Under the pieces are notes generated by a model. The model had not been told where the DNA came from and made no database searches. It was given only the letters and a program-made list of their open reading frames with translations. 64,000 bases of DNA from assembly GCF_037081775.1 (NCBI RefSeq), contig NZ_JBAMHQ010000001.1, positions 806,001 through 870,000 on the forward strand, read 5' to 3'. Both the position numbers and the translations under genes were made by a program. Each line of letters starts with the position of its first letter. Positions within the stretch are counted from its first letter, which is position 1. The stretch comes from Haladaptatus sp. ZSTT2 (GTDB lineage Archaea; Halobacteriota; Halobacteria; Halobacteriales; Halococcaceae). Of the stretch, positions 1 to 64,000 are shown in pieces.

Positions 1-102
1 CTGACAGGACCTGAGTAGATTTCTACGGTCGTGCTGCATACACCCTCTGAGTGTTGCACGCCGCTTCTGACAGTGTCCGAGTAGGTTTGTGTGGTTGTGC
101 TG
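1..102. repeat. Imperfect direct repeat at left edge, within a gene-free 350-bp stretch
   Basis: Positions 1-36 and 67-102 can be aligned: both begin ctgaca and end tcgtgctg or ttgtgctg, with about three quarters of positions identical. No believable protein reads through 1-350 on either strand; the open frames there look like GC-skew artefacts. An AT-rich box near 293-302 (aaatataatt) is a candidate TATA element for the gene starting at 351. The repeat could be the decayed end of something lying outside the window. Confidence 0.3.
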
Positions 103-350
103 AACTCAGCGCGCAAGTCGGTCACTGGAAAGACGGAGGCGTGGTTGTCGATAGGTCGGATGTTGCTGCCTGCCCCAGACAGCCCGTGAGGAGGACACTA
201 CACCCACTGCCCACAGAGGGCCCCGGAGTGTTCCTCTCATGGCGATCATGTCAGGAGGTTCAGGATAACGAATTACAGTCCGCTTTCGGATAGAAATATA
301 ATTCAGCTTACATTTATTCCCCACTGGGGCGTCGATAACGATGAGGAAAG

Positions 351-953
351 ATGACCAGAACCGATACAGCCGACCGAAGAAGCGAGGCCCAACAACCCGA
401 CGGTGTGTTGCGCCGTACCGTGTTGAAAGCCAGTGCCCTGACCATCGCAGCACTCGGGACAAGTGTCCCGGTTGCCGCCGATCCGATGGATCACGACGGC
501 GAACCGGGAGACGACCGCAAGGTCGACAGTCCCGTGGGATTTTACGTCGAAGTCCTCGCCGGACACTCGACCTTCCCCGACGGGGTCGCCGCGAAGTTCC
601 AGATGAAGTACAACGGTGCAAACGGAACTGTCGTTTCCAATTTGCCACGGGACGCGTCGACAACCGTCGTCGCCAAAGTGACGTGGGACCCAGAGGGTAC
701 CTCCGGATGGCACACCCACCCTGGACCAGTGATCGTCAGCGTCGTTGAAGGCGAACTCGAACTCATCAACGAGCGGGACTGCATCGTTCGGTCCTACTCG
801 GCAGGCGAGGCTTTCATCGACCCCGGGCAGGGAAACGTCCATACCGCGTCTAATCCGAGCCAGAGCGACATTGCCGTGGCATACGCGACGTTCTTCGGTG
901 TGCCCGACGGCGCGCCGCCGACGGTGTTCGTCCCACCGGTGAACTGCGAATAG
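351..953 (+). CDS. Tat-exported cupin-domain protein
   Basis: This 200-residue protein begins with a Tat-type signal: Arg21-Arg22 followed by TVLKASALTIAALG and a probable cleavage near VAA42, so it should act outside the cytoplasm. Residues about 110-190 form one cupin barrel. The first cupin motif is visible as WHTHPGP (His121, His123, then Glu134) and the second as GNVHTAS (His164), giving the usual metal-binding triad plus Glu. The substrate is unknown; single-cupin proteins range from dioxygenases to simple binders. The start at 351 is preceded by a GAGGAAAG ribosome-binding site. The regulator at 1053 follows on the same strand after about 100 bp and may control it. Confidence 0.75.
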   Translation: MTRTDTADRRSEAQQPDGVLRRTVLKASALTIAALGTSVPVAADPMDHDGEPGDDRKVDSPVGFYVEVLAGHSTFPDGVAAKFQMKYNGANGTVVSNLPRDASTTVVAKVTWDPEGTSGWHTHPGPVIVSVVEGELELINERDCIVRSYSAGEAFIDPGQGNVHTASNPSQSDIAVAYATFFGVPDGAPPTVFVPPVNCE

Positions 954-1052
954 CCACTCTACCGACGGCATGAACTGGCCGAGGTAATCGACCGGAAAAA
1001 CATAGTTTTGTTGATAATTGTTATGATTCACCGGCCCCTATTGGTGTATCCT

Positions 1053-2027
1053 ATGACCTCCGACGAAGAGCAGGAACACGAACTCACGCCGGATCGGGCT
1101 TTCGCTGTACTCGGCCACGAGACGCGACTCGCCATCCTGTTCGAACTCTGGAAACAACGCCGTCCCGACGAACACGTTCCCCAGCACCCGATGGCGTTCT
1201 CAGAGTTGCGAAAGTCCCTCGGGATGCGGGACGGGTCGCAGTTCAACTACCACCTCAAGCCCCTTCTGGGCCGGTTCGTTCACCAATCTGCGGATGGCTA
1301 CATTCTCCGACGGGAGGGGCAGCGCGTGGTCAGCGCGATCCTCGCCGGGGCGTTCACCGACGAAGTCGTGTTCGACACGGTTCCGAACGACAAGCCGTGC
1401 GAAATCTGTGGGGGCCAGACCGTCTTCGAGTGCAACACCGACCTGACCCGTGGATACTTTGCGATCAGGTGCACCGAGTGCGAGGGAGCGTTCGGCGGCA
1501 CTGGGTTCGATGGGGCATTGAGCCTGACCGACTCGCTCTCGCCGGTCGGCACGCGCAGCCGGGATCCGGAAGAATTCTACCGGGCTTTGGATGTCATGGT
1601 GAAACACCAAATCATGTCCGCAGTGGAGGGTGTCTGTCCCGACTGCACCGGAACCACGAGTGCGACGCCCAAGGTCTGTGAAGACCACCACGTCGAACCG
1701 GGCCGTCGCTGTGAGTCGTGTGACACCATCTTCGAGGTCCAGTACGACATCGTGTGTGATGTCTGTCAACAGATGATCGGTATTCCGAGCAACCGGTGTC
1801 TACTCACCGAGCCGCGAGTGCTCGTGTTTCTCGACGATCATGGCTACGACCCCTGGTACGACTGGCTCCTGATCGAACTCGAACTGGTCCAACGCCAGAC
1901 GGTCCGCTCCGAGGATCCGTTCGAACTGGAGATGGTCCTCGAGGCCGACGGGGACCGGCTGGTCGCAACCCTCGACGAGAAGGGTGTTGTCACTACTCTC
2001 CACACGGGTGCCTCGATCGGCGTGTAG
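1053..2027 (+). CDS. ArsR-type winged-helix regulator with zinc-ribbon C-terminal domain
   Basis: This 324-residue cytoplasmic protein opens with a winged helix (about residues 10-85: DRAFAVLGHETRLAILFEL, then FSELRKSLGMRDGSQFNYHL), the standard haloarchaeal ArsR/HTH_20 layout. The remainder carries paired cysteines (CEICGG, RCTEC, CPDC, CESC, CDVC), suggesting two zinc ribbons that may sense metal or redox state. I chose Met1053 over the upstream Met1008 because the HTH begins right after it and the 15 upstream residues are not protein-like. An AT-rich stretch at about 1000-1025 is a likely promoter. It is probably a regulator of the preceding cupin gene or of itself; the ligand is unknown. 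Confidence 0.75.
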   Translation: MTSDEEQEHELTPDRAFAVLGHETRLAILFELWKQRRPDEHVPQHPMAFSELRKSLGMRDGSQFNYHLKPLLGRFVHQSADGYILRREGQRVVSAILAGAFTDEVVFDTVPNDKPCEICGGQTVFECNTDLTRGYFAIRCTECEGAFGGTGFDGALSLTDSLSPVGTRSRDPEEFYRALDVMVKHQIMSAVEGVCPDCTGTTSATPKVCEDHHVEPGRRCESCDTIFEVQYDIVCDVCQQMIGIPSNRCLLTEPRVLVFLDDHGYDPWYDWLLIELELVQRQTVRSEDPFELEMVLEADGDRLVATLDEKGVVTTLHTGASIGV

Positions 2028-2317
2028 AATGTCGTGAGGAGCGGCCCGGTTGATGCTATTCTCTGTCTGTCTTAGCTAGACGAGAGGGCCGGTGTGACTG
2101 ACTTGCGCTTTATATTCAGCACACTGTTTCTCTCAGGTTCCGATGATTTCAAAAGACCCCTCTGATTGCTTTCGCCCGGATTCAGTATTCAGGCACAAGA
2201 TAGGGAATATTCTCGTGATTTGAACCGCTAACTTCCGCTGTGCAGAAGCGTCTATTCTACCATTGTTTATCTCTAGGAGGCCGCCATCTACAGGTTCAAC
2301 CGAGCGAAGCGGGAAAG
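2028..2317. other. Gene-free stretch with a tRNA-like fragment
   Basis: No supported protein gene. On the minus strand, about 2212-2262 reads like a worn tRNA piece: an anticodon-arm-like hairpin (CGCT, seven-base loop TCTGCAC, AGCG) followed by a T-loop-like GGTTCAAATC, but the T-stem and acceptor do not pair. I regard it as a decayed fragment or coincidence, not a tRNA gene. Other ORFs here are short and unconvincing. Confidence 0.35.
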
Positions 2318-2339
2318 TGGGTCGGGGCGGATTTGAACC
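2318..2339 (-). repeat. tRNA-Val tail copy 1
   Basis: These 22 bases are identical to the 3' end of tRNA-Val (2552-2573): discriminator, 3' acceptor strand, 3' T-stem and T-loop. Identity stops abruptly at the 5' T-stem, where it is replaced by tcggtcgcttcgctcc. It lies 234 bp downstream of the real tRNA tail in the tRNA's direction. It is a truncated duplicate and not a functional tRNA. Confidence 0.85.
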
Positions 2340-2390
2340 TCGGTCGCTTCGCTCCGCTCCGTTCCCTGCTTCAAATCCTTAGTAACAATG

Positions 2391-2437
2391 TTCACGACGC
2401 TGACCGCTCGCTTCGCTCGCGGAAGTTGCGTCGTGAA
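2391..2437. repeat. Inverted repeat next to tRNA-Val tail copy 2
   Basis: The outer arms ttcacgacgc (2391-2400) and gcgtcgtgaa (2428-2437) pair perfectly over 10 bp, with a smaller inverted repeat (ccgc...gcgg) inside. The right arm stops two bases before tail copy 2. The same placement of a hairpin directly against a tRNA tail is seen at the tRNA-Met locus. Confidence 0.8.
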
Positions 2438-2439
2438 AA

Positions 2440-2461
2440 TGGGTCGGGGCGGATTTGAACC
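2440..2461 (-). repeat. tRNA-Val tail copy 2
   Basis: This is a second 22-base identical copy of the tRNA-Val 3' end, 122 bp from copy 1 and 112 bp from the real tail. It is again followed by tcggtcgcttc in place of the rest of the T-arm. With copy 1 it forms a tandem array behind the intact tRNA, as expected for repeated attachment sites or a dedicated repeat unit. Confidence 0.85.
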
Positions 2462-2551
2462 TCGGTCGCTTCACTTCGTTTCGCTCCTTGATTCAAACCG
2501 CCCGCTCGTCACGACAGTAGTCGCTCGCGAGTTTGCTCGCGACAGAAGTAG

Positions 2552-2626
2552 TGGGTCGGGGCGGATTTGAACCGCCGACTTCCTCCGTGTGAAGGAGGTA
2601 TCATAACCAGCCTAGATCACCAACCC
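2552..2626 (-). tRNA. tRNA-Val(CAC)
   Basis: The minus strand folds into a complete 75-nt cloverleaf. The acceptor GGGTTGG pairs with CCGACCC (one T-G wobble) and has discriminator A. The anticodon arm is CCTCC-TTCACAC-GGAGG with anticodon CAC, reading GUG (valine). The T-arm is GGCGG-TTCAAAT-CCGCC. CCA is not encoded and there is no intron. Confidence 0.95.
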
Positions 2627-2688
2627 TCTGCAGTACCTCGTTTCCGACGACTGAACTTAAGGGTTACTTTCGGCAGCCGAAAAAAGGC

Positions 2689-2964
2689 TTAGTCGGACGC
2701 TTCTTCGCGGCTCGACCGGTAGTCATCGAGGCGCTCGCGGGCGCTCGCGATTGCCTCGCGGGTTTCGCCCTCGGCTCGCACCTGCAGCTTCTTCAGCTCC
2801 TCTCGCACCTCTTCGACACGGGAGGGCTCTGGTTCCTCATCCTCGCGGCTCGTAAGCGTGCGGAACTTCTCCTGGATTGGCGCAAGTTCGTCTGAAACGC
2901 CGCGCTTTGCGGTCTCACCGGCGCGCTTCAGGTAGTACTGCGTATCTTCAAAGTGCTTGTTCAT
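2689..2964 (-). CDS. Small acidic coiled-coil protein, haloarchaeal conserved type
   Basis: This is a soluble 91-residue protein rich in Glu, Arg and Lys with heptad-like spacing, beginning MNKHFEDTQYYLKRAGETA and probably forming a helical hairpin or coiled coil. It looks like a small conserved family of haloarchaea with no known function. Met2964 is chosen because the longer frame upstream is Arg-rich and unlike a haloarchaeal protein, and an AT-rich box (gataaaaccctta, about 2987-2999) lies just upstream. It is a single-gene unit, transcribed toward the tRNA. Confidence 0.65.
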   Translation of the reverse strand: MNKHFEDTQYYLKRAGETAKRGVSDELAPIQEKFRTLTSREDEEPEPSRVEEVREELKKLQVRAEGETREAIASARERLDDYRSSREEASD

Positions 2965-3091
2965 ACGTGTTAATACGACAACACTGGATAAAACCCTTAT
3001 GCCCAGGACAGTACGCGCGTGATGGATTTTCAGCGGGAGAAGACGAGGAAAGAATCTGCGTCGGCATCGATACCACAACACTTTTGGTTGT

Positions 3092-3107
3092 TTTAGGCCG
3101 ACCTAAA
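3092..3107. promoter_or_regulatory. TTTAGG-n4-CCTAAA palindrome, possible DtxR/iron-type operator
   Basis: The 16-bp near-perfect palindrome tttaggccgacctaaa lies in the 319-bp gap between the divergent small coiled-coil gene (start 2964) and the MBL hydrolase gene (start 3284). Its half-sites resemble the TTAGG/CCTAA arms bound by DtxR-family metal regulators. The rest of the gap holds no gene I can support. The assignment rests on shape only. Confidence 0.35.
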
Positions 3108-3283
3108 TCTGCAGGCGGTGCACAGAGGGCGACCATCCGTCGCAGTCGGCGTCTGTCCCAAAGCCGACGCATGGATGAGTGCGGCGGGGTCGTCCGAGAC
3201 CGTGGGCATCACCCGGTCGCTGGCACCCGTCCACTTTTTCGCCCGGCATAACTTGTATAGCACAGCGTGTGAAACTCGTGGCT

Positions 3284-4231
3284 ATGTTCACACGGTTTTC
3301 TATCCCGACGCCGTTTCGTGTCGGCGCGGTCAACGCCTATCTCTCCGGTCGCACCGTCGTTGACCCCGGTCCCGACAGCGAGGAGGCGTGGGCCGCCCTC
3401 TTAGACGGCTTCGACGAACACGGCATGACGCCAAACGAAGTCGAACAGGTCGTCGTCACCCACCCACACCCTGACCACTTCGGCCTCGCTGCGCGACTCC
3501 AAGCCGAAGGCGCAACCGTCATCGCCAGCCCCGAAGCCGCCCGTATCATGGCCGACTTTCCCGGCGAACTCGAACACGAACAGACCTTCTTCGCCGACTT
3601 CTTCGAGCGCAACGGGATGTCGAACGCGACCGCAAACGCCGTCGTCAACCTTCCCGAATCGTTCCTCTCCTACGCCCCGAGCGTCGAAACAGACCACGAA
3701 GTCGGTGGGGGCGACCAAATCGAAATCAACGGCGAACCACTCGTCGCCCACCGCGTCACCGGCCACGCGATTGGCGAACTCATCTTCGAATTCACCGAGG
3801 GCGACGAACGCCACGCCATCGTCGGCGACAACGTCCTCAACGAGATTACGCCAAACCCACTGCTCCAACCGCCGGAACCCGACGAAGACGAACGCCCGCG
3901 CCCCCTTCCGGCGTTCAACGACTCACTGCGCGCGCTCAAAGCAGAACAGTACGACCGGTTCCTTCCCGGCCACCGGACCACTATCGAGAACCCGAGCGAG
4001 CGCATCCAAGAGATGTTAGACGCCCACGACGCCCGGACGAAGAAGGTGTACGGCCTCGTCGACGGCCCCACGACGGCCGTCGAAATCATGCACGAACTGT
4101 TCGGTGACCTCCCCGTGACCGAGTTCTTCCCCGGCATGAGCGAAGCCGTCGGCCACTTAGACGTCCTCGAAGCCCGCGGCAAGGTGCGCCAGCACGAAAA
4201 CGGCGGCGTCATCGTCTACGAGCGGACATGA
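3284..4231 (+). CDS. Metallo-beta-lactamase-fold hydrolase
   Basis: This 315-residue cytoplasmic protein has a metallo-beta-lactamase fold. The dinuclear metal motif is HPHPDH (THPHPDHFGLAARL), followed by ligands in VTGHAIGE, the bridging Asp in VGDNVL and a final His in PGHRTTI. The last 70 or so residues (TTAVEIMHELFGD...LDVLEARGKV) look like the winged-helix tail of the LACTB2-like branch, which includes RNA endonucleases and thioesterase-like enzymes; the substrate cannot be named. The start at 3284 follows a TATA-like box (cttgtatag). Its stop overlaps the start of the amidohydrolase gene (ATGA at 4228), so the two are co-translated. Confidence 0.85.
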   Translation: MFTRFSIPTPFRVGAVNAYLSGRTVVDPGPDSEEAWAALLDGFDEHGMTPNEVEQVVVTHPHPDHFGLAARLQAEGATVIASPEAARIMADFPGELEHEQTFFADFFERNGMSNATANAVVNLPESFLSYAPSVETDHEVGGGDQIEINGEPLVAHRVTGHAIGELIFEFTEGDERHAIVGDNVLNEITPNPLLQPPEPDEDERPRPLPAFNDSLRALKAEQYDRFLPGHRTTIENPSERIQEMLDAHDARTKKVYGLVDGPTTAVEIMHELFGDLPVTEFFPGMSEAVGHLDVLEARGKVRQHENGGVIVYERT

Positions 4232-5955
4232 CTCGACTCCACGCCGTTGCCCTCGGAAACGCTCCTGCAGACCTCGTCGTCCGCGGCGCGCGAGTACTGT
4301 TCCCCGAGACAGGAGCGAAAAAGAAGCGAGCCATCGCCGTCGTCGGCGACCAGATCGCGGCACTCCCAGAAGACCCCGAGCCAATCATCGGCCCTGAGAC
4401 CACCGTCATCGACGCCGACGGCCTCGTCGCCATCCCCGGCCTCATCGACGCCCACACCCACATCGAAGCCCAACACGCCTTCGAATACGCCTACCCTCAC
4501 GTCCTCGAAGCGGGCACGACGAGCGTCATAAGCGAGTCGAACTGCCTCGGCTCGCTCTACGGCGCGGCCGCTTCCGAACAGCTGCTACGCGCAACAGCCC
4601 CGCTCGCAGTGAGCGTATTTCTTACCATCCCTCCACAGCCACTCGTCTCGACGTTCACGCCTGCGTGGGCAGACGAGGCCGAGAAACAGGCGCTCTGTGA
4701 CAGCCTCACCCACCCGCGCGTCGTCGGAGTGGGCGAAGTTGACTGGATACACGTCGTCGGCCGCGACCCGCCTCTGTTCGACCTCTACGACGAGGCGAAG
4801 GCACGGGGCAAGCCAATCAGCGGCCACGGCGCGGGCTGTAAGGGTGCGAACCTGCAGGTCTTTGCGAGCGTTGTGGACAACGACCACGAGGCCATCGCCG
4901 GAGACGAGATGATAGCCCGCCTCGAAGCCGGCATCCACGCGATTGGCCGCTCGGGGACGGTCCGCGACGACACACAGGCCGTCGCAGATGCCTATCACGA
5001 AATTGGCCCCGCAGACCTCTCACTTTCGACCGACAGCGTCTGGCCGGGAGACGTGCGTGAGGGTATCTACATGAACCGCGTCGTCCGCCGCGCAATCGAC
5101 GCCGGTGTCGCCCCCGAAGACGCGATTCGGATGGCGACGCTGAATCCAGCCACGCACTTTGGTCTCACAGACCGGGGGACGCTCTCGCCGGGCAAACGCG
5201 CCGACATCATCCTCCTCTCCTCCCTCGAAACAGTCGAAATCGAGACGGTCATCGCAGGCGGTGAGGTTGTGGTCGAAAACGGCACCGCGACCGTCGAGCC
5301 AGTCCCCTACGAGTACCCCGACCACTTCTACGAGAGTGTCCACCTCCCCGAAACGCTCGACCTCACGGTGCCTGAATCGGTCGCCCGCGACGGCTCCGTC
5401 CGCGCCATCGAACACGTCACCGGCCTCTTCACCCAAGACGCACTCGCAGAACCAGCGGTCGAAGCCGGGAGCCTCGTCGCTGACCCCGACGGAGACGTGC
5501 TGAAAGTAGTCGTCATCGACCGCCACCCCGCAGGCGACAGGGACGCTTTCGTTGGCTTCGTCACCGGCCTCGGTCTCGAATCGGGAGCCGTGGCGACGAC
5601 CACCGCGTGGGAGGCCGGACTGACCATCGCCGTAGGCGCGGACGACGACGCAATCCACGCAGCCATCGACCACCTCCGCGAGCAAGGCGGCGGTTGGACG
5701 GTTGTCGATGATGACGACCTCACCGCAGCCCACCCGTGTCGCGTCGGCGGCTTCTTCGCGGACGTGCCAATTGACGAGGCCGCTGCGAACATTGAGGCCG
5801 TCCGCACAGCACTCAAAAATCAGGGTGTCACCGCAGACCAACCAATGCTCGCGGTGGCGACGCTCACCTTCCTCGGCGTCCCGATTCTCAAACTCACCCC
5901 GCAGGGCTACGCGAATATCCTGACCCAAGAACTGGTCGGCCTCACCCCCGACTAA
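4228..5955 (+). CDS. Adenine-deaminase-like amidohydrolase
   Basis: This 575-residue metal-dependent hydrolase follows the adenine deaminase (Ade) plan. It has an amidohydrolase barrel with HTHIE (His76, His78), a GVGE motif (Glu170), SGHGAG (His200), NDHEA (His220-Glu221) and STD (Asp269), then NPATHFGLTDRGTLSPGKRAD. The C-terminal Ade domain is recognisable (GFVTGLGLESGAVATT) but lacks the His-Asp-Ser-His-Asn stretch usual there, having AWEAG instead. It may be a paralogue acting on another purine or cyclic amide. It overlaps the MBL hydrolase by 4 bp, and such a pair suggests successive steps on one substrate (inference). Confidence 0.75.
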   Translation: MTRLHAVALGNAPADLVVRGARVLFPETGAKKKRAIAVVGDQIAALPEDPEPIIGPETTVIDADGLVAIPGLIDAHTHIEAQHAFEYAYPHVLEAGTTSVISESNCLGSLYGAAASEQLLRATAPLAVSVFLTIPPQPLVSTFTPAWADEAEKQALCDSLTHPRVVGVGEVDWIHVVGRDPPLFDLYDEAKARGKPISGHGAGCKGANLQVFASVVDNDHEAIAGDEMIARLEAGIHAIGRSGTVRDDTQAVADAYHEIGPADLSLSTDSVWPGDVREGIYMNRVVRRAIDAGVAPEDAIRMATLNPATHFGLTDRGTLSPGKRADIILLSSLETVEIETVIAGGEVVVENGTATVEPVPYEYPDHFYESVHLPETLDLTVPESVARDGSVRAIEHVTGLFTQDALAEPAVEAGSLVADPDGDVLKVVVIDRHPAGDRDAFVGFVTGLGLESGAVATTTAWEAGLTIAVGADDDAIHAAIDHLREQGGGWTVVDDDDLTAAHPCRVGGFFADVPIDEAAANIEAVRTALKNQGVTADQPMLAVATLTFLGVPILKLTPQGYANILTQELVGLTPD

Positions 5956-5956
5956 C

Positions 5957-6490
5957 TCAGTACGTCGGACTCTCTTCGGGAACGCCCTCGCGCTTGTTGA
6001 CCACGCGCGCGAGGACGAACAGCGCATCGGACAGTCTGTTCAGGTACTTTACAGCCTCTGGATTGGCTTCTTCTTCGTTGATGAGCGCGACCGCCCGGCG
6101 CTCGGCGCGCCGACAGACCGCGCGGGCGTGGTGCAGTTTCGCGCCGGGTTCGCTCCCCGACGGAAGAATGAAGTTTCGAAGCGGCTCCAGTTCTGCGTCG
6201 AGTTCGTCCATCCACTGTTCGAGCAAGGCAACATGTTCTGGGCGAACCACGGGGTCGTCTGCGTCCGGGTCAGGGTTCGCAAAGTCTGCCTGCACGATGT
6301 GGAGGTGGTTTTGAATCGAGCGAAGCTTCTCGTCGATGTCCTCGTGGCCGGTCGGTCTGACGACGCCGACGAGGGCGTTCACCTCGTCTACGCTCCCGTA
6401 GGCTTCGATGCGGTGGCTCGCCTTCGACACGCGAGACATGTTCGAGAGGTCGGTCTTGCCCTCGTCGCCGCGTTTGGTGTAAATCTTCAT
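5957..6490 (-). CDS. pduO: Cob(I)yrinic acid a,c-diamide / cob(I)alamin adenosyltransferase, PduO type
   Basis: This 177-residue protein transfers the adenosyl group of ATP to cob(I)alamin, giving adenosylcobalamin. The PduO signatures are present: N-terminal ATP loop YTKRGDEGKTDL, SVDEVNALVG, HHARAVCRRAERR and YLNRLSDALFVLAR. Length is normal. Met6490 (MKIYTKRGDEG) is the family start; a longer upstream extension is not conserved-looking. It is convergent with the amidohydrolase (1 bp apart) and divergent from the TenA gene (78 bp). Its product is the cofactor of the class II ribonucleotide reductase at 57530-60616. Confidence 0.92.
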   Translation of the reverse strand: MKIYTKRGDEGKTDLSNMSRVSKASHRIEAYGSVDEVNALVGVVRPTGHEDIDEKLRSIQNHLHIVQADFANPDPDADDPVVRPEHVALLEQWMDELDAELEPLRNFILPSGSEPGAKLHHARAVCRRAERRAVALINEEEANPEAVKYLNRLSDALFVLARVVNKREGVPEESPTY

Positions 6491-6568
6491 GCCCGTATCG
6501 AGGGCCGCGAGCGACTTATACCCGGGCAGACGGTGAACAGTTTTCAGGTGGCCGTGCGAACGCGAGCC

Positions 6569-7234
6569 ATGGCCTTCAGCGATACCCTGTGCGAGGAGGG
6601 GCGTCCCATCCTTGAATCGATTCTCGACCACCCGATGGTCGTCGGCCTCGGCGACGGCACGCTCGATGAATCGCCGTTTCGCTACTGGGTGAAACAGGAC
6701 TACGTCTACCTCGTCGACTACAGTCGCGTATTCGCCCTCGGGGCGGCGTCAGCCCCCACGCTCTCACAGCTCTCGACGTTCGCCACCCTTCTCGACGAAA
6801 CGGTGAATACCGAGATGGACCTCCACCGCGCCTACGCCGCCGAGTTTGGGATTAGCGAGGAGGCACTCGAAGCGACGAAGCCCTCACCGACCACGCAAGC
6901 TTATACCGACTTCCTCGTCCGCACCGCGGCCACCGAACCCTTCGCCAACCTCGTCGCCGCGCTCTTGCCGTGTATGTGGGGGTTCAACCAGACCGCTCGC
7001 CACCTCGATGTGCGCGGAAAACCCAACCACGAGCAGTATGCAGAATGGATTGAGATGTACGCGAGCGACGAGTTCACCGAACTCACTGATTGGTGTCTCG
7101 ACCTGCTCGATACTGTCGCTACCGACGCAGGACCCACCGCCCGCGAGGAGATGCGCGAGCGATTCCTCACCTCGTTTCGCTACGAGTACCGCTTCTGGGA
7201 TGCAGCGTGGCGAGAGGAACGGTGGACGGTGTGA
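6569..7234 (+). CDS. tenA: TenA family thiaminase II / aminopyrimidine aminohydrolase
   Basis: This 221-residue all-helical protein of the TenA family hydrolyses thiamine breakdown products (aminopyrimidines) so that the pyrimidine moiety can be salvaged. The active-site cysteine sits in LLPCMWGFNQ and the C-terminal catalytic Glu in FRYEYRFWDAAW, as in TenA; the YWVKQDYVYL motif is also typical. The start at 6569 (MAFSDTL) fits family length; the long upstream frame is antisense to pduO. A sodium:solute symporter and a microprotein follow at 7308 and 8843, suggesting the set imports and processes a thiamine precursor. Confidence 0.88.
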   Translation: MAFSDTLCEEGRPILESILDHPMVVGLGDGTLDESPFRYWVKQDYVYLVDYSRVFALGAASAPTLSQLSTFATLLDETVNTEMDLHRAYAAEFGISEEALEATKPSPTTQAYTDFLVRTAATEPFANLVAALLPCMWGFNQTARHLDVRGKPNHEQYAEWIEMYASDEFTELTDWCLDLLDTVATDAGPTAREEMRERFLTSFRYEYRFWDAAWREERWTV

Positions 7235-7307
7235 AATTAGTGGGTAATACCACCAACTTTTAATCCCCGTATCGCAGACCCACTGCTATGTACGAATTCG
7301 TCTCAGT

Positions 7308-8846
7308 GTGGAGGTGTCGCTCGTGGTAACCGCCGCTGTCGCCCTCGGACTGACGGTTCTCACGCTCGTTACCTTCGCAGGGCTTGGCACGTGGTACGCC
7401 CGCGGCCGCATCAACTCGGTAGAAGACTACATCACTGCCCGCAATTCGACCGGCAGCGGGATGACCACCGCAACGCTCATCGCCTCCGGGATGGGGGCGT
7501 GGATTCTCTTTAGCCCGGCAGAGGCGGGCGCGGCCTTCGGCGGGCTTACTGCCGTCCTCGGCTACGCAATCGGGAGCGCGCTCCCATTATTCGCGTTCAT
7601 CGTGATTGGCCCGCGCATCCGCGAACTCATCCCCGAGGGCCACTCCATCACGGAGTACACTCTCGCGCGCTTCGGGCCGGTGATGTACGTCTACGTCCTC
7701 ATCGTGAGCATCACCTACATGTTCATCTTCCTCGCCGCGGAAATGACCGGGATTGCGGGCGCACTTTCGCTCGTCGCGGGCGTCCCGACGTGGCAAACCG
7801 CCGCGCTCGTGGGCCTGTTCGTCCTCGCCTACACCGGCTACGGCGGGCTGAAGGCGAGCATCTTCACAGACACCGTCCAGACGCTCGTCATCCTCCCGAT
7901 TCTCGCCATCGGGTTTGCGGGCGCGCTGCTCGCCCTCGGCGGGACGGGTGAAATCTACCAGACCGTCGCAGAGACCAGTCCGAGCCTGCTAGACCCCGGC
8001 TTCCTCCCCGGCATCGAATTTGGGGCCTACATCGCCGTCGCCGTCCTCGCCGCAGAGATGCTGAATCAGGCGTGGTGGCAGCGCATCTACGCCGCGAAAG
8101 ACGAACGCACCCTCGCGCGCTCTTTCACGATCGCCGCCATCACGGTGATTCCAATGGTGTTCTTAGCCGGGCTGTTCGGCCTCGCCGCCTCCGGTCTCGG
8201 CCTCGTCACGACCGATTTCACGGCGGGCTACAACGCCGACATCTCCTTTTTCCTCGTGCTTGACGCCGCATTCCCCGAGTGGGTGACGCTCGTCGTCGTC
8301 ATCCTCGCCATCCTGCTCGTCATGAGTACCGCAGACACGCTGTTCAACGCGATTGCGAGCATCGTGACCGCAGACCTCCCGCTCGTGCTGGACGACCCTG
8401 ACCGCGGCACGCTCACGAACGCCGCCCGCGCGCTCACCGTCGTGGTCGCGCTCGCGGCCATTTTCGTCGGCGCACAGGGCTACAGCGTGCTCACCATCTT
8501 CCTCATCGCAGACCTGCTCGCGGCGGCGACGTTCATCCCGCTGCTGTTCGGCCTCTACTCGACAGAAGCGACTGGGGCAGGTGCGCTCGGTTCGAGCCTG
8601 CTCGGGCTGCTCGTCGGCCTCGCCTACTTCCCGACGCTCAGAACCCCGCTCGCTGCCCTGCCAGTCGTCGGAGACCTCCTGCCGACGGCGTCGTACTTCA
8701 ATTCGTTCGTCGGCGCGGCGGCCGTTTCGGGCGTGGCGATTCTCCTCATCTCGCGGGTGACCCCCGGGTCGTTCGACCTCGGCTCACTCGCCCGCACCAT
8801 CCACCAACTCGACGAGGTTCGCGCAGACGGGGGTGAAGAACAATGA
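7308..8846 (+). CDS. Sodium:solute symporter (SSS) family permease
   Basis: This 512-residue polytopic membrane protein has about 13 hydrophobic segments and SSS-family landmarks: YARGRINSVEDYITA near the N-terminus, GMGAWILFSPAEAGAAFG, GYGGLKASIFTDTVQ and a late STADTLFNAIASIVTADL. It should move a small solute with Na+. The substrate is unproven; position after tenA suggests a pyrimidine or thiamine precursor. The start is GTG7308 (or GTG7314); no in-frame ATG exists upstream, and an out-of-frame 13-codon ORF begins at ATG7288. Its stop overlaps the start of the 38-residue protein (ATGA). Confidence 0.85.
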   Translation: MEVSLVVTAAVALGLTVLTLVTFAGLGTWYARGRINSVEDYITARNSTGSGMTTATLIASGMGAWILFSPAEAGAAFGGLTAVLGYAIGSALPLFAFIVIGPRIRELIPEGHSITEYTLARFGPVMYVYVLIVSITYMFIFLAAEMTGIAGALSLVAGVPTWQTAALVGLFVLAYTGYGGLKASIFTDTVQTLVILPILAIGFAGALLALGGTGEIYQTVAETSPSLLDPGFLPGIEFGAYIAVAVLAAEMLNQAWWQRIYAAKDERTLARSFTIAAITVIPMVFLAGLFGLAASGLGLVTTDFTAGYNADISFFLVLDAAFPEWVTLVVVILAILLVMSTADTLFNAIASIVTADLPLVLDDPDRGTLTNAARALTVVVALAAIFVGAQGYSVLTIFLIADLLAAATFIPLLFGLYSTEATGAGALGSSLLGLLVGLAYFPTLRTPLAALPVVGDLLPTASYFNSFVGAAAVSGVAILLISRVTPGSFDLGSLARTIHQLDEVRADGGEEQ

Positions 8847-8959
8847 GCGCAATCGGCCAAACGCTGTTTTCGGCGCTCGCGTGGGGGTCGGTCGCGCTCG
8901 TCGTCGCCATCTTCGCCTACGAAATCTACGCCGTCGTCACCGACTGGCGCGGGTCGTAA
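8843..8959 (+). CDS. 38-residue single-span membrane microprotein, symporter partner
   Basis: This short frame begins MSAIGQTLFSALAWGSVALV and ends AVVTDWRGS. It holds one transmembrane helix (about residues 8-30) and a short cytoplasmic tail. Its ATG overlaps the stop of the symporter gene, indicating translational coupling. It may be a small subunit or stabiliser of the transporter, as small accessory proteins are for some SSS-like permeases (inference). Confidence 0.7.
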   Translation: MSAIGQTLFSALAWGSVALVVAIFAYEIYAVVTDWRGS

Positions 8960-8988
8960 CTTTTCTGTCCTGCCTTCGTACGCGGAGC

Positions 8989-10035
8989 ATGGCACTGTTC
9001 GCCGCCCTCGCTGACCTGCCGCTTTCGATTTCGTCCGTCTCGTACGACCTGCACGAAGCAGAGACGTCGAGCGACTTCACCCGCCTCTCGACCACGATTT
9101 CACTCGACGGTGACGGAGAAACCGGTCGTGGCGAGGACGTGACCTACGAACCCGACGACCATCGCGAACTGGTCGAAGCGGCGCCCACGTTCGACCTCGA
9201 AGGCGAGTGGACGTTCGAAGAGTTCTCCGCCCATCTCGCAGACACAGACCTGTTTCACGGCCGCGAACCCGGCCGCCACGACTTCAGAAACTATCGGCAG
9301 TGGGGCTTCGAGAGCGCCGCGCTCGACCTCGCGCTGAAGCAGGCGGACACCCCCCTCGCCGCCCAGTTGGGAATGGCGTACCAGCCAGTCAGATTCATCA
9401 TCTCTATGCGCCTGCCCGACGCCTCGTTCGACCGCATCGAGAGGTGGCTTTCTATCTACGATTCCTATGAGTTCAAACTCGACCCGACAGATGAGTGGGA
9501 CGACGACCTCGTCACAGCACTCGCAGCCACGGGCGCGGTGCGCGTCTGCGACCTCAAAGGCCACTACGAGGGGACGATAGTAGACCAAGCACCCGACCCC
9601 GACCTGTACCGTCGCATCATCGACGGCCTCCCGGAGGCCGTCATCGAAGACCCCGCGCTCACCGACGAGACCCGTCCACTCTTTGCGGGTCACGAGGGGC
9701 GCGTGTCGTGGGACGCAACCATCCACAGCCTTGACGACATCAAAAATCTCCCGTGGGAACCCGACTGGCTGAACATCAAGCCCTCACGCTTCGGCAGCGT
9801 CGAGTCGCTCCTCGAAAGTATCGAATACGCACAGGCAGCGGGAATGCACCTGTACGGCGGCGGCCAGTTCGAACTCGACGTGGGGCGCGAACACATCCAC
9901 GCGCTCGCCTCGTTGTTCTACCCCGACGCCGCAAACGACGTGGCACCGGTCGAATACAACCGTCCAGAACCAAGCGCCGGGCTGGCGAAAAGCCCGTTGA
10001 CACCGACTGACGCGCCGCGTGGCTTCGAGTGGTAA
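8989..10035 (+). CDS. Enolase-superfamily (mandelate racemase-like) protein
   Basis: This 348-residue protein has an N-terminal capping region (about 1-120) and a TIM barrel. Barrel-strand residues typical of the superfamily are visible: Lys in FKLDPTDEW, Asp in RVCDLKGHYEG, Glu in VIEDPAL, Asp in VSWDATIHS and Lys in LNIKPSRFGS, compatible with an acid/base pair and a Mg2+ site. The tail GGGQFELDVGREHIHALASL is also barrel-like. The reaction is unknown; such enzymes are dehydratases, epimerases or o-succinylbenzoate synthase relatives. The start at 8989 lies 29 bp after the microprotein. Confidence 0.72.
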   Translation: MALFAALADLPLSISSVSYDLHEAETSSDFTRLSTTISLDGDGETGRGEDVTYEPDDHRELVEAAPTFDLEGEWTFEEFSAHLADTDLFHGREPGRHDFRNYRQWGFESAALDLALKQADTPLAAQLGMAYQPVRFIISMRLPDASFDRIERWLSIYDSYEFKLDPTDEWDDDLVTALAATGAVRVCDLKGHYEGTIVDQAPDPDLYRRIIDGLPEAVIEDPALTDETRPLFAGHEGRVSWDATIHSLDDIKNLPWEPDWLNIKPSRFGSVESLLESIEYAQAAGMHLYGGGQFELDVGREHIHALASLFYPDAANDVAPVEYNRPEPSAGLAKSPLTPTDAPRGFEW

Positions 10036-10141
10036 CACATAACATTCCCGGTAACTCCTCATTTTCGACCTGTCCGTAAGGAGAAGTTCGTCAGACTGCG
10101 GTCTGACAGGGCTTAAAGGGGGGCCGAAACAATATTACCCT

Positions 10142-10525
10142 ATGGTAGGGCAATTAGGTGGGCGGCAGCACCGCCGCACGCAACAAGGGCGCTCGCCACT
10201 TGCGTCCTCAGAACGGAGAAACAGAGAGCAAGCAGAGGCGAAACTCGTCACGCTGAATCACCTGATGGTGGCGGCGGGTATCTGGCTGCTCTCTGTTGGA
10301 CTGTTCGTCGCACTGTTCTCGCCAGCACTGTGGCTCACGGGCATCTTCGGGCTCACGCTTCCGGCACTACCGTCTGCGACGCGATGGGCCGTTGGGAGAG
10401 CACGAGCACGAAACGCAGCCACGAACCGCCGCGGCCGACGCCGAACGAACACCACACTTCGTCTCCGCGTCCACAAATGGCTGCGAACGCGACGCGCGAA
10501 CTCGTCTGGCCGCGACCGGCTGTAA
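10142..10525 (+). CDS. Hypothetical membrane protein with basic tail
   Basis: This 127-residue protein has a charged N-terminus, two hydrophobic stretches (about residues 40-62 and 66-82) and a very Arg-rich tail of about 45 residues. I do not recognise a family. The start ATG10142 lies about 10 bp after an AT-rich box (acaatatta). The basic tail is unusual for a haloarchaeal protein and could mean that the frame past residue 85 is not the authentic one. Confidence 0.45.
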   Translation: MVGQLGGRQHRRTQQGRSPLASSERRNREQAEAKLVTLNHLMVAAGIWLLSVGLFVALFSPALWLTGIFGLTLPALPSATRWAVGRARARNAATNRRGRRRTNTTLRLRVHKWLRTRRANSSGRDRL

Positions 10526-10983
10526 CCCACATTCCGCTTTTTTCACACCACTCCCCACAGCACGCGATTGGGTACGCGCTTTCTGCACGACTAGGACGGT
10601 ATCGCCCTCGGATCGCGCGTCCACCACACCAGCCACTGAATCTGTTCTTTGTGTGATCGCACCGTCAAATACAAATGTCGTGTCATCGACGTTTCGAGTG
10701 GCCCTTTGATGACCGACCGGCTTGTGCGTAATCCGGTGTTCAATCCGCTCGCGCCTCACGCTTCGCGGGCAGCCCGATAGCCGCAGCACTCGGGTTCGCT
10801 TCGCTACGTTCTGTAGCCGCATTTTTTCGACCGAACACACACGCACATGCCGACATTCGCTGAGTTCCCGGCACACAGCCGGTGCTCATCCGACCTTGCA
10901 ACGCTCCTCAAACAACAGACGCATCGCCCTCGTTCACACCACCCGCTCGACTCACGGATTGGAGCCACTGGCGGTGGTCCAGA
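10526..10983. other. Gap of about 460 bp with no clear gene, possible decayed coding DNA
   Basis: No intact gene. On the minus strand around 10590-10700 a short stretch reads protein-like (DDTTFVFDGAIT, then GDTVLVV), but the frame lacks a proper start and runs into Arg-rich sequence on both sides. It may be a remnant of a lost gene. The broken MFS gene next to it supports local decay. Confidence 0.35.
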
Positions 10984-11687
10984 ATGACCACAAACACGCC
11001 GGAAGCATTGTCGTTGTGGCGCAATCGTAACTTCCGGCGGTTTTCGTCGGACAGTTCGTGACGAACGCCGGAGACAGCCTCTACACTGTCGCCGTCCTGT
11101 GGCTCGTCTTCGACCTTAGCGGCTCGACCGTCCTCACGGGAATCGCAAATTCGCTGTTGTTGCTCCCGTGGCTCTTGCAGATACTCGCCGGGCCGGTGGT
11201 AGACCGACTCCCGCTCAAGCCTCTTCTCGTCGGCTCGCTCGTCGCATCGGCGTTCGAACGAGTGCCGTACGGCTGGCTGTTGCTCATCGGCCACTCGCTT
11301 GGCGCAGGTTGCTGGGCTGCGTCGGCGTTCGCCCCAACGCCCGCGCTCACCATCGTCCTGTTCGGCCTCGCGTGGATTCCCATTGGCATCGGCGGCGTGC
11401 TTTCCTCGACGCTGAACCAAACCGTGTTTCCGGCTGACCTGCTCGGGCGCGTGTCGTCAACCAAAGGAACCGCGTCGGGGGCAACCCTGCCCCTTGGTTC
11501 ACTCGTAGGTGGGTTCGTCGCGGAGATGCTCGGGACGACTACCACGATGGGGTTGGCCGCGTTCGGCTTTGGGTTCACCGGGCTGTATATTCTGCTCCGC
11601 CCGCGGCTTCGACGCCTCCCACCAATTGCTGAAGCAACGCCGGCCGCATTCGGCGTGACGAGGCCAACAGAACGCGACGGGGAATAG
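10984..11687 (+). pseudogene. Broken MFS transporter: frameshift plus internal deletion
   Basis: ATG10984 opens a typical MFS N-terminus (TPEALSLWRNRNFRRF) that runs into TGA after 25 codons. The expected continuation (VGQFVTNAGDSLYTVAVLWL) lies in another frame starting in the T run at 11041-11044, so one T appears to be missing. The restored protein has about 225 residues instead of about 400. It passes from an early region (PWLLQILAGPVVDRL) straight to late helices (PAGLLG-like FPADLLGRVSS, then LGSLVGGFVAEMLG), so the middle is also deleted. Such genes encode drug/enterobactin-type exporters; this copy should be non-functional. Confidence 0.75.
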
Positions 11688-11710
11688 CAACCGAACCCGA
11701 CCTTGGCAGG

Positions 11711-13204
11711 TCACCCGCGCCAGTACGAGGGAGTAAGAAGCACGAGCACGGGGATGATTTCGATTCGGCCGACCCACATGAGGAACGTCATGAGCAGTTT
11801 GGTCGTTTCGGGGAACGGTTCGTAGCTCTCGAACGGCCCAGCGACACCGAACGCAGGCCCGACGTTGAAAAAGGTGGACGCGGCAGCGCTCATCGCTTCG
11901 AACTCAGTGATCGGTGACGCCACACGCGAGGAGTTGACGACGACGAAAATCGTCGCGATGATGAAGATGACGAGGCTCACGAGTGTATAGGCGTAGATGT
12001 CACGGATAGTCTCCTCTGAGACCACACTCCCGCTCAGTCGAACGGGTCTGATGACGCGTGGGTGACCAGCGATAAACAGGTCTCGCCGGAATGCTTTCAA
12101 GACGACCAGCCAGCGCAGCGCCTTAATCGAACAAGTGGTACTCCCCGCCATTCCACCGATAAACATACAAACGAACAGGAGGTGTTTCGCCCCCGACGAC
12201 CAGAGGTTGAAGTCGGTGCTCGCGTAGCCGGTCGTCGTCACGATGGAGACAACCTGAAACAGTGAGTGGCGTGCGATTTCCTCGAGACCGGTGTGCGGAC
12301 CATCGGCGAGAAGAATACCACCGACGCCCAGGGTGAACACCGCGAGGATGCTCACGTAGAAGCGAAACTCGTCGCTTTGGCGCAGGCGGGCTGTGTTCCC
12401 GTGGATGACGAAATAGATGAGGATGAAACTCGTCGCGCCGAGTGCCATGAACGGGGTGGTCGCCCACTGCACGGCCGGAGAAAACGCCGCGAGACTCTCG
12501 GCGCGTGGGGAAAACCCACTCGTCGAAATCGTCGTGAACGCGTGGGCCACTGCGTCGTAAAAGGTCATTTCCGGGGCAAGTCCGACCACGTGGAGCCCGT
12601 AGAGGGTGGCGATATTCACCCCCGTCAAGCCGAGGTACAGTTGCCAGATTAACCCGGCTGTCTCCGAGATGCGAGGCGTGAGTTTGTTGATATCCCGCGT
12701 CTGGGTTTCCGTCTCCATGAGCTGTGCGCCACCAACTGAGAGCTGGGAGAGGACCGCCGTTGCGAGGACGAGAATACCGAGTCCACCGAGCCACTGGAGG
12801 ACGGCCCGCCACATGAGAATTGCCCGTGAGTGAATCTCAAAGTCCAAGATGACGGTCGCACCGGTCGTGGTGATACCGCTCATCGCTTCGAACAGCGCGT
12901 TCACCGGCGCGGCGAGCGCACCTTCGCCCGCGAGGATGAACGGCACCGCCCCGACGATTGCCATACTCAACCAGGTAAGCGAAACCATCAAAAAACCCTC
13001 TCGGGGACCCAGGTCGCGCCGGTCAGTGAGCTGTTCGAGTCCGAGGCCAACAAGGGCGGTTCCCCCCATTGGAACGACGAACGGAATCACCGACGTGGCG
13101 TCGTACAGAGCGATTCCGAGTGGGATGAGAAACGGAACCCACAACCACTTGAGAATCGTTCCAACCAACCGAACGCTGACGCGCCAATCGACTCGTGGTT
13201 TCAT
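11711..13204 (-). CDS. trkH: TrkH-type potassium uptake channel subunit
   Basis: This 497-residue membrane protein has the four pore-loop repeats of the Trk/Ktr family: TTTGATV, TISTSGFSP, TTTGYAS and TFFNVGPAFG, each supplying a selectivity-filter Gly or equivalent. It moves K+ (with H+ or Na+) into the cell, important for a salt-in halophile. A cytoplasmic TrkA subunit would normally gate it; none is adjacent, so it must be supplied elsewhere. Start Met13204 is followed by a short basic segment and the first helix. It is convergent with the MFS pseudogene. Confidence 0.92.
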   Translation of the reverse strand: MKPRVDWRVSVRLVGTILKWLWVPFLIPLGIALYDATSVIPFVVPMGGTALVGLGLEQLTDRRDLGPREGFLMVSLTWLSMAIVGAVPFILAGEGALAAPVNALFEAMSGITTTGATVILDFEIHSRAILMWRAVLQWLGGLGILVLATAVLSQLSVGGAQLMETETQTRDINKLTPRISETAGLIWQLYLGLTGVNIATLYGLHVVGLAPEMTFYDAVAHAFTTISTSGFSPRAESLAAFSPAVQWATTPFMALGATSFILIYFVIHGNTARLRQSDEFRFYVSILAVFTLGVGGILLADGPHTGLEEIARHSLFQVVSIVTTTGYASTDFNLWSSGAKHLLFVCMFIGGMAGSTTCSIKALRWLVVLKAFRRDLFIAGHPRVIRPVRLSGSVVSEETIRDIYAYTLVSLVIFIIATIFVVVNSSRVASPITEFEAMSAAASTFFNVGPAFGVAGPFESYEPFPETTKLLMTFLMWVGRIEIIPVLVLLTPSYWRG

Positions 13205-13553
13205 GTGTCGGGCGGGGTGGACTCAGCAACGGCTGTCGCGTCAGCAGCGCTCGAACCATCCACGACACGTGCAGACATCGATGGTCTCTCGAAGATACTC
13301 ATTCCCAACTGATTGTCTGTCGTCTACTAAAAAGCGATACGTCGGCCTCCGAACAAAGAGACCCGTCGACACCTGCAACAACTGAATTAGTATAGTGTAA
13401 TGGAGTTTATACAGGGCAGACATGGCTGGATCATGAGCGTTTGAGCGACGGCTCGCTCCGCATGTGGTGCCTTCGACTTTCGGGCGTGGGTGGACAGAGC
13501 CTGCAGATACACGAACCAGTACGTTCAATTGGGCTGGCGATAGATACGAAATT
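13205..13553. other. Gap of about 350 bp between trkH and a zinc-finger gene
   Basis: This is the divergent upstream region of trkH and of the zinc-finger microprotein. No protein or RNA gene can be supported. AT-rich boxes at about 13385-13410 (tagtatagtgtaatggagtttatac) and 13541-13552 may be promoters. Confidence 0.4.
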
Positions 13554-13721
13554 ATGAGCCTCGAACTCGAACACGACTGCCCACACTGTGGGGAAACCCG
13601 CGTCTTCTACAAGGCAGCCAGCATGACGGTTCACCTCGGAACCAAGACCAAGTGGCGCTGCCCCGAGTGCAACTACGCCTTCATCAAAATCAACGGCATC
13701 GACTCAAGCGTCTCCGCGTAG
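13554..13721 (+). CDS. Zinc-finger microprotein (two CPxC knuckles)
   Basis: This 55-residue protein has CPHCGE near the start and CPECN near the end (Cys9, Cys12, Cys36, Cys39 approximately), forming one zinc ribbon with about 23 residues between the pairs. It belongs in type to the many small zinc-finger proteins of haloarchaea, most without known function. Met13554 (MSLELEHDCPHCGE) is chosen because the 30 upstream residues in frame are unlike a protein and because of the AT-rich lead-in (gatacgaaatt). Confidence 0.75.
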   Translation: MSLELEHDCPHCGETRVFYKAASMTVHLGTKTKWRCPECNYAFIKINGIDSSVSA

Positions 13722-14042
13722 ACCACACGCAGTTTTCAGAAACACCAACCGTCGAGTGCCGACAGTGTCCGCCAAACTCCGAGGGTTCGGGCGGTAGAAA
13801 CACAGGTGTAGGCTTGCAGACAGTCTCCAAGCTATTTTCCGACAAGTGAGCGGTCGCCTCGCACTGACCGGCAGTTGGGGGCGAAAATGGGGCGAAAGTC
13901 GGTCTGTGGGTCGATTTTGTCGGTTGTGAGCGCACGAATTCGCATCCCACACCCAACTCATAAACCCTATAGTAGGATATCAAATTGGGGTTGCTGTGGT
14001 CTTAGCCGAGGCGTTGAAGCGTATCGACGCCGAGGAGCCGGT
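13722..14042. other. Gap of about 320 bp before the methyltransferase gene
   Basis: No gene can be supported. A short plus-strand run near 13745-13780 contains VECRQC, reminiscent of a zinc-knuckle start, but ends in unrelated sequence. A promoter-like AT-rich segment (cataaaccctatagtaggatatc, about 13960-13982) precedes the methyltransferase gene by some 60 bp. Confidence 0.35.
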
Positions 14043-14639
14043 GTGAGCCGATTTCAGCACACGCGACAGCCAGATTGGGACTGGTGGAGCGAACTCTGGC
14101 CTGACCCAACCGGACTGTTAGATCGGGTCGGTGTTCTCCCGGGTGAACTGCTCGTGGATGTTGGCTGTGGCAACGGCTATTTCACGATTCCCGCCGCGAA
14201 GCTTCTCGAAGGGCCACTCTATGCGGTTGACCTCGACGAATCACTCCTCGCGCAGTTGCGAGCAGAACTCGACGAGCGTGGCATCGAAACCGTCACTTGC
14301 GTCCGGTGTGACGCCCGCTCGCTCAGCGACCACATCCCGCCGGTGGACGTTGCGTTCATGGCGAACACCTTCCACGGCGTCGAAGACCAGACCGAATTTG
14401 CCACAGAGATTCGACGCGCCCTCAACCGCGAGGGACGGTTCATCGTCGTCAACTGGCACGACCTGCCCCGGAGTGAAACGGTCGTCGCTGGAAAGGCTCG
14501 GGGCCCGCCCGAAGCCCTTCGGCTGACGCCAGCAGAGACGACCACAGCCGTCGTTCCGGCTGGGTTCGAACTGGTGTCAACACTCGACGTGCCACCGTAC
14601 CACTACGCGCTGGTGTTCGAACGAGAAGAAAAGGCCTAG
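14043..14639 (+). CDS. Class I SAM-dependent methyltransferase
   Basis: This is a cytoplasmic methyltransferase of 198 residues. SAM-binding motif I is LLVDVGCGNGYFTIPAA, the acidic end of strand 2 is YAVDLDESLL, motif II/III is VTCVRCDARSL, and the post-motif DVAFMANTFHGVED is typical. The substrate is unknown. The start is GTG14043 (GTG-AGC-CGA); no ATG near the beginning of the fold is available and the longer frame upstream lacks protein character. It overlaps the end of the convergent PAP2 gene by 4 bp. Confidence 0.82.
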   Translation: MSRFQHTRQPDWDWWSELWPDPTGLLDRVGVLPGELLVDVGCGNGYFTIPAAKLLEGPLYAVDLDESLLAQLRAELDERGIETVTCVRCDARSLSDHIPPVDVAFMANTFHGVEDQTEFATEIRRALNREGRFIVVNWHDLPRSETVVAGKARGPPEALRLTPAETTTAVVPAGFELVSTLDVPPYHYALVFEREEKA

Positions 14640-15478
14640 CGAAGCCGGTTCAACACGGGCAACTTCCACGGGTCTTTTCGTAGGAACTCGAACACCTCGT
14701 AGTGATGGCGCGCGATGTGGACGCTCCCGAGGCCGAGAATCGTTCCGGCGACGACGTCAGTTCCCCAGTGGATGCCGAGGTACATCGTCGCGGTCACCAC
14801 GCTTACAGCGAGGAAGATGCTCGTTGGCAGCCAGTAGGGGTACTCCTTGCGCGTGAACCACGCGAGATACGCCACTGACACCGACAGTGAGGTGTGAAGT
14901 GACGGGAAGACGTTCGTGTTCGAGTTGACCTCACCCGTGAGCAGTTGTGACTGTGGGTACATCGAGTACATGAGCGGGTCGACGAGGTCGGGAATCAGGT
15001 TTCGTGGCCCATACGAGACGAACAGGATGTAGAACACGAGGCCGAGTGAGTAGTTGAGCGCGAAGGCAACGGCCGTCTGTTTCAGGTGTTTCGTATTCTG
15101 CATCGCAAACGTGAGCACGAACGGGAAGATGAGCAAGAACACGTAGCCATAGAGGTAGATAAAGGAGAAGTACATCGTGAACTGGTCGCTCGCAATCGAC
15201 TGGATGAACGCGACGAAGTCGCCCTCTAGCTGGTAGATGTAGCTCGTGATATTGAGGCCGACCACCCACGATATTTCGGGGCCAACCTGCCTCGCTACCT
15301 TGTTGATGCCGAGGATGCCGAGGAGTAAACCAAGATACGGGCCCGCCTCACGCAGGCGCGTCCGCCACGACTCGCGCAGCAACGAGAGTTTGGTGGGGCC
15401 GATGAACGTAATCGAGCCAACGGCAATCATAACGCCAACGCCGGCCGCGAGATATACGAGGATGTCGAGTAGTGCCAT
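14636..15478 (-). CDS. PAP2-family membrane phosphatase / lipid phosphatase
   Basis: This 280-residue protein has six or so transmembrane helices and the PAP2 catalytic motifs FPSLHTSLS (motif 2, His acid) and LGIHWGTDVVAG (motif 3, His nucleophile). The first motif is less clear. Such enzymes remove phosphate from lipid or polyprenyl phosphates on the outer membrane face, or transfer phospho-head groups (inositol phosphorylceramide-synthase-like). It starts 4 bp after the solute-binding lipoprotein gene, so the two should form one transcript, although no functional link is known. Confidence 0.82.
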   Translation of the reverse strand: MALLDILVYLAAGVGVMIAVGSITFIGPTKLSLLRESWRTRLREAGPYLGLLLGILGINKVARQVGPEISWVVGLNITSYIYQLEGDFVAFIQSIASDQFTMYFSFIYLYGYVFLLIFPFVLTFAMQNTKHLKQTAVAFALNYSLGLVFYILFVSYGPRNLIPDLVDPLMYSMYPQSQLLTGEVNSNTNVFPSLHTSLSVSVAYLAWFTRKEYPYWLPTSIFLAVSVVTATMYLGIHWGTDVVAGTILGLGSVHIARHHYEVFEFLRKDPWKLPVLNRLR

Positions 15479-15482
15479 GTGA

Positions 15483-17348
15483 TTATCGCCTCAGGAGTTC
15501 GCCAGATTCGTTGTATCGAAAGCCCGCCTCCCGGAAGGACTCTTTTGCGAGTTCCACGTCGAGCGTGCCGTCCTCGCCTGGGAAGGGGAGTTCGGGGTCC
15601 GTGTCCGTCCAGACCAGATTCGGTGCGACCTCGGGATACGGGGCAAGCGGCGAGGCGATTGGCTCTGCATAGCCACCGAACACCTCGCTTACGATGTACT
15701 GTTTGTCGAGCAGTTGCGCAACCGCTCGGCGAAAGCGCGGGTTGCTGAGCGGCGACTCGCGCACGTTAAATCCGACGTGATAGAACGCCGAGGGCTTCGA
15801 GACGTGCAGTCTGAGTGCATCGGAGCTGCCAATATCTGCGATGACATCAGCACCGAGTGGCGAGGCCGTCGCATCGACTTCGTCTTCTTCTAGCAGCGCA
15901 AGGGCGGCCCCGTCGGAGGGCACGACGGTGAATTCGAGTTCCGACGGCTTGAACCCACCTTGGTACGGGGCGAGTGGCCCCTCGAACTCGCCCTGGCTGA
16001 GAAAGTGTTCTGTGAACGGAACGAGCGTCAGCGAGGCTCCGGCTTCCGAGCTCTCGAATCGCAGCGGTCCCGAACCGATGGGCTGTTCGTTGCTCCAGAT
16101 AAGTGCCTCGGTCACACCGCTACCGGTGTCGAGGCCCGCAATCGTCGCCTGTCCGGTTTTCGTCTCCCAGATGTGCTTTGGGAGCAGTGGAAGCGTGAAC
16201 GCCGCCGTTGCCACGTCGCGGCTGACGGCTTCGAACTCGATGCGGACGGTGCGGTCGCCCGTTTCAACTGCGTCGGCCACGAGCGAAGAGCGGTCACGGA
16301 ATCGCGGTGCTGGAACCGGACTCTCCAACTCTCCGACCGACGTGTCATTGAGGAATCTGTAGGTAAAGGAAACGTCCGCTGCGGTGATGGGCGTGCCGTC
16401 GTGCCACTGGAGGTCGTCGCGGAGGGTGAGTTCTGCGGTAGTGCCGGTTTCGGACGACGCCATCCACTCCCACGAACTTGCGAGCCACGGGACGAGGTCG
16501 CCGTCGATGCGGCGAGCGAGCGGGTCGTACAACAGGTCGGTGATGTCGCCGTCGCCGCGGAACTCAACGGCGATTGGGTTTAGGTTGCGCGTCGCCCGCG
16601 AGTCTTTGAGCGTCATCCGAAGCGGCGGCTGGGTCGTCTCTTGGGTGGTGGCCGTCTCGTTCGTGGTTTGATTCGTGGGTGTCGTCGAGTCTGCGACATC
16701 CACCGTCGTTCGAAGCCGGAGATAGCCAAGCGTCGAGTGCATGTCAGCCGCAGACCAGCCAGCAAAGCGGTCGCCTTGGGTCGCGCGTATCTCGTTTGGG
16801 ATGGCAACAGGCGTAAACGGCTGGTCGCGGGCGACGGCCGACTGCGTTTCGTGGAGGGTTTTTACCCGCGCGGTGCCCGCCTGTCGGCGCTGGGTGTCAA
16901 GGAGGTCGTCAACGCCGAGGTTCGCGTAGCCAAACGGGTTCTGCCAGCCGGGTTCTGCGTCGAACCGCGAGTGGAGCAACGAGTAGAGAAACGTATCTCC
17001 GTCGGTCGCTGGATGGCGCATCACGTAGATGTCGAACGATTGGTTCAACAACGTATCACGCAGGAGTTCTTCTTCGGTCATCGGGACGATCGAGGTCTCG
17101 ATGCCGACCGCGTTCAGGTTCGACGAGAGCTGTCGCGCAATGCGCGTAGACCGGGGATCAGCATCCGCTGGCACAGTCTTTATCGAGAGTGAAATCTGCT
17201 CTGGTGTGTCGCGGTTGGCGAGCGAGCGAAGCTGGCGGATACACCCGCTGGTGGCGAGGAGGCCACCGCCCGCGAGTCCGGCGAGCAGGTCGCGGCGTCG
17301 AAGGGACGGCGGTGAAGGGACAGACGGAGATGGGGGGTCAGGGGACAT
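15483..17348 (-). CDS. Family-5 solute-binding lipoprotein with permuted domain order
   Basis: This 621-residue Tat lipoprotein (RRRDLLAGLAGGGLLATSGC) is anchored outside the membrane and should bind peptides, nickel or a similar ligand. The domain order is unusual. Residues about 50-215 match the C-terminal lobe of family 5 (SNLNAVGIETSIVP, NPFGYANLGVDDLLD, LHETQSAVARDQPFTPVAIP). A Thr-rich linker (about 217-245) follows, then the N-terminal lobe (YDPLARRIDGDLVPWLASSW, LRDDLQWHDGTPITAADV). The protein ends in LAKESFREAGF, which normally precedes the C-terminal lobe. This is a circular permutation. No permease or ATPase gene adjoins it. Confidence 0.82.
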   Translation of the reverse strand: MSPDPPSPSVPSPPSLRRRDLLAGLAGGGLLATSGCIRQLRSLANRDTPEQISLSIKTVPADADPRSTRIARQLSSNLNAVGIETSIVPMTEEELLRDTLLNQSFDIYVMRHPATDGDTFLYSLLHSRFDAEPGWQNPFGYANLGVDDLLDTQRRQAGTARVKTLHETQSAVARDQPFTPVAIPNEIRATQGDRFAGWSAADMHSTLGYLRLRTTVDVADSTTPTNQTTNETATTQETTQPPLRMTLKDSRATRNLNPIAVEFRGDGDITDLLYDPLARRIDGDLVPWLASSWEWMASSETGTTAELTLRDDLQWHDGTPITAADVSFTYRFLNDTSVGELESPVPAPRFRDRSSLVADAVETGDRTVRIEFEAVSRDVATAAFTLPLLPKHIWETKTGQATIAGLDTGSGVTEALIWSNEQPIGSGPLRFESSEAGASLTLVPFTEHFLSQGEFEGPLAPYQGGFKPSELEFTVVPSDGAALALLEEDEVDATASPLGADVIADIGSSDALRLHVSKPSAFYHVGFNVRESPLSNPRFRRAVAQLLDKQYIVSEVFGGYAEPIASPLAPYPEVAPNLVWTDTDPELPFPGEDGTLDVELAKESFREAGFRYNESGELLRR

Positions 17349-17393
17349 GGTGAAGGTGGCCGAAATCGATATCGGCGTCGTTCATGAGAGTCA

Positions 17394-17415
17394 GACGCTT
17401 TCGTAGTGAAAGCGT
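17394..17415. other. Hairpin between membrane-protein and lipoprotein genes
   Basis: The arms acgctttc and gaaagcgt pair perfectly (8 bp) around gtagt, about 50 bp upstream of the solute-binding lipoprotein start and 90 bp after the end of the membrane-protein gene. A second overlapping inverted pair (tcgtagt ... actacga) lies just beyond. It could be a terminator for the upstream gene or an operator for the downstream one. Confidence 0.35.
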
Positions 17416-17503
17416 TTACTACACAGTTACTACGAGGGGCCTAATACAGTCTCGTTGACGTGTTTTGTCCTACTGCGTGAACCCTAAAAAGATTATAGAT
17501 TTC

Positions 17504-18859
17504 TTACACCCACCCGAGCAGTGGCCAGACGAGCGAGCACACCCAGAGGACGACGCCGCCGATAAAGTGGCGATTAAATCGGCCGTCACCTGCCCCGTAG
17601 CGCGCGCCGCCAGCCGCGATGATGCCAATTGCCACCGAGAGGACGATGCGGTGGAGCATGACGTTCACCGGAATCACCTCGATGCCGATGTAGGCGTAGT
17701 CTGCGAGAATCCCGAAGCCGAGGCCGAACATCGCGAGGAAGAACGCATCGTCGCGTTCGAGCGGCTTGGCAAGGAGATACGCCGTGAGCGGAATCCCGGC
17801 CGCGAGCAGCGGGTAGAAGAACGCCGCGATGAGCTTTGGCGACTCCGTGATACCCCACGATTCGACGGTTACGGCACCGATCCTGACGGCCAGCATGATG
17901 GCGACCATCGACCCGAACAAGAGCACGCTCCGGGGCGGAAGCGGCCACTGCGCGCTGCGTTCGCGCACCTCGTCTAGAACGCCGTCGACGCGGCGGGCGA
18001 GTGCGGGAACCAACGCGAGGCCGAGCAGCGGGGCGAGCGACATCGCAGTCGAGTTCGTCTCGTCCACTCCGACACCGCTTCGATACCCCTCATCGAGGTC
18101 AATGACGGTCGTCCAGCCGTCTGCGTCGATGGTGCGGCGCGTCGCATGGTACTCTCTCGTGACATCCGTCACGAACGGCGCACCGATGAGGTCGCGTTCG
18201 ACTTCAGTCCGGCCTTTTTCGAGGCTGCCAACGGTGTGACGAAGCCGGAACCAGTCCCAGTGTTCGTGGTGGATTTGCATGGCCGTCCACGCAGATTCGC
18301 CCGAACCACCCGAGTAGAGCCGGATGTGCGTGCGCGTGCCGAGATACGTGCCGTCGTGAACCTGGTAGGTCTCTGGAACCCAGATACCACCCTCATTCGT
18401 CGGGTCAACGCCGGTCTCGCCGGTCTGTCCGGCGGGGTTGTGGATGTAGACGTAGCGGTCTGCGCCACGCGTACTCCCCCAGTCGATGCGCGGGCCGGGC
18501 TGTTGGGCAACGGGTTTCTCAGGTTGGGCGGGAACCCACTCGTCTCGCGTGACGTTCCACTCTGCGTCCGTTTGTTCCATCAAAATATAGCGAACCCGCG
18601 TCGCGTTGCCGGTGACGATCATGTTGATTGGAAGCGTGCGCTCGCTGAACGAGTGCGACCGACTCGTGTACGGCCACAGTCTGGCCGTGCTGTTGGCGTC
18701 GGGTTCGACGAGGTGGACGCCTTCGGGGGTTTGTTGAAGCGTAGAAACCCGAGAGGCGTCTTGAACCGTCGTCGGATTGGCGAAAACCAGCAGCGAGAGG
18801 ACGACGATTACGGCGGCAGAGAGGATGAGTACTCGTCGTCGGTCGAGTTTGTCAATCAT
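17504..18859 (-). CDS. Membrane protein with large extracytoplasmic domain, unknown function
   Basis: About 451 residues. An N-terminal helix follows a basic segment (MIDKLDRRR, then VLILSAAVIVVLSLLVF). About 250 extracytoplasmic residues with beta-rich character follow, including YVYIHNPAGQTGETG, then five or six C-terminal membrane helices. I do not recognise the family. Met18859 is chosen because a TATA-like box (aaataaataaag on the minus strand, about 18888-18898) would place the transcript start almost on it; Met18880 is the alternative. It reads in the same direction as the lipoprotein and PAP2 genes. Confidence 0.68.
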   Translation of the reverse strand: MIDKLDRRRVLILSAAVIVVLSLLVFANPTTVQDASRVSTLQQTPEGVHLVEPDANSTARLWPYTSRSHSFSERTLPINMIVTGNATRVRYILMEQTDAEWNVTRDEWVPAQPEKPVAQQPGPRIDWGSTRGADRYVYIHNPAGQTGETGVDPTNEGGIWVPETYQVHDGTYLGTRTHIRLYSGGSGESAWTAMQIHHEHWDWFRLRHTVGSLEKGRTEVERDLIGAPFVTDVTREYHATRRTIDADGWTTVIDLDEGYRSGVGVDETNSTAMSLAPLLGLALVPALARRVDGVLDEVRERSAQWPLPPRSVLLFGSMVAIMLAVRIGAVTVESWGITESPKLIAAFFYPLLAAGIPLTAYLLAKPLERDDAFFLAMFGLGFGILADYAYIGIEVIPVNVMLHRIVLSVAIGIIAAGGARYGAGDGRFNRHFIGGVVLWVCSLVWPLLGWV

Positions 18860-18932
18860 CCATATGGGGAGTATGGGCATACCCTACTTTATTTATTTGG
18901 TAACAAAACAATCGTAATTAACTGACTGTTGG

Positions 18933-20360
18933 TTATTCGTCAGTGTCGAGCGCGTGCCACGAGAGTTGTGGGTTGCGAGCGGCCTGTACTTGGTCGATTC
19001 TGCGCGCGGCCGTCCGATTTGGTGCGGCTTCGAGTACCTCCGTGTCTTCGCCAACCACGTTGTTGAAGGCGGTGGCGAGCTGGTCTAACGTCTCACGGTT
19101 TTCGATTTCCGTCGGCTCGGTCATGAGCGCCTGCGAGACGATGTCCGGCCACTTCGTCGTCGGTGGGTGGACGCCGAAGTCGAGCATGCGCTTTGCCACG
19201 TCCGCGGCGTCTTGGTCGCCGGCGCTGGCGACGAACTCGTGGTGGAACGGCCCGTAGGGCACCTCGTACTCTATCTGGCTTGCGAGATAGTTCGCATTAA
19301 GCACCGCTTTCGCACTCGCATCCGAGAGGCCAGCGTCGCCAAGGCGGTCGATGTAGGCGAACGCCCGGACGAGGACGAGCCAGTTGCCGTGGAAGCCGTG
19401 GACCTTCCCAATCGACTGTTCCGGGTCGTACAGTTTGAAGCCACCCTTGTGGCGCTTGATGTGCGGGCGCGGGAGAAACTCTTTCAGGCGTTCTGTGACC
19501 CCAACCGGCCCGGCACCCGGCCCGCCGCCGCCGTGTGGCGTAGCGAACGTCTTGTGGACGTTGTAGTGCATGATGTCGAAGCCCATATCGCCGGGGCGAG
19601 CCCGGCCGAGCAGGGCGTTCAGGTTCGCGCCGTCGTAGTAGAGCAGGCCGCCGGCGTCGTGGACGACTTGCGCGATGTGCTCGATGTCCCGCTCGAACAG
19701 CCCAAGCGTGTTCGGGTTCGTGAGCATGAGCGCCGCCGTCTTCTCCGAGACCGCGGCTTCGAGGGCGTCTACGTCGACGCGCCCGTCGTCGTTGCTCGGG
19801 ATGGAAACGACGTCGTAGCCCGCGAGTGCCGCGGTTGCGAAATTGGTTCCGTGTGCCGAATCCGGGATGATGATTTCCGTGCGCTCATCGTCGCCGTTTG
19901 CCTCGTGGAAGGCTTTGGCGATGAGGATTCCCGTGAACTCACCGGCCGCGCCCGCGGGTGGCTGGAGCGTGACGGCGTCCATGCCACCGATGCGCCCGAG
20001 ATAGTCTTGGAGTTTGTAGAGCAGTTCGAGGGTTCCCTGAATCGTCTCGTCGGGGCGTTCTGGGTGGACGGCTCCGGCCGGAATCGTCGAGATATCGTCG
20101 GTGAATTTGGGGTTGTACTTCATCGTACAACTGCCAAGCGGGAACGGCCCCGACTCAATGCCGTAGTTCATCTGGCTCAACCGGGTGTAGTGGCGCGCAA
20201 GCTCCGGTTCAGAGAGGTCAGGGAGTTCGAGTGAGTCGCGCGTGAGCGAGGACGGAAGCGGTGAGTCCTCGATTGTCACGTCTTTCGAACTCTTCTCTGA
20301 GAGGAGTGGCTCGTACACGTCGCCGGAGTCGTCCGTCCAGCGGGCTTGGTCGTAGAACAT
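18933..20360 (-). CDS. gcvPB: Glycine dehydrogenase (decarboxylating) subunit 2
   Basis: This 475-residue PLP subunit of the P protein works with GcvPA to decarboxylate glycine and load the aminomethyl group on the lipoyl arm of GcvH. The PLP lysine lies in HYNVHKTFATPHGGGGPGAG, and upstream blocks such as FPLGSCTMKYNPK and LQPPAGAAGEFTG are characteristic. Archaea and many bacteria split the P protein in two, as here. The start immediately follows the gcvPA stop with no gap, so the pair is co-translated. Last gene of the gcv group. Confidence 0.96.
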   Translation of the reverse strand: MFYDQARWTDDSGDVYEPLLSEKSSKDVTIEDSPLPSSLTRDSLELPDLSEPELARHYTRLSQMNYGIESGPFPLGSCTMKYNPKFTDDISTIPAGAVHPERPDETIQGTLELLYKLQDYLGRIGGMDAVTLQPPAGAAGEFTGILIAKAFHEANGDDERTEIIIPDSAHGTNFATAALAGYDVVSIPSNDDGRVDVDALEAAVSEKTAALMLTNPNTLGLFERDIEHIAQVVHDAGGLLYYDGANLNALLGRARPGDMGFDIMHYNVHKTFATPHGGGGPGAGPVGVTERLKEFLPRPHIKRHKGGFKLYDPEQSIGKVHGFHGNWLVLVRAFAYIDRLGDAGLSDASAKAVLNANYLASQIEYEVPYGPFHHEFVASAGDQDAADVAKRMLDFGVHPPTTKWPDIVSQALMTEPTEIENRETLDQLATAFNNVVGEDTEVLEAAPNRTAARRIDQVQAARNPQLSWHALDTDE

Positions 20361-21695
20361 CTAGGCGACCTCCGTGAATGCCGCGACGAACTCATCGACG
20401 GAGACGGCGTTCGTTTCGGTGACACACACTTGGACTTCGTGTTCGCCGACTTGGTGGACGGCAAAGCCCTTCGCCGCGAGGTCTGAGACGATAGCCGCGG
20501 CCGGTTGGTCGGTGTGGGCGACGAACTCGCGGAAGTGATAGCGGTCGTGCACCGGCGCTTGGACGCCGCTGATGCTATCGAGTCGTTCTGCGAGTTCGTC
20601 CGGGCGCGTCACACAGTCTTTTGCGAGGTCGACGAGGCCGTCCGGGCCAAGCATCGCGATGTGCATCGCCGCACGGAGCGCAACCCACGCCTGATTCGAG
20701 CAGATGTTCGAGGTGGCGCGCTCGCGACGGATGTGCTGTTCGCGCGTCTGGAGCGTGAGCGTGTACGCGCGCATGCCCGCCGAATCCTCTGAGATGCCAA
20801 CGAGACGGCCGGGAACCTGCCGGAGGAACTTCTCGCGGCAGGCGAAGATGCCGAGACCCATGCCGTAACTCGTTGGGATGCCGAGCGTCGAGGCGTCGCC
20901 CACCACGACGTCTGCGCCGACAGCGGACGGCTTTTCGAGCAGGGAGAGCGCGACCGGGTCGCTGCCGAGGGTGAAAATCGCGTCGTGGTCGTGGGCGAGT
21001 TTGCCAAGTTTTGTGAGGCCTTCTTCGATGGTTCCGCGGACGGTCGGGTTCTCCGCGTAAATCATGACCACGTCGTCATCGATGATCTCTGCGAGGGCGT
21101 CTAGGTCTGCGTTGCCGTCTACCATCGCGTAGGATTCGACGACCATCTCAGAACCGCCGACGTAGTTTTCGAGCACGTCGCGGCGTCCCGCAGAGATGAC
21201 CTCGGGGACGAGCACGCGGTGGCCAGAGGTCTGGCGCAGGCGGTTTGCAAGGGTGGCCGCCTCACCGAGCGCGGTGGCCGCGTCGTACATCGAACAGTTG
21301 GCGATTTCGAGGCCCGTGAGTTCAACCAGCATCGACTGGTATTCGAACAGCACCTGCAGGAAGCCCTGTGCGACTTCGGGTTGGTACTGGGTGTACGATG
21401 TCAGGAACTCAGAGCGAATCGAGAGGTTGTCTACGAGCGACGGGATGTAGTGGCTGTAGTGACCCCGGCCGAGGAACTCGGTGAGCGATGCGTTGCGATT
21501 TAGCATCTTTTCTGCGCGTGCGCGAACGTTCTGTTCACTGCGCTGTTGGATGCCAAAGTTGCCGTCGAATTTGATGTCGTCTGGAATGTCGAACAGTTCC
21601 TCTTCGCTCGCGACGGAGAGTACGTCGAGCATCGCCTGCGTCTCTGCTGGCGTATGCGGAGCGAACGGACTGCCTGGGGTTGCTGAGTCACTCAT
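20361..21695 (-). CDS. gcvPA: Glycine dehydrogenase (decarboxylating) subunit 1
   Basis: This 444-residue first half of the split P protein pairs with GcvPB. Family blocks include [34 protein letters not shown]-like [18 protein letters not shown] and [12 protein letters not shown]. Start Met21695 ([11 protein letters not shown]) is preferred over the in-frame Met three codons upstream on length. A 181-bp gap separates it from gcvH, so a second promoter is possible. Confidence 0.95.
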
Positions 21696-21876
21696 AGTTT
21701 GCAAAGAAACGCTGTTGTCCGGTTTGTGGCCGCACGATGGTTGGGTGTTACAGACAATGGCATATGATTGCGTCGATTATCACGACGGTGTGTATCGACT
21801 GTGGGCGAGCGCGTCCGCGATACATGTCTGTGCATTGCGTCACGACACCGGGCCACACGAAAAAGCGGTCGCGTCG

Positions 21877-22260
21877 TTACGCGATTTGGTCTGCGTACGC
21901 TTCGGGGGTGAGCAGGGAGTCGAGTTCGCTCTCGTCTGCGAGTTCGAGTTCGAGCATCCAGCCGTCGCCGTACGGGTCGTCGTTTACGAGTTCAGGCGCG
22001 TCGAACACCTGCTCGTTGACGGCCGTGACCGTGCCCGAAACCGGAGCATAGAGGTCGGAGACGGCTTTGATGGATTCGACCACGCCGAACTCCGCGCCCT
22101 GACTCACGTCGTCGCCAACGGCGGGGAGTTCAACGAACACGATGTCGCCGAGTTCGTCCTGAGCGAAGTCGGTGATGCCGATTTTTGCGGTGCTACCGGC
22201 TTGGCGCACCCACTCGTGTGATTCCTGATACTTGAGGTCGTCTGGGATTTCGAATGTCAT
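21877..22260 (-). CDS. gcvH: Glycine cleavage system H protein
   Basis: This is the 127-residue lipoyl carrier of the glycine cleavage system. The lipoylated lysine is in [18 protein letters not shown], within the hybrid-motif fold; [13 protein letters not shown] is the typical C-terminal block. Length is standard. Its ATG overlaps the gcvT stop (ATGA at 22257-22260), so T and H are translated together. Lipoylation and the L protein must come from genes outside the window. Confidence 0.96.
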
Positions 22261-23366
22261 TGGTTGAAGGGGAGTGATTTGATGACTGCTTTCTTTGGTT
22301 TGCCGCGGACGAGGACGTGAATCGTCGTCTCTGGCTCTGCGTATGAAACGGGAACGTACCCAAGCCCGATGGGTTCGCCCAGCGTTGGGCTCATGGTCCC
22401 GCTCGTCACTGTGCCGATATGCTCCTCATCCGTGTTAGTAATATCGTAGCCGTGTCGGGGCACGCCGCGTTCGACGAGCTGGAAGCCAACGAACTTCTCC
22501 GCTACGCCCTCTGCCTGTTGGGCTTCGAGCGCGTCGCGGCCGATGAAGTCCGTGTCGAGTTTGACGGTGAATCTGAGGCCGGTTTCGTACGGAGTCCGTG
22601 GGTTTTCGTCGGGATGGAAGTCCTGTCCTGAGAGGAGAAAGCCCATCTCCATGCGGAGGGTGTCGCGTGCGCCAAGTCCGCAGGGTTGGACATCGAACAG
22701 CGACCACACCGCTTCGGCGTCGTCCCACGGCGCGAGAATCTCGAAGCCGTCTTCGCCCGTGTAGCCGGTGCGCGCGACGATGCACTGTGCGCCGTCCAAT
22801 TCGACGGTCGCCGCCGTGAACTTCCGGAGGTCCTGGACGACGGTTGGCTCTGCTGGCGCATGGTCATCGACCGCGGCCATGAGCAGGTCTTCTGCCTCTG
22901 GGCCTTGTAGGGCGAACATCGCCCAGTCGGTCGTGACGTTTTCGACGGCGGCATCGAGGTCCCACTCGTCGCGGTACTGCTTCCAGCGCCGTTCCATCTG
23001 TTCGTCGTGGCCCGCGTTCGGGATGAATAGATAGTCGCCGTCTACGTCCTCGGGCAGGCGGTAGACGACGGTGTCGTCTAAGATGATGCCGTCGTCGTTC
23101 GTAATCATCGAATACTGTGCGTCGCCCGGAGAGAGCGCCGTCACATCGTTCGAGGTGAGCCGTTGCATGAGCGTCTCGGCGTCGGGGCCGGAGACGGTGA
23201 TTTCGCCCATGTGACTCACGTCGAAGATGCCGGCGGCCTCCCGAACGCTGTCGTGTTCGGTTCGAATGGAGTCGAACTCGACGGGCATATCCCAGCCGCC
23301 GAACTCGGTGAACTTCGCACCGCGGGCGTCGTGGACGCCGTGCAGTGGTGGTTGCAGAAGGCCCAT
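22257..23366 (-). CDS. gcvT: Aminomethyltransferase (glycine cleavage T protein)
   Basis: This 369-residue enzyme transfers the methylene group from aminomethyl-lipoyl GcvH to tetrahydrofolate (or the archaeal pterin), releasing ammonia. Conserved blocks are [54 protein letters not shown] and [13 protein letters not shown]. Met23366 ([12 protein letters not shown]) agrees with family length; the longer frame has no conserved sequence. First gene of the gcv group; the 254-bp divergent region shared with the rhodanese gene should hold its promoter. Confidence 0.95.
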
Positions 23367-23620
23367 ACCTGTCCGGTCGCACCGCCGCCAAGTAACGTTT
23401 TGGAGTTGCGTGTGCGGGATATTGCCACGGCACCGAACTGTTGAAGTTGTGTACTTTTCACAATGCTGGTGTTTTGAACGGTTACGCCGATGATTTCGAT
23501 CACCGGCGAAATCACATGCATGAGAGTCGCACACACCATTATGGACGGGGTAAGTTTCCAGTTTCACGGCCTTACTCAGCCTATAATAATGGGGGTTGTC
23601 TTTGTACGGCGAAACTGACG

Positions 23621-24547
23621 ATGACGAACCGAAACACGACCCGCCGACGCTTCATTCAAGTGTCTGGTGCGGCCGCGCTCGCCGGACTCGCTGGCTGTTC
23701 GAGCAGCGGCAACTCAGACACGACGACAGCAGCGGGTACGACCGAGAACGAGACGACGACCACGGCACAGACCACCACCGAGCAGGCGAAGGTGACGGTC
23801 GAAACCGACGCCGATGGTCGCCTCGCGTTCGATGGGCCGACCAACGAGATGGAGCTTCCGGAAGACTCCACTCCAGAAGACGGCTACCCACCCGAATTCG
23901 ACATGCAGCTCGAAGATGTCGAAATCGACGACTCGCGGTGGGAGTCAAATACCATCGACGGCACCGAAATTACGCTCGTTCCGTTCGACGTCGCGTACTA
24001 CTGGTACGTCCGCGGCGAGGCACGGTTCTTAGACGCCCGCAGTCAGTCTGAGTACAACGTTTCGCACATCTACGGCGCGGTCGTCAGCCCCGCAAAGAGC
24101 GAAATGGAAAACGACCCGGTCGCAAGCTGGCCAAAGGAAGACAAAATCGTCGCCTACTGTGACTGCCCACACCATCTCTCTTCGATTCGCGCCGCCGCGC
24201 TGAAAGAGGAAGGCTACGAAAACGTGTACGTCGTCTACGAGGGCTACGGCGCGTGGCGCTCTGCGGGCTACCCGATGAAAGGGAGCAGCCCAAAGGACGC
24301 ACCGAAGACGTGGACGGTCACCGGCAAGGTTGACGCCGAGTACGCCGGTGAGGCCGCGTGGGCCTACTACGAAGACCAGAAAGAAGCGACCGAAATCGCA
24401 GACGACGGCAGCTACGAGCTCAACATCCGGTTCGTCAACGTCTCCGCCGACACCGAAGTGACCATCGAGACGCCCGCCTACGAACTGCAGGCGACGCTCG
24501 GTGCGCTCACCGAAGGCTCCGTCACCACCGACGGAACCGTCGAATAA
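23621..24547 (+). CDS. Tat lipoprotein with rhodanese-like domain
   Basis: This 308-residue exported lipoprotein has RRRFIQVSGAAALAGLAGC as Tat signal and lipobox, then a Thr/Glu-rich spacer (about 25-60). A rhodanese-like domain spans about residues 105-215 (ARFLDARSQSEYNVSHIYGAVV, VYVVYEGYGAWRSAGYPM). The active loop reads YCDCPHHLSSIRA: a Cys is present but the usual Cys-x5-Arg cradle is altered, so it may bind metal or another sulfur compound and not act as a classical sulfurtransferase. Residues 225-300 look like a beta-rich carboxypeptidase-regulatory-like domain. An AT-rich box (ctataataatg) precedes it. Confidence 0.8.
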   Translation: MTNRNTTRRRFIQVSGAAALAGLAGCSSSGNSDTTTAAGTTENETTTTAQTTTEQAKVTVETDADGRLAFDGPTNEMELPEDSTPEDGYPPEFDMQLEDVEIDDSRWESNTIDGTEITLVPFDVAYYWYVRGEARFLDARSQSEYNVSHIYGAVVSPAKSEMENDPVASWPKEDKIVAYCDCPHHLSSIRAAALKEEGYENVYVVYEGYGAWRSAGYPMKGSSPKDAPKTWTVTGKVDAEYAGEAAWAYYEDQKEATEIADDGSYELNIRFVNVSADTEVTIETPAYELQATLGALTEGSVTTDGTVE

Positions 24548-24837
24548 CGCAGTCGCATCCCGACTGCACCGGCCAGCCACACCCCATGGCTCGCCACAGC
24601 TCACACGTGTCTGTCATCCCGTCCTCGTGGGACCAAACCCCACGCGGGACACCCGCTCCTCGTCCCCGTCGCCCCCACCGGCGTGGGACACCCCTCACGG
24701 GCTGCTCCCGTGGGAATCCACACTCACCGTGTCCGCGCGACCCCCCTTCGCGGGACACGCCGTTTTACCCCAAATTCAGCATACCTGATGGGTTTGGCAA
24801 TCGCCACCACTTTTAATCTACCGGCCGTAGCAGAGCC
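24548..24837. repeat. C-rich intergenic stretch with repeated gggacac
   Basis: About 290 bp without a gene. It is markedly C-rich on the plus strand and contains at least three close copies of a core gggacac in similar surroundings (gcgggacacccg, cgtgggacacccc, cgcgggacacgcc) plus gtgggacc. A TATA-like box (acttttaatc, about 24809-24819) precedes the NYN gene. The function of the repeats is unknown; no coding frame fits. Confidence 0.45.
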
Positions 24838-25287
24838 ATGTCCGGTCTGACAGAAGACGCGTTCGGTGACCGTGACGAACCCAAAGTGGGGTTGTTCGTC
24901 GATGGACCGAACATGCTGCGCGACGAGTTTAGTGTTGACTTAGACGATGTCCGTGAGGCGGGAATGGAGGTGGGGTGGCTTGCGACGCGACGACTCTATC
25001 TCGACGAACACGCGACGCCTGCGCTCATTCAAGCCGCAGAAGCCCGCGGCTTCGAGGTCATCATCACGAGCGGCGACGTGGACGTGAAACTCGCCGTCGA
25101 CGCGACCGAGTTCATCGTCACCGAATCGATTGACGTCCTCGCAATCGCCTCTCGAGATACGGATTTCAAACCATTGCTCGAAATGGCCTCGCGCCACGGC
25201 GTGCGCACGCTCGCCATCGCACCGGGCGAACACGGTCGCTCTGACGCGTTGCGCAACGCCGCCCACGATTCCGTCACCATCGAGTAA
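24838..25287 (+). CDS. NYN (LabA/DUF88-type) domain protein, predicted ribonuclease
   Basis: This 149-residue cytoplasmic protein is made of one NYN domain, a PIN-like nuclease fold. The acidic metal-binding positions are visible: VGLFVDGPNML (Asp), SGDVDVKLAVDATEF (Asp residues) and IASRDTDFKPLLEMA (Asp-x-Asp). The end TLAIAPGEHGRSDALRNAAH is the usual last strand and helix. RNA cleavage is inferred from the fold. ATG24838 lies about 20 bp after the AT-rich box, as expected for a leaderless transcript. The TatD hydrolase follows 32 bp on. Confidence 0.85.
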   Translation: MSGLTEDAFGDRDEPKVGLFVDGPNMLRDEFSVDLDDVREAGMEVGWLATRRLYLDEHATPALIQAAEARGFEVIITSGDVDVKLAVDATEFIVTESIDVLAIASRDTDFKPLLEMASRHGVRTLAIAPGEHGRSDALRNAAHDSVTIE

Positions 25288-25319
25288 GACCTTTTTTCGT
25301 GCGCGCCCCGCACTCAGCT

Positions 25320-26156
25320 ATGCCCGACACCCCGGTTCTCGACAATCATATGCACCTTGACCCGGTGTACGGTCGAAACGAGGAAGCCGTCAAAGACTTC
25401 GCGCGCGCCGGTGGCACCCACCTGCTCGTCGTCAACAAACCGTCGTGGCACCTGCTCGACCGCGAGGTCGATGGCCCAGCCGATTTCCGCGAGGTTTTCG
25501 AGTTGACCGTCGGCGCGGTCGAGCAGGCGACGGAACTTCTGGATGGGCGCGCGTGGGCCGTCCTCGGCGTCCACCCGGCGCTCATCTCGCGGCTGGTTGG
25601 CGAACGCGACTTCTCGCCGGCAGAAGCGCGCGACTTGATGCAGACCGGCCTCGACGTGGCAGCCGAGTTCGTCGACGACGGGCGTGCGCTCGCGCTCAAG
25701 TCCGGGCGGCCGCACTACGAGGTTGCAGATGCTGTGTGGGAGGCGTCGAACGACGTGATGAAACAAGCCTTCGCGCTCGGCGCGGAGCACGACTGCGCGG
25801 TGCAACTCCACACTGAGACGAGCGAGGATTTGACTGAAGTGGCGGAGTGGGCCGAAGCCCGGGGGCTTCCCGAACACAAGGTGGTCAAGCACTATTCAGG
25901 GGGCAAACTCGCCGGTCCGACGCCGAGCGTGCTTGCCGATAAAGACCGGCTCGAACTCGCGCTCACCGAACACAAGCCGTTCTTGATGGAGACGGATTTC
26001 ATCGACGACCCCGACCGGCCGGGTGCGGTGTTGGGGCCGAAAACGGTTCCACGGCGGGTGAACTGGCTGCTCGAATCGGGCCACGAAGAGGCCGTTCGGG
26101 TCGCACACGTCGAGACGCCGAAGGCCGTGTATGACATTGACACGATAGATTACTGA
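25320..26156 (+). CDS. TatD-related metal-dependent hydrolase
   Basis: This 278-residue TIM-barrel hydrolase has NHMHLDP (His-x-His) at the start, LGVHPALIS, LKSGRPHYE, QLHTETSEDL, KHYSGGKLAG and the terminal LMETDFIDD (metal-binding Asp). The spacing follows the TatD amidohydrolase group, some members of which are 3' nucleases. The archaeal variant lacks assay-based function. Met25320 (MPDTPVLDNHMHL) places the metal motif eight residues in, as normal. Confidence 0.82.
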   Translation: MPDTPVLDNHMHLDPVYGRNEEAVKDFARAGGTHLLVVNKPSWHLLDREVDGPADFREVFELTVGAVEQATELLDGRAWAVLGVHPALISRLVGERDFSPAEARDLMQTGLDVAAEFVDDGRALALKSGRPHYEVADAVWEASNDVMKQAFALGAEHDCAVQLHTETSEDLTEVAEWAEARGLPEHKVVKHYSGGKLAGPTPSVLADKDRLELALTEHKPFLMETDFIDDPDRPGAVLGPKTVPRRVNWLLESGHEEAVRVAHVETPKAVYDIDTIDY

Positions 26157-26194
26157 ACACAGGGCTTATCACGTATCACCCGTTTCTCCACGGT

Positions 26195-26776
26195 ATGAGC
26201 ACGCCCCCTGGAGAGTTCTACACTGAGGATCGGTGGCAGAACTGGTTAGACCGGATTCAACAAGAAGAAATCGACCCAGAAGACGAAGACTCAGCGCGCC
26301 TGTTGCTCAACTTGCAGGACGATACGGCCATCGCGATTGTGAAGGTCGTCACTAGCCACTCAGACGGTGACATCGACACGGAGGCAGCCCAAGAAGAGCT
26401 TGCGAAGATTCGAGAAATCGTCCTCGCGGACGTCGAGTTCGAAGACGAGGAGAAAGCAATGCTCGTTGACGGCGTCCAGACCTCGCTGCTGTGTGTGTTC
26501 TACGCCGCAGAGCAGTACATCCTCGATGGGGTGGCCGAGGATGCGAGCGTCGAAGAGTACATCGTCGCCGCGGGCGACGCGGAAGCAGAAGACGACTTAG
26601 ACGCCGCGCTTGGCTACTGCGTGCAGGCCGGGACGCGCATCATCGACGGCAACGACTTAGACCTCGCCGTCGCAGAGGAACTCGAATACGGGCTCGTCAC
26701 CGAATGGGTAAACGGCCTCGACAGCCTCCACAACGCGATGAGCGACCCCGAAGTCGTCGAAGAAGACGACGAATAA
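26195..26776 (+). CDS. DUF2150 family protein
   Basis: This 193-residue, very acidic soluble protein beginning MSTPPGEFYTEDRWQNWLDR appears to be the haloarchaeal/euryarchaeal DUF2150 family, of unknown function. It is helical throughout with a long acidic tail, and no catalytic motif is seen. It follows the TatD gene by 38 bp on the same strand and may share its transcript. Confidence 0.75.
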   Translation: MSTPPGEFYTEDRWQNWLDRIQQEEIDPEDEDSARLLLNLQDDTAIAIVKVVTSHSDGDIDTEAAQEELAKIREIVLADVEFEDEEKAMLVDGVQTSLLCVFYAAEQYILDGVAEDASVEEYIVAAGDAEAEDDLDAALGYCVQAGTRIIDGNDLDLAVAEELEYGLVTEWVNGLDSLHNAMSDPEVVEEDDE

Positions 26777-26837
26777 GCCACAATACAGGATAGTCAGTTG
26801 GCAGAGACTTTTTATTGACTCCCTGCTGATATAGCCC

Positions 26838-28409
26838 ATGCGACTGTGGGGCGACAAACGGGGGCAAGCAATCCAGATTGGAGCCGTGCTCCTGTTTGCA
26901 ACGTTGATTATCGCACTATCATTATATCAGGCAACCGTCGTTCCACAGAACAACAAGGAAGTCGAATTTAACCACAACCTCCAGGTGCAAGACCAGCTGG
27001 TGGACATGCGAAACGCCCTCGTCAGGACCGCGGGCACGGGGACAGAGCAGCCCGCGTCGGTCACGCTTGGCACCCAATATGCAGAGCGCGTGTTCAGCGT
27101 GAATCCGGGTCGCCCCGGCGGGACGCTCGAAACCGTATCGCTCGGGACGATTTCGATAGAAAATGCGGCTACAGTCGGGGATAATCCGTACTGGGAAACG
27201 GTCACCAGCCACGAGTTCGAGACGAAGGGCCTCCAGTACCGCCCGAACTACAACGAGTACCGGAACGCCCCGACGACCAGCTACGAACACTCGATTCTGT
27301 TCAATCAGTTCGAGGATTCGACGAGTCGAGTCCTCGCAGACCAGAGCATCGTCAACGGACGGCAGATAACCCTCATCACGCTCGATGGGAAGTACCAAGA
27401 ATCGACCACCGGGAGTGTTACGCTAAATGCGCGACCCGTGAGCGTCTCCGCTGAGACGGTTGCGATTACGAACACTTCGACCGGACCGGTTCGCATCACG
27501 CTCCCGACGCGGATGAGCGAAGAACAGTGGCTCGAAACTCTCGAAGATCAGTCGGTGGCCGATGGCGGTTTCGTTGATCTCGACGAGACTACCTACACCC
27601 CGGGCAGTCCAAACACGATTACCCTCGTCTTGAAAGGCGACGAAACGTACAACCTCAGGCTAGCAAAAGTCGGCGTCGGCACACAAGTCGAATCGGAGCG
27701 CGCGACGTACATCACGACGGACAAACCCAATCAGACGGTCGCTCCTGGTGCGAGCGAACGGTTTACAGTGACAGTCAAAGACCGGTACAACAACCCCGTG
27801 AGTGGGGTCGTCGTAAATTCGTCCAATGAAACGAAATTCGCCCCCATATCAAACACAACCGACCAGAACGGGAAGTTCGAGTTTAGGTACACGGCCCCGA
27901 ATTCGGAGCAATCGGACACGGTGGTTGCCTCCATCCTGGGCAATTCGACTAACTACGAACGAGTGAATTTCACCATTGAAGTGAGTGAAGAGTCCGGAAA
28001 CGGTGACGGGGGGACTGAGATTAATCCGGCAGAGGTGGGAGATATTCGGTTGGTCGATGCGCGGACTGGATCCAGTGACACTATCCTGGAATTCGACTTA
28101 GAGAACACCGGGTCAACGACGACGAACATCACCGCTGCACGGCTCAGTTTCTTCTATAACGATGGGTCAGGGCAGAGCGGGCACACTAAAGCCGACATCA
28201 GCGACAAAGCGGTTGGCGGAATAACTGAGCTACCGATTGGCGGAAAATTCAAGCAACTTTCACCGAACGAGATTGAGGTGACAGCGGGTGACACGACGAC
28301 AGTCATTCTCGACTTTGATAAAAAGGTCTCGAAGGGAGACTTTGCGGTGCTCTCTGTGACCTTTGACTCGGGACAGACGGCGACGTACTTCATCGCATCT
28401 GGTGAGTAG
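26838..28409 (+). CDS. Pilin-like N-terminus surface protein with Ig-like repeat; probably truncated by a stop
   Basis: This 523-residue exported protein starts DKRGQAIQIGAVLLFATLII: a charged start, a Gly before a long hydrophobic helix, as in archaeal type IV pilin-like proteins processed by PibD. Residues about 295-390 form a bacterial Ig-like (Big-1/invasin-type) domain (TVKDRYNNPVSGVVVNSS). A further beta domain (about 400-520) precedes the TAG at 28407. The same frame continues as protein-like sequence past this TAG, so the gene is probably interrupted. It is less GC-rich than its neighbours toward the 3' end. It should be anchored in the membrane and face outward. Confidence 0.7.
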   Translation: MRLWGDKRGQAIQIGAVLLFATLIIALSLYQATVVPQNNKEVEFNHNLQVQDQLVDMRNALVRTAGTGTEQPASVTLGTQYAERVFSVNPGRPGGTLETVSLGTISIENAATVGDNPYWETVTSHEFETKGLQYRPNYNEYRNAPTTSYEHSILFNQFEDSTSRVLADQSIVNGRQITLITLDGKYQESTTGSVTLNARPVSVSAETVAITNTSTGPVRITLPTRMSEEQWLETLEDQSVADGGFVDLDETTYTPGSPNTITLVLKGDETYNLRLAKVGVGTQVESERATYITTDKPNQTVAPGASERFTVTVKDRYNNPVSGVVVNSSNETKFAPISNTTDQNGKFEFRYTAPNSEQSDTVVASILGNSTNYERVNFTIEVSEESGNGDGGTEINPAEVGDIRLVDARTGSSDTILEFDLENTGSTTTNITAARLSFFYNDGSGQSGHTKADISDKAVGGITELPIGGKFKQLSPNEIEVTAGDTTTVILDFDKKVSKGDFAVLSVTFDSGQTATYFIASGE

Positions 28410-28952
28410 TATAACGGCGGAAGCGGTGGAAGCGGCGACTCTACACCGCCGGCTGCCTCAATCGACACCGTCAGCGTATAGGATGCAAATAGCAACAATA
28501 TATATGATGTTACGGTAGGATGGAAAGCGACTGACGAGGATAGTCTTTCTGGAGGAGCTGTCAACGATTTTGTTCTCTATGACGAAACCGGAAACGAAGG
28601 TGGGAGACAAACAGTGTATCCAGGTGGAAAAGACGAATCAGGCACCGTGACGTTTAGCTGAGTGGACTCAGATAGGAGAACACTCGATGATTGGGTAGTA
28701 TCACTCATCGTCTCAGATTCATCAAATAACCAAGATATAACCCAAGGAATAATTGGCGAGTATAGCAGAAACCATGCATTAGAAATAAGCGAACAGTACT
28801 AATTCCAATGATTGGTGAATAACGACGACACTGTCACCATAGACGACGAGCAGGTTATTTTCGTGTTCGAATTCGGGAACAGCCAGTCATGCAGTTCGGC
28901 CGATTTCCAGGACGTGGTTTGTGCTCGGTTCCATCAAAACGAAAGCGGATAA
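28410..28952 (+). pseudogene. In-frame continuation of the surface-protein gene, broken by stops
   Basis: In the same frame as the preceding gene, codons after TAG28407 read YNGGSGGSGDSTPPAASIDT, TAG28479, then DVTVGWKATDEDSLSGGAV and DFVLYDETGNEGGR. TGA28659 follows, then DDWVVSLIVSDSSNNQD and a TAA at 28800. Beyond two more stops it reads VNNDDTVTIDDEQVIFVFEF up to TAA28950. The last part resembles the C-terminus of another haloarchaeal surface/pilin-type protein. No competing frame is open here. Decay by point mutation (CAG to TAG would explain two stops) is the simplest reading. The remaining bases to 29122 contain the promoter of the next gene and no other gene. Confidence 0.7.
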
Positions 28953-29122
28953 ATCCATCATCGAACAAAATAGCATCGGAGAGAACATCAGTTTCGATTG
29001 AGTTTCGTGATTGGCCCCAACCAGTCAGGGCACGACGCCATGCCACTGGGTGGCGTAATTTTCGACACCTGTCGATAGTCCAGACGACAAACACATATAC
29101 TTGGTCTACACAGGATACAGCC

Positions 29123-30460
29123 ATGACAAAAGTCGGAATTGACGCCGTTGAGATTCATACAGGGAAGCTCAAAATGGACCTCGCTGAGGTGTTCGCCCCG
29201 GAGATGGGCGACGACCCAGAGAAGTATACGAAAGGCCTCGGCCTCCACGCGAGTTCCTTCCCGGACGTGTACGAAGACATTGTGACGATGGGCGCGAACG
29301 CCGCCTACAAGCTGATGGAGCGAAAGGGCCTCACGCCAGAGGACATCGGCCGCATCGACGTAGCCACAGAGAGCGCGTTCGACAACTCAAAGCCCGTCTC
29401 GACGTACATCGCCGGCTGTCTCGAACAGGTGTACGACGGCGACTTCCACCACGCCAACAAAGGCGAGCGCAAGTTCGCCTGTGTCGCGGGCACGCAGTCG
29501 ATTGACGACGCCTACAACTGGATTCGCGCCGGACGGCATCGTGGCCGCGCCGCGCTCGTGATTGCGACGGACACCGCCCTCTACGCCCGTGGCGACCCCG
29601 GCGAGGCGACCCAAGGGGCCGGTGCGGTTGCCATGCTCATCAGCGAAGACCCATCGCTCGTCACGCTCAGCACCGAGCAGGGCTTTGGCAGCGCAGACGA
29701 GACGGACTTCCTCAAACCAAACCAGCAGTTCCCAAGCGTCGACGGCAAGCGCTCGGTGCAGGTGTACCTCGCCCGGATGCGCGAGGCGCTCGAAGACTAC
29801 GAATCGGTCGCGGGAAAGGTCGAACTCGACGACGTGAACCTCGCGCCGTTCCACACGCCGTTCCCCGGCATGGTTCGCAAGGCCGCACTCCTCGGCTTCC
29901 GCCACATCATCCGTGACACTGAAGTCGAAGACGAACTCGAACCGGAGATTGGCCGCCAGCCACGCGAAGCCGAGTTCGACTCAGAGGAGAACTACACCGA
30001 AGCCATCCGCGCGTACATGGACGACCTCAAACGCACCGATGCCTACCAAGAGTGGTACGCGAACACGGTCGACCCGACGCTCTATCTCGCACGCCACGTC
30101 GGCAACTGGTACACCGGCTCCGTCCACGTCGCCCGCGTGAGCGGCCTCATCAAGGCGTACGAAGCAGGCGAGGACATGACCGGCGAGCAGCTCCTCGTTG
30201 GCTCCTACGGCAGTGGTGCACAGGCGGAAGTCCACTCGGAAATCGTCCAGGAAGGCTGGAAAGAGGAAATTGAAGCTATCGACATCCTCGACCACCTCGA
30301 CGACCGCTACGAGATTAGCTTCGACGACTACGAGCACATCCACGACGTACACAACCACGAGAAAGACGTGGACGTAGAGGAGTTCACGGTCCCGCAAAAC
30401 GAGTTCGTCTTCGACGGCTGGGGCCGCATGGACGAACGCAAGTACCGGTTCGTCGAGTAA
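29123..30460 (+). CDS. hmgB: Hydroxymethylglutaryl-CoA synthase
   Basis: This 445-residue enzyme condenses acetyl-CoA and acetoacetyl-CoA to HMG-CoA, the entry to the mevalonate pathway for archaeal membrane lipids. The catalytic Glu is in VATESAFDNSKP, the acyl-accepting Cys in ERKFACVAGTQS and the His in LAPFHTPFPGMVRKA. Length and blocks match haloarchaeal HMG-CoA synthase, which is closer to the bacterial enzyme MvaS than to the short archaeal type. A TATA-like box (acacatatac, about 29090-29099) lies about 25 bp upstream of ATG29123, giving a short or absent leader. Confidence 0.95.
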   Translation: MTKVGIDAVEIHTGKLKMDLAEVFAPEMGDDPEKYTKGLGLHASSFPDVYEDIVTMGANAAYKLMERKGLTPEDIGRIDVATESAFDNSKPVSTYIAGCLEQVYDGDFHHANKGERKFACVAGTQSIDDAYNWIRAGRHRGRAALVIATDTALYARGDPGEATQGAGAVAMLISEDPSLVTLSTEQGFGSADETDFLKPNQQFPSVDGKRSVQVYLARMREALEDYESVAGKVELDDVNLAPFHTPFPGMVRKAALLGFRHIIRDTEVEDELEPEIGRQPREAEFDSEENYTEAIRAYMDDLKRTDAYQEWYANTVDPTLYLARHVGNWYTGSVHVARVSGLIKAYEAGEDMTGEQLLVGSYGSGAQAEVHSEIVQEGWKEEIEAIDILDHLDDRYEISFDDYEHIHDVHNHEKDVDVEEFTVPQNEFVFDGWGRMDERKYRFVE

Positions 30461-30535
30461 GTCAAAGTTCCGGCTTTTGCGGTCGTTTTGGTGGATTGAA
30501 CGGCGTTTGTGGTCTCTCACGCTGAGAATCGTCCG

Positions 30536-30549
30536 GATAGTTAACTATC
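30536..30549. promoter_or_regulatory. Perfect palindrome GATAGTTAACTATC
   Basis: This 14-bp perfect palindrome lies between the HMG-CoA synthase gene and the small gene at 30618, about 70 bp before that gene's start (40 bp before an alternative Met at 30588). Its position fits an operator or promoter-flanking site. The factor is unknown; the XRE-type regulator at 30916-31626 is one candidate. Confidence 0.4.
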
Positions 30550-30617
30550 TGTCCCCGCGTAGAGACAGGTGTGACGGGTGGTCAGCAATGCCAGCACCGT
30601 CAATTGAGGGTACTACG

Positions 30618-30914
30618 ATGAACAAACACGTCAAAATCGGTGGGAAGGATTTCGTAACGGTCAGAAAAGACACACTCGTCGCGCGAGTCGAGGAGTTAAT
30701 GGACCAGTTCGACGTCGACCAAGCGATTGTCATGGAAGGTGACGACGCAATCGGAACCATCACCTACGAGACGATTGTGAACGCGCCCGACCATCCAGAC
30801 GAGACGGCGATGACGAGCCACGAACTCGTCGCAGAGGACGTGATGGTCGAAATCGAAGAGATAAGCGATGAGATGCAACGGCTCATCGACCAGGGGTTGG
30901 ACGCCGCGCCGTAA
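30618..30914 (+). CDS. Small acidic protein resembling half of a CBS domain pair
   Basis: 98 residues. The middle (TLVARVEELMDQFDVDQ, then IVMEGDDAIGTITYETIV) reads like a single CBS motif: a helix followed by two strands ending in a Gly-Ile/Thr turn. The C-terminal 35 residues are acidic and helical. CBS motifs usually come in pairs, so this would need to dimerise. Met30618 (MNKHVKIGGKDF) is chosen; Met30588 would add ten residues. Function unknown. It is convergent with the regulator gene, 1 bp apart. Confidence 0.6.
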   Translation: MNKHVKIGGKDFVTVRKDTLVARVEELMDQFDVDQAIVMEGDDAIGTITYETIVNAPDHPDETAMTSHELVAEDVMVEIEEISDEMQRLIDQGLDAAP

Positions 30915-30915
30915 G

Positions 30916-31626
30916 TCAGGGTAGCTGTCGAAGCGCGTCTAGCATCTCTTCTAAGTCTTTGTTCGTCACCGCGAGCGAGAAGCCATCAATGCGAGCGAGC
31001 GCCGGGGCGTGCTCCCAGAGGTCGTCTTCGGTGAGGCCGTGGAGGACGACGGCGTTCGGCGTGGGCGTGACGACGCGCATGGCGACGAGCGGCGATTCGC
31101 CGCGGGTGACGTGCGTGAACACGAGCGCGCGGTTCGTACTCTGTCCATAAAGGCGGTAGAACTCCTCGCTCGATAAGCGCGTGATGGCTTCGATGCTGTT
31201 TACGACGGTGTGCCCGGCGATGGTAGACTGGTTTCCGGAGGCGACTTCGGTGGCGTCGATGGCGTCGTAGAACCGAGAGAGGGGGATGGTCGTCGAATAC
31301 TCGCGGAGGTCTTGGACGATGTCGCTTTCGAACCCTGCAGAGAGGACGCGGGCGTACTGGCGAATCCGGCCACCACCGCGGTGTTCGTCGATGGCGAGCA
31401 GGGCTTCGACGATGCGTCGGATGACGCCGATACCCGGACTCTTTCGTCGCCCGCTTTCGTAGTCTGAGATGACGGACGACGAGACGTCGAGTTGGGTTGC
31501 GAGGTCGGTCTGTGAGATGTCGAAGTCGGTGCGCCACTTTCTGAGCGTCGCCCCGGGGTCTGTGCTGAGCGTAATCTCGCCCGCGATTTTTTCTGCGAGG
31601 TCACGACGTGCGCCGCGGTCGGTCAT
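30916..31626 (-). CDS. XRE-type HTH transcriptional regulator of an archaeal family
   Basis: 236 residues. Residues about 25-75 form a Cro/CI-type HTH (LRKWRTDFDISQTDLATQLD, then SSSVISDYESGRRKSPG). The rest is a conserved archaeal domain (FYRLYGQSTNRALVFTHVTR, VVTPTPNAVVLHGLTEDDLW) that may bind a ligand; the layout looks like COG1709-type predicted regulators. Start at 31626 is followed by a basic helix before the HTH. Target genes are unknown. Confidence 0.8.
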   Translation of the reverse strand: MTDRGARRDLAEKIAGEITLSTDPGATLRKWRTDFDISQTDLATQLDVSSSVISDYESGRRKSPGIGVIRRIVEALLAIDEHRGGGRIRQYARVLSAGFESDIVQDLREYSTTIPLSRFYDAIDATEVASGNQSTIAGHTVVNSIEAITRLSSEEFYRLYGQSTNRALVFTHVTRGESPLVAMRVVTPTPNAVVLHGLTEDDLWEHAPALARIDGFSLAVTNKDLEEMLDALRQLP

Positions 31627-31710
31627 TGCGCAAGGGTTCGTCGTTCATCGTAAAATGGTTTCGACGTTTTTCCCGAAATGCTCAGGGCGACTCATGTGGT
31701 AGAGGTTGTC

Positions 31711-32349
31711 ATGCCCTCAACCGTTGTCCACGTCGCGCTTGCCGGGCTGCTCGCCGCGGGGCTTCTCGGTGACGCCTTCGACAAGCGGTCGCTCGCCATC
31801 GTTCTCGGGGTGACCATCATCCCCGATCTCGACGTGTTTGCTGGTTTTTTCATCGCCGGTGGCCACCGCTCTGTGTTGCACACGTTGCTCATCCCACTTC
31901 TCGCTGCCGTGGTGGTGTACGCAGATAGCCACAGAGAGCCGTCGTGGCTCCGGGAGCGATGGGGCACACGCGGCCTACGGATTGCGTGGGTGAGCATCGT
32001 CGCGTTCGCCATCGCGGGCATCGGGCTTGACCTCTTTACGGCGGGCGCAAACGTGTTCTATCCCATCCACGACCAGTTCTACCGCGTTTCTGGTGAACTG
32101 CTCTACTCTACGAATCGTGGTATCGTCCAGACGTTCGTTGACTTCTCGACGGGCAGTAGCCCAAACCTCGGTGCAATTGGTTCCTCACAAGAGGTGCACA
32201 TCAACAGTGGCATCGACCCGAATCCGGGGAGGGAACCACCGGAAGTGGACAGAATCTTCCCCGTTGCCCAATCGGGCTGGCAACTGCTGCTCATCGTGAC
32301 GAGTCTCATCGTTCTCTGGGGACGGCTCCGCGAGACACGCAAACCTTGA
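31711..32349 (+). CDS. Membrane-bound metal-dependent hydrolase, YdjM/DUF457 type
   Basis: This 212-residue protein has four or five membrane helices. Family features are the N-terminal MPSTVVHVALAGLLAAGLL (His in the first helix), IIPDLDVFAG (Pro-Asp-x-Asp) and GGHRSVLHTLLIP (His-Arg-x3-His-Thr). These suggest a metal site in the membrane plane; the substrate is unknown. About 60 residues between the last two helices (about 120-190) face the aqueous side. Met31711 is preferred since it starts directly at the family motif. Confidence 0.78.
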   Translation: MPSTVVHVALAGLLAAGLLGDAFDKRSLAIVLGVTIIPDLDVFAGFFIAGGHRSVLHTLLIPLLAAVVVYADSHREPSWLRERWGTRGLRIAWVSIVAFAIAGIGLDLFTAGANVFYPIHDQFYRVSGELLYSTNRGIVQTFVDFSTGSSPNLGAIGSSQEVHINSGIDPNPGREPPEVDRIFPVAQSGWQLLLIVTSLIVLWGRLRETRKP

Positions 32350-32373
32350 CTTTCCGGGTGTGAAAGCATACGC

Positions 32374-32859
32374 ATGATTCGACCGTACGACCCGGAGACA
32401 GACCGCGAAGGGCTGTGGGAACTGAAAACGCGATTTGAATTGGGCCTCGGCAGTGAGACCGGCGGCGACGAAAAACAGGAGAAGTACGAAGCGAAACTCA
32501 CCGACGACTACCGCGAGCGGTATCTGGCGTGGGTGGCACGGTGTGGTGACTCAGACGAACGCTGCATGACGGTGGCCGTAGAGGAAGGCGAACTGGTCGG
32601 CTACGTGTTCGTGCTGCCAGAAACCATGTCGATGATTTGGGATGCGGCCGTGTTAAACGAGATTTTCGTCGCAGCAGAGTATCGCGGCACCGGCGTCGCA
32701 GACGAGTTGATGGAGGGTGCGCTCGCGCTCGCCCGCGACCAGAACCTCCCCCTCAACCGTATCGTTCTCGACGTGGACGGCGACAACGCGCGGGCGATGG
32801 CGTTCTACGACCGCCACGAGTTCGCTCACTGGGGCGAACTCGTCTGTCGGGAGCTGTAG
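32374..32859 (+). CDS. GNAT family N-acetyltransferase
   Basis: This 161-residue enzyme is acetyl-CoA dependent. Motif A is IFVAAEYRGTGVADELMEGA (the Arg-x-x-Gly-x-Gly/Ala loop), followed by RIVLDVDGDNARAMAFYDRH (motif B, with Asn and Tyr), as in RimI-like acetyltransferases. The substrate is unknown. It overlaps the convergent membrane-protein gene by 34 bp. It lies 24 bp after the hydrolase gene. Confidence 0.85.
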   Translation: MIRPYDPETDREGLWELKTRFELGLGSETGGDEKQEKYEAKLTDDYRERYLAWVARCGDSDERCMTVAVEEGELVGYVFVLPETMSMIWDAAVLNEIFVAAEYRGTGVADELMEGALALARDQNLPLNRIVLDVDGDNARAMAFYDRHEFAHWGELVCREL

Positions 32860-33401
32860 AACGAGACGAGCACGCCACCGAGAGCCCCGAAAATCAGCGG
32901 ATAGAGCAGCCCTGCGACGAGAATTGCGGTGACGAAATCTGGGCCAGCCGTCGAGTTGCCGAGATCAAGGCGGAACAGTTGTGCGCCGACCAGTGCAGGA
33001 AGGACGTAGCCAAGCACGACTGTTGCACCGGCTTTTGCCGACGACGACGTGTTCGTGCCTGACTGGCTGCGTGCGGCGAGTGCGCCCGCAACGACGATCA
33101 ATAGAACGGGAAGGAAGAACAGCAGCGTTGCACTTCCGTCGTCGCTTTCTACGAGGAAGTTCACCATGTCAGACCCCGCGAGGCGTGGGACGATTGTGGA
33201 GACGAAATGCTCGTTGTAGAACAGCCAGCCGGTGAGCTTCCAGACGGGATTTTCACCCGTGAAGAACTCGAACGCTTGCACCGCAAACAAGTCGTCAATC
33301 CGGGGAGCGACCAAGAGGTAGGTGACGAGATACCCGAACAGGTACGCAGCGAGTCCGGCGAGTGTCCCGCGAACGACGGGAATCGAGTTTTGCTGTGCCA
33401 T
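32826..33401 (-). CDS. Membrane protein, haloarchaeal conserved type
   Basis: This 191-residue protein has four to five membrane helices (about 10-30, 85-105, 120-140, 155-180) and an extracytoplasmic loop (about 40-80). No catalytic motif is seen. Family not recognised with certainty; similar proteins are widespread in haloarchaea. ATG33401 is preceded by GAGGTG; GTG33407 is an alternative. The 3' end overlaps the acetyltransferase gene on the other strand. Confidence 0.65.
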   Translation of the reverse strand: MAQQNSIPVVRGTLAGLAAYLFGYLVTYLLVAPRIDDLFAVQAFEFFTGENPVWKLTGWLFYNEHFVSTIVPRLAGSDMVNFLVESDDGSATLLFFLPVLLIVVAGALAARSQSGTNTSSSAKAGATVVLGYVLPALVGAQLFRLDLGNSTAGPDFVTAILVAGLLYPLIFGALGGVLVSFYSSRQTSSPQ

Positions 33402-33440
33402 ATGCACCTCGAGGCAATGAAGGGAATATGAATATTCTGG

Positions 33441-34061
33441 CTATTTGACTATCCGAATCGTTGCCAGTTCGTCGGTGACGTTCTCGCGCCACTGGGCCTG
33501 CGAGATGCTGTAGGTGTCTAAATCGCGCGGCCCGCCTTCGTCACCGGGCGGCAGCCAGTTTCTGAGCGTGGCATCCCGCCTGCCGCCGTACGCCTCGACG
33601 TACTTCTCGATGGCGCGTTTTGACTGCTCGTTGTCGGGTTCGTGGCCGACGTTCACGTACTCGAGGTCGAGGTAGTCGAACGCGATGGCGAGCATCACCC
33701 CGGCGCGCTCGCCCGAGTAGCCATGCCCCCAGTGTGGTTCTCGAATCCACGTCCCGAACGATGTCACGCGCTTTTCCCACTCCATCCACAGTTCTGCGAC
33801 GCCGACGAATTCGTCGTCTTCGCGTCGGGTAATAGCGTAAGTCGCTCGCGAACCCGATTCCCACCCCTTTTTCGCCGCTTCCATCTCGTCCATCGACTTC
33901 TTTGGCGTGGCGTGGGGCTTCTCGCCAAGCGGTTGCATCACGGCATCCATCTCGCCGGTCCGGTGGTACTCGTACAGGTCGAGGGCGTCCAGCACCTCGT
34001 GGAGTGGTTCATAGCGCAGGCGCTCGCTTTCGACACGCTCGGGGAACAGACTACTCGGCAT
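33441..34061 (-). CDS. GNAT acetyltransferase, RimJ/RimL type (paralogue 3 of 3)
   Basis: 206 residues. It begins SLFPERVESERLRYEPL and has the acetyl-CoA loop EPHWGHGYSGERAGVMLAIA and the late NEQSKRAIEKYVEAYGG. This pattern, in which the first residues recognise the acceptor and the middle binds acetyl-CoA, is that of the RimJ/RimL group acting on protein N-termini or small amines. Its start overlaps the end of the next upstream paralogue by 11 bp. Third gene of a tandem array of three homologues. Confidence 0.88.
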   Translation of the reverse strand: MPSSLFPERVESERLRYEPLHEVLDALDLYEYHRTGEMDAVMQPLGEKPHATPKKSMDEMEAAKKGWESGSRATYAITRREDDEFVGVAELWMEWEKRVTSFGTWIREPHWGHGYSGERAGVMLAIAFDYLDLEYVNVGHEPDNEQSKRAIEKYVEAYGGRRDATLRNWLPPGDEGGPRDLDTYSISQAQWRENVTDELATIRIVK

Positions 34062-34695
34062 GGTCGATGACCTCCGTGAACGCAGCCTTCGGTCTGCCGT
34101 CCACAGCTTCGCGCCACTGGGACTGGCTCACCGAGTAGTAGACTTGGTCTGAAACGTGGTCTTCGTAGGGCAACCAGTTTCTGAGGGTGGCGTCCCGCTG
34201 GCCACCGTGTGCCTCGATGTACTTCTCGATGGCCCGTTTGGATTTCTCGTTCTCGGTGTGGTGGGTGACTTTGGCGTACTCTAAGTCGAGTCGGTCGAAG
34301 GCGAGTTGCATGAGCGCAGCGGCGCGCTCGCCCGAGTAACCCCGACCCCAGTAGGCTTTGCGGAGCCACGTTCCGAGGCCGCCAACGCGGTGTTCCCAGT
34401 CACAGTGGAGCGTGGCAGTACCTGCAAACTCGCCCACACCGCTCTCGCCAGCTTTTGGAACCATGAAATACGCGGCTTCCTCACCGTCGTCCCACAGCTT
34501 TTCGCGGCGTTCGAAGAACTCCTGGGTCGGCTTCATCGTCGCGTGTGGCTCCCACGGCATGAACTTCGTGACCTCCTCCATCTCGGGCGACGGTTTGCAG
34601 ATGTCGTAGAACTCACGCACAGAGAGGTTCTCCGTCGAGAGTCGTGTGAGGGTGAGTCGCTCTGTTTCGATTTGCTCGGGGAACAGGTGGCTCAT
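34051..34695 (-). CDS. GNAT acetyltransferase, RimJ/RimL type (paralogue 2 of 3)
   Basis: 214 residues. It has the same architecture as its neighbours: LFPEQIETERLTLTRL at the start, the acetyl-CoA loop KAYWGRGYSGERAAALMQLA and NEKSKRAIEKYIEAHGG. Start Met34695 overlaps the stop of the upstream paralogue (ATGA), so the two are translationally coupled. The acceptor-binding N-terminal third differs most between the three copies, consistent with different substrates. Confidence 0.88.
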   Translation of the reverse strand: MSHLFPEQIETERLTLTRLSTENLSVREFYDICKPSPEMEEVTKFMPWEPHATMKPTQEFFERREKLWDDGEEAAYFMVPKAGESGVGEFAGTATLHCDWEHRVGGLGTWLRKAYWGRGYSGERAAALMQLAFDRLDLEYAKVTHHTENEKSKRAIEKYIEAHGGQRDATLRNWLPYEDHVSDQVYYSVSQSQWREAVDGRPKAAFTEVIDHAE

Positions 34696-35279
34696 TTACT
34701 CGACTCCCACTCGGCCTGTGAGATGGTGTAGCGGAGCGCGTCGTGTGGCTCGTCGTCGATGACGATGTGGTTGCGGATGATGCCGTCGAGACGGCCGCCG
34801 TGGGCATCGACGTACTTCTCGATGGCGCGTTTCGACTGCTCGTTTTCGACGACATGTTCGACGGCGACGAGTTCTAAGTCGAGGCGCTCGAAGGCGAGTT
34901 CCATGAGTTTGGCCGCACGCTCACCCGAGTAGCCACGCCCCCAGAATTTTTTCCGAAGCCAAATCCCGAAACGGGCGGTGCGCTTGTCCCAGTCACAATG
35001 CAGGCCAGTCGTGCCCGCGAACTCGCCTGCGCCCGGTTCGCCGTCTTTCGGGTAGATGGCGTAGACTGCGCCGTTTCCGGCTTCAACCGCCTCGCCGACC
35101 TGTTTGACGAAATCCCACGTGTCTTTGAGCGTCCGGTGGGGACTCCACGACATGTACTGCGTCGCCTCCTCGATACCCGCTTCAGACGAGTGATAGGGAT
35201 AGACCGAAACCGGGTCGAGCGTATCGAGTGACACCTGCTCAAAGCGCAGGCGATCGGTCTCGAATTCCTCGGGAAACAT
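34692..35279 (-). CDS. GNAT acetyltransferase, RimJ/RimL type (paralogue 1 of 3)
   Basis: 195 residues. It begins MFPEEFETDRLRFEQV, with acetyl-CoA loop KKFWGRGYSGERAAKLMELA and NEQSKRAIEKYVDAHGG. It is the first gene of the tandem trio. Met35279 is chosen because it aligns with the FPE-x-(V/I/F)-E start of the other two copies; the longer frame adds an unrelated N-terminus. Confidence 0.87.
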   Translation of the reverse strand: MFPEEFETDRLRFEQVSLDTLDPVSVYPYHSSEAGIEEATQYMSWSPHRTLKDTWDFVKQVGEAVEAGNGAVYAIYPKDGEPGAGEFAGTTGLHCDWDKRTARFGIWLRKKFWGRGYSGERAAKLMELAFERLDLELVAVEHVVENEQSKRAIEKYVDAHGGRLDGIIRNHIVIDDEPHDALRYTISQAEWESSK

Positions 35280-35336
35280 ATGCGTACAGGCGCGGAGTAG
35301 TGCGAAAAAGGTGTCGTTGGACCCACTCACGCAACC

Positions 35337-36176
35337 CTACAACTCGTCGGTGTCGAGTTCGAATCGCGGCGGCTGGCGTCCGTCCGTATCCGTAAAGCCG
35401 TACTCGCGGGCGAGATCGCCAACCGCGAAGATGCCGCCCGTTTTCTCGAACACGTCCGAATCTGTCGCCAGCGCCACAACCGCACGCCCGACGTACTCGG
35501 GTGAGTGCGTTTCCTCGGGTGGGTCCTCCCCCATCTCCTCGAACGCCTGTTCCACGCGCTCGGTGCGGGTGAATCCGGGGTAGAGAACGAGCGAGGTGAT
35601 TTCGTCTGTTCTCAGTTCGTGAGCCATCGCCTTTCCGAGCCTATCGACCGCGGTTTTCGCCACGTCGTAGGGCGTACTGCCGCGGAACTTCTCGCCGTCA
35701 CCTGACGAGATGCCGACGATGAGGCCGTGTTCCTGTTCGCGCATCATCGGCGCGGCGAGGCGGCTGGCCGTGAAATGGGCGCGAGCGCCCACATCGAACA
35801 TCCGGTCCCACCGGTCGAGCGGCTGTTCCCAAAATGGGTCGTCGAACGTGTCGTCGTACTCCTCGTAGCCGCCCCAGACGTTGTTTACGAGCAGGTCGAG
35901 GCGACCGTGGTCGCGTTCGATTTGTGCGAACAGGGCTTCGACATCCGCATCGACAGCGTGGTCGCAGCGAACCGCGATGCCGGTGCCGCCCGCTTCGTCC
36001 ACAAGCGTGGCCGTCTCTGTGACGGTTCCGGGCAGGTCTTCGGTTACGTTTCCCGCGACGCTTCTCCCGGTGACGTAGACGGTCGCGCCAGCTGCGCCGA
36101 GTTCGCGGGCGATACCCCGACCAACGCCCCGGCTCGCCCCGGTGACGAGTGCGACGGTGTCTGTGAGCGTGGGCAT
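35337..36176 (-). CDS. Short-chain dehydrogenase/reductase
   Basis: This 279-residue NAD(P)-dependent oxidoreductase has a Rossmann fold. The nucleotide loop is VTGASRGVGRGIA, then NNVWGG (Asn-Asn-x-x-Gly), a catalytic Ser in VGISSGDG and the Tyr-x3-Lys motif as TPYDVAKTAVDRL. The basic residue after strand 2 (TGRS) suggests NADP preference. It is close to the classical SDRs resembling DHRS1. Substrate unknown. It is divergent from rfcL with an 88-bp intergenic region. Confidence 0.88.
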   Translation of the reverse strand: MPTLTDTVALVTGASRGVGRGIARELGAAGATVYVTGRSVAGNVTEDLPGTVTETATLVDEAGGTGIAVRCDHAVDADVEALFAQIERDHGRLDLLVNNVWGGYEEYDDTFDDPFWEQPLDRWDRMFDVGARAHFTASRLAAPMMREQEHGLIVGISSGDGEKFRGSTPYDVAKTAVDRLGKAMAHELRTDEITSLVLYPGFTRTERVEQAFEEMGEDPPEETHSPEYVGRAVVALATDSDVFEKTGGIFAVGDLAREYGFTDTDGRQPPRFELDTDEL

Positions 36177-36264
36177 AGAGAGGCCTATGAAGGGCGCGAA
36201 GAAAATCCCGCGTATCACGACGGCTCCGCAACCACTAAACGCCGCTCGCACCTACCGTGTGCCA

Positions 36265-37710
36265 ATGGATTGGACGGAGAAGTACCGCCCGACGACGCTT
36301 TCTGAGGTACGCGGCAACGACAAGGCCCGTACGGCCCTCAAAGAGTGGGCACAGAGCTGGGATTCCCACCGGAAAGCCGCCATCGTCCACGGCAGTCCCG
36401 GCGTCGGCAAGACGTCCGCCGTCCACGCGCTGGCGAACGATTTTGGCTGGAACACCATCGAACTCAACGCCTCAGACCAGCGCACCGCGAGCGTCATCGA
36501 GCGCGTGGCGGGCGAGGCAGCCAAAAGCGGTACGCTGACCCAAACGGGCACGGCAGAGCGACGGCTCATCATCTTAGACGAGGCGGATAACATCCACGGC
36601 AACGCAGACCGCGGCGGCTCGCGGGCGCTCACTCGTCTCGTGAAAGAAGCGAGTCAGCCGATGGTACTCATCGCAAACGAGTTCTACGACATGTCGAACT
36701 CGCTGCGCAACGCGTGTGAAGCAATCGAGTTTCGCGACGTGCGGATGCGTTCGATTGTCCCCGTGCTCCGCGATCTCTGTCGGAAAGAGGGCGTCGAGTA
36801 CGAGGAAGACGCCTTAGAGAAAATCGCGGAAGCCAACAAGGGCGACCTTCGAGGGGCGGTAAACGACCTCCAAGCGCTCGCCGAATCGACCGACCGGCTG
36901 ACCGCAGACAACGTCATCACGGGCGAGCGCGACCGCTCGACCGGCATCTTCGACTACCTCGATGATGTCATCAAGAAACTCGACGCAGAGGAAGCGCTCA
37001 AACAGTCCTACGACGTAGACGAGACGCCCGACGACCTCATCAACTGGATAGAGGACAACATGCCCAAAGACTTCGAGGGTGAGGAGTTGGCCGACGCCTA
37101 CGACCACCTCGGGAAGGCTGACATCTGGCTCGGACGCGTGCGCAAGACGCAGAACTACTCCTACTGGCGGTATGCGGGCGACAACATGACCGCGGGTGTA
37201 GCCGCCTCGCGCAACGGCACGAAAGGCGGGTGGACGCGCTACGGGCCGCCGAGCTACTGGTCGAAACTCGGGCGCTCGAAGGCAACCCGCAACAAGCGCG
37301 ACTACATTGCCCAGAAAATCGCAGAGGCAAGTGGCGTGTCGATGGGAAGCGCACGACGCGACATCCTCCCGTATCTCGCCGGGATGACCTACCACTGCAA
37401 GAATCGTGACCTGACGGTGGCGGTGGCCGCCCGCTACGACTTAGACGCAGACCACCTCGCGTTTCTCACGGGCAGCGGGAAGGACACAAACAAGGTACAG
37501 CGCATCGTCGAAGACGCAGACGAGTTAAAGGAGAAAGCAGCCGTCGAGCACTCGGGCGGCGCGTTCGAGGGCGCACACCGCACGTCGATGGACGTTGACG
37601 ATGAGGCTGACGAGTCAGAAACGAGCGATGACGAAGAAGCCGCGTCGGACGAATCGAGCGAAGAGACGGAAAGCGGCGATTCGCAATCTGGCCTCAGCGA
37701 CTTCATGTGA
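36265..37710 (+). CDS. rfcL: Replication factor C large subunit
   Basis: This 481-residue clamp-loader large subunit works with RfcS to load the PCNA clamp during replication. The AAA+ motifs are clear: Walker A HGSPGVGKTS, Walker B RLIILDEADNI, then SNSLRNACEAIEFRDV (sensor 1 region) and EANKGDLRGAVNDLQAL (sensor 2). The C-terminal collar domain covers about 240-430. A very acidic Glu/Asp/Ser tail follows and ends SQSGLSDFM, probably a PCNA-binding motif. Met36265 (MDWTEKYRPTTL) is the normal family start. It is convergent with the ABC transporter genes. Confidence 0.96.
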   Translation: MDWTEKYRPTTLSEVRGNDKARTALKEWAQSWDSHRKAAIVHGSPGVGKTSAVHALANDFGWNTIELNASDQRTASVIERVAGEAAKSGTLTQTGTAERRLIILDEADNIHGNADRGGSRALTRLVKEASQPMVLIANEFYDMSNSLRNACEAIEFRDVRMRSIVPVLRDLCRKEGVEYEEDALEKIAEANKGDLRGAVNDLQALAESTDRLTADNVITGERDRSTGIFDYLDDVIKKLDAEEALKQSYDVDETPDDLINWIEDNMPKDFEGEELADAYDHLGKADIWLGRVRKTQNYSYWRYAGDNMTAGVAASRNGTKGGWTRYGPPSYWSKLGRSKATRNKRDYIAQKIAEASGVSMGSARRDILPYLAGMTYHCKNRDLTVAVAARYDLDADHLAFLTGSGKDTNKVQRIVEDADELKEKAAVEHSGGAFEGAHRTSMDVDDEADESETSDDEEAASDESSEETESGDSQSGLSDFM

Positions 37711-37741
37711 CGCGGTTTTCTGATTGCTAAAAAGAGGGTTG

Positions 37742-38722
37742 TCAGTGGGTTCTGCCGGTTACGTGCCCGAGGCCGGGGATGGAGACGGCCTGCTCGATGC
37801 GGTTCATGAGCTTCGACGCAGAGAGCACGAGCGCGAGATAGATGAGCGCCGCGAGGGTGTACACCACGGTAATCTGATAGCCCACGGTGGCGAGTTCCTG
37901 TGAGGTGAAAAACAGTTCGGGGACGGTGATGAACGCCGCGAGCGAGGAGTACTTGATGAGGTAGACGAACTCGTTTGACCAGCCGGGAATCGCGTAGCGC
38001 AGCCCCTGTGGGAGCACGACGTAGCGAATTGCCTCGAGTTTCGAGAGGCCGACTGCGCGCGCGGCGGTGAGCTGTCCTTCTTCTACGGACAACAGCGCAG
38101 AGCGGATGTATTCGGCTTGATACGCCGCGCTGTTGATCGTGAAACCGATGATGGCCACCCAGATGAACTGGTCTGGAATGATGCTCTGGCCAACACCGGG
38201 GAACTCGCGGATGAACGAGGAGAGACCCGTCCCGAAGTGTAGGACGAACAGCTGGGCGAGCAACGGCGTCCCGCGAATGAGTTCGATGTAGCCGAGTGCG
38301 ATGCTCCGGGAGACGGTGCCACCGTACACCCGCGCAACCGAGAGCGGGACGGCGATGATGAGCCCGAGGCCGAGGCCGAGTACGGTGAGCACGATGGTGA
38401 GCCAAACGGCTCCGGCAAGCTGTGGAAGCCCATTTGGGGTCTGTGCGGCGTAGAGGAACAACTCGCCAGTCAGGTATACCGGCCCGCCAAGCGGCCCGAG
38501 GAGGGACGCGGTTGCGGTGAGCGTCTCTGCGATACCGCCGAAAATCGATGGAGAGACGAACGGCTCGTTTGGTCCGATACCGGTTATTCCGGAGAACAGC
38601 CACGCGTTTAGCCACCGGGCGATGAGCCACCCCCAGAAGAGCAGGCCAACGAGGAGGCCAACGAGCGCGCCGGTACGACCGAGCAATGCCCGACGGTCTC
38701 GACTGGTGGCCGTCTCGCTCAT
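37742..38722 (-). CDS. Polar amino-acid ABC transporter permease (second)
   Basis: This 326-residue membrane subunit of a His/Glu/Gln-type importer has about six helices. The HisM/GlnP-type signature is present: ELIRGTPLLAQLFVLHFG, AYQAEYIRSALLSVEEGQLTAARAVGLSKLEAIRYVVLPQ (the EAA loop). The N-terminal 80 residues are longer than usual, giving an additional helix and a loop. Its start overlaps the ATPase stop (4 bp). Last gene of the operon SBP - permease - ATPase - permease. Confidence 0.92.
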   Translation of the reverse strand: MSETATSRDRRALLGRTGALVGLLVGLLFWGWLIARWLNAWLFSGITGIGPNEPFVSPSIFGGIAETLTATASLLGPLGGPVYLTGELFLYAAQTPNGLPQLAGAVWLTIVLTVLGLGLGLIIAVPLSVARVYGGTVSRSIALGYIELIRGTPLLAQLFVLHFGTGLSSFIREFPGVGQSIIPDQFIWVAIIGFTINSAAYQAEYIRSALLSVEEGQLTAARAVGLSKLEAIRYVVLPQGLRYAIPGWSNEFVYLIKYSSLAAFITVPELFFTSQELATVGYQITVVYTLAALIYLALVLSASKLMNRIEQAVSIPGLGHVTGRTH

Positions 38723-39471
38723 CCGTGGTTCTCCGTGGTCGAAAGGCGGCTCAAGAACTGTCGCGTCCGGTCGTGTTGTGGGTTCGTGAACAGTTGCTCA
38801 GGCGGGCCGCGTTCGACGAGCGACCCGTCTGCGAGAAACGAGATGCCCGAGGCGACTTCCCGCGCGAAGCTCATCTCGTGGGTGACGACGAGCATCGTCA
38901 TGCCGTCGTCTGCGAGGGCTCGCATAACCGAGAGCACCTCTCCGATGAGTTCGGGGTCGAGCGCGCTCGTTGGCTCGTCGAACAGCATGAGCTTCGGGTC
39001 CATCGCAAGTGCTCGAGCGATGCCGACGCGCTGTTTTTGCCCACCCGACAGCTCTGCGGGGTAGGAGTCGGCTTGGTCTGCGAGGCCAACCTGCTCGAGG
39101 TGTTCCATCGCCCGCTCGTTCGCCTCGGCTTTGCCCATGCCGCGAACCTTTCGCAGGCCGAGCGTGATGTTCTCGCGGGCTTTGAGGTGGGCGAACAGGT
39201 TGAAGTCCTGGAACACCATGCCGACCTCGCGGCGGAGGTCGTTTACGTCGTAGCTCGGCGCGGTGACGTTCTCGCCATCGAGATAGATGGCACCCGAGTC
39301 GATTTCAGTGAGGCGGTTCACGCAACGAAGCATCGTGGACTTCCCGCTGCCAGAGGGGCCGATGAGCACTTCGACGTCACCAGGTTCCATCTCGAAACTG
39401 ATGTCGTGGAGCACCTCTTCTTCGCCGTAGGACTTTGAGACGTTCTCGACGCGGAGCAGCGGGTCAGTCAT
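38719..39471 (-). CDS. Polar amino-acid ABC transporter ATP-binding protein
   Basis: 250 residues. It has Walker A IGPSGSGKSTMLRC, Q-loop FQDFNLFAHL, signature LSGGQKQRVGIARAL, Walker B LMLFDEPTSALDPE, and the switch His in VVTHEMSFAREV. This is the GlnQ/HisP class. It overlaps both flanking permease genes by 4 bp, so the three are translated as a block. Confidence 0.96.
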   Translation of the reverse strand: MTDPLLRVENVSKSYGEEEVLHDISFEMEPGDVEVLIGPSGSGKSTMLRCVNRLTEIDSGAIYLDGENVTAPSYDVNDLRREVGMVFQDFNLFAHLKARENITLGLRKVRGMGKAEANERAMEHLEQVGLADQADSYPAELSGGQKQRVGIARALAMDPKLMLFDEPTSALDPELIGEVLSVMRALADDGMTMLVVTHEMSFAREVASGISFLADGSLVERGPPEQLFTNPQHDRTRQFLSRLSTTENHG

Positions 39472-40160
39472 GTGTCGTTTCCTCCGGGAATAGCATAGTA
39501 ATCGTTGAGTAAGTCGAGGCTGCGGTTGGTCACGAACGTGAGCACGAAGTAGATGGCGCTGATGAGCAAGAACACTTCGAGGACGGCAGACCCGCCCCGC
39601 GGTTGTAAGTAGAGGTCGGTGCCCCTCGTGAGCAACTCAGAGAGGCCGACGACGAGCGCCACACTCGTGTCTTTCAGCACGATAGTGAACTCGTTTTGAA
39701 AGCCCGGCACACTGCGCCGAAGTGCCTGTGGCACGCTCACGTAGCGAATCGCCTGCAAGCGCGTGAGGCCAATCGAGCGGGCGGCTTCCATCTGCCCGCC
39801 GGAGACGCTCTGGAACGCCCCACGGAAAATCTGTGACTGATAGGCGCCCCCGCGAAGCCCGAGGCCAAGCGTTGCCGCCCAGAACGGGTCGTTCGTCACC
39901 GAGAGGACGAAAAAGACGTACACGAGGATGACGACGATGGGGATGCCACGGATGATGACACCCGCCGTCTCAACGGCCCACTTCACGGGGCCGCGCCCGT
40001 ACACTTCGATTGCGCCCGCCGGGAAGCCGATGAAAAATCCGAGCAGGATGCTCGCTATCGTGAGTTTAATCGTGACCCACAGCCCGGCGACGAGGAACTC
40101 AGCGTTCTCTGCGATAAACGCCCAGTCACCCGCCTGTAAGATTTGGGCTGAGAGGGTCAT
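39468..40160 (-). CDS. Polar amino-acid ABC transporter permease (first)
   Basis: This 230-residue inner-membrane permease is of normal GlnP/HisQ length. The conserved loop is VIIRGIPIVVILVYVFF and YQSQIFRGAFQSVSGGQMEAARSIGLTRLQAIRYVSVPQ. It is expected to form a heterodimer with the permease at 37742-38722. It starts 8 bp after the solute-binding gene. Confidence 0.93.
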   Translation of the reverse strand: MTLSAQILQAGDWAFIAENAEFLVAGLWVTIKLTIASILLGFFIGFPAGAIEVYGRGPVKWAVETAGVIIRGIPIVVILVYVFFVLSVTNDPFWAATLGLGLRGGAYQSQIFRGAFQSVSGGQMEAARSIGLTRLQAIRYVSVPQALRRSVPGFQNEFTIVLKDTSVALVVGLSELLTRGTDLYLQPRGGSAVLEVFLLISAIYFVLTFVTNRSLDLLNDYYAIPGGNDT

Positions 40161-40168
40161 TTACGTGC

Positions 40169-41023
40169 TTATTCTTGGCCGAACCACTTGTTAACGATTT
40201 CCTCGTACGTGCCGTCTTCTTTGACGGCAGCGAGGCCCTCGTTGAGCGCGTCGATGAACTCCGAATCCTGACGCATGCCGAGGCCGTACTTCTCGCCCGT
40301 CTCTTCGACGAATGCGACTTCGACGGCACTCTGTGAGGCGAAGTTTTCGGCGACCGGCTTGTCGAGCACGACGGCATCGACGTTGCCGTTCTCAAGGTCG
40401 CGCACGGCGAGGACGTAGTTGTCGTAGGCGCGGTAGGTCGCGTCCGGAACTTGTTCTTGGACGATCGACTCGCCTGTCGTCCCTTTCTGTGCCCCGACCG
40501 GGTGGCCGTTCAGGTCGTCGAGCGACCCCGGCGAGAACTCGCCGTCGGTGCGGACGAGGACGGACTGGTCTGCCTCGTAGTAGGGGTCTGAAAACGAGAT
40601 GGTCTGCTTGCGTTCGTCGTTGATGGTCATCGCCGCGGCGATGAGGTCGATGTTCTCGCTCGTGAGCGCCGGGATGAGCGAGGAGAACTCGAACTCCTTC
40701 CACTCGCCGAGTTCGTAGCCCTCCATGTTCTCGACGACTGCGGTGGTCAGGTCGATGTCGAAGCCGACGAGTTTGTCGCCTTCTTTGAACTCGAACGGTG
40801 CGAAGCCGGGCGCGGTACCGGGGACGATTTCGGTGACTTCCATGTCGCCGTTGCCACCGTTTTCGGTGCCGGTCTCTCCGCCTTCGGTCGTGGTCGTTTC
40901 GCCGTCACCGCCATCGCCGCCTCCGAGGCAGCCTGCGGTTCCCATCATTCCGACTGCGCCACCGGCTCCGACGAGCTTCAGGTAGGAGCGGCGGTCTATG
41001 TCACTGCTAAACTTGCGATCCAT
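40169..41023 (-). CDS. Polar amino-acid ABC transporter substrate-binding lipoprotein
   Basis: This 284-residue Tat lipoprotein (DRRSYLKLVGAGGAVGMMG, ending in the lipobox Cys) has a Gly/Thr/Glu-rich tether (about 33-60), then a family-3 solute-binding fold: APGFAPFEFKEGDKLVGFDIDL, ISFSDPYYEADQSV and GAQKGTTGESIV. It should bind a polar or acidic amino acid outside the membrane and pass it to the permeases. It is the first gene of the four-gene operon; the promoter lies in the 44 bp between it and the heme A synthase end. Confidence 0.95.
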   Translation of the reverse strand: MDRKFSSDIDRRSYLKLVGAGGAVGMMGTAGCLGGGDGGDGETTTTEGGETGTENGGNGDMEVTEIVPGTAPGFAPFEFKEGDKLVGFDIDLTTAVVENMEGYELGEWKEFEFSSLIPALTSENIDLIAAAMTINDERKQTISFSDPYYEADQSVLVRTDGEFSPGSLDDLNGHPVGAQKGTTGESIVQEQVPDATYRAYDNYVLAVRDLENGNVDAVVLDKPVAENFASQSAVEVAFVEETGEKYGLGMRQDSEFIDALNEGLAAVKEDGTYEEIVNKWFGQE

Positions 41024-41067
41024 GGGGTAAAAAGGACACGTCAGAGGTAATAACGTTTCGTCATGTG

Positions 41068-41562
41068 TTAGTCGTCCGCAGGCGTCGAACTGTGAGACAG
41101 GGAAGTCGTGGCCTCACTCCGCGCGGCCGAATACGCCCACGCCGTCGTGGCAACCGTTGCCGCGAAGATAATCATGGCCGTCGCGTGGTGAGCCAGCACG
41201 ATGAGGTGCTGGATGCTCCCGAACCAGATGTAGCCCTTCACGGTGACCGCGCCGAGCAGAATCTGGGTTGGGAGGAACACGGTCGCGATGGCCGTCGCCT
41301 TCTTCAGGCGCGGGTCACGGTTGTGTTTCCACGCGCCGTAGGCCGTTCCGAGGATGAAAAAGCCGGTTATCATCGCAACGAGGCGGTGGGTCCATTCAAT
41401 CCAGCCAGCTGCGGTCTGGGGCAGAACGCCGCCGTCACAGAGCGGCCACTGTAGGCTACACGATGCTCCTGCGCCCATCAAACTCGTGTACACACCGAGC
41501 AGGATGAGGATGTACGTCAGCCCCGCGGTTACGGCGGCGAGGTGCCGGTAACGGAGGTTCAT
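41068..41562 (-). CDS. ctaA: Heme A synthase, short archaeal CtaA/COX15 type
   Basis: This 164-residue protein has four membrane helices, half the size of the bacterial enzyme, as in other archaeal CtaA proteins. It hydroxylates and oxidises the methyl group of heme O for heme A of terminal oxidases. Heme-ligand histidines are in IEWTHRLVAMITG and QHLIVLAHHATAM; the paired extracytoplasmic Cys are in GASCSLQWPLCDG. Met41562 (MNLRYRHLAAVT) opens directly before the first helix; the longer frame is unlike protein. It is divergent from the membrane-protein gene at 41665. Confidence 0.9.
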   Translation of the reverse strand: MNLRYRHLAAVTAGLTYILILLGVYTSLMGAGASCSLQWPLCDGGVLPQTAAGWIEWTHRLVAMITGFFILGTAYGAWKHNRDPRLKKATAIATVFLPTQILLGAVTVKGYIWFGSIQHLIVLAHHATAMIIFAATVATTAWAYSAARSEATTSLSHSSTPADD

Positions 41563-41664
41563 TGGTCGGAACTCAGTCCCGATGGTATTTAGATGTGTCC
41601 GAGTTGGATGCTGTCCGTTTGAGGGGTACCTTCTTACCTGTGGCCGTCGCATGGTCTAGTTGAC

Positions 41665-42693
41665 ATGTCGTGGTATGCAATAGAAGACATCGAGGATGCG
41701 TTGACCGCGACGCGACAGTTCCTCTTTCCGTTTGACCTGCGAAAATGGCTGAAACTCGCCATCATCGTCTTTTTCATCGGCGGTGTCGGTGGCGGCGGCG
41801 GTGGTACCAACTTCACAGTGCCGTCGGGTGACACACCAAGCGACTTCCCGCCGATTCAAGAGCCAGCGAACGTCGTTGTGCTCATACTGGTCGTGGTCGC
41901 CGTCTTGCTCCTCATCGGGCTGTTGTTCGCCATCGCGAGTTCGGTCTTCCAGTTCGTGTTCGTAGACGCGGTGCGCAGCGAGGAAGTGCACATCCGCGCT
42001 CCGTTCCGCCGCTGGTTTGGCAAAGGCGTACGCCTGTTCGTGTTCAGCTTCTTGCTGTTCTTGCTCATCCTCGCGCCGATTTTCGGGGTTGGTGCCGTCT
42101 TCCTCTTCGCAGTCACGCCGCTACTCTTGCTCTTTTTATTGCCCTTCCTGTTCATCGTGGCGATTTTACTAGCAATTACGCTCAGCCTGACCACCGACTT
42201 CGTCGTCCCTGTGATGATGCACGAAAACCTCGGCGTCCTTGCCGGGTGGCGACGGTTCTGGCCAGTGCTCCGCGAGCAATGGAAACAGTACGGCGTCTAT
42301 GTCGTGCTTCGCTGGCTGCTCGGCATCGCCGGAGGCATCCTCGTCGCAATCGCCCTTGCGGTCGTGTTCGTGCCAGTGCTCGGCATCGGAGCCCTGTTGG
42401 GCTTCGGGCTGTTCGCAGGCGCAGGCGGGGTGACGAACGCCGTCATTGCCTTCCTCGTCGTGCTCGCCATTCCGATTGGCCTGCTCTTGCTCATCTACGC
42501 GCTGTTCGTGCAAGTGCCGGTGACGACGTTCTTCCGGTACTACGCGCTGTTCGTCCTCGGTGACTCAGCGCCAGAGTTCGACCTCATCCCCGACCAACGC
42601 CGGGCGGTGCGCGCAGACGGCGAGGGCGACCCAACGGAACTGAGCGAGGACGCAGCCGAAGACACGGACGAACCGACAGACGACGACCGGTAA
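41665..42693 (+). CDS. Polytopic membrane protein, haloarchaeal DUF7544-like
   Basis: This 342-residue protein has about six long hydrophobic segments (roughly 27-45, 68-95, 120-150, 155-180, 215-245, 265-295), a Gly-run extracytoplasmic loop and an acidic C-terminal tail. The start [21 protein letters not shown] resembles a haloarchaeal family I associate with DUF7544 (not certain). No catalytic motif is visible. Function unknown. Confidence 0.7.
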
Positions 42694-42778
42694 TCGTTGC
42701 CGGAGAATCACAGATTTTCGACGCGTGTCGAATTGTGACTTCGCATATCTTTTTACGGAACCCTGTGGGAGTACACCC

Positions 42779-45034
42779 ATGGGACTTGATGAAGATTCTC
42801 TCGCATACCACAAGCGCGACCCGCCCGGCAAAATCGAGATTTCGACGACGAAACCGACAAACACCCAGCGCGACCTGAGTCTGGCGTACTCGCCGGGCGT
42901 GGCCGCGCCGTGTCTTGCAATCGAAGAAAACCCGGACGACGCCTACACCTACACCGCGAAGGGCAACATGGTGGGCGTCATCTCGAATGGGTCTGCGGTG
43001 CTCGGCCTCGGCGACATCGGCGCACAAGCCTCGAAACCCGTGATGGAAGGAAAGGGCGTGCTGTTCAAACGCTTTGCCGACATCGACGTCTTCGACATCG
43101 AACTCGACCTTGATGACCCGGAAGCCATCATCGCGTCGGTGAAGGCCATGGAACCAACCTTCGGGGGCATCAACTTAGAGGACATCAAGGCCCCCGAGTG
43201 TTTCACCATCGAAGAGCGACTCCGAGAGCAGATGAACATCCCCGTGTTCCACGACGACCAACACGGCACCGCCATCATCTCCGGGGCCGCCCTGCTCAAT
43301 GCGTCAGACGTCGTTGACAAAGACCTCGACGAACTCGACATCGTGTTCTCGGGTGCCGGGGCAAGCGCCATCGCAACCGCTCGCTTTTACGTCTCGCTCG
43401 GCGCGAAGCGCGAGAACATCACGATGTGTGACTCCTCGGGCATCATCACGAAACAGCGCGCAGACGAAGGCGATGTCAACAAATACAAACAGCAGTTCGC
43501 CCGCGACGTGCCGGAAGGTGACCTCGCAGACGCGATGGAAGGCGCGGATGTGTTCGCAGGCCTCTCCATCGGCGGCATCGTGAGCCAAGAGATGGTTCAG
43601 TCGATGGCGTCAGACCCGGTTATCTTCGCCATGGCGAACCCCGACCCAGAAATCACCTACGAGGACGCGAAAAGCGCCCGCGACGACATGGTTATCATGG
43701 CGACGGGGCGCTCTGACTACCCGAATCAGGTGAACAACGTCCTCGGCTTCCCGTTCATCTTCCGGGGCGCACTCGACGTGCGCGCAAGCGAGATTAACGA
43801 GGAGATGAAGATTGCCGCCGCAAAGGCGCTCGCCCGTCTCGCGCGCCAAGACGTGCCTGATGCGGTCGTCAAAGCGTACGGCGACCAGCCGATTCAGTTC
43901 GGCCCTGACTACATCATCCCGAAACCGGTCGACCCGCGCGTCCTGTTCGAAGTCGCCCCGGCCGTTGCGAAGGCAGCCATCGACTCCGGTGCCTCGCGTA
44001 TCGAACTCGACATCGACCACTACGTCGAAAAGCTCGAAGCGCGCCTCGGGAAATCCCGTGAGATGATGCGCGTCGTCCTCAACAAGGCAAAGCTCGACCC
44101 AAAGCGCGTCGTGCTCGCGGAAGGCGACGACGAGAAGATGGTGCGCGCGGCCTACCAGCTCATAGAACAGGGCATCGCAGAGCCAATTTTGATTGGCGAC
44201 CGCGACCGTATCTGGGAGACCTCCCAGCGCCTCGGCCTCGAATTCGAGCCGGAAATCGTCGACCCAGACAAGAGCAACTTAGACGCCTACGCAGACCGGC
44301 TGTACGAACTCAGGCGGCGCAAAGGCGTCACCCGCCGCGAGGCTGACGAACTCATCACCGACGGCAACTACCTCGGCAGCGTGCTCGTGGAGATGGGTGA
44401 CGCAGACGCGATGCTCACGGGCCTCACGCACCACTATCCTTCCGCCCTACGCCCGCCCCTGCAGGTTGTCGGAACCGCGGAGAACGCCAAGTACGCCGCT
44501 GGGGTGTACATGCTCACCTTCAAAAACCGCGTCATCTTCTGCGTGGACACGACGGTCAACTTAGACCCGACCGAGGAGGTGCTCGCGGAGATTACGAAAC
44601 ACACCGCGACCCTCGCCCGCCGGTTCAACGTCGAGCCACGCGCCGCGTTGCTCTCCTACTCGAACTTCGGGTCGGTGGACAACGAAGGAACCGCGAAGGT
44701 TCGACGTGCCGCCCGCACGCTGCGGACTGACCCGGCTGCGGACTTCCCCGTTGACGGCGAGATGCAGGCGGACACCGCCGTCGTCAAGAGCATCCTCGAC
44801 GGTACCTACGAGTTCTCCGACCTGAAGAAATCGGCGAACGTGCTCGTGTTCCCGAACCTTGAGGCGGGGAACATCGCGTACAAACTCCTCCAGCGCCTCG
44901 GCGGCGCAGAGGCGATTGGGCCGATGCTCGTTGGGATGGACAAGCCCGTCCACGTCCTCCAGCGCGGCGACGAGGTCAAGGACATCGTGAATCTTGCGTC
45001 CGTCGCGGTCGTGGACGCCCAAGAGAACAACTAA
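42779..45034 (+). CDS. maeB: NADP-dependent malic enzyme fused to phosphotransacetylase-like domain
   Basis: 751 residues. The N-terminal malic enzyme part (about 1-430) has [41 protein letters not shown] and the dinucleotide loop [14 protein letters not shown]. It decarboxylates malate to pyruvate with NAD(P)+. The C-terminal part (about 430-751) is a phosphotransacetylase homologue ([31 protein letters not shown]) that in MaeB-type enzymes is regulatory, sensing acetyl-CoA. The two-domain length is typical. Met42779 ([13 protein letters not shown]) follows the TATA-like box catatcttttta (about 42744-42755). It is convergent with the DUF1684 gene, overlapping by 4 bp. Confidence 0.93.
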
Positions 45035-45564
45035 TTCGGCTCGTAGTTCTTTTCGCCCGCTTCGATTGGCACCTGGAGCCAGTTTTCACCCGGCGGCAGC
45101 GGGCATTCGTAGGCTTCTGAGTACGCACAGTACGGGTTGTACGCGAGGTTGAAATCGAGTATCCACGCCTCGCCCTCGCGGTCTGTCTCCTCTAAGTCGA
45201 GATAGCGGCCGCCGCCGTAAGTTTCAGACCCGCTGGTTCGGTCGCGGAAGGGGATGAACAGCCGCAGCTCGTGTTCGTCGGCGCGGTACGCCTGAATCAC
45301 GACTTGCTCGCCGTCGATTTCGATGCGGAACTCGCCCCACCGGATATACTGCCGAACCCCTTCGGTACTCGTTTCGAGGAGGAATTCTTCCTTCTCCGCG
45401 TGTTCCGAAAGCGGGACGACAAACCGCAAATCGGGGTTCGGGTCGTAGTACGACAGACCACGAAACCCCTCGCGTTGGTCGTAGGGAATCGGCGAATGCG
45501 GATGATTCTTGAAAAACTCGTCTTTGTGGGTGCGCTGTTCGACGAGGTCTTCTACAGTACTCAT
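45031..45564 (-). CDS. DUF1684 family protein
   Basis: This 177-residue soluble protein appears to be DUF1684. Its typical blocks are [20 protein letters not shown] near the start, [20 protein letters not shown] in the middle, and [20 protein letters not shown] near the end. Family function is not established; the conserved Tyr/Cys/Pro block could form an active site. It sits 3 bp downstream of the RNase HI gene and probably shares its transcript. Confidence 0.88.
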
Positions 45565-45567
45565 TGG

Positions 45568-46203
45568 TTAGTCACCAGCGTGGCGGTCTGCTCGCGACGG
45601 CGGCGGAACGCCCGTCTCGCTCGGTGACTGTGGCACGTCGAACGGTTGTGGAAGCACACACCGCGCCCGCTCGCGGTTTACGTGACTGTACTGGTCTGGC
45701 GCGTTCGCAAGCGAGTGGGCCGGATTCTCTCCCGAGGAAATCTGTGCGGCTCTGAGCTCTGCGAACCCGCAGATACGGGCGCGAATCCCGCGCCAGTGGT
45801 GTTCTGCGTTCGCCGGAATGGTGAACTGATGGTTCGGGAGCCAGTCTGTATCCTGCGCCAGAATGGTCGCCGTGTTCACGTTCGCCGCGAGGTTCTCGTG
45901 GTCAATGAGGACGCCGACGCGCGCGGTCGGTGGTGCGCGTGTGGCGAGCACGTCGAGACCGAGGTGTAACGCCCGGTACTCTGCGACGTTGTTATCAGGT
46001 GGCGAATCCGGCACTGAAAGCCGAGCCACTCGTTCACCGTCGTGCGTTTCAATGACGACGCCCAACCCGCCACCGGACTCCCGGTACGACCCATCCGTCG
46101 CTACGTAAAAATGGCGATGGTGAGTGCGAGGGGGGTGTGCGATGTGCGGCGTGGGCGAATCGTCGAACAGGTTACGAAGGGTGCGTCGGCCGTACACGGC
46201 CAT
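45568..46203 (-). CDS. rnhA: Ribonuclease HI family protein
   Basis: 211 residues. The RNase H fold occupies about 32-170: FYVATDGSYRESGGGLGVVI (Asp37), NNVAEYRALHLGLDVL (Glu), VGVLIDHENLAANVN (Asp) and a later Arg/His-rich helix. The three acidic residues form the two-metal site that cleaves RNA in RNA-DNA hybrids. The N-terminal 30 and C-terminal 40 residues are extensions. Some active-site spacing differs from bacterial RNase HI, as in the archaeal subgroup. It may help remove primers or R-loops. Confidence 0.78.
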   Translation of the reverse strand: MAVYGRRTLRNLFDDSPTPHIAHPPRTHHRHFYVATDGSYRESGGGLGVVIETHDGERVARLSVPDSPPDNNVAEYRALHLGLDVLATRAPPTARVGVLIDHENLAANVNTATILAQDTDWLPNHQFTIPANAEHHWRGIRARICGFAELRAAQISSGENPAHSLANAPDQYSHVNRERARCVLPQPFDVPQSPSETGVPPPSRADRHAGD

Positions 46204-46308
46204 GTAACCCGATATGTTCCCAGATGATTTAAATGTGTGTCTTAGTATAGCAAACTGGAACGTCAGGGCACCGTAACCACTACCCCCTCGGATGACGTGT
46301 GGTCAGCT

Positions 46309-46806
46309 ATGGCACTCTTCGCACGCGACATCATGACCACGCCCGTCGAAACCGTCTCACCCGACGACGAGGTGAGCGACGTACTGACCCGACTGGCGCG
46401 GGCTTCATTCAACGGCTTTCCCGTCGTCGATGACGAGAATCACGTCGTGGGCATCGTCACCCAAGGCGACCTCGTTCACATCTTCCAGCCGTCGGACCGG
46501 ACGCTCTGGATTCCGATTGGCCTGCCGCCGTTTATCGAAAGCCAGACCTACGGCTTCGACCTCTCGTGGAAGGACGTGGACGTGAACATTGACCTCGCAA
46601 AGAACGCGCGAAAACCCATCAAAGACGTGATGACCGAAGACGTGGTGACGGTCACCCCGGACGACGACTTGGCCACGATTCTCGACCTCGTAACCGACGA
46701 GGAGCGCGACATCAATCGCTTGCCCGTCGTCGAAGCCGACGTGCTCGTCGGCATCATCACCCGCGACGACATCCTCGCTGCGCTTCGCGGCGAACGCGTT
46801 GCCTAA
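46309..46806 (+). CDS. Protein with paired CBS domains
   Basis: 165 residues made of two CBS motifs: ARDIMTTPVETVSPDDEVSD...NGFPVVDDENHVVGIVTQGDL and IKDVMTEDVVTVTPDDDLAT...INRLPVVEADVLVGIITRDDI. Between them lies a 40-residue insert (FQPSDRTLWIPIGLPPFIES) common in HPP/CBS proteins of archaea. The pair should bind an adenine nucleotide and regulate an unknown partner. Met46309 starts directly at the first motif. The DMT transporter follows at 46843. Confidence 0.88.
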   Translation: MALFARDIMTTPVETVSPDDEVSDVLTRLARASFNGFPVVDDENHVVGIVTQGDLVHIFQPSDRTLWIPIGLPPFIESQTYGFDLSWKDVDVNIDLAKNARKPIKDVMTEDVVTVTPDDDLATILDLVTDEERDINRLPVVEADVLVGIITRDDILAALRGERVA

Positions 46807-46842
46807 CGAAAGGTTGAGGCTCGCTGACACGCCATTCCCGAT

Positions 46843-47769
46843 GTGCGCTATCGGAATCTACTCCTGTTCGTGTTCCTCGCCGCCATCTGGGGGTCTGCGT
46901 TCATGGCCATCAAGGCAGGGCTGGAATTCTTCCCGCCCGTGCTGTTCGCCGCCCTCCGCTACGATATCGCGGCGGTGTTCATGCTCGCCTACGCCGTCTA
47001 CGTGACCGACCACTGGCTGCCCCGCACGCGAAGCGAATGGTGGCTCGTCACCGTCGGGGCCGTCTTGATGATTGCTGGCTACCACATCTTCCTGTTCGTC
47101 GGTGAAACCCAGACGACGAGCGCGGCGGCCGCCGTCATCATCAGCCTCTCGCCAATTTTGACCACGACGTTCGCCCGCGCGCTCTTGCCCAGCCAGCGAC
47201 TCACCGCCGCCGGCGTCGCGGGCATGGTCATCGCGCTCCTCGGCGTCGCCATCCTCGCCCGGCCCGACCCCGCGAACCTCCTCACCGAGGACGTGGTCGC
47301 AAAGGGACTGGTATTCCTCGCCGCGCTCTCGTTTTCGTTCGGTAGCGTGCTGACCCGGCGCATTGACGCCCGCCTGCCAATCGAAACGATGGAGGCGTGG
47401 TCGATGCTCGGCGGGGCGCTGCTCATGCACGCCGTGAGTCTCGCCCTCCCGAACGAGTCGCTCGGAGACATCGTCTGGACGAACGAGGGGCTGCTCGCGC
47501 TTGCCTACCTCTCGGTCGTGGCGAGTGCGATTGGCTTTCTCATCTACTTCGACCTGTTAGAACGCCTCGGCCCCGTCGAAATCAACCTCGTCTCCTACGT
47601 CGCGCCCATCTTCGCGGCGCTCAGCGGCTTCCTGTTCTTACAGGAAGGGCTTGACCAGTACACCGTCGCTGGCTTCCTCGTCATCTTCACCGGCTTTCTC
47701 CTGCTCAAAGGCCGTGACATTCGCACGGAACTGTTGGGGACTGCCCAGAGCGACGGCTCGACTGATTAA
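46843..47769 (+). CDS. EamA/DMT-superfamily transporter
   Basis: This 308-residue membrane protein of ten helices has two EamA repeats. The first begins LLLFVFLAAIWGSAFMAIKAGL and the second KGLVFLAALSFSFGSVLTRR; APIFAALSGFLFLQEGLD is the typical ninth-helix motif. It exports or imports metabolites, substrate unknown. The start codon is GTG46843; an ATG two bases upstream is out of frame. Its end overlaps the convergent GerW-like gene by 4 bp. Confidence 0.87.
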   Translation: MRYRNLLLFVFLAAIWGSAFMAIKAGLEFFPPVLFAALRYDIAAVFMLAYAVYVTDHWLPRTRSEWWLVTVGAVLMIAGYHIFLFVGETQTTSAAAAVIISLSPILTTTFARALLPSQRLTAAGVAGMVIALLGVAILARPDPANLLTEDVVAKGLVFLAALSFSFGSVLTRRIDARLPIETMEAWSMLGGALLMHAVSLALPNESLGDIVWTNEGLLALAYLSVVASAIGFLIYFDLLERLGPVEINLVSYVAPIFAALSGFLFLQEGLDQYTVAGFLVIFTGFLLLKGRDIRTELLGTAQSDGSTD

Positions 47770-48215
47770 TCGCGCCGTCGCAGACTGCGGCTGAGCAGGA
47801 GTCCTATGAATATCCCGAGAAGAATGGTTCTCGCGGTGTGTTTTCGGTCGCTGAATCGAATGAATCGCGTGTCCGTATCGGTGATTTCGACGACGCCAAT
47901 GGGCATCGCCGCGACACCCCCGCCAAATCCGGCACCTTCGCCATCTGCCTCGCTTGCTGTGGTCTCCGTACTGGTCGCTCCGTCCGTTCTCTCCTCGCTG
48001 TCTATTGACTCTTCTTCGTCTCCCGCTCTTTTGTCACTGTCAATCGCTCCGGTCGCACTGTCGCTCTGCCCGTACCCGCCACCGAAGCCATAGGCGATGC
48101 GCGCAACCGGAATCACCGTCTTATCCGCGTGTTCGACTGGGTTGCCGTAGACGGCGGTCACGCTCGCAGACGAGCGCAGTTGCTCGACCAGTGTCTGAAT
48201 CGGTTGTGCGTCCAT
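47766..48215 (-). CDS. GerW/YtfJ-like protein
   Basis: 149 residues. The core (MDAQPIQTLVEQLRSSASVTAVYGNPVEHADKTVIPVARIAYGFGGGYG) followed later by GFGGGVAAMPIGVVEITDTD matches the GerW (sporulation protein YtfJ) family, which in archaea occurs without sporulation. An acidic insert (about 52-95) separates the Gly-rich parts, and a C-terminal helix (RTILLGIFIGLLLSRSL) may anchor it in the membrane. Function unknown. Met48215 gives a normal family start. Confidence 0.82.
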   Translation of the reverse strand: MDAQPIQTLVEQLRSSASVTAVYGNPVEHADKTVIPVARIAYGFGGGYGQSDSATGAIDSDKRAGDEEESIDSEERTDGATSTETTASEADGEGAGFGGGVAAMPIGVVEITDTDTRFIRFSDRKHTARTILLGIFIGLLLSRSLRRRD

Positions 48216-48253
48216 TTTCTCGCAGAACAGTTGGGTGGGAAACAGGATAACCG

Positions 48254-49222
48254 TTATTTCGCGTTCGCCAGCCGCTCGAACTGGTCGCGCGACAGCGCAA
48301 GGTCGGTTGCGGCGAGGTTCTCTTCTAGCTGTTCGACCGTGCGCGCGCCGATAATCGGAGCCGTCACCGCGTCGTGATGGAGCAGCCACGAGAGGCTCAC
48401 GGCGGCGGGCGACGCGCCGACTTCGCGGGAGACCTCCTCTACCTCCTCCATCACGTCGAAGTTCGCGCTCGTGAGGTAGGTGTCTGCGAACTGCGAGTCA
48501 GTCGCACCGCGTGTTCCCGCAGGCGGTTCCTCGGTGCGTTTGTACTTCCCCGAGAGGAAGCCACCGGCGAGGGGACTCCACGGCACGACGGCGAGGTCGT
48601 AGTAGCTCGCCATCTCCAGATAGTTGCCTTCGATTTCGCGGTTGACGAGGTTGTAGCGTGGCTGGGCGACGGTGAACGGTTCGTAGCCGCGGCGGTCCGC
48701 AATCTCGTTCGCGCGGGTGACTTTCCACGCGTTCGGCTCGAACGTCGAGGTGCCGAGGTGGTTCACCTTCCCGGCTTCGACGAGGCCGTTCAGGGTTCGC
48801 ATGAACTGCTCTGGCGGGGTGTCGTCGTCCCAGCGGTGGATGTACAGAATGTCGACGAAACTGGTGCCGAGTCGTTCTAAGATGCGGTCAATTTCCTTCC
48901 TGAGGTGCTTGCGGTTCAGTCCGCGGCCGTTCGGGTCGGCGCGCGTTGGCCAGTACACCTTCGAAGCGATGACGAACTCCTCGCGGTCGCGCCCGGCGAG
49001 CCAGTCACCGATGTACTCCTCTGCGCGGCCGTCGCCGTAGATGTCTGCAGTGTCGATGAAGCGACCGCCGTGTGCTTCGTAGGCGTCTAAAAGTTCGTGT
49101 GCACGGTCTGCGTCAACTTCGATGTCGCCCTGGTCGTTCTCGCGGCCGAACCGCCAGGTGCCAAAGGCGAGTTCAGAGACTTGGAGACCAGTGCGGCCAA
49201 GCGGGACGAAATCGAGAGCCAT
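48254..49222 (-). CDS. Aldo/keto reductase
   Basis: This 322-residue NADPH-dependent oxidoreductase has a TIM barrel. The catalytic tetrad is Asp and Tyr in FIDTADIYGDGRAEEYIG, Lys in FVIASKVYWPT and His in ILYIHRWDDDT. The NADPH-binding C-terminus is IIGARTVEQLEENLAA. Substrate unknown; it resembles YajO/voltage-gated-channel-beta-like AKRs. No linked operon partner. Confidence 0.92.
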   Translation of the reverse strand: MALDFVPLGRTGLQVSELAFGTWRFGRENDQGDIEVDADRAHELLDAYEAHGGRFIDTADIYGDGRAEEYIGDWLAGRDREEFVIASKVYWPTRADPNGRGLNRKHLRKEIDRILERLGTSFVDILYIHRWDDDTPPEQFMRTLNGLVEAGKVNHLGTSTFEPNAWKVTRANEIADRRGYEPFTVAQPRYNLVNREIEGNYLEMASYYDLAVVPWSPLAGGFLSGKYKRTEEPPAGTRGATDSQFADTYLTSANFDVMEEVEEVSREVGASPAAVSLSWLLHHDAVTAPIIGARTVEQLEENLAATDLALSRDQFERLANAK

Positions 49223-49254
49223 ATCCGAGCTAGCTCCCGAAACAGAATAAATCC

Positions 49255-49551
49255 TCAGCGTTCGCTCTCGTGGTGGGAGTGACCCACGACGAGGGCGATC
49301 ACGTTGAGTGCGAGCAGTGAGACGAACGCGACCTGTTCTGCGGTCGTGGTGAGGCCGGAGAGGAGCAATGGCACGTGGAGGAAGGGCAGTGCGATTGCAG
49401 ACCAGAAGGCAGCGGCTTCAAACGAGCGGACAAGCTCGTCTCGGTAGTTCGCAGCGACGGTTGCGAGCGATGCAGTCGGGTCTCCAGAGTCGCCCGCATC
49501 GCGGCGGGCGGCGAGAGAGGACCTGTTTTCATTCATGGCGGATTCGTTCAT
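49255..49551 (-). CDS. Small membrane protein with two helices
   Basis: 98 residues. The N-terminal 40 residues are polar (Asn/Ser/Arg/Asp), then helices at about 45-65 (FWSAIALPFLHVPLLLSGL) and 70-88 (VAFVSLLALNVIALVVG), ending in HSHHESER, a His-rich tip. No family recognised. Met49551 is chosen because GAGGT lies about 15 bases upstream; Met49536 and Met49578 are alternatives. It is next to the aldo/keto reductase on the same strand. Confidence 0.55.
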   Translation of the reverse strand: MNESAMNENRSSLAARRDAGDSGDPTASLATVAANYRDELVRSFEAAAFWSAIALPFLHVPLLLSGLTTTAEQVAFVSLLALNVIALVVGHSHHESER

Positions 49552-49715
49552 GGCGGACACCCCATTTACCTCACACATCTCTACGACAGGAGATAGCATA
49601 TAATGGGTGGAGCGTTTGGACAGTTTTCTCCCATTTCACGGTTCAAGAACAATCTGAAAACGTTTCATGAGTGCCTAAAATCTGTCCTTATTCTTCAAAG
49701 CCCGCGCAAAAGTCG

Positions 49716-50177
49716 TCATTTCGAAAGTCCAGATTCATCTCCAAGAACTTTCACATCGACCGTGTGCTGGCCGTGCCTACCAACGAGCGTGACTGTCTCT
49801 TTGAGCCGACTCAAGACGGCCGTGCGCCACGCATCAACGGCTGCGCGATGGCGCTCGTAGTGTTCTTCGACCGTGTACTGTGTGTCGCTTTCTGCCCGAA
49901 GTGCCGTTTCCGTATCTTCTGCGTGCGGGTACGGCGGGGCGGCGTCGATGAGTGCCTCCGGGTCGATATGGAGGGGTGCTGGTTCGGGTGGCTGGTAGGC
50001 ATCGCCTTCCCGGACGAGATGCAGTCTTGCACGCATCCGCCCGTTGAACGGCGGGGTGAGTCGAATCACCGCTCGCTGGTCGCGGCGTGACTGGTTTGCC
50101 TCGTGGGCCATCACGACATCGCTCGCGGTCACGGCAATCGACCGGACGACGCGATAATCGTCAGGGTGCGAGGGCAT
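49716..50177 (-). CDS. Conserved hypothetical protein
   Basis: This 153-residue soluble protein begins MPSHPDDYRVVRSIAVTASD, with an early beta region (RAVIRLTPPFNGRMRARLHL) and a later helical part (YTVEEHYERHRAAVDAWRTAVLSRL). No metal or nucleotide motif is evident. Composition and codon use are normal for the window. It is divergent from the 74-residue gene at 50257 with an 80-bp gap. Function unknown. Confidence 0.68.
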   Translation of the reverse strand: MPSHPDDYRVVRSIAVTASDVVMAHEANQSRRDQRAVIRLTPPFNGRMRARLHLVREGDAYQPPEPAPLHIDPEALIDAAPPYPHAEDTETALRAESDTQYTVEEHYERHRAAVDAWRTAVLSRLKETVTLVGRHGQHTVDVKVLGDESGLSK

Positions 50178-50256
50178 GAACGAGGGTACGGCGAGGGGCC
50201 TAAAGAGCGTGCCGCGCTTTCGAGGGGCTTAGGTTAGTCACCCCCTATGCAGCGCT

Positions 50257-50481
50257 ATGAGCTGGGCAGAAGGCACACCGATTGGCGACAAACGCGAATG
50301 GCGACGCGACGACGACTACGCGACCATCAGCCTGCGCCAGACGCGGGGTGGCAACTGGGCCGTCTCGTTCGACCGACTGATTCAGGCCCCAGAAGGCGAG
50401 GCGTACAAACACGAACTCGTCGAAACGGAACGCGAGGCGCTCGAACTCGTCGGTGAGTGGCAAGCGATGTACGACGTATAA
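50257..50481 (+). CDS. Small conserved haloarchaeal protein
   Basis: 74 residues: MSWAEGTPIGDKREWRRDDD, then alternating strand/helix pattern (ATISLRQTRGGNWAVSFDRL, TEREALELVGEWQAMYDV). It is a compact soluble protein, probably a small alpha/beta fold; no motif is recognised. The 230 bp that follow (50482-50711) hold no gene I can support. Confidence 0.65.
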   Translation: MSWAEGTPIGDKREWRRDDDYATISLRQTRGGNWAVSFDRLIQAPEGEAYKHELVETEREALELVGEWQAMYDV

Positions 50482-50711
50482 GAGTGAACGCGGGAGAAGG
50501 GGGGGAAAGGGTTGTTAGTGGGGTAAGTATAACAAGTGAATCTCCCGCGCCAAGTTTCTATTCAGCACATAGCGTAATAAAGGTAGTCAGAAGCGTAACC
50601 CATCCATCATTAGTTCTACGGCCGCCATGTGGTGGTTGGTGGCGAAATAGTATCGGTAGTGTGCAGGACGTGACTGCGCGACAGCGACGCACCGCACCTA
50701 AGCGGGCCAGC

Positions 50712-51281
50712 TTACGACGCAAGTGCGCGTTTCAGGTCGGCTGCCGGAAGCTGGTCGAGCGAGCGCGGGGGTTCCGGGGTGTCGCTCGGTTCGCTGAGTC
50801 TGAGCTTCCACCATTCAACGTCGTTCCAGCGACCGTGTTTGTAGCCCGCCTCCGTGATGACGCCAACGCGCTCGAAGCCGAACGCCTCGTGGAGGGCGAC
50901 GCTCGGCTCGTTCGGGACGGTGATGATGGCGAACGCAGAGACGAATCCTTGCTCGTGGAGAACGGCAAACAGCGCCTCGTAGAGCCTGCGGCCAAGCCCC
51001 TGACCGCGAACGTCCTCGTGGATATAGACGGAGACGTTCACCGTCCACTGGTAGGCGTCGCGGTAGTTGTGCATACCCGCGTAGGCGTAGCCGAGAATGG
51101 AACCGTCTTCGCCCTCACAGACGAGCCACGGATGGCTCGGCAGTGTCTCCTCGATTCGGTTGCTGAGTTCTGCTTCCGTGGGCGGCTCTGTCTCGAACGA
51201 GACCGTCGTCTCGCGCACCATGGGCGCGTAGATGGTGCGAATCCCCGGCGCATCATCCGGCGTGGCGAGGCGTATGTGCAT
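50712..51281 (-). CDS. GNAT acetyltransferase, phosphinothricin-acetyltransferase-like
   Basis: 189 residues: IRLATPDDAPGIRTIYAPMV, ETTVSFETEPPTEAELSNRI, the acetyl-CoA loop EDVRGQGLGRRLYEALFAVL and NEPSVALHEAFGFERVGVI. This is the Pat/MddA-type pattern, which acetylates phosphinothricin, methionine sulfoximine or related amines. The natural substrate here is unknown. It is transcribed away from the tRNA-Met locus. Confidence 0.87.
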   Translation of the reverse strand: MHIRLATPDDAPGIRTIYAPMVRETTVSFETEPPTEAELSNRIEETLPSHPWLVCEGEDGSILGYAYAGMHNYRDAYQWTVNVSVYIHEDVRGQGLGRRLYEALFAVLHEQGFVSAFAIITVPNEPSVALHEAFGFERVGVITEAGYKHGRWNDVEWWKLRLSEPSDTPEPPRSLDQLPAADLKRALAS

Positions 51282-51479
51282 GCTCTCAGGGACACGCGGG
51301 AGGTAGAAAAATCGCAGGTTCAGGCGAGTGTTTCGACTACTGGTCTAGGCGAGTAGTCTTTGGTGTCCCACCACCCGCGAACACCTAGCTTACGGCGAAC
51401 TGTAACCAACGAGACACGCCCCACTTTCTCCACTAGGGTGCGACTCACGGGAGTGAGCGACGATTGCAGTGAATCAGTT

Positions 51480-51500
51480 CCCGGGGAGGGCTGCCGAACC
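51480..51500 (-). repeat. tRNA-Met tail copy 1
   Basis: cccggggagggct matches the acceptor/T-arm end of tRNA-Met (51780-51792), followed by gccgaacc, which has one additional base relative to the real T-loop. It then joins acggtcgcttccgctcc, nearly the sequence found after the tRNA-Val tail copies. Upstream of it lies a partly decayed inverted repeat (cgactcac ... gtgagcg at 51441-51459). It is not a tRNA gene. The stretch 51282-51479 holds no gene. Confidence 0.8.
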
Positions 51501-51576
51501 ACGGTCGCTTCCGCTCCCTGCATCACGTTCGCTTCGCTCACGTGATACCTACGGGTTCTCCGCGTCTACCGGCCAG

Positions 51577-51624
51577 CTTTTCACGGAGTTACGACTCACG
51601 AGAGTGAGTCGCGTAAGTGAAAAG
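51577..51624. repeat. Nested inverted repeat next to tail copy 2 of tRNA-Met
   Basis: The outer arms cttttcac (51577-51584) and gtgaaaag (51617-51624) pair perfectly. The inner arms cgactcac and gtgagtcg also pair perfectly around gaga. The right arm ends two bases before tail copy 2. It has the same architecture as the repeat at 51724-51779, with different outer-arm sequence. Confidence 0.85.
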
Positions 51625-51646
51625 TGCCCGGGGAGGGCTACCGAAC
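51625..51646 (-). repeat. tRNA-Met tail copy 2
   Basis: tgcccggggagggct is identical to the real tRNA end at 51778-51792, then accgaac with an additional base in the T-loop, as in copy 1. Copies are spaced 147 and 153 bp, so they form a tandem array with the intact tRNA. The following 130 bp include cctacgggttc, also present after copy 1. Confidence 0.82.
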
Positions 51647-51723
51647 TTCAGTCGCAGCAAGCTGCTCCCTACTGGACGCTCACCCGGTTCGCGTCCAGCC
51701 TACGGGTTCGTCGCCGTGATGTG

Positions 51724-51779
51724 CATACATTTTGAGGAGCTTGTCGCTCACAGAGTGAGCGACGGAATCAAAATGTATG
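51724..51779. repeat. Nested inverted repeat directly at the 3' end of tRNA-Met
   Basis: The outer arms catacatttt (51724-51733) and aaaatgtatg (51770-51779) pair perfectly over 10 bp. The inner arms gtcgctca and tgagcgac pair over 8 bp around cagag. The right arm overlaps the last two bases of the tRNA gene. In the transcript it would be a hairpin immediately after the tRNA, possibly a terminator or processing signal. Confidence 0.88.
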
Positions 51780-51928
51780 CCCGGGGAGGGCTCCGAACCC
51801 TCGATCTCCGCATGTCCCAGGTTAGAGGCTCGGCAAAGCCTCCGGAACATGTCGGGAGCTTCCAAGGCTCCGCACCGAATCTCGTAACCCTATGAGTGCG
51901 GCGCTATGTCCAGCTAAGCCACCCGGGC
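51778..51928 (-). tRNA. Elongator tRNA-Met(CAT) with 77-nt intron
   Basis: The minus strand has acceptor GCCCGGG pairing with CCCGGGC, discriminator A, T-arm GAGGG-TTCGGAG-CCCTC and anticodon arm CCGCA-CTCATA | A-TGCGG. The intron at 51814-51890 interrupts after position 37, the usual archaeal site, and the mature tRNA is 74 nt. Such an intron, of similar length, is the rule in haloarchaeal elongator tRNA-Met and is removed by the splicing endonuclease at a bulge-helix-bulge. CCA is not encoded. Confidence 0.93.
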
Positions 51929-52021
51929 TCATTTTTTGGTAGCAGGAGGGACTTCTTTAAGCTTCTCATCTTCACCCGAGTCATCATGCGGTTTTATACT
52001 TGTTCCGTGGAATGAAGTACC

Positions 52022-53014
52022 ATGAATCTGCCAGACCTCGTCAACCAGCACCTCGGGGACGAGCAGGCCGCGGCCAGCGTTCACCTCGGTGGTGACGACC
52101 GCGTCTACATCACCCTGACCCGGACGCTCGTCTACCGCGCGGAGGGGCTTTTGAGCGACGAAACGGTCGAGGAGTTCAGCCACAACGTCGAACGGCTCTC
52201 GATTGCGAGCGGCCGCCGCAAGGACAAGTTCGAACTGGAGTACATCGACGGCAAGGAGACGTTCACCGTCCCGGGCAAGCGCACGGACGACATTTTGCAG
52301 TCGCTCATGGCGGGCATCCTCTCGGTCTCGGGCGTCATGGACGGCGACGAGACGCTCGCGGCGGTGTATCGCTTCAGCGAACTCACCTTCGTCGTCACGA
52401 GCAAGCGCGTGGTGAAACACGTCGGGCAGGCCGTCTGGGACGCAGATTTCGAGGAGTATCCCTTTGCCGACATCACCGGCCTCTCGTTCGAGGACGGCAG
52501 CGTCGCCACGTCCATCGTCATCGAGCGAAACGGGCGACCAGAGCGCATCAAGTGCCCGAACGAGCAAGCCCGCGTGGTCCGACAGACGCTCGAAAAGGAA
52601 CTGTTCGACTTCTACGACGTGGCTTCGCTCGCGGAGTTCAACACGGTCGTCGCCCCCGACGAGGAGGAGGATGCAGAGACGGAACGCGCAGATACCAACT
52701 TCGAACAGAGCGGGCTGAAGCCACTCGGAAGTGGGAGCGCGAGCCAGTCTCCGCCAGACCCAACTCCCGACCAGACACCCGAGGAGTCACAGGCGACGAG
52801 CGGCACAACGGCCACGTCGATGTTCGAAGAGACAGAGGCAGAGCCGATTCAGGAGCCAGCCGCCGCGCCCACGGACGTGGCAAGCGCAGACAGTGCGGAT
52901 GTCCAGGCCCAACTCGCAGACCTGACGGCCGTCGTCGAACAGCAAAGCGCGCTCTTAGAACAACAACAGGTGCTCTTAGAACAGCTCATCGACGAACTCA
53001 GTCGCGGCCGGTAA
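52022..53014 (+). CDS. Haloarchaeal conserved protein with C-terminal coiled coil
   Basis: 330 residues. Residues 1-205 contain two similar beta-rich halves (RVYITLTRTLVYRAEGLLSD and LTFVVTSKRVVKHVGQAVWD, each followed by a lipid-binding-like PH pattern), suggesting a duplicated PH-like fold. About 210-285 is an acidic, Pro/Ser/Thr-rich linker. The end (LADLTAVVEQQSALLEQQQV) is a coiled coil likely to oligomerise. The family looks like haloarchaeal DUF7115 (not certain). The 3' end overlaps the convergent DUF5830 gene by 17 bp. Confidence 0.72.
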   Translation: MNLPDLVNQHLGDEQAAASVHLGGDDRVYITLTRTLVYRAEGLLSDETVEEFSHNVERLSIASGRRKDKFELEYIDGKETFTVPGKRTDDILQSLMAGILSVSGVMDGDETLAAVYRFSELTFVVTSKRVVKHVGQAVWDADFEEYPFADITGLSFEDGSVATSIVIERNGRPERIKCPNEQARVVRQTLEKELFDFYDVASLAEFNTVVAPDEEEDAETERADTNFEQSGLKPLGSGSASQSPPDPTPDQTPEESQATSGTTATSMFEETEAEPIQEPAAAPTDVASADSADVQAQLADLTAVVEQQSALLEQQQVLLEQLIDELSRGR

Positions 53015-53357
53015 CCTTCCGGATACACGAGGAGCCAAACGGCCCCAGTTCGCCGGAATCCATCTTGATGAAGTAGCCCGTTGTGATTGCCGCGTTACAG
53101 CGTCGGCAGGTGAACTCGCCTTCTTTCGTGATGACTTCGCTCTCGAATTTGATGTAGTCGCCACCTTGGGGTTTGAGCAGCGTTCCCTCGCGTTCGATGA
53201 CGCCGCGTCTCTCTGCGACGTCGAGAATCTCGCGGGTGGTCGCCGGATTCGTCGTGATGGTCTCGATGCGGTCGAGTGCTTCGGCCAGCGTCAGCTCCTC
53301 GAATTCGAGTTTCGAGAGAAGTTCGACGCCGAGTTCGACCGTATCGCGTTCTGGCAC
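52998..53357 (-). CDS. DUF5830-like zinc-binding winged-helix protein
   Basis: 119 residues. Residues about 15-65 look like a winged helix (TLAEALDRIETITTNPATTR, EILDVAERRGVIERE), followed by a treble-clef-like zinc site: CRRCNAAITTGYFIKMDSGE and GPFGSSCIRKV. It may bind nucleic acid. The start is taken as GTG53357 (VPERDTVELGVELL) since the longer frame is not conserved-looking. It is divergent from the membrane-protein gene at 53437. Confidence 0.72.
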   Translation of the reverse strand: MPERDTVELGVELLSKLEFEELTLAEALDRIETITTNPATTREILDVAERRGVIEREGTLLKPQGGDYIKFESEVITKEGEFTCRRCNAAITTGYFIKMDSGELGPFGSSCIRKVTGRD

Positions 53358-53436
53358 AGTTGCAGTTCGAGAGAGAGGCTGAAAAAGAAAACGGTGAGCC
53401 GCAACTGGTTTACGCGACTCCGGCGGAGAACGGCAC

Positions 53437-54084
53437 ATGGAGCGGGCGACGCGACGACAACTGGTGGGACTCGCCCTCGTGGGGAGCTTTTTCGTCGTCG
53501 TCTCGCTCGTGATTTCGCCGCGCGAGGTGTTCGCTCGCTTCCAGCACCTCGCTGCAGACCCCGTCGCCTTCGGGGGCGTGCTCGCGCTCGTCTACCTCCT
53601 GCGTCCGCTCGTCGCGTGGCCGGTCACGCCCATCTCCGTCGTGGTTGGATACGTCTACGGCATCGAAGTCGGCCTGCCCATCGCGCTCGTCGGCATCGTC
53701 GTCACGGCGATTCCGCCCTTCTTGCTCGCCCGTCACTTCCCCGACAGCGGCCTGTTCGGAAAAGCCCGCGATGTCGGCTCGCGGTTTTTCACCGCCACGG
53801 GCGAGACGCGCGGGGTCATCGCCTCGCGGCTGGTGCCCATTCCAACGGATGTCATCTCCTACAGCGCCGGGCTTTCGGGCGTGCGTCTCTGGCCGTTCGC
53901 CGTCGGGACGCTCGTCGGGGAGTTGCCGTGGACGGTCGCGGGTGTTCTCGCGGGGAGTTCGATGGAGTCGCTTGCTACAGAGGGTGTGGCGGGCATCGGG
54001 CTTCCCCTACTCCTCGGCGCGGTTGCGGTCGCCACGGCGCTCCTCGTGGGGCCACTCTATCGCCAGTTCGTCGCAAAACAGTAA
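53437..54084 (+). CDS. TVP38/TMEM64 (DedA-like) membrane protein
   Basis: This 215-residue protein has five or six membrane helices. The SNARE-associated/VTT domain is recognised by RPLVAWPVTPISVVVGYVYG, a re-entrant motif with GVIASRLVPIPTDVISYSAG and the late LPWTVAGVLAG. Members of this superfamily move lipids or lipid carriers across membranes. The small zinc-finger gene overlaps no part of it and lies 5 bp beyond on the other strand. Confidence 0.87.
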   Translation: MERATRRQLVGLALVGSFFVVVSLVISPREVFARFQHLAADPVAFGGVLALVYLLRPLVAWPVTPISVVVGYVYGIEVGLPIALVGIVVTAIPPFLLARHFPDSGLFGKARDVGSRFFTATGETRGVIASRLVPIPTDVISYSAGLSGVRLWPFAVGTLVGELPWTVAGVLAGSSMESLATEGVAGIGLPLLLGAVAVATALLVGPLYRQFVAKQ

Positions 54085-54089
54085 CGCAG

Positions 54090-54209
54090 TCACCAGAAGG
54101 TGTCCGCGCAGTCGTAGATGACGCCGTGGTTCGGGCAGACGTACTTACAGTGGCGGTGGTACATCGGTTCCTCACAGAGCGGGCACGGCCGACCACCTGC
54201 GTTTGCCAT
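54090..54209 (-). CDS. 39-residue zinc-finger microprotein
   Basis: The minus strand reads MANAGGRPCPLCEEPMYHRH, then CKYVCPNHGVIYDCADTFW. Cys-x2-Cys (CPLC), Cys and His residues in HRHCKYVCPNHG and a last Cys form a compact zinc site. I believe this is a known haloarchaeal zinc-finger microprotein family of the Haloferax HVO_2523 kind, but cannot verify it. A start codon with an upstream AT-rich flank and a conserved-looking C-terminus support it being real. Function unknown. Confidence 0.72.
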   Translation of the reverse strand: MANAGGRPCPLCEEPMYHRHCKYVCPNHGVIYDCADTFW

Positions 54210-54261
54210 ATAGGTCGTCTTGTTGCCAGTTGGTTTGAGCCTTGTGCCACGAACCTTGGCC

Positions 54262-54297
54262 CAATTCTAGAATAACTTTGTCCGGAGTTTGAAAAAT
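54262..54297 (+). promoter_or_regulatory. Two-block promoter element A (TTCTAGAA palindrome and TTGAAAAAT)
   Basis: caattctagaataact at 54262-54277 contains the palindrome ATTCTAGAAT; ttgaaaaat follows at 54289-54297. The same two blocks with the same 27-base offset occur at 56927-56962. The element lies 72 bp before the Met/Asp-repeat gene start. The first block looks like a dimeric regulator site; the second may belong to the BRE/TATA region, followed by tattttac. Confidence 0.7.
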
Positions 54298-54333
54298 TGG
54301 TATTTTACCCCGAGGACTTTGCTCACCTGAATC

Positions 54334-54783
54334 ATGCGAAAACTCGTAGCTTCAGTGGCAGTTGTCCTCGTTGCCCTCGCGCTCGCAATCGGCGCGGGTG
54401 CGGCGGCCCCGGACGCTGGGTTCGCCCAAGAAGACAACATGACTGACGACAACATGACCGACGACGGCATGGACGATGGAATGGACGACGGCATGTCGGA
54501 CGACAACATGAGCGACGACTCAATGTCAGATGACAATATGTCCGGCGACGATATGTCGGATGATGACATGTCTGATGACAAAATGAGTGATGACCAGATG
54601 ACCGACGACCAGATGACGGATGATGAGATGACCGACGAAGAGATGGCAGACGACTCTTCGGGTGACGACATGGGCGAGGAGTCCGGCGCACTCGGTGGCC
54701 TGCTCTCGCCAACGGCGGCAATCGGCGTCGCCATCGTCGCCCTCATCGGCATTGCCTTAGTCATCGCTCGGGTACGGAGCTAA
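54334..54783 (+). CDS. Exported Met/Asp-repeat protein with C-terminal membrane anchor
   Basis: 149 residues. Signal peptide about 1-25 (RKLVASVAVVLVALALAIGA). Residues 36-113 consist of repeats of the type Asp-Asp-x-Met-(Ser/Thr), containing 16 Met; the rest is nearly all Asp, Ser, Thr and Asn. A hydrophobic helix (about 122-145, PTAAIGVAIVALIGIALVIA) and a basic end anchor it outside the membrane. A low-complexity acidic Met ladder could bind metal ions (Cu, for instance) or absorb oxidants by methionine oxidation. The molybdopterin enzyme gene begins 3 bp after its stop, so the two share a transcript. Confidence 0.8.
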   Translation: MRKLVASVAVVLVALALAIGAGAAAPDAGFAQEDNMTDDNMTDDGMDDGMDDGMSDDNMSDDSMSDDNMSGDDMSDDDMSDDKMSDDQMTDDQMTDDEMTDEEMADDSSGDDMGEESGALGGLLSPTAAIGVAIVALIGIALVIARVRS

Positions 54784-54786
54784 GCG

Positions 54787-56268
54787 ATGAACCTGCTCCC
54801 ACAATCACAGCGCATTCGCGTCGGTGCTGTCAGAGCGGTACTCGCAGGCGTCGCAGCCATCGCTGGCTCCTACGCCGCCGCCGGGTTCACGACTGGATTC
54901 GTGGGAGCGCCCCTCGAAGCGATGCTCTCACGAGCGGCCCCCGCGTCGCTCGTGACGTTCGCCATCGTCGTCCTCGGCGACATCGGCCAGAAACTGAACC
55001 TGCTCGCCGCCATAACCCTCGCAGTCCTCCTCATTGCGTGCCTCTCAGCCGCAGCACTGGCGACTGGGTGGCGACAGCGAAGCGGGCTCGTCTCGGTGAC
55101 GGTGGCGCTCGGACTAACGTGGGCGGCCGTGACTCTCCTCACCGGCGAACCCGTGTTGGCCCTCGCCGCGGCGGTTCCCGCGAGCGCCGTCCTCGCGCTC
55201 ACCGGCCCCGGCGTCCCACCGAGTGAAGTGGACGCCACCGCACGCCGTCGCGTGCTCACCGCCATCGCAGGCGTCGCGGGCTTCTCGGTGCTCTCGTACG
55301 TCGTTGGTGGCAACCGCGGCGGCGACGACACGAGCGACCGACCGCTCGGCCTCACCGCAGCACAGCACCAAGAAATCGAGACGATGCTGGCAGAAGCAGA
55401 AGCGAAATCGCTTCCCGTGTCGGGACTCGAACCCCTCGTCAGCACGTCGTTTTACGAGGTTGACATCGCCGCGGTGAACCCGAACACGGCCCCTGAAAAC
55501 TGGACGCTCTCGCTTACGGGAGCCGTCTCCGAGGACGCAACGTTCACCTACGACGACATCCGCGCGCTCCCGGTCGAACAGCGCTTCATCACGCTCCGGT
55601 GTGTCGGCGACTCGCTCAACGGCACGAAGATGGACAACGCACTCTGGACGGGGACGCCCCTCGCCCCACTGCTCGACGAGGTCATCACCGATTCGGGCTG
55701 TGAGTGTGCCATGCTCCGGGCGGGAGACGGCTACTACGTCCAGTTCCCCATCGCGGCGCTCAGACGCGGCTTCCTCGCCTACGGGATGAACGGCAGACCG
55801 CTGCCCCGCTCGCACGGCGCGCCCGTCCGGGTGCTCATTCCGGGCCACTGGGGCGAAATCAACGTCAAATGGCTCACCGAAATCGAGTTCCTCGATGAGG
55901 CAGTCGATGGCTACTGGGAAGAGCGCGGCTGGCACGGCACCGGCCCCGTCAACATCGTCGCAAAGCTCTGGGTGGAAACCCAGAACGATGACGGCACGGT
56001 GACGGTCGCTGGCCACGCCTACGCCGGACTCATGGACGTCTCTGCGGTCGAGGTCAACACTGGCGATGGATGGCAGGAAGCCACGCTCTCAGAGCCGCTG
56101 CCGGGCGAGGACGTGTGGCGACAGTGGTCGTACACCTACGAGCACCCCGGTTCCCAACACCGGGTGCGAGTGCGCGCCATCACGGGCGACGGGACGGTGC
56201 AGGCGAACGAAGAACTGCCCGCGTTCCCGAACGGGCCAAGTGGCTGGGTTTCGAGAACCGTCCAATGA
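54787..56268 (+). CDS. Membrane-anchored molybdopterin-dependent oxidoreductase, sulfite-oxidase family
   Basis: 493 residues. The N-terminal 175 residues hold about five membrane helices, with a basic segment before the last (ARRRVLTAIAGVAGFSVLSY). The catalytic domain (about 215-370) has the molybdenum-ligand Cys272 in FITLRCVGDSLNG, then NALWTGTPLAPLLDEV and RSHGAPVRVLIPGHWGEINV. Residues about 385-490 are the Ig-like dimerisation domain of sulfite oxidases. It should face outward and reduce or oxidise a sulfur compound: sulfite, or by analogy with YedY/MsrP methionine sulfoxide. The neighbouring Met-rich protein favours the latter (inference). Confidence 0.85.
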   Translation: MNLLPQSQRIRVGAVRAVLAGVAAIAGSYAAAGFTTGFVGAPLEAMLSRAAPASLVTFAIVVLGDIGQKLNLLAAITLAVLLIACLSAAALATGWRQRSGLVSVTVALGLTWAAVTLLTGEPVLALAAAVPASAVLALTGPGVPPSEVDATARRRVLTAIAGVAGFSVLSYVVGGNRGGDDTSDRPLGLTAAQHQEIETMLAEAEAKSLPVSGLEPLVSTSFYEVDIAAVNPNTAPENWTLSLTGAVSEDATFTYDDIRALPVEQRFITLRCVGDSLNGTKMDNALWTGTPLAPLLDEVITDSGCECAMLRAGDGYYVQFPIAALRRGFLAYGMNGRPLPRSHGAPVRVLIPGHWGEINVKWLTEIEFLDEAVDGYWEERGWHGTGPVNIVAKLWVETQNDDGTVTVAGHAYAGLMDVSAVEVNTGDGWQEATLSEPLPGEDVWRQWSYTYEHPGSQHRVRVRAITGDGTVQANEELPAFPNGPSGWVSRTVQ

Positions 56269-56315
56269 GAGAGACTTTTGCCGTTGACGACAAGTAAACT
56301 CGATACAGAAAACCG

Positions 56316-56591
56316 ATGGAAAAGGTGTTGTGGTACTTGTTCGTGGGCATGCGAGGGGGCGCAAACCGCGTCCGCATCATCAGAGCCCTCGCTGAGCGCC
56401 CACACAACGCGAATCAGCTCTCGACGGAGCTTGACGTGGACTACAACACCATCCGTCATCATCTCGATATGCTCATCGAGCACGGGATCGTCGAGCCGGG
56501 CGGCGAGGGTTACGGCGCGCTGTACTTCCTCACCGACCAATTCGAACACCACTGGGATGCGTTCGAGCGCATCACCGACCAAATGGAGTGA
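56316..56591 (+). CDS. Small winged-helix (ArsR-like) regulator
   Basis: 91 residues and one winged helix: VRIIRALAERPHNANQLSTE and LDVDYNTIRHHLDMLIEHGI, then the wing GEGYGALYFLTD. No additional sensing domain; no Cys for metal, so a partner may supply the signal. It lies 47 bp after the molybdopterin gene and 6 bp before the next. It is the obvious candidate to bind the TTCTAGAA palindromes at 54262 and 56927 (inference). Confidence 0.85.
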   Translation: MEKVLWYLFVGMRGGANRVRIIRALAERPHNANQLSTELDVDYNTIRHHLDMLIEHGIVEPGGEGYGALYFLTDQFEHHWDAFERITDQME

Positions 56592-56597
56592 CTCACA

Positions 56598-56894
56598 ATG
56601 GCAATGGGAACTGAACTACTAATCGCAAGCACCCTCGCGGGACTCAACATCATCCTGCTCGCGGCGCTCACCTTCGTCTGGGCGCGCAACTACCGGACGT
56701 TCCGGACGAACACCATCCTCGGCCTCATCGCCTTCGGCGCGGTGATGCTCGTAGAGAACGCTGTCGCGCTCTATTTTTTCTTTACCATGCAGATGTTCTA
56801 CGGCTCAGACCCGACCGTCCAAGGCGCAGTCGCCGTCCTGCGCGCACTGCAGTTCGTCGCGCTCGTCTTCCTGACGTGGGTCACGGTGAAGTGA
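56598..56894 (+). CDS. Small three-helix membrane protein, partner of the regulator
   Basis: 98 residues with helices at about 7-29, 40-64 and 76-96, and a short charged loop (RNYRTFRTN). It is a typical companion of winged-helix genes in haloarchaea (I associate it with DUF7521). It may tether or gate the regulator, or be part of an electron-transfer complex; there is no heme-ligand pattern. Function unknown. Confidence 0.75.
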   Translation: MAMGTELLIASTLAGLNIILLAALTFVWARNYRTFRTNTILGLIAFGAVMLVENAVALYFFFTMQMFYGSDPTVQGAVAVLRALQFVALVFLTWVTVK

Positions 56895-56926
56895 GGTCCC
56901 TGTTTTCCGCAGTTCCCACTTGCGAG

Positions 56927-56962
56927 CAATTCTAGAACAACTCGGTGTGAATCTTGAAAAAT
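56927..56962 (+). promoter_or_regulatory. Two-block promoter element B (TTCTAGAA palindrome and TTGAAAAAT)
   Basis: caattctagaacaact at 56927-56942 and ttgaaaaat at 56954-56962 repeat element A at 54262-54297 with equal spacing and 15 of 16 plus 9 of 9 matching bases. It lies 79 bp before the Tat-exported protein gene. Sequence between the blocks differs, so conservation is confined to the blocks, as for protein-binding sites. Confidence 0.7.
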
Positions 56963-57005
56963 CGCTATCCCTCCGTTCTGCGTCGAGTCATAGTGAGGTG
57001 ATGAA

Positions 57006-57500
57006 ATGACCACACAGACACCGCTCCCGACTGTGACCCGCAGACGCATCCTCAGAACGACGGCCCTCCTCAGCGCTGGACTCGCACTCAGTGCGGGAAG
57101 CGCGGCAGCCAACCCCGGCAAACCGAACTTTGGCCCGTCGCTCTACGGCGACGGCAAGACCTGGGGCACGAAAGGCGCGGCCGCGATTCCCGGCTCGAAC
57201 GGCAAGAATGACCACTCCTTCGACAAGCTGTTCGCCTTCACGAACGGCGCGACCGGCCAGCTTCCCGTCGCGGAGGCGGCACCCGGCAACCCCGCGTTCA
57301 ACGGCGGGCGCTGGTACACCCACACTGCCACGTGGACGGCTGCCGGGCTGGCCGCACACAATCCGCTCCCGGTGTTGACATCCTACGACGACGTTCACGC
57401 GGAGTACGAGGCTGGACACCTGTCCATCACGCCCGGGTCACCGAACCCCGGCGACCCGCCGAACTTCTTCGAATGCCCGCTCTTGCCAGTCAAGCAGTGA
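57006..57500 (+). CDS. Tat-exported protein of unknown function
   Basis: 164 residues. Tat signal TRRRILRTTALLSAGLALSAGSAAA, then a 130-residue mature domain: GKPNFGPSLYGDGKTWGTKG, SFDKLFAFTNGATGQLPVAE, GRWYTHTATWTAAGLAAHNP and the ending FFECPLLPVKQ with a single Cys. Similar proteins occur in bacteria, to my recollection, without known function. No catalytic motif is apparent. It shares promoter element B with the Met-rich/molybdopterin operon upstream and is therefore a probable member of the same response. Confidence 0.72.
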   Translation: MTTQTPLPTVTRRRILRTTALLSAGLALSAGSAAANPGKPNFGPSLYGDGKTWGTKGAAAIPGSNGKNDHSFDKLFAFTNGATGQLPVAEAAPGNPAFNGGRWYTHTATWTAAGLAAHNPLPVLTSYDDVHAEYEAGHLSITPGSPNPGDPPNFFECPLLPVKQ

Positions 57501-57529
57501 GAAAAAAATCGAAAATCGCTAGTTTTTGT

Positions 57530-60500
57530 TTAGCTGCACTCAGACCAGCCACAGGACTCGCAGGTCTTGCAGCCTTCAGAGAAGTAGAGCGTCATCGACC
57601 CACAGTCGGGACACTCTGGGCTCTCGCCCGCGTCGATGAGCGACTGGGTTGCGTCGTCGTCGCTTTCTGCGTCCACCTCATCTGCGTCCGCTGCAGGCGC
57701 GCTCTCCTCTGCAATCTCCGCGAGGTTGCGCTGTTGTGGGTAAGCCTTGTCGATTTCGCCGTCGAGATACCGGCGCATCGCCGTGCCGATGGCGTCCGGG
57801 ATGGACTGAATCTGCTCGCCCTTGTCCCACGCAATCTTCGGTGAGCGGATGCCTTTCAGTTCGCCCGCAATCTCCTCTGGGTCGACACCCGACCGGAGCG
57901 CGGTCGAGACGGTCTTTGCGAGCGACTCGGTGAAGCTTGCGGTGAACCCACCGGAGTTACCGATGTTCGCGAACAACTCGAACGGACGGCCCTGTTCGTC
58001 TTCGTTGATGTTGACGTACAGCTTGCCGTAGCCCGTCGAGATGCGCTGGGTGACGCCGTAGAGGACGTCCGGTCGCGCGCGCTTCTCGGCGTAGAGGTTG
58101 CCGTTCGCCGCGGCCGTGGCGATGGAGTCGAGTTGCGCGTTGAACGCCGCCTTGACTTCCTCGTGGTCTAGGAACTCGTCCATCGAGCCGAACACCTCGG
58201 TGATCTGCTCAACGATGGCCTCTGCGGCTTCGTCGTCGTCGGCGAAGTCTGCGTTCTTCGCGCGGGTGGTGAGCACCTGCTTGCTGCGGGTGCCGTCGCG
58301 GTAGACGGTGACGCCCTTCCCGCCGTGGTCGTAGATGTAGCGGTACACCTCGTCCATGTCCGCTTTGCTCGCGGAGTTCGGGAAGTTGCAGGTCTTCGAG
58401 ATGGCGGAGTCAACGCCGGCCTGTGCGGCGCACTGGACGCCCGCGTGGTCGAGGCCTGCGAGGTCTGCGGTGACGACGAACAGTTCGCCAATCGCGTCAG
58501 GCACCGTCGAGAGCGACGTGACGCCCTCGAAGGCGTTGTTCTGCATCTGTTCTACGGCTTCGGCTTGGACGGCGTCTACGTCGATGTCGTTCGCCTCAAG
58601 CACGCGCAGGAAGTAGTCGTCGAACTCGACGAGCATCTCGTCGCCCTGCACGTCGTCGGAGACGTTCTTGAAGTAGGCGACGTTGTAGATTGGCTCGATG
58701 CCGCCCGTGGTGTTGCCGACCATCGAGGTCGTGCCCGTTGGCGCGACGGTCGTCGTGTTGTGGTTGCGAATCGAGAAGCCGTCGGCCCACTCGTCGGCCG
58801 AGAGGCCGGTGTGGTGTTCGAACCAGTCGCGGTATTCGACGGGGTCTGCGTACTTCGAGTCGCCCCAGTCGTTGAACGCGCCACGGTCCTCGGCAAGTTC
58901 GTGGGAGGCCCACTTCGACCCGTGGTTGATGTGCATCATGAGCTGGCGGACGAGTTCGTTGCCCTCCTCAGAGCCGTAGCGGATGCCGAGTTGGATGTAG
59001 AGTTGCGCGAGGCCCATGACGCCGAGGCCGATTTTGCGCATGTTGCGGACTTTCTCCTCGATTTTCGGCACCGGGAAGTCCGACATGGTGACGACGTTCT
59101 CTAAGAAGCGCGTCCCCCACTCGATGCGGTGGTCGAACTCGTCCCAGTCGATGGCGTCCGCGAGGAACGCGTCCATGGCTTCCTCGGTCGAGTCGAAGTT
59201 CTCGCCGTTCTCCGCGTGCCAGACGCGCCAGTCGGGGGCGTCGAACTCGGCAATTGTAGAGAGGTTGATGTGGCCGAGGTTGCACGCTTCGTACTCCTCC
59301 AGTGGCTGTTCGCCACACGGGTTGGTGGCGAGAATCTGGTGGTCGGGGTGCTTGTCGACGTCGAAGGAGTGCTCCTTGTTGACGCGCTCTAAGTAGATGA
59401 CGCCGGGTTCGCCGTTCTCCCACGAGCCGTCGATGATGTGGTCCCAGATTTCGACCGCGGGAATCTTGAGCACTTCGCCGGGGGTGACGTAGTGACCGAG
59501 GTCGTAGCGGTCGTACATCTCCTTGGTCTCCTCGGTGGCGATGTGTGGCTCTTCTGTGCGTGGGTTCGTGAAGACAAAGTCCTCCTCGTTGTAGAGTGCC
59601 TCCATGAAGCCGTCCGTGACGCCCACGGAGATATTGAAGTTAGAGAGGTGGCCCTCGACGGCGTTGCGGAGGTGCTTTGGCACGCGGCCTTCCTCGTCGA
59701 TGAGCGAGCGGGCCTCTTCGAGCGCTTCGTTGAAGCTCGTGTACGTGTAGTCGTCCGGGTCGTTCAGGCGGAGCGTGACCGCGAGCGAGACGTCCTTGTT
59801 CTTCGCGTGGAGGAACTCGATGACGTCCGGGTGCGAGACGCGCATGACGCCCATCTGGGCACCGCGGCGGGTGCCACCCTGCGCGATGGTCTCGCACATC
59901 TGGTCGAACGTGCGCATGAACGTGATTGGCCCGGAGGCGATTCCTCCCGTGGAGCCAACCGCGTCACCGTACGGACGAAGTTGCCAGAAGGCGTAGCCCA
60001 TGCCACCGCCCGACTGGAAGACCTCTGCGGCCTCCATGGCGGTTTTGTGGATGTCAGTGAGGTCGTCCGCGGGCGAGTCAACGAAACACGCAGAGAGCTG
60101 CTGGAGTTCGTCGCCCGCGTTCATGAGCGTCGGGGAGTTCGGGATGAAGCTGAGTTGCTCCATAAGGTCTTGGAACTCGGCGCGTACCGACTCTACTTTC
60201 TCCTGTACGCCTGCTGGAAGTTCGGGGACGACGGTGTCGTAGTCGAACTTGTTGACGTTGAACTCGGTGAGTTGCGTTTCGACGTCGTCGGCGGCGGTGG
60301 TTCCCTCGCCGAACACTTCTGCGGCGAGTTCGTCGCGGCGTGGGTGGCGTGGTTTCAGTTGCTCGGGGCGAACCGTCAGTTCGAGGCCGAGGTTGTCTGC
60401 CTCGTAGACGGCTTCTGCGAGCGCGATGTTCTTCGCAACGCGGACGAACAGGTCTTCTTGGGTCTCGATAAGCTCCCCGTTCGCGTCTTTGCGGAGATAT

Positions 60501-60616
60501 CGAGCCGGAAGAATGTTGTTATACGCGTTTGTGGTCATCCGGTCTGCGAGAGTCTCCCCATCCGTGCGCTTGATGGGCAGGGTAATCTCGTCGGCGGAGA
60601 GGTTCGCGCGGCTCAT
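57530..60616 (-). CDS. nrdJ: Adenosylcobalamin-dependent ribonucleoside-diphosphate reductase (class II)
   Basis: This 1028-residue enzyme makes deoxyribonucleotides using adenosylcobalamin to generate a thiyl radical. The family blocks are [53 protein letters not shown], the active-site [40 protein letters not shown], and a C-terminal [20 protein letters not shown] zinc ribbon with Cys pair for re-reduction. No N-terminal ATP cone is obvious. Full length. A hairpin lies 15 bases before the start. The adenosyltransferase at 5957 supplies its cofactor. Confidence 0.97.
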   Translation of the reverse strand: [1028 protein letters not shown]

Positions 60617-60630
60617 AGTTCCCCTCGACA

Positions 60631-60654
60631 GCCGGCAGGCGTTCTCTGCCGGGC
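60631..60654 (-). promoter_or_regulatory. Stem-loop in the nrdJ leader
   Basis: The arms ccggcag and ctgccgg pair over 7 bp (extended by a GC pair) around gcgttct, ending 15 bases upstream of the nrdJ start codon. In the mRNA it would sit over the ribosome-binding region. It could be a translational control element or a simple leader structure; no B12 riboswitch pattern is seen. Confidence 0.55.
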
Positions 60655-61038
60655 GATACGACTTTCAGAGTGTGGCGTCATACACGACATTTGTAACGGC
60701 GATTTTGTACTGAGTCCACCCAAATAACCCTTTGGCATTCGCGATTTTCAGGCTACCTGGAAAGTTGTAACTCAGCTGTTTAGTTTACATCCCCAGCAAG
60801 GGTGATGTTGCTGATTCTACGGTCAAATACTGGTAAGCGAGAGAGACTAATAACACTGTCCAGACCGGAGTGAAAGTGGAAGCGATGCAGAAAAACCGGC
60901 CGAGTGAGGCGGCGGTTCAGCAGAAACAATGGGGGGTTCAGGCCGGGTTCATCGAGGTGTCACATCGCGCTGAGCGAGCGACCGCCAATCGCGGCGTCGC
61001 CCAATACGATTAACCGTCGCCATCTCATAATTCACGAT
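60655..61038. other. Intergenic region between nrdJ and a small membrane-protein gene
   Basis: About 385 bp with no supported gene. An AT-rich box on the minus strand near 60718-60735 (gggttatttggg) is a likely nrdJ promoter. On the plus side, cataattcacgat (about 61026-61038) leads into the small gene. The 60870-61010 stretch is G-rich and has no stable RNA shape I can recognise. Confidence 0.4.
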
Positions 61039-61212
61039 ATGCAACCGTTCCTCGTCGAAGGACTCACCTCGCCGCCGACGATTCTGTTAACGCTTGTCTT
61101 GCTCGCGGCAATCGTTCTCGTCGGGCGCATCCTGCTCCACGTCGCGTGGAAACTCATTCTCATCGCAATCGCCATCATCGGCGCGCTCTGGATTGTCGGT
61201 ATTTTCCTCTAA
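61039..61212 (+). CDS. 57-residue small membrane protein
   Basis: MQPFLVEGLTSPPTILLTLV followed by two adjacent hydrophobic helices (LLAAIVLVGRILLHVAWKLI, LIAIAIIGALWIVGIFL). It is a short integral membrane protein of a kind common in haloarchaea. Function unknown. It is convergent with trpG, overlapping its end by 4 bp. Confidence 0.7.
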   Translation: MQPFLVEGLTSPPTILLTLVLLAAIVLVGRILLHVAWKLILIAIAIIGALWIVGIFL

Positions 61213-61778
61213 ATCGCGGCGAGAAAGTTCCGGATAACGTCGTGGCCGTGTTCGGTGAGCACGCTTTCTGGGTGAAATTGGACGCATTCGAGCGGGTAGT
61301 CTTCGTGGCGCACGCCCATGACCAAATCGTCGTCTGAGCGGGCGGTCACCGTCAAACACTCGGGCACTGACGTGGCCACGAGCGAGTGGTAGCGGCCAGC
61401 GCGAAACGCCTGTGGCAGTCCCGAGAACACGCCCTGTCCGTCGTGAGTGATGGCAGAGGCTTTGCCGTGGACGGGGAACGGCGCGCGGCCAATCTCGCCG
61501 CCGTACTCGTACACCGCGGCTTCGAGACCGAGACAGACGCCGAGCGTCGGTATGTCGGGACTCAGCTCACGGAGTACGTCGCGGGTCACGCCCACGTCGC
61601 GGTCGTTTTTCGGGTGGCCCGGCCCCGGACTCAAGACGATTGCGTCGGGGTCTGCGGCGCGAATTTCCGCGAGCGACGCGGTGTTTTTCACGACTTTGGT
61701 GTCCGCGTTCGTGCTCACATACTCGACTAAATTGTAGGTGAAGGAATCGAAGTTATCGACGAACAGTACGTCGGTCAT
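61209..61778 (-). CDS. trpG: Anthranilate synthase component II (glutamine amidotransferase)
   Basis: This 189-residue class I amidotransferase supplies ammonia to TrpE. The catalytic Cys is in TLGVCLGLEAAVYE and the His/Glu pair in CVQFHPESVLTEHG; LSPGPGHPKNDRD is the oxyanion region. The start overlaps the trpE stop (ATGA), so the pair is coupled. Last gene of the trp operon on this strand. Confidence 0.95.
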   Translation of the reverse strand: MTDVLFVDNFDSFTYNLVEYVSTNADTKVVKNTASLAEIRAADPDAIVLSPGPGHPKNDRDVGVTRDVLRELSPDIPTLGVCLGLEAAVYEYGGEIGRAPFPVHGKASAITHDGQGVFSGLPQAFRAGRYHSLVATSVPECLTVTARSDDDLVMGVRHEDYPLECVQFHPESVLTEHGHDVIRNFLAAI

Positions 61779-63325
61779 GGCTTCACCTCCGCGGGTTCGA
61801 GCCGCTCAATCGCGGCGAGGACGCCACCCATCTTCTTTTCGGTCTCCTCGAACTCGCTTACGGGGTCTGAGTCAGCAACGATACCCGCACCGGCCTGAAT
61901 CGTCAACCGGTCTGGGTCGCCGTGTTCAATGGTCGCAGTCCGAATGACGATGGCGAAGTCGGTGTCGCCCGTCCACGAGTAGTAGCCGACGCCGCCGCCG
62001 TAGAGGCCGCGCGGCCCGGCTTCTAAGTCGTGGATAATCTCCATCGCCCGCACCTTCGGCGCACCAGACAGCGTTCCGGCGGGGAACGACGCGCGCGTCG
62101 CGTCGAAGGCGTCGAACTCGGGCGCGAGCGTCCCCGTGACCGTGCTCTCGATGTGCTGGACGTGGGAGTACTTGAGGACGTTCATGAACTCTTCTACGCG
62201 AACCGAGCCGGGTTCTGCGACTCGGCGAACGTCGTTGCGCGCCAAATCGACGAGCATCGTGTGTTCGGCGCGTTCCTTGTCGTCTGCGAGCATCTCACCG
62301 GCGAGCCGGCGGTCTTCGCCGGGGCTGCCCCCGCGCCCGCACGTCCCCGCGATGGGGTTGCTCACGACGGTGTCGCCGCTCACCGAGACGAGGGTTTCTG
62401 GGCTCGCGCCGACGATGCTCAGGTCGTCTGCGCGCAAGAGGTACATGTACGGCGACGGGTTGACCTCGCGCAACGAGGCGTAGAGCGTCTTCGGGTCGAA
62501 CTCTCCTTCGAGTTCGCGCTTTCGCGAGATGACGCCCTGGTAGATGTCGCCATCGAGGACGTGCTCTTTTGCCTTGGCGACGGCGGCCTCGTACTCATCG
62601 CGCGGGCCAGCGTGCTCTGCGCGGCAGACGAAGTTGCCCGTCTCGACCGGGGTTGCGTTTTGCAGGCGCGATTCTACGGCACTCGCTTCGGCGGCGAGTT
62701 CGTCGTAGAGGTCTCCGGCGTCGGCGTCGGGAGTGACAACCGGCGTGAACACAAGTGACACGGAGTCGTCTGCGTGGTCGAATACGACCGTTTTCGTCGT
62801 CAAGACGAATTGTGCGTCCGGAAGCGAGCTTTCGGGGCGGGAGACGCCCACCTCGTCCAGCCAGAGGTCATACACCGCATCGTACGATAGGAAACCGACG
62901 AGACCGCCCTGCAGGTGTTGGCGGCCCGCTTTCGGGAACCCCTTGAGCGGGAGGTCTGGAAGCGTCTCGCGCAGCGAATCGAGCACGTCGCCTTCGCCGG
63001 GGGCTGCGAGCGTTGCGAGCGCGTTTTCGAACTGTTCGACCTCGGCTCCGTCCGGGCCAATCGACACGACGCCGTCGGGGTCGTAGCCGACGAACGAGTA
63101 GCGCGCGTGGCGGTCGGTCGTCTCCGGAGAGAACGCCCCGGCCGGGTCGCTTGAGGCGACCTTCTCTGCGCTTTCGAGCAAGAACGAATGGGAGCCGTCT
63201 GCGAGTTCTGCGTAGGCAGCAAGTGGGTCGAGCGAACAGTCGAGGGAGACCGCAAGCCGGAGCACGGCCGGGCGGTCGTCTGCGGCGAGCGATATGAACT
63301 CCTCACGGGTGAGCGAACGCATCAT
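61775..63325 (-). CDS. trpE: Anthranilate synthase component I
   Basis: This 516-residue chorismate-utilising enzyme makes anthranilate with TrpG. Conserved blocks are VSNPIAGTCGRGGSPGEDRR, EHTMLVDLARNDVRRVAEPG, VQHIESTVTGTLAPEFDAFD, FPAGTLSGAPKVRAMEII and GGGVGYYSWTGDTDFAIVIR. The N-terminal LDPLAAYAEL with the Ser-rich SHSFLLESAE is the tryptophan feedback site region. The start overlaps the trpF stop (ATGATG at 63320-63325; the first ATG is taken). Confidence 0.95.
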   Translation of the reverse strand: MMRSLTREEFISLAADDRPAVLRLAVSLDCSLDPLAAYAELADGSHSFLLESAEKVASSDPAGAFSPETTDRHARYSFVGYDPDGVVSIGPDGAEVEQFENALATLAAPGEGDVLDSLRETLPDLPLKGFPKAGRQHLQGGLVGFLSYDAVYDLWLDEVGVSRPESSLPDAQFVLTTKTVVFDHADDSVSLVFTPVVTPDADAGDLYDELAAEASAVESRLQNATPVETGNFVCRAEHAGPRDEYEAAVAKAKEHVLDGDIYQGVISRKRELEGEFDPKTLYASLREVNPSPYMYLLRADDLSIVGASPETLVSVSGDTVVSNPIAGTCGRGGSPGEDRRLAGEMLADDKERAEHTMLVDLARNDVRRVAEPGSVRVEEFMNVLKYSHVQHIESTVTGTLAPEFDAFDATRASFPAGTLSGAPKVRAMEIIHDLEAGPRGLYGGGVGYYSWTGDTDFAIVIRTATIEHGDPDRLTIQAGAGIVADSDPVSEFEETEKKMGGVLAAIERLEPAEVKP

Positions 63326-63963
63326 TGGGCGGTCACCTGCCGGTGGGTCGCGCGGACGAAGGCGTCCAACATCTCGTGATCTTTCACGCCGCCTGCTTTC
63401 TCGACGCCGCTCGCTACATCGACGGCGAAGGGGCAAACCTCGTCGATTGCGCGGGCGACGTTCTCGGGCGAGAGGCCCCCCGCGAGGATGACTGGCGCGT
63501 CAATCTCTGCGACGAGGGTGCTCGTTTTGCTCCAATCCGCGGTGGTTCCGGTTCCGCCAGCACCGGCGGCATCGACCGAATCGACGAGGAGGGCGTCTGC
63601 GACGGCGGCGTGCTCGGGCACGCGCGCATCGTCTGCTTCGATGCGCTGGATGACCGTGACGTTGGTTCGCTCGCGGATTTCACTGACAGCATCGGGCGAG
63701 AGCAGCGTGTGCAGTTGCACTGCGTCGGGTTCGACGCGCGCGACGAGCGTGCAGACTCGTTCGACGGAGTCGGCCATGGTGACGAGCACGCTCGTGACGA
63801 ACGGTGGCGTGGCGGCCGCGAGGTTACCGGCCTCAGTGGTCGAAACTTCGCGCGGCGTCTCGACGGGTACGTCCGAGATGAACCCAACGGCGTCCGCACC
63901 CGCCTCGACCGCGGCGCGAAGGTCGGCTTCGGTCGTAAGCCCGCAGATTTTCACCCGCGTCAT
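63322..63963 (-). CDS. trpF: Phosphoribosylanthranilate isomerase
   Basis: This 213-residue TIM-barrel enzyme catalyses the third step of tryptophan synthesis. The catalytic Cys is in TRVKICGLTTEAD and the Asp in ALLVDSVDAAG; GFISDVPVETPRE, AVQLHTLLSPD and ILAGGLSPENVARAI are characteristic. It overlaps trpE (4 bp) and the preceding trpD (4 bp). Confidence 0.95.
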   Translation of the reverse strand: MTRVKICGLTTEADLRAAVEAGADAVGFISDVPVETPREVSTTEAGNLAAATPPFVTSVLVTMADSVERVCTLVARVEPDAVQLHTLLSPDAVSEIRERTNVTVIQRIEADDARVPEHAAVADALLVDSVDAAGAGGTGTTADWSKTSTLVAEIDAPVILAGGLSPENVARAIDEVCPFAVDVASGVEKAGGVKDHEMLDAFVRATHRQVTAQ

Positions 63964-64000
63964 GCCACCACGGTCTGTCGCAGCGCGTTCAGTTTTTCCA
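63960..64000 (-). CDS. trpD: C-terminal end of trpD (anthranilate phosphoribosyltransferase), partial
   Basis: The minus strand from 64000 reads LEKLNALRQTVVA and then TGA overlapping the trpF start (ATGA at 63960-63963). Helix plus stop in this position is what is expected for the end of TrpD, which precedes trpF in haloarchaeal trpDFEG operons. Only 13 codons are visible, so the assignment rests on operon order. Confidence 0.6.
   Translation of the reverse strand, partial: EKLNALRQTVVA

Follow-up and report, generated by a model that had tools for sequence, protein, structure and literature searches.

A predicted operon of four genes, in the order MetR, Mo enzyme, wHTH and smTM, was found among the ORFs of the 64,000-nucleotide stretch of Haladaptatus sp. 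ZSTT2 DNA analyzed here (the window). With a probability of roughly one half, this operon is best explained as an oxidant-quenching system at the external surface of the haloarchaeal membrane, in which the molybdopterin enzyme (Mo enzyme) regenerates the oxidised methionine-rich protein MetR. The isolated, regularly spaced methionines of MetR would be sacrificially oxidised, presumably by reactive chlorine or bromine species or by other oxidants. The Mo enzyme would fold in the cytoplasm, be exported by the Tat pathway and stay anchored in the membrane; its probable substrate is methionine sulfoxide, whose reduction would regenerate the sink and repair other envelope proteins. The wHTH and its partner membrane protein would control the operon through an upstream element.

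All genes lie on the plus strand, and their arrangement agrees with the preliminary description of this DNA. MetR (54334..54783; 149 aa) is a Met/Asp-rich exported protein with a signal sequence and a C-terminal transmembrane anchor. After a gap of 3 bp it is followed by the membrane-anchored Mo enzyme (54787..56268; 493 aa), an ArsR-type winged-helix regulator (wHTH; 56316..56591; PF01022, E=8e-11) that is a recurring neighbour, and a small membrane protein of 98 aa (smTM; 56598..56894) that is mostly paired with the wHTH. A gene for a Tat-type exported protein (57006..57500) lies downstream. Neither smTM nor the Tat-type protein matched any family in Pfam or NCBIfam.

Recurrence and regulation of the operon

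A Met/acid-rich exported protein is encoded directly upstream, on the same strand, of 35 of the 111 haloarchaeal orthologues of the Mo enzyme, versus no comparable protein among about 2,150 background genes (p about 1e-43 or lower); the linkage looked for on the basis of the preliminary description is thus conserved. On the tree of the enzyme, the presence or absence of the partner changes 21 times or more. Four partner architectures were observed (Sec signal with a C-terminal transmembrane anchor, lipoprotein alone, lipoprotein with Spond_N, and lipoprotein with DUF7482), and the Met-rich segment is the sole feature common to all of them. Such recurrence argues for the oxidant-quenching reading and hints at an archaeal equivalent of the system by which bacteria trap bleach-like oxidants on methionines and afterwards repair these. 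The same reading is favoured by the paralogues: none of about 42 PF00174 paralogues has a comparable Met-rich partner (there is one Gly/Met-rich case), and those keeping the canonical sulfite oxidase motifs (RNH, C[SA]GNGR) lack a Met/Asp partner. Against it we count that two thirds of the orthologues have no adjacent Met-rich gene, and that Met-rich linkers also occur apart from the enzyme, in a halocyanin-type protein (L166) and a spondin lipoprotein (G022, L168).

The putative promoter/operator element TTCTAGAATAACTTTGTCCGGAGTTTGAAAAAT (54265..54297) is situated about 70 bp 5' of the first start codon of the operon. In the whole genome (3.23 Mb) the pattern TTCTAGAAYAACT..GT..G.A...TGAAAAAT occurs exactly twice, at 54265 and 56930 of the window; the second copy (56930..56962, plus strand) precedes the Tat-type gene, which is presumably co-regulated with the operon. 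The earlier proposal of a promoter element shared with the Tat-type gene is confirmed. The element is conserved in sister species, where the flanking DNA diverges, and in the form ATTCTAGAAC..CGAACGGAGT it also precedes the operon in several other families. The element and the wHTH/smTM pair, to which it is tied, travel with the operon, which again favours the oxidant-quenching reading; the wHTH may regulate the operon via the ATTCTAGAAC element. By count, MetR is strongly associated with the wHTH (31/34 vs 26/72), with phylogenetically independent pairs giving a trend only (median p 0.125). The wHTH has no cysteine, so that a thiol sensor is unlikely, and this is counted against an oxidant sink.

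The methionine-rich segment

The Met-rich segment of MetR (54439..54672) carries 16 methionines in 78 residues, mostly in M-[ST]-D-D-x repeats, and is devoid of His, Cys, Tyr and Trp. Given the haloarchaeal background of 1.3% Met, this content is highly significant (P=4e-15), which substantiates the early observation of an acidic, Met-laden stretch on an exported, membrane-anchored protein. MetR is probably a disordered, acidic, surface-anchored stalk. Methionine makes up 20% of residues, and across the partner segments histidine is absent and cysteine practically absent. A Met-Met distance of five residues was observed 150 times (53 expected), while distances of one to three (MM, MxM, MxxM) are strongly avoided, with 16 observed vs approximately 170 expected. 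In the sister-species comparison methionine was the best-conserved residue of the segment, kept at 15/15 and 13/15 positions vs 27/34 and 18/32 for Asp, counts that carry an alignment caveat. This is the opposite of the pattern, conserved Asp with variable Met, that had been named as evidence against a role of the methionines. The spacing and conservation of methionine and the lack of His and practically of Cys all argue for an oxidant sink.

Alternatively, MetR could bind Cu(I) or Ag(I) at the cell surface, with the Mo enzyme maturing beside it or acting on another substrate. Binding of Cu(I) or Ag(I) is frequent among Met-rich proteins, as is metal sensing among ArsR-type regulators; 13 kb away lies the gene for a plastocyanin-type lipoprotein whose linker has four MDDEH repeats, and in one genome (G009) the wHTH/element module also adjoins a ferritin-like/spondin gene. 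However, the usual Cu(I) methionine motifs are exactly MM, MxM and MxxM, the spacings that the segments avoid; together with the missing His and Cys residues and a cysteine-free regulator, this makes metal handling unlikely.

The segment could also be a hydrophilic, N-glycosylated stalk or linker in which methionine is incidental, the linkage then reflecting another role of the lipoprotein. Haloarchaeal lipoproteins usually have Asp/Glu/Thr-rich linkers, and N-x-S/T sequons are enriched in the Met-rich segments (83 vs 25 in shuffles). We consider a passive stalk rather improbable, as many partners consist of the segment and an anchor and nothing else, methionine is both the best-conserved residue and far above background, and a Met-rich linker of this kind is missing from all 27 lipoprotein-like genes surveyed in 864 kb.

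With a period-5 Met repeat on an exported protein, MetR shows a trait of MXKDX/MrpX proteins. The model of the MXKDX pentapeptide (TIGR02953) gave 39 bits for MetR of the window (cutoff 41) and 43.3 bits for its orthologue in a sister species (G002), and in the genome search G000 and G001 stayed below the cutoff. Across 60 genomes the model found only same-genus proteins and one surface protein (in G016), and thus it cannot map the wider set of Met-rich partners. A DNA pattern for MxDxxMxDxxM was specific but likewise narrow in reach, and a loose Met-spacing pattern yielded only noise in the 60 genomes.

The molybdopterin enzyme

The Mo enzyme matches PF00174 with 121.6 bits (curated cutoff 24; E=3e-35). 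Its AlphaFold2 model (mean pLDDT 92.5) has a two-domain fold, Moco plus dimerisation domain, and is closer to sulfite oxidases and SoxC (Z 26-29, rmsd 2.3-3.2, 280-298 residues aligned) than to MsrP/YedY (Z 17). The dimerisation domain noted earlier is thus clear in the predicted fold (Ig-like, C-terminal, residues ~388-493, 55948..56265), while its Pfam match is below the threshold (PF03404, E=0.18). The NCBIfam sulfite dehydrogenase models scored 88.7, 83 and 77 bits and the MsrP model NF003767 57 bits, all far under their cutoffs (equivalog cutoff 207 for MsrP). The enzyme is therefore not a simple MsrP, in line with the preliminary description, and the proximity of its overall fold and scores to sulfite dehydrogenases is counted against the oxidant-quenching reading.

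By its residues, the active site is not a sulfite site. Cys272 (55600..55602), the presumed Mo ligand, is present in 84/84 orthologues and aligns with the Mo-ligand Cys of both MsrP and sulfite oxidase, but the sulfite oxidase loop C[SA]GN[GR]R is replaced by RCVG[DE]xLNG. At the position of sulfite oxidase Arg138 the orthologues have Asp (76/84) or Ser, and at that of Arg190 they have Leu (79/84); Arg450 was left out as evidence, since prokaryotic-type paralogues align no Arg there. The substrate loop is about 12-14 residues shorter than in sulfite oxidases and dehydrogenases. The RCV loop and an N-terminal strip (VSxxFYE / VSxxxxFYE) are MsrP-like, and F222 is found in 84/84 orthologues. The loss of these two of the sulfite-binding arginines, the invariant F222 and the RCV loop support the oxidant-quenching reading. 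As judged from the sequences, this is not a site fitting only sulfite, the finding that had been set out as decisive against methionine sulfoxide.

A twin-arginine pair absent from the preliminary description follows the first transmembrane block and precedes the last transmembrane helix (RRRVL, residues 153-157, 55243..55257; R153 in 83/84 and R154 in 84/84 orthologues). By its sequence it is a possible internal Tat signal, and Tat export of the enzyme may be presumed. No MsrQ-type protein (PF01794) was found in the genome, and the operon encodes no haem or Cys partner; both findings count against the oxidant-quenching reading.

The enzyme might instead reduce other S- or N-oxides, such as small compounds resembling DMSO, or some oxidised substrate of an unrelated kind, with MetR an auxiliary oxidant sensor or sink that the enzyme does not regenerate. 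In vitro, DMSO and TMAO are likewise reduced by the MsrP of E. coli (PMC6211008), and most orthologues lack MetR in cis; still, the repeated gain of a Met-rich partner at the enzyme gene is hard to explain unless both act together, and we assign this possibility a low probability. Very improbable is an envelope sulfite dehydrogenase whose Met protein protects the enzyme or the membrane: the whole fold is closest to SO, SorA, SorT and SoxC, but two of the sulfite-binding arginines are lost, the substrate loop is shorter, and separate haloarchaeal PF00174 paralogues keep the canonical motifs.

Relation to known systems

The precedents are MrpX-YedY1Z1 of Azospira suillum, a periplasmic Met-rich MXKDX peptide with MsrPQ (PMC5748585, PMC4623255, PMC8315932), and the HOCl-induced, HOCl-protective BcrXQP of Brucella (PMC5748585, PMC8315932); MXKDX proteins comprise MrpX and BcrX (PMC8315932). 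Both precedents lend weight to the oxidant-quenching reading; in them, too, an exported period-5 Met repeat is encoded beside a PF00174 Mo enzyme. In contrast to the Lys-bearing MXKDX repeats, the haloarchaeal ones are acidic and membrane- or lipid-anchored; the enzyme has a sulfite oxidase fold; and a wHTH stands in place of the ECF sigma/anti-sigma pair. E. coli MsrP (YedY) shares the Moco domain, RCV loop and N-terminal strip, but it lacks the dimerisation domain and the N-terminal transmembrane block, has an MsrQ partner, and shows EAWSM where the haloarchaeal loop has LNG. SorA, SorT, SoxC and the chicken and plant sulfite oxidases share the two-domain fold but have the two sulfite-binding arginines lost here and, unlike the haloarchaeal enzyme, are not membrane-anchored. 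The best reading is accordingly a functional likeness to MrpX-MsrPQ with a different enzyme and without MsrQ. The early idea of an archaeal version of MrpX-type scavenging is partly supported: the resemblance to MrpX (at the level of the sister-species protein) and the linkage stand, but the enzyme is not MsrP, the genome has no MsrQ-type protein, and most orthologues are without a Met-rich neighbour.

More broadly, and with the odds leaning slightly against it, haloarchaea may several times have evolved a surface Met-sulfoxide-cycling shield from acidic glycosylated Met-repeat stalks, a dedicated wHTH/membrane-protein pair with its operator, and a sulfite oxidase-fold Mo enzyme that works without MsrQ and would add another type to the Mo-dependent Met-sulfoxide reductases. 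If so, the same idea has recurrently been assembled from unrelated parts, a candidate regulator with its operator is at hand, and the MrpX strategy has an archaeal partner in brines, an environment in which reactive halogen species are plausible products of sunlight and halide chemistry. It would also provide an archaeal sulfite oxidase-family enzyme reducing Met sulfoxide; the family is widespread in archaea, and according to a review this activity is not known for its archaeal members (PMC6211008). Our literature search found no publication on the haloarchaeal pair of Met-rich protein and Mo enzyme. Cultured carriers of the operon exist in several genera, for example, Haloferax mucosum, Haladaptatus, Natrinema and Halonotius.

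The Met-rich gene and its neighbours

The gene positions in the preliminary description were borne out. MetR (54334-54783, plus strand) encodes a signal peptide, an acidic segment with 16 Met in 78 residues (P=4e-15 against the 1.3% Met of acidic haloarchaeal ORFs) and a C-terminal TM helix. Three bp separate its stop codon from the start of the Mo enzyme gene (54787-56268; PF00174, E=3e-35), which is followed by the genes of the winged-helix regulator wHTH (56316-56591), the 98-aa membrane protein smTM (56598-56894) and a Tat-type exported protein (57006-57500). The latter belongs to an undescribed family with relatives at loci L212-L215, and contig C2 of this genome carries a His-rich paralogue of it. 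We found no description of the MetR-Mo enzyme pair among openly available papers.

Orthologues of the Mo enzyme were drawn from 60 related genomes and from a search of 84,980 species genomes. The 80 matches returned by the search were all haloarchaeal or uncultured archaeal, and in a phylum sample matches at E<1e-40 were limited to the same order. In 35 of 111 scorable orthologues (duplicates removed) the directly upstream co-directional gene encodes a Met/acid-rich exported protein, while neither the 874 genes called in 864 kb of control DNA nor about 1,280 further genes of the loci encoded another exported Met/Asp repeat. Five loose flags proved to be unrelated cytosolic-type proteins or Gly-Met stretches. 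The Fisher test for linkage, with these five counted in, yields p ~1e-43, but related sequences are not independent, and more weight is therefore given to the enzyme tree (112 rows), on which the MetR-type neighbour requires at least 21 changes. About 42 PF00174 paralogues had no Met/Asp repeat beside them, one having a Gly/Met-rich neighbour, and thus the link belongs to the Mo enzyme's own group.

Within this group the Met-rich partner is optional. The DUF5830 gene, the VTT-domain gene and ribonucleotide reductase that flank the Mo enzyme (52022-54084 and 57530-60616) surround it in 32-36 of 80 named loci, and are kept whether or not MetR stands between the VTT and Mo enzyme genes; MetR seems either to have entered an old neighbourhood or to have dropped out of it. 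One genome (G022) has a Mo enzyme with no adjacent Met-rich gene and, at L168:1397-2350, a spondin-type lipoprotein with a Met-rich linker, so in some cases the partner gene may lie away from the enzyme gene.

Composition of the Met-rich segments

The partners have four architectures: a Sec signal, the segment and a C-terminal TM helix, as in the window; a Tat-type lipoprotein consisting of the segment alone; and lipoproteins with either a Spond_N-like domain or DUF7482. The segment is the sole part common to all. Pooled segments contain 26% Asp, 20% Met, 11-12% each of Thr, Glu, Ser and Gly, and 6% Asn, with no His and about no Cys. Met residues stand five apart about three times as often as expected (150 seen, 53 expected), while Met-Met distances of 1, 2 and 3 are depleted (9, 2 and 5 seen, 56-58 expected each). 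Since Cu(I)-binding Met motifs are usually MxM or MxxM, such isolated, even spacing suits one-by-one oxidation better than chelation. Enriched N-x-S/T sequons (83 vs 25) suggest a glycosylated stalk.

In three same-genus species Met is conserved at 15/15, 13/15 and 13/15 positions, Asp at 27/34, 18/32 and 19/30, and other residues at 19/37, 12/38 and 14/36; aligning on Met biases the comparison towards that residue, which makes it supportive rather than decisive. MrpX and BcrX belong to the MXKDX family TIGR02953 (PMC8315932). Membership of MetR appears borderline, as it scores 39 bits against a cutoff of 41 and its counterpart in the sister species G002 43.3 bits. A different, His-bearing repeat, MDDEH x4, forms the linker of a plastocyanin-type (PF00127) lipoprotein 3.4 kb past the window end (L166:5351-6124; C1:873350-874123); it is also found in G001 and may be a real copper linker.

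The Mo enzyme and its proposed role

The AlphaFold2 model of the Mo enzyme (84 orthologues; pLDDT 92.5, pTM 0.88) predicts a catalytic part with the complete sulfite oxidase (SO) fold including the dimerisation domain, with Z of 26-29 to SO, SorA, SorT, SoxC and nitrate reductase and 17 to MsrP. The active site differs. In SO, Arg138 and Arg190 bind sulfite. The strip carrying Arg138 reads RNH in canonical haloarchaeal paralogues but VSxxFYxVD in the Mo enzyme, where Asp (76 of 84 orthologues) or Ser takes the Arg position; the MsrP strip is VSGYNNFYEF. Leu replaces Arg190, so that two sulfite-binding Arg are lost, and the Mo-Cys loop is RCVG[DE]xLNG, whereas MsrP has MRCVEAWS and SO has C[SA]GNGR. 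Given the roles of these residues in SO and MsrP, the enzyme is built on an SO scaffold, with features near Mo that resemble MsrP. Its score against the MsrP equivalog model is 57 bits, short of the required 207, and no MsrQ-type protein is encoded in the genome. On the tests applied, it is neither MsrP nor sulfite oxidase.

Residues 1-180, with the N-terminal helices, contain no His. Between the first TM block and the last TM helix, directly before the latter, lies a twin arginine, R153-R154 (55243-55248), kept in 83/84 and 84/84 orthologues, respectively. This twin arginine may act as an internal Tat signal of the polytopic enzyme, reminiscent of that of actinobacterial Rieske proteins.

The best-supported reading, by analogy, is that surface Met residues would be sacrificially oxidised and then regenerated by the Mo enzyme. 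The genes, their linkage, the Met pattern, the loss of the two Arg and the common control element are observed; the substrate, the oxidant, the route of export and the regulator are what we infer. The pair would thus work like MrpX-MsrPQ: sacrificial Met oxidation with enzymatic regeneration is described for MrpX-YedYZ in PMC5748585 and PMC4623255, and for BcrXQP in PMC8315932. According to a review (PMC6211008), no archaeal SO-family enzyme is known to reduce Met sulfoxide. The linked Met protein is absent from two thirds of the orthologues, which would fit a general repair enzyme with an optional sink, just as E. coli msrP stands without a Met-rich neighbour.

Promoter element and regulator

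The promoter element proposed to be shared by the operon (54265) and the Tat-type gene (56930) is strongly supported, as these are its only places in the Haladaptatus sp. ZSTT2 genome. The operon and the Tat-type gene have it in common in two species. Thirteen of the 20 occurrences of TTCTAGAA in 1.12 Mb of orthologue loci are upstream of the Mo enzyme operon, mostly ~65-90 bp ahead of its first gene, be that MetR or not. ATTCTAGAAC with at most one mismatch precedes 14 of 106 operons (control 0.33%); with at most two, 27/57 operons with wHTH/smTM versus 4/47 without (p=1.2e-5). The simplest inference is that wHTH binds the element. The wHTH/smTM pair is present in 31 of 34 operons with MetR and 26 of 72 without (p=6e-8), an association that weakens to a trend on phylogenetically independent pairs.

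The extended element ATTCTAGAACNANNNCGAACGGAGT occurs at four places in the 60 genomes, three of them Mo enzyme operons. At the fourth, the element separates a divergent wHTH/smTM pair from an exported protein with ferritin-like and spondin parts (L220:2310-4768, contig C68 of G009; ATTCTAGAAC..CGAACGGA), away from any Mo enzyme, and thus the wHTH/smTM regulatory module would have other targets.
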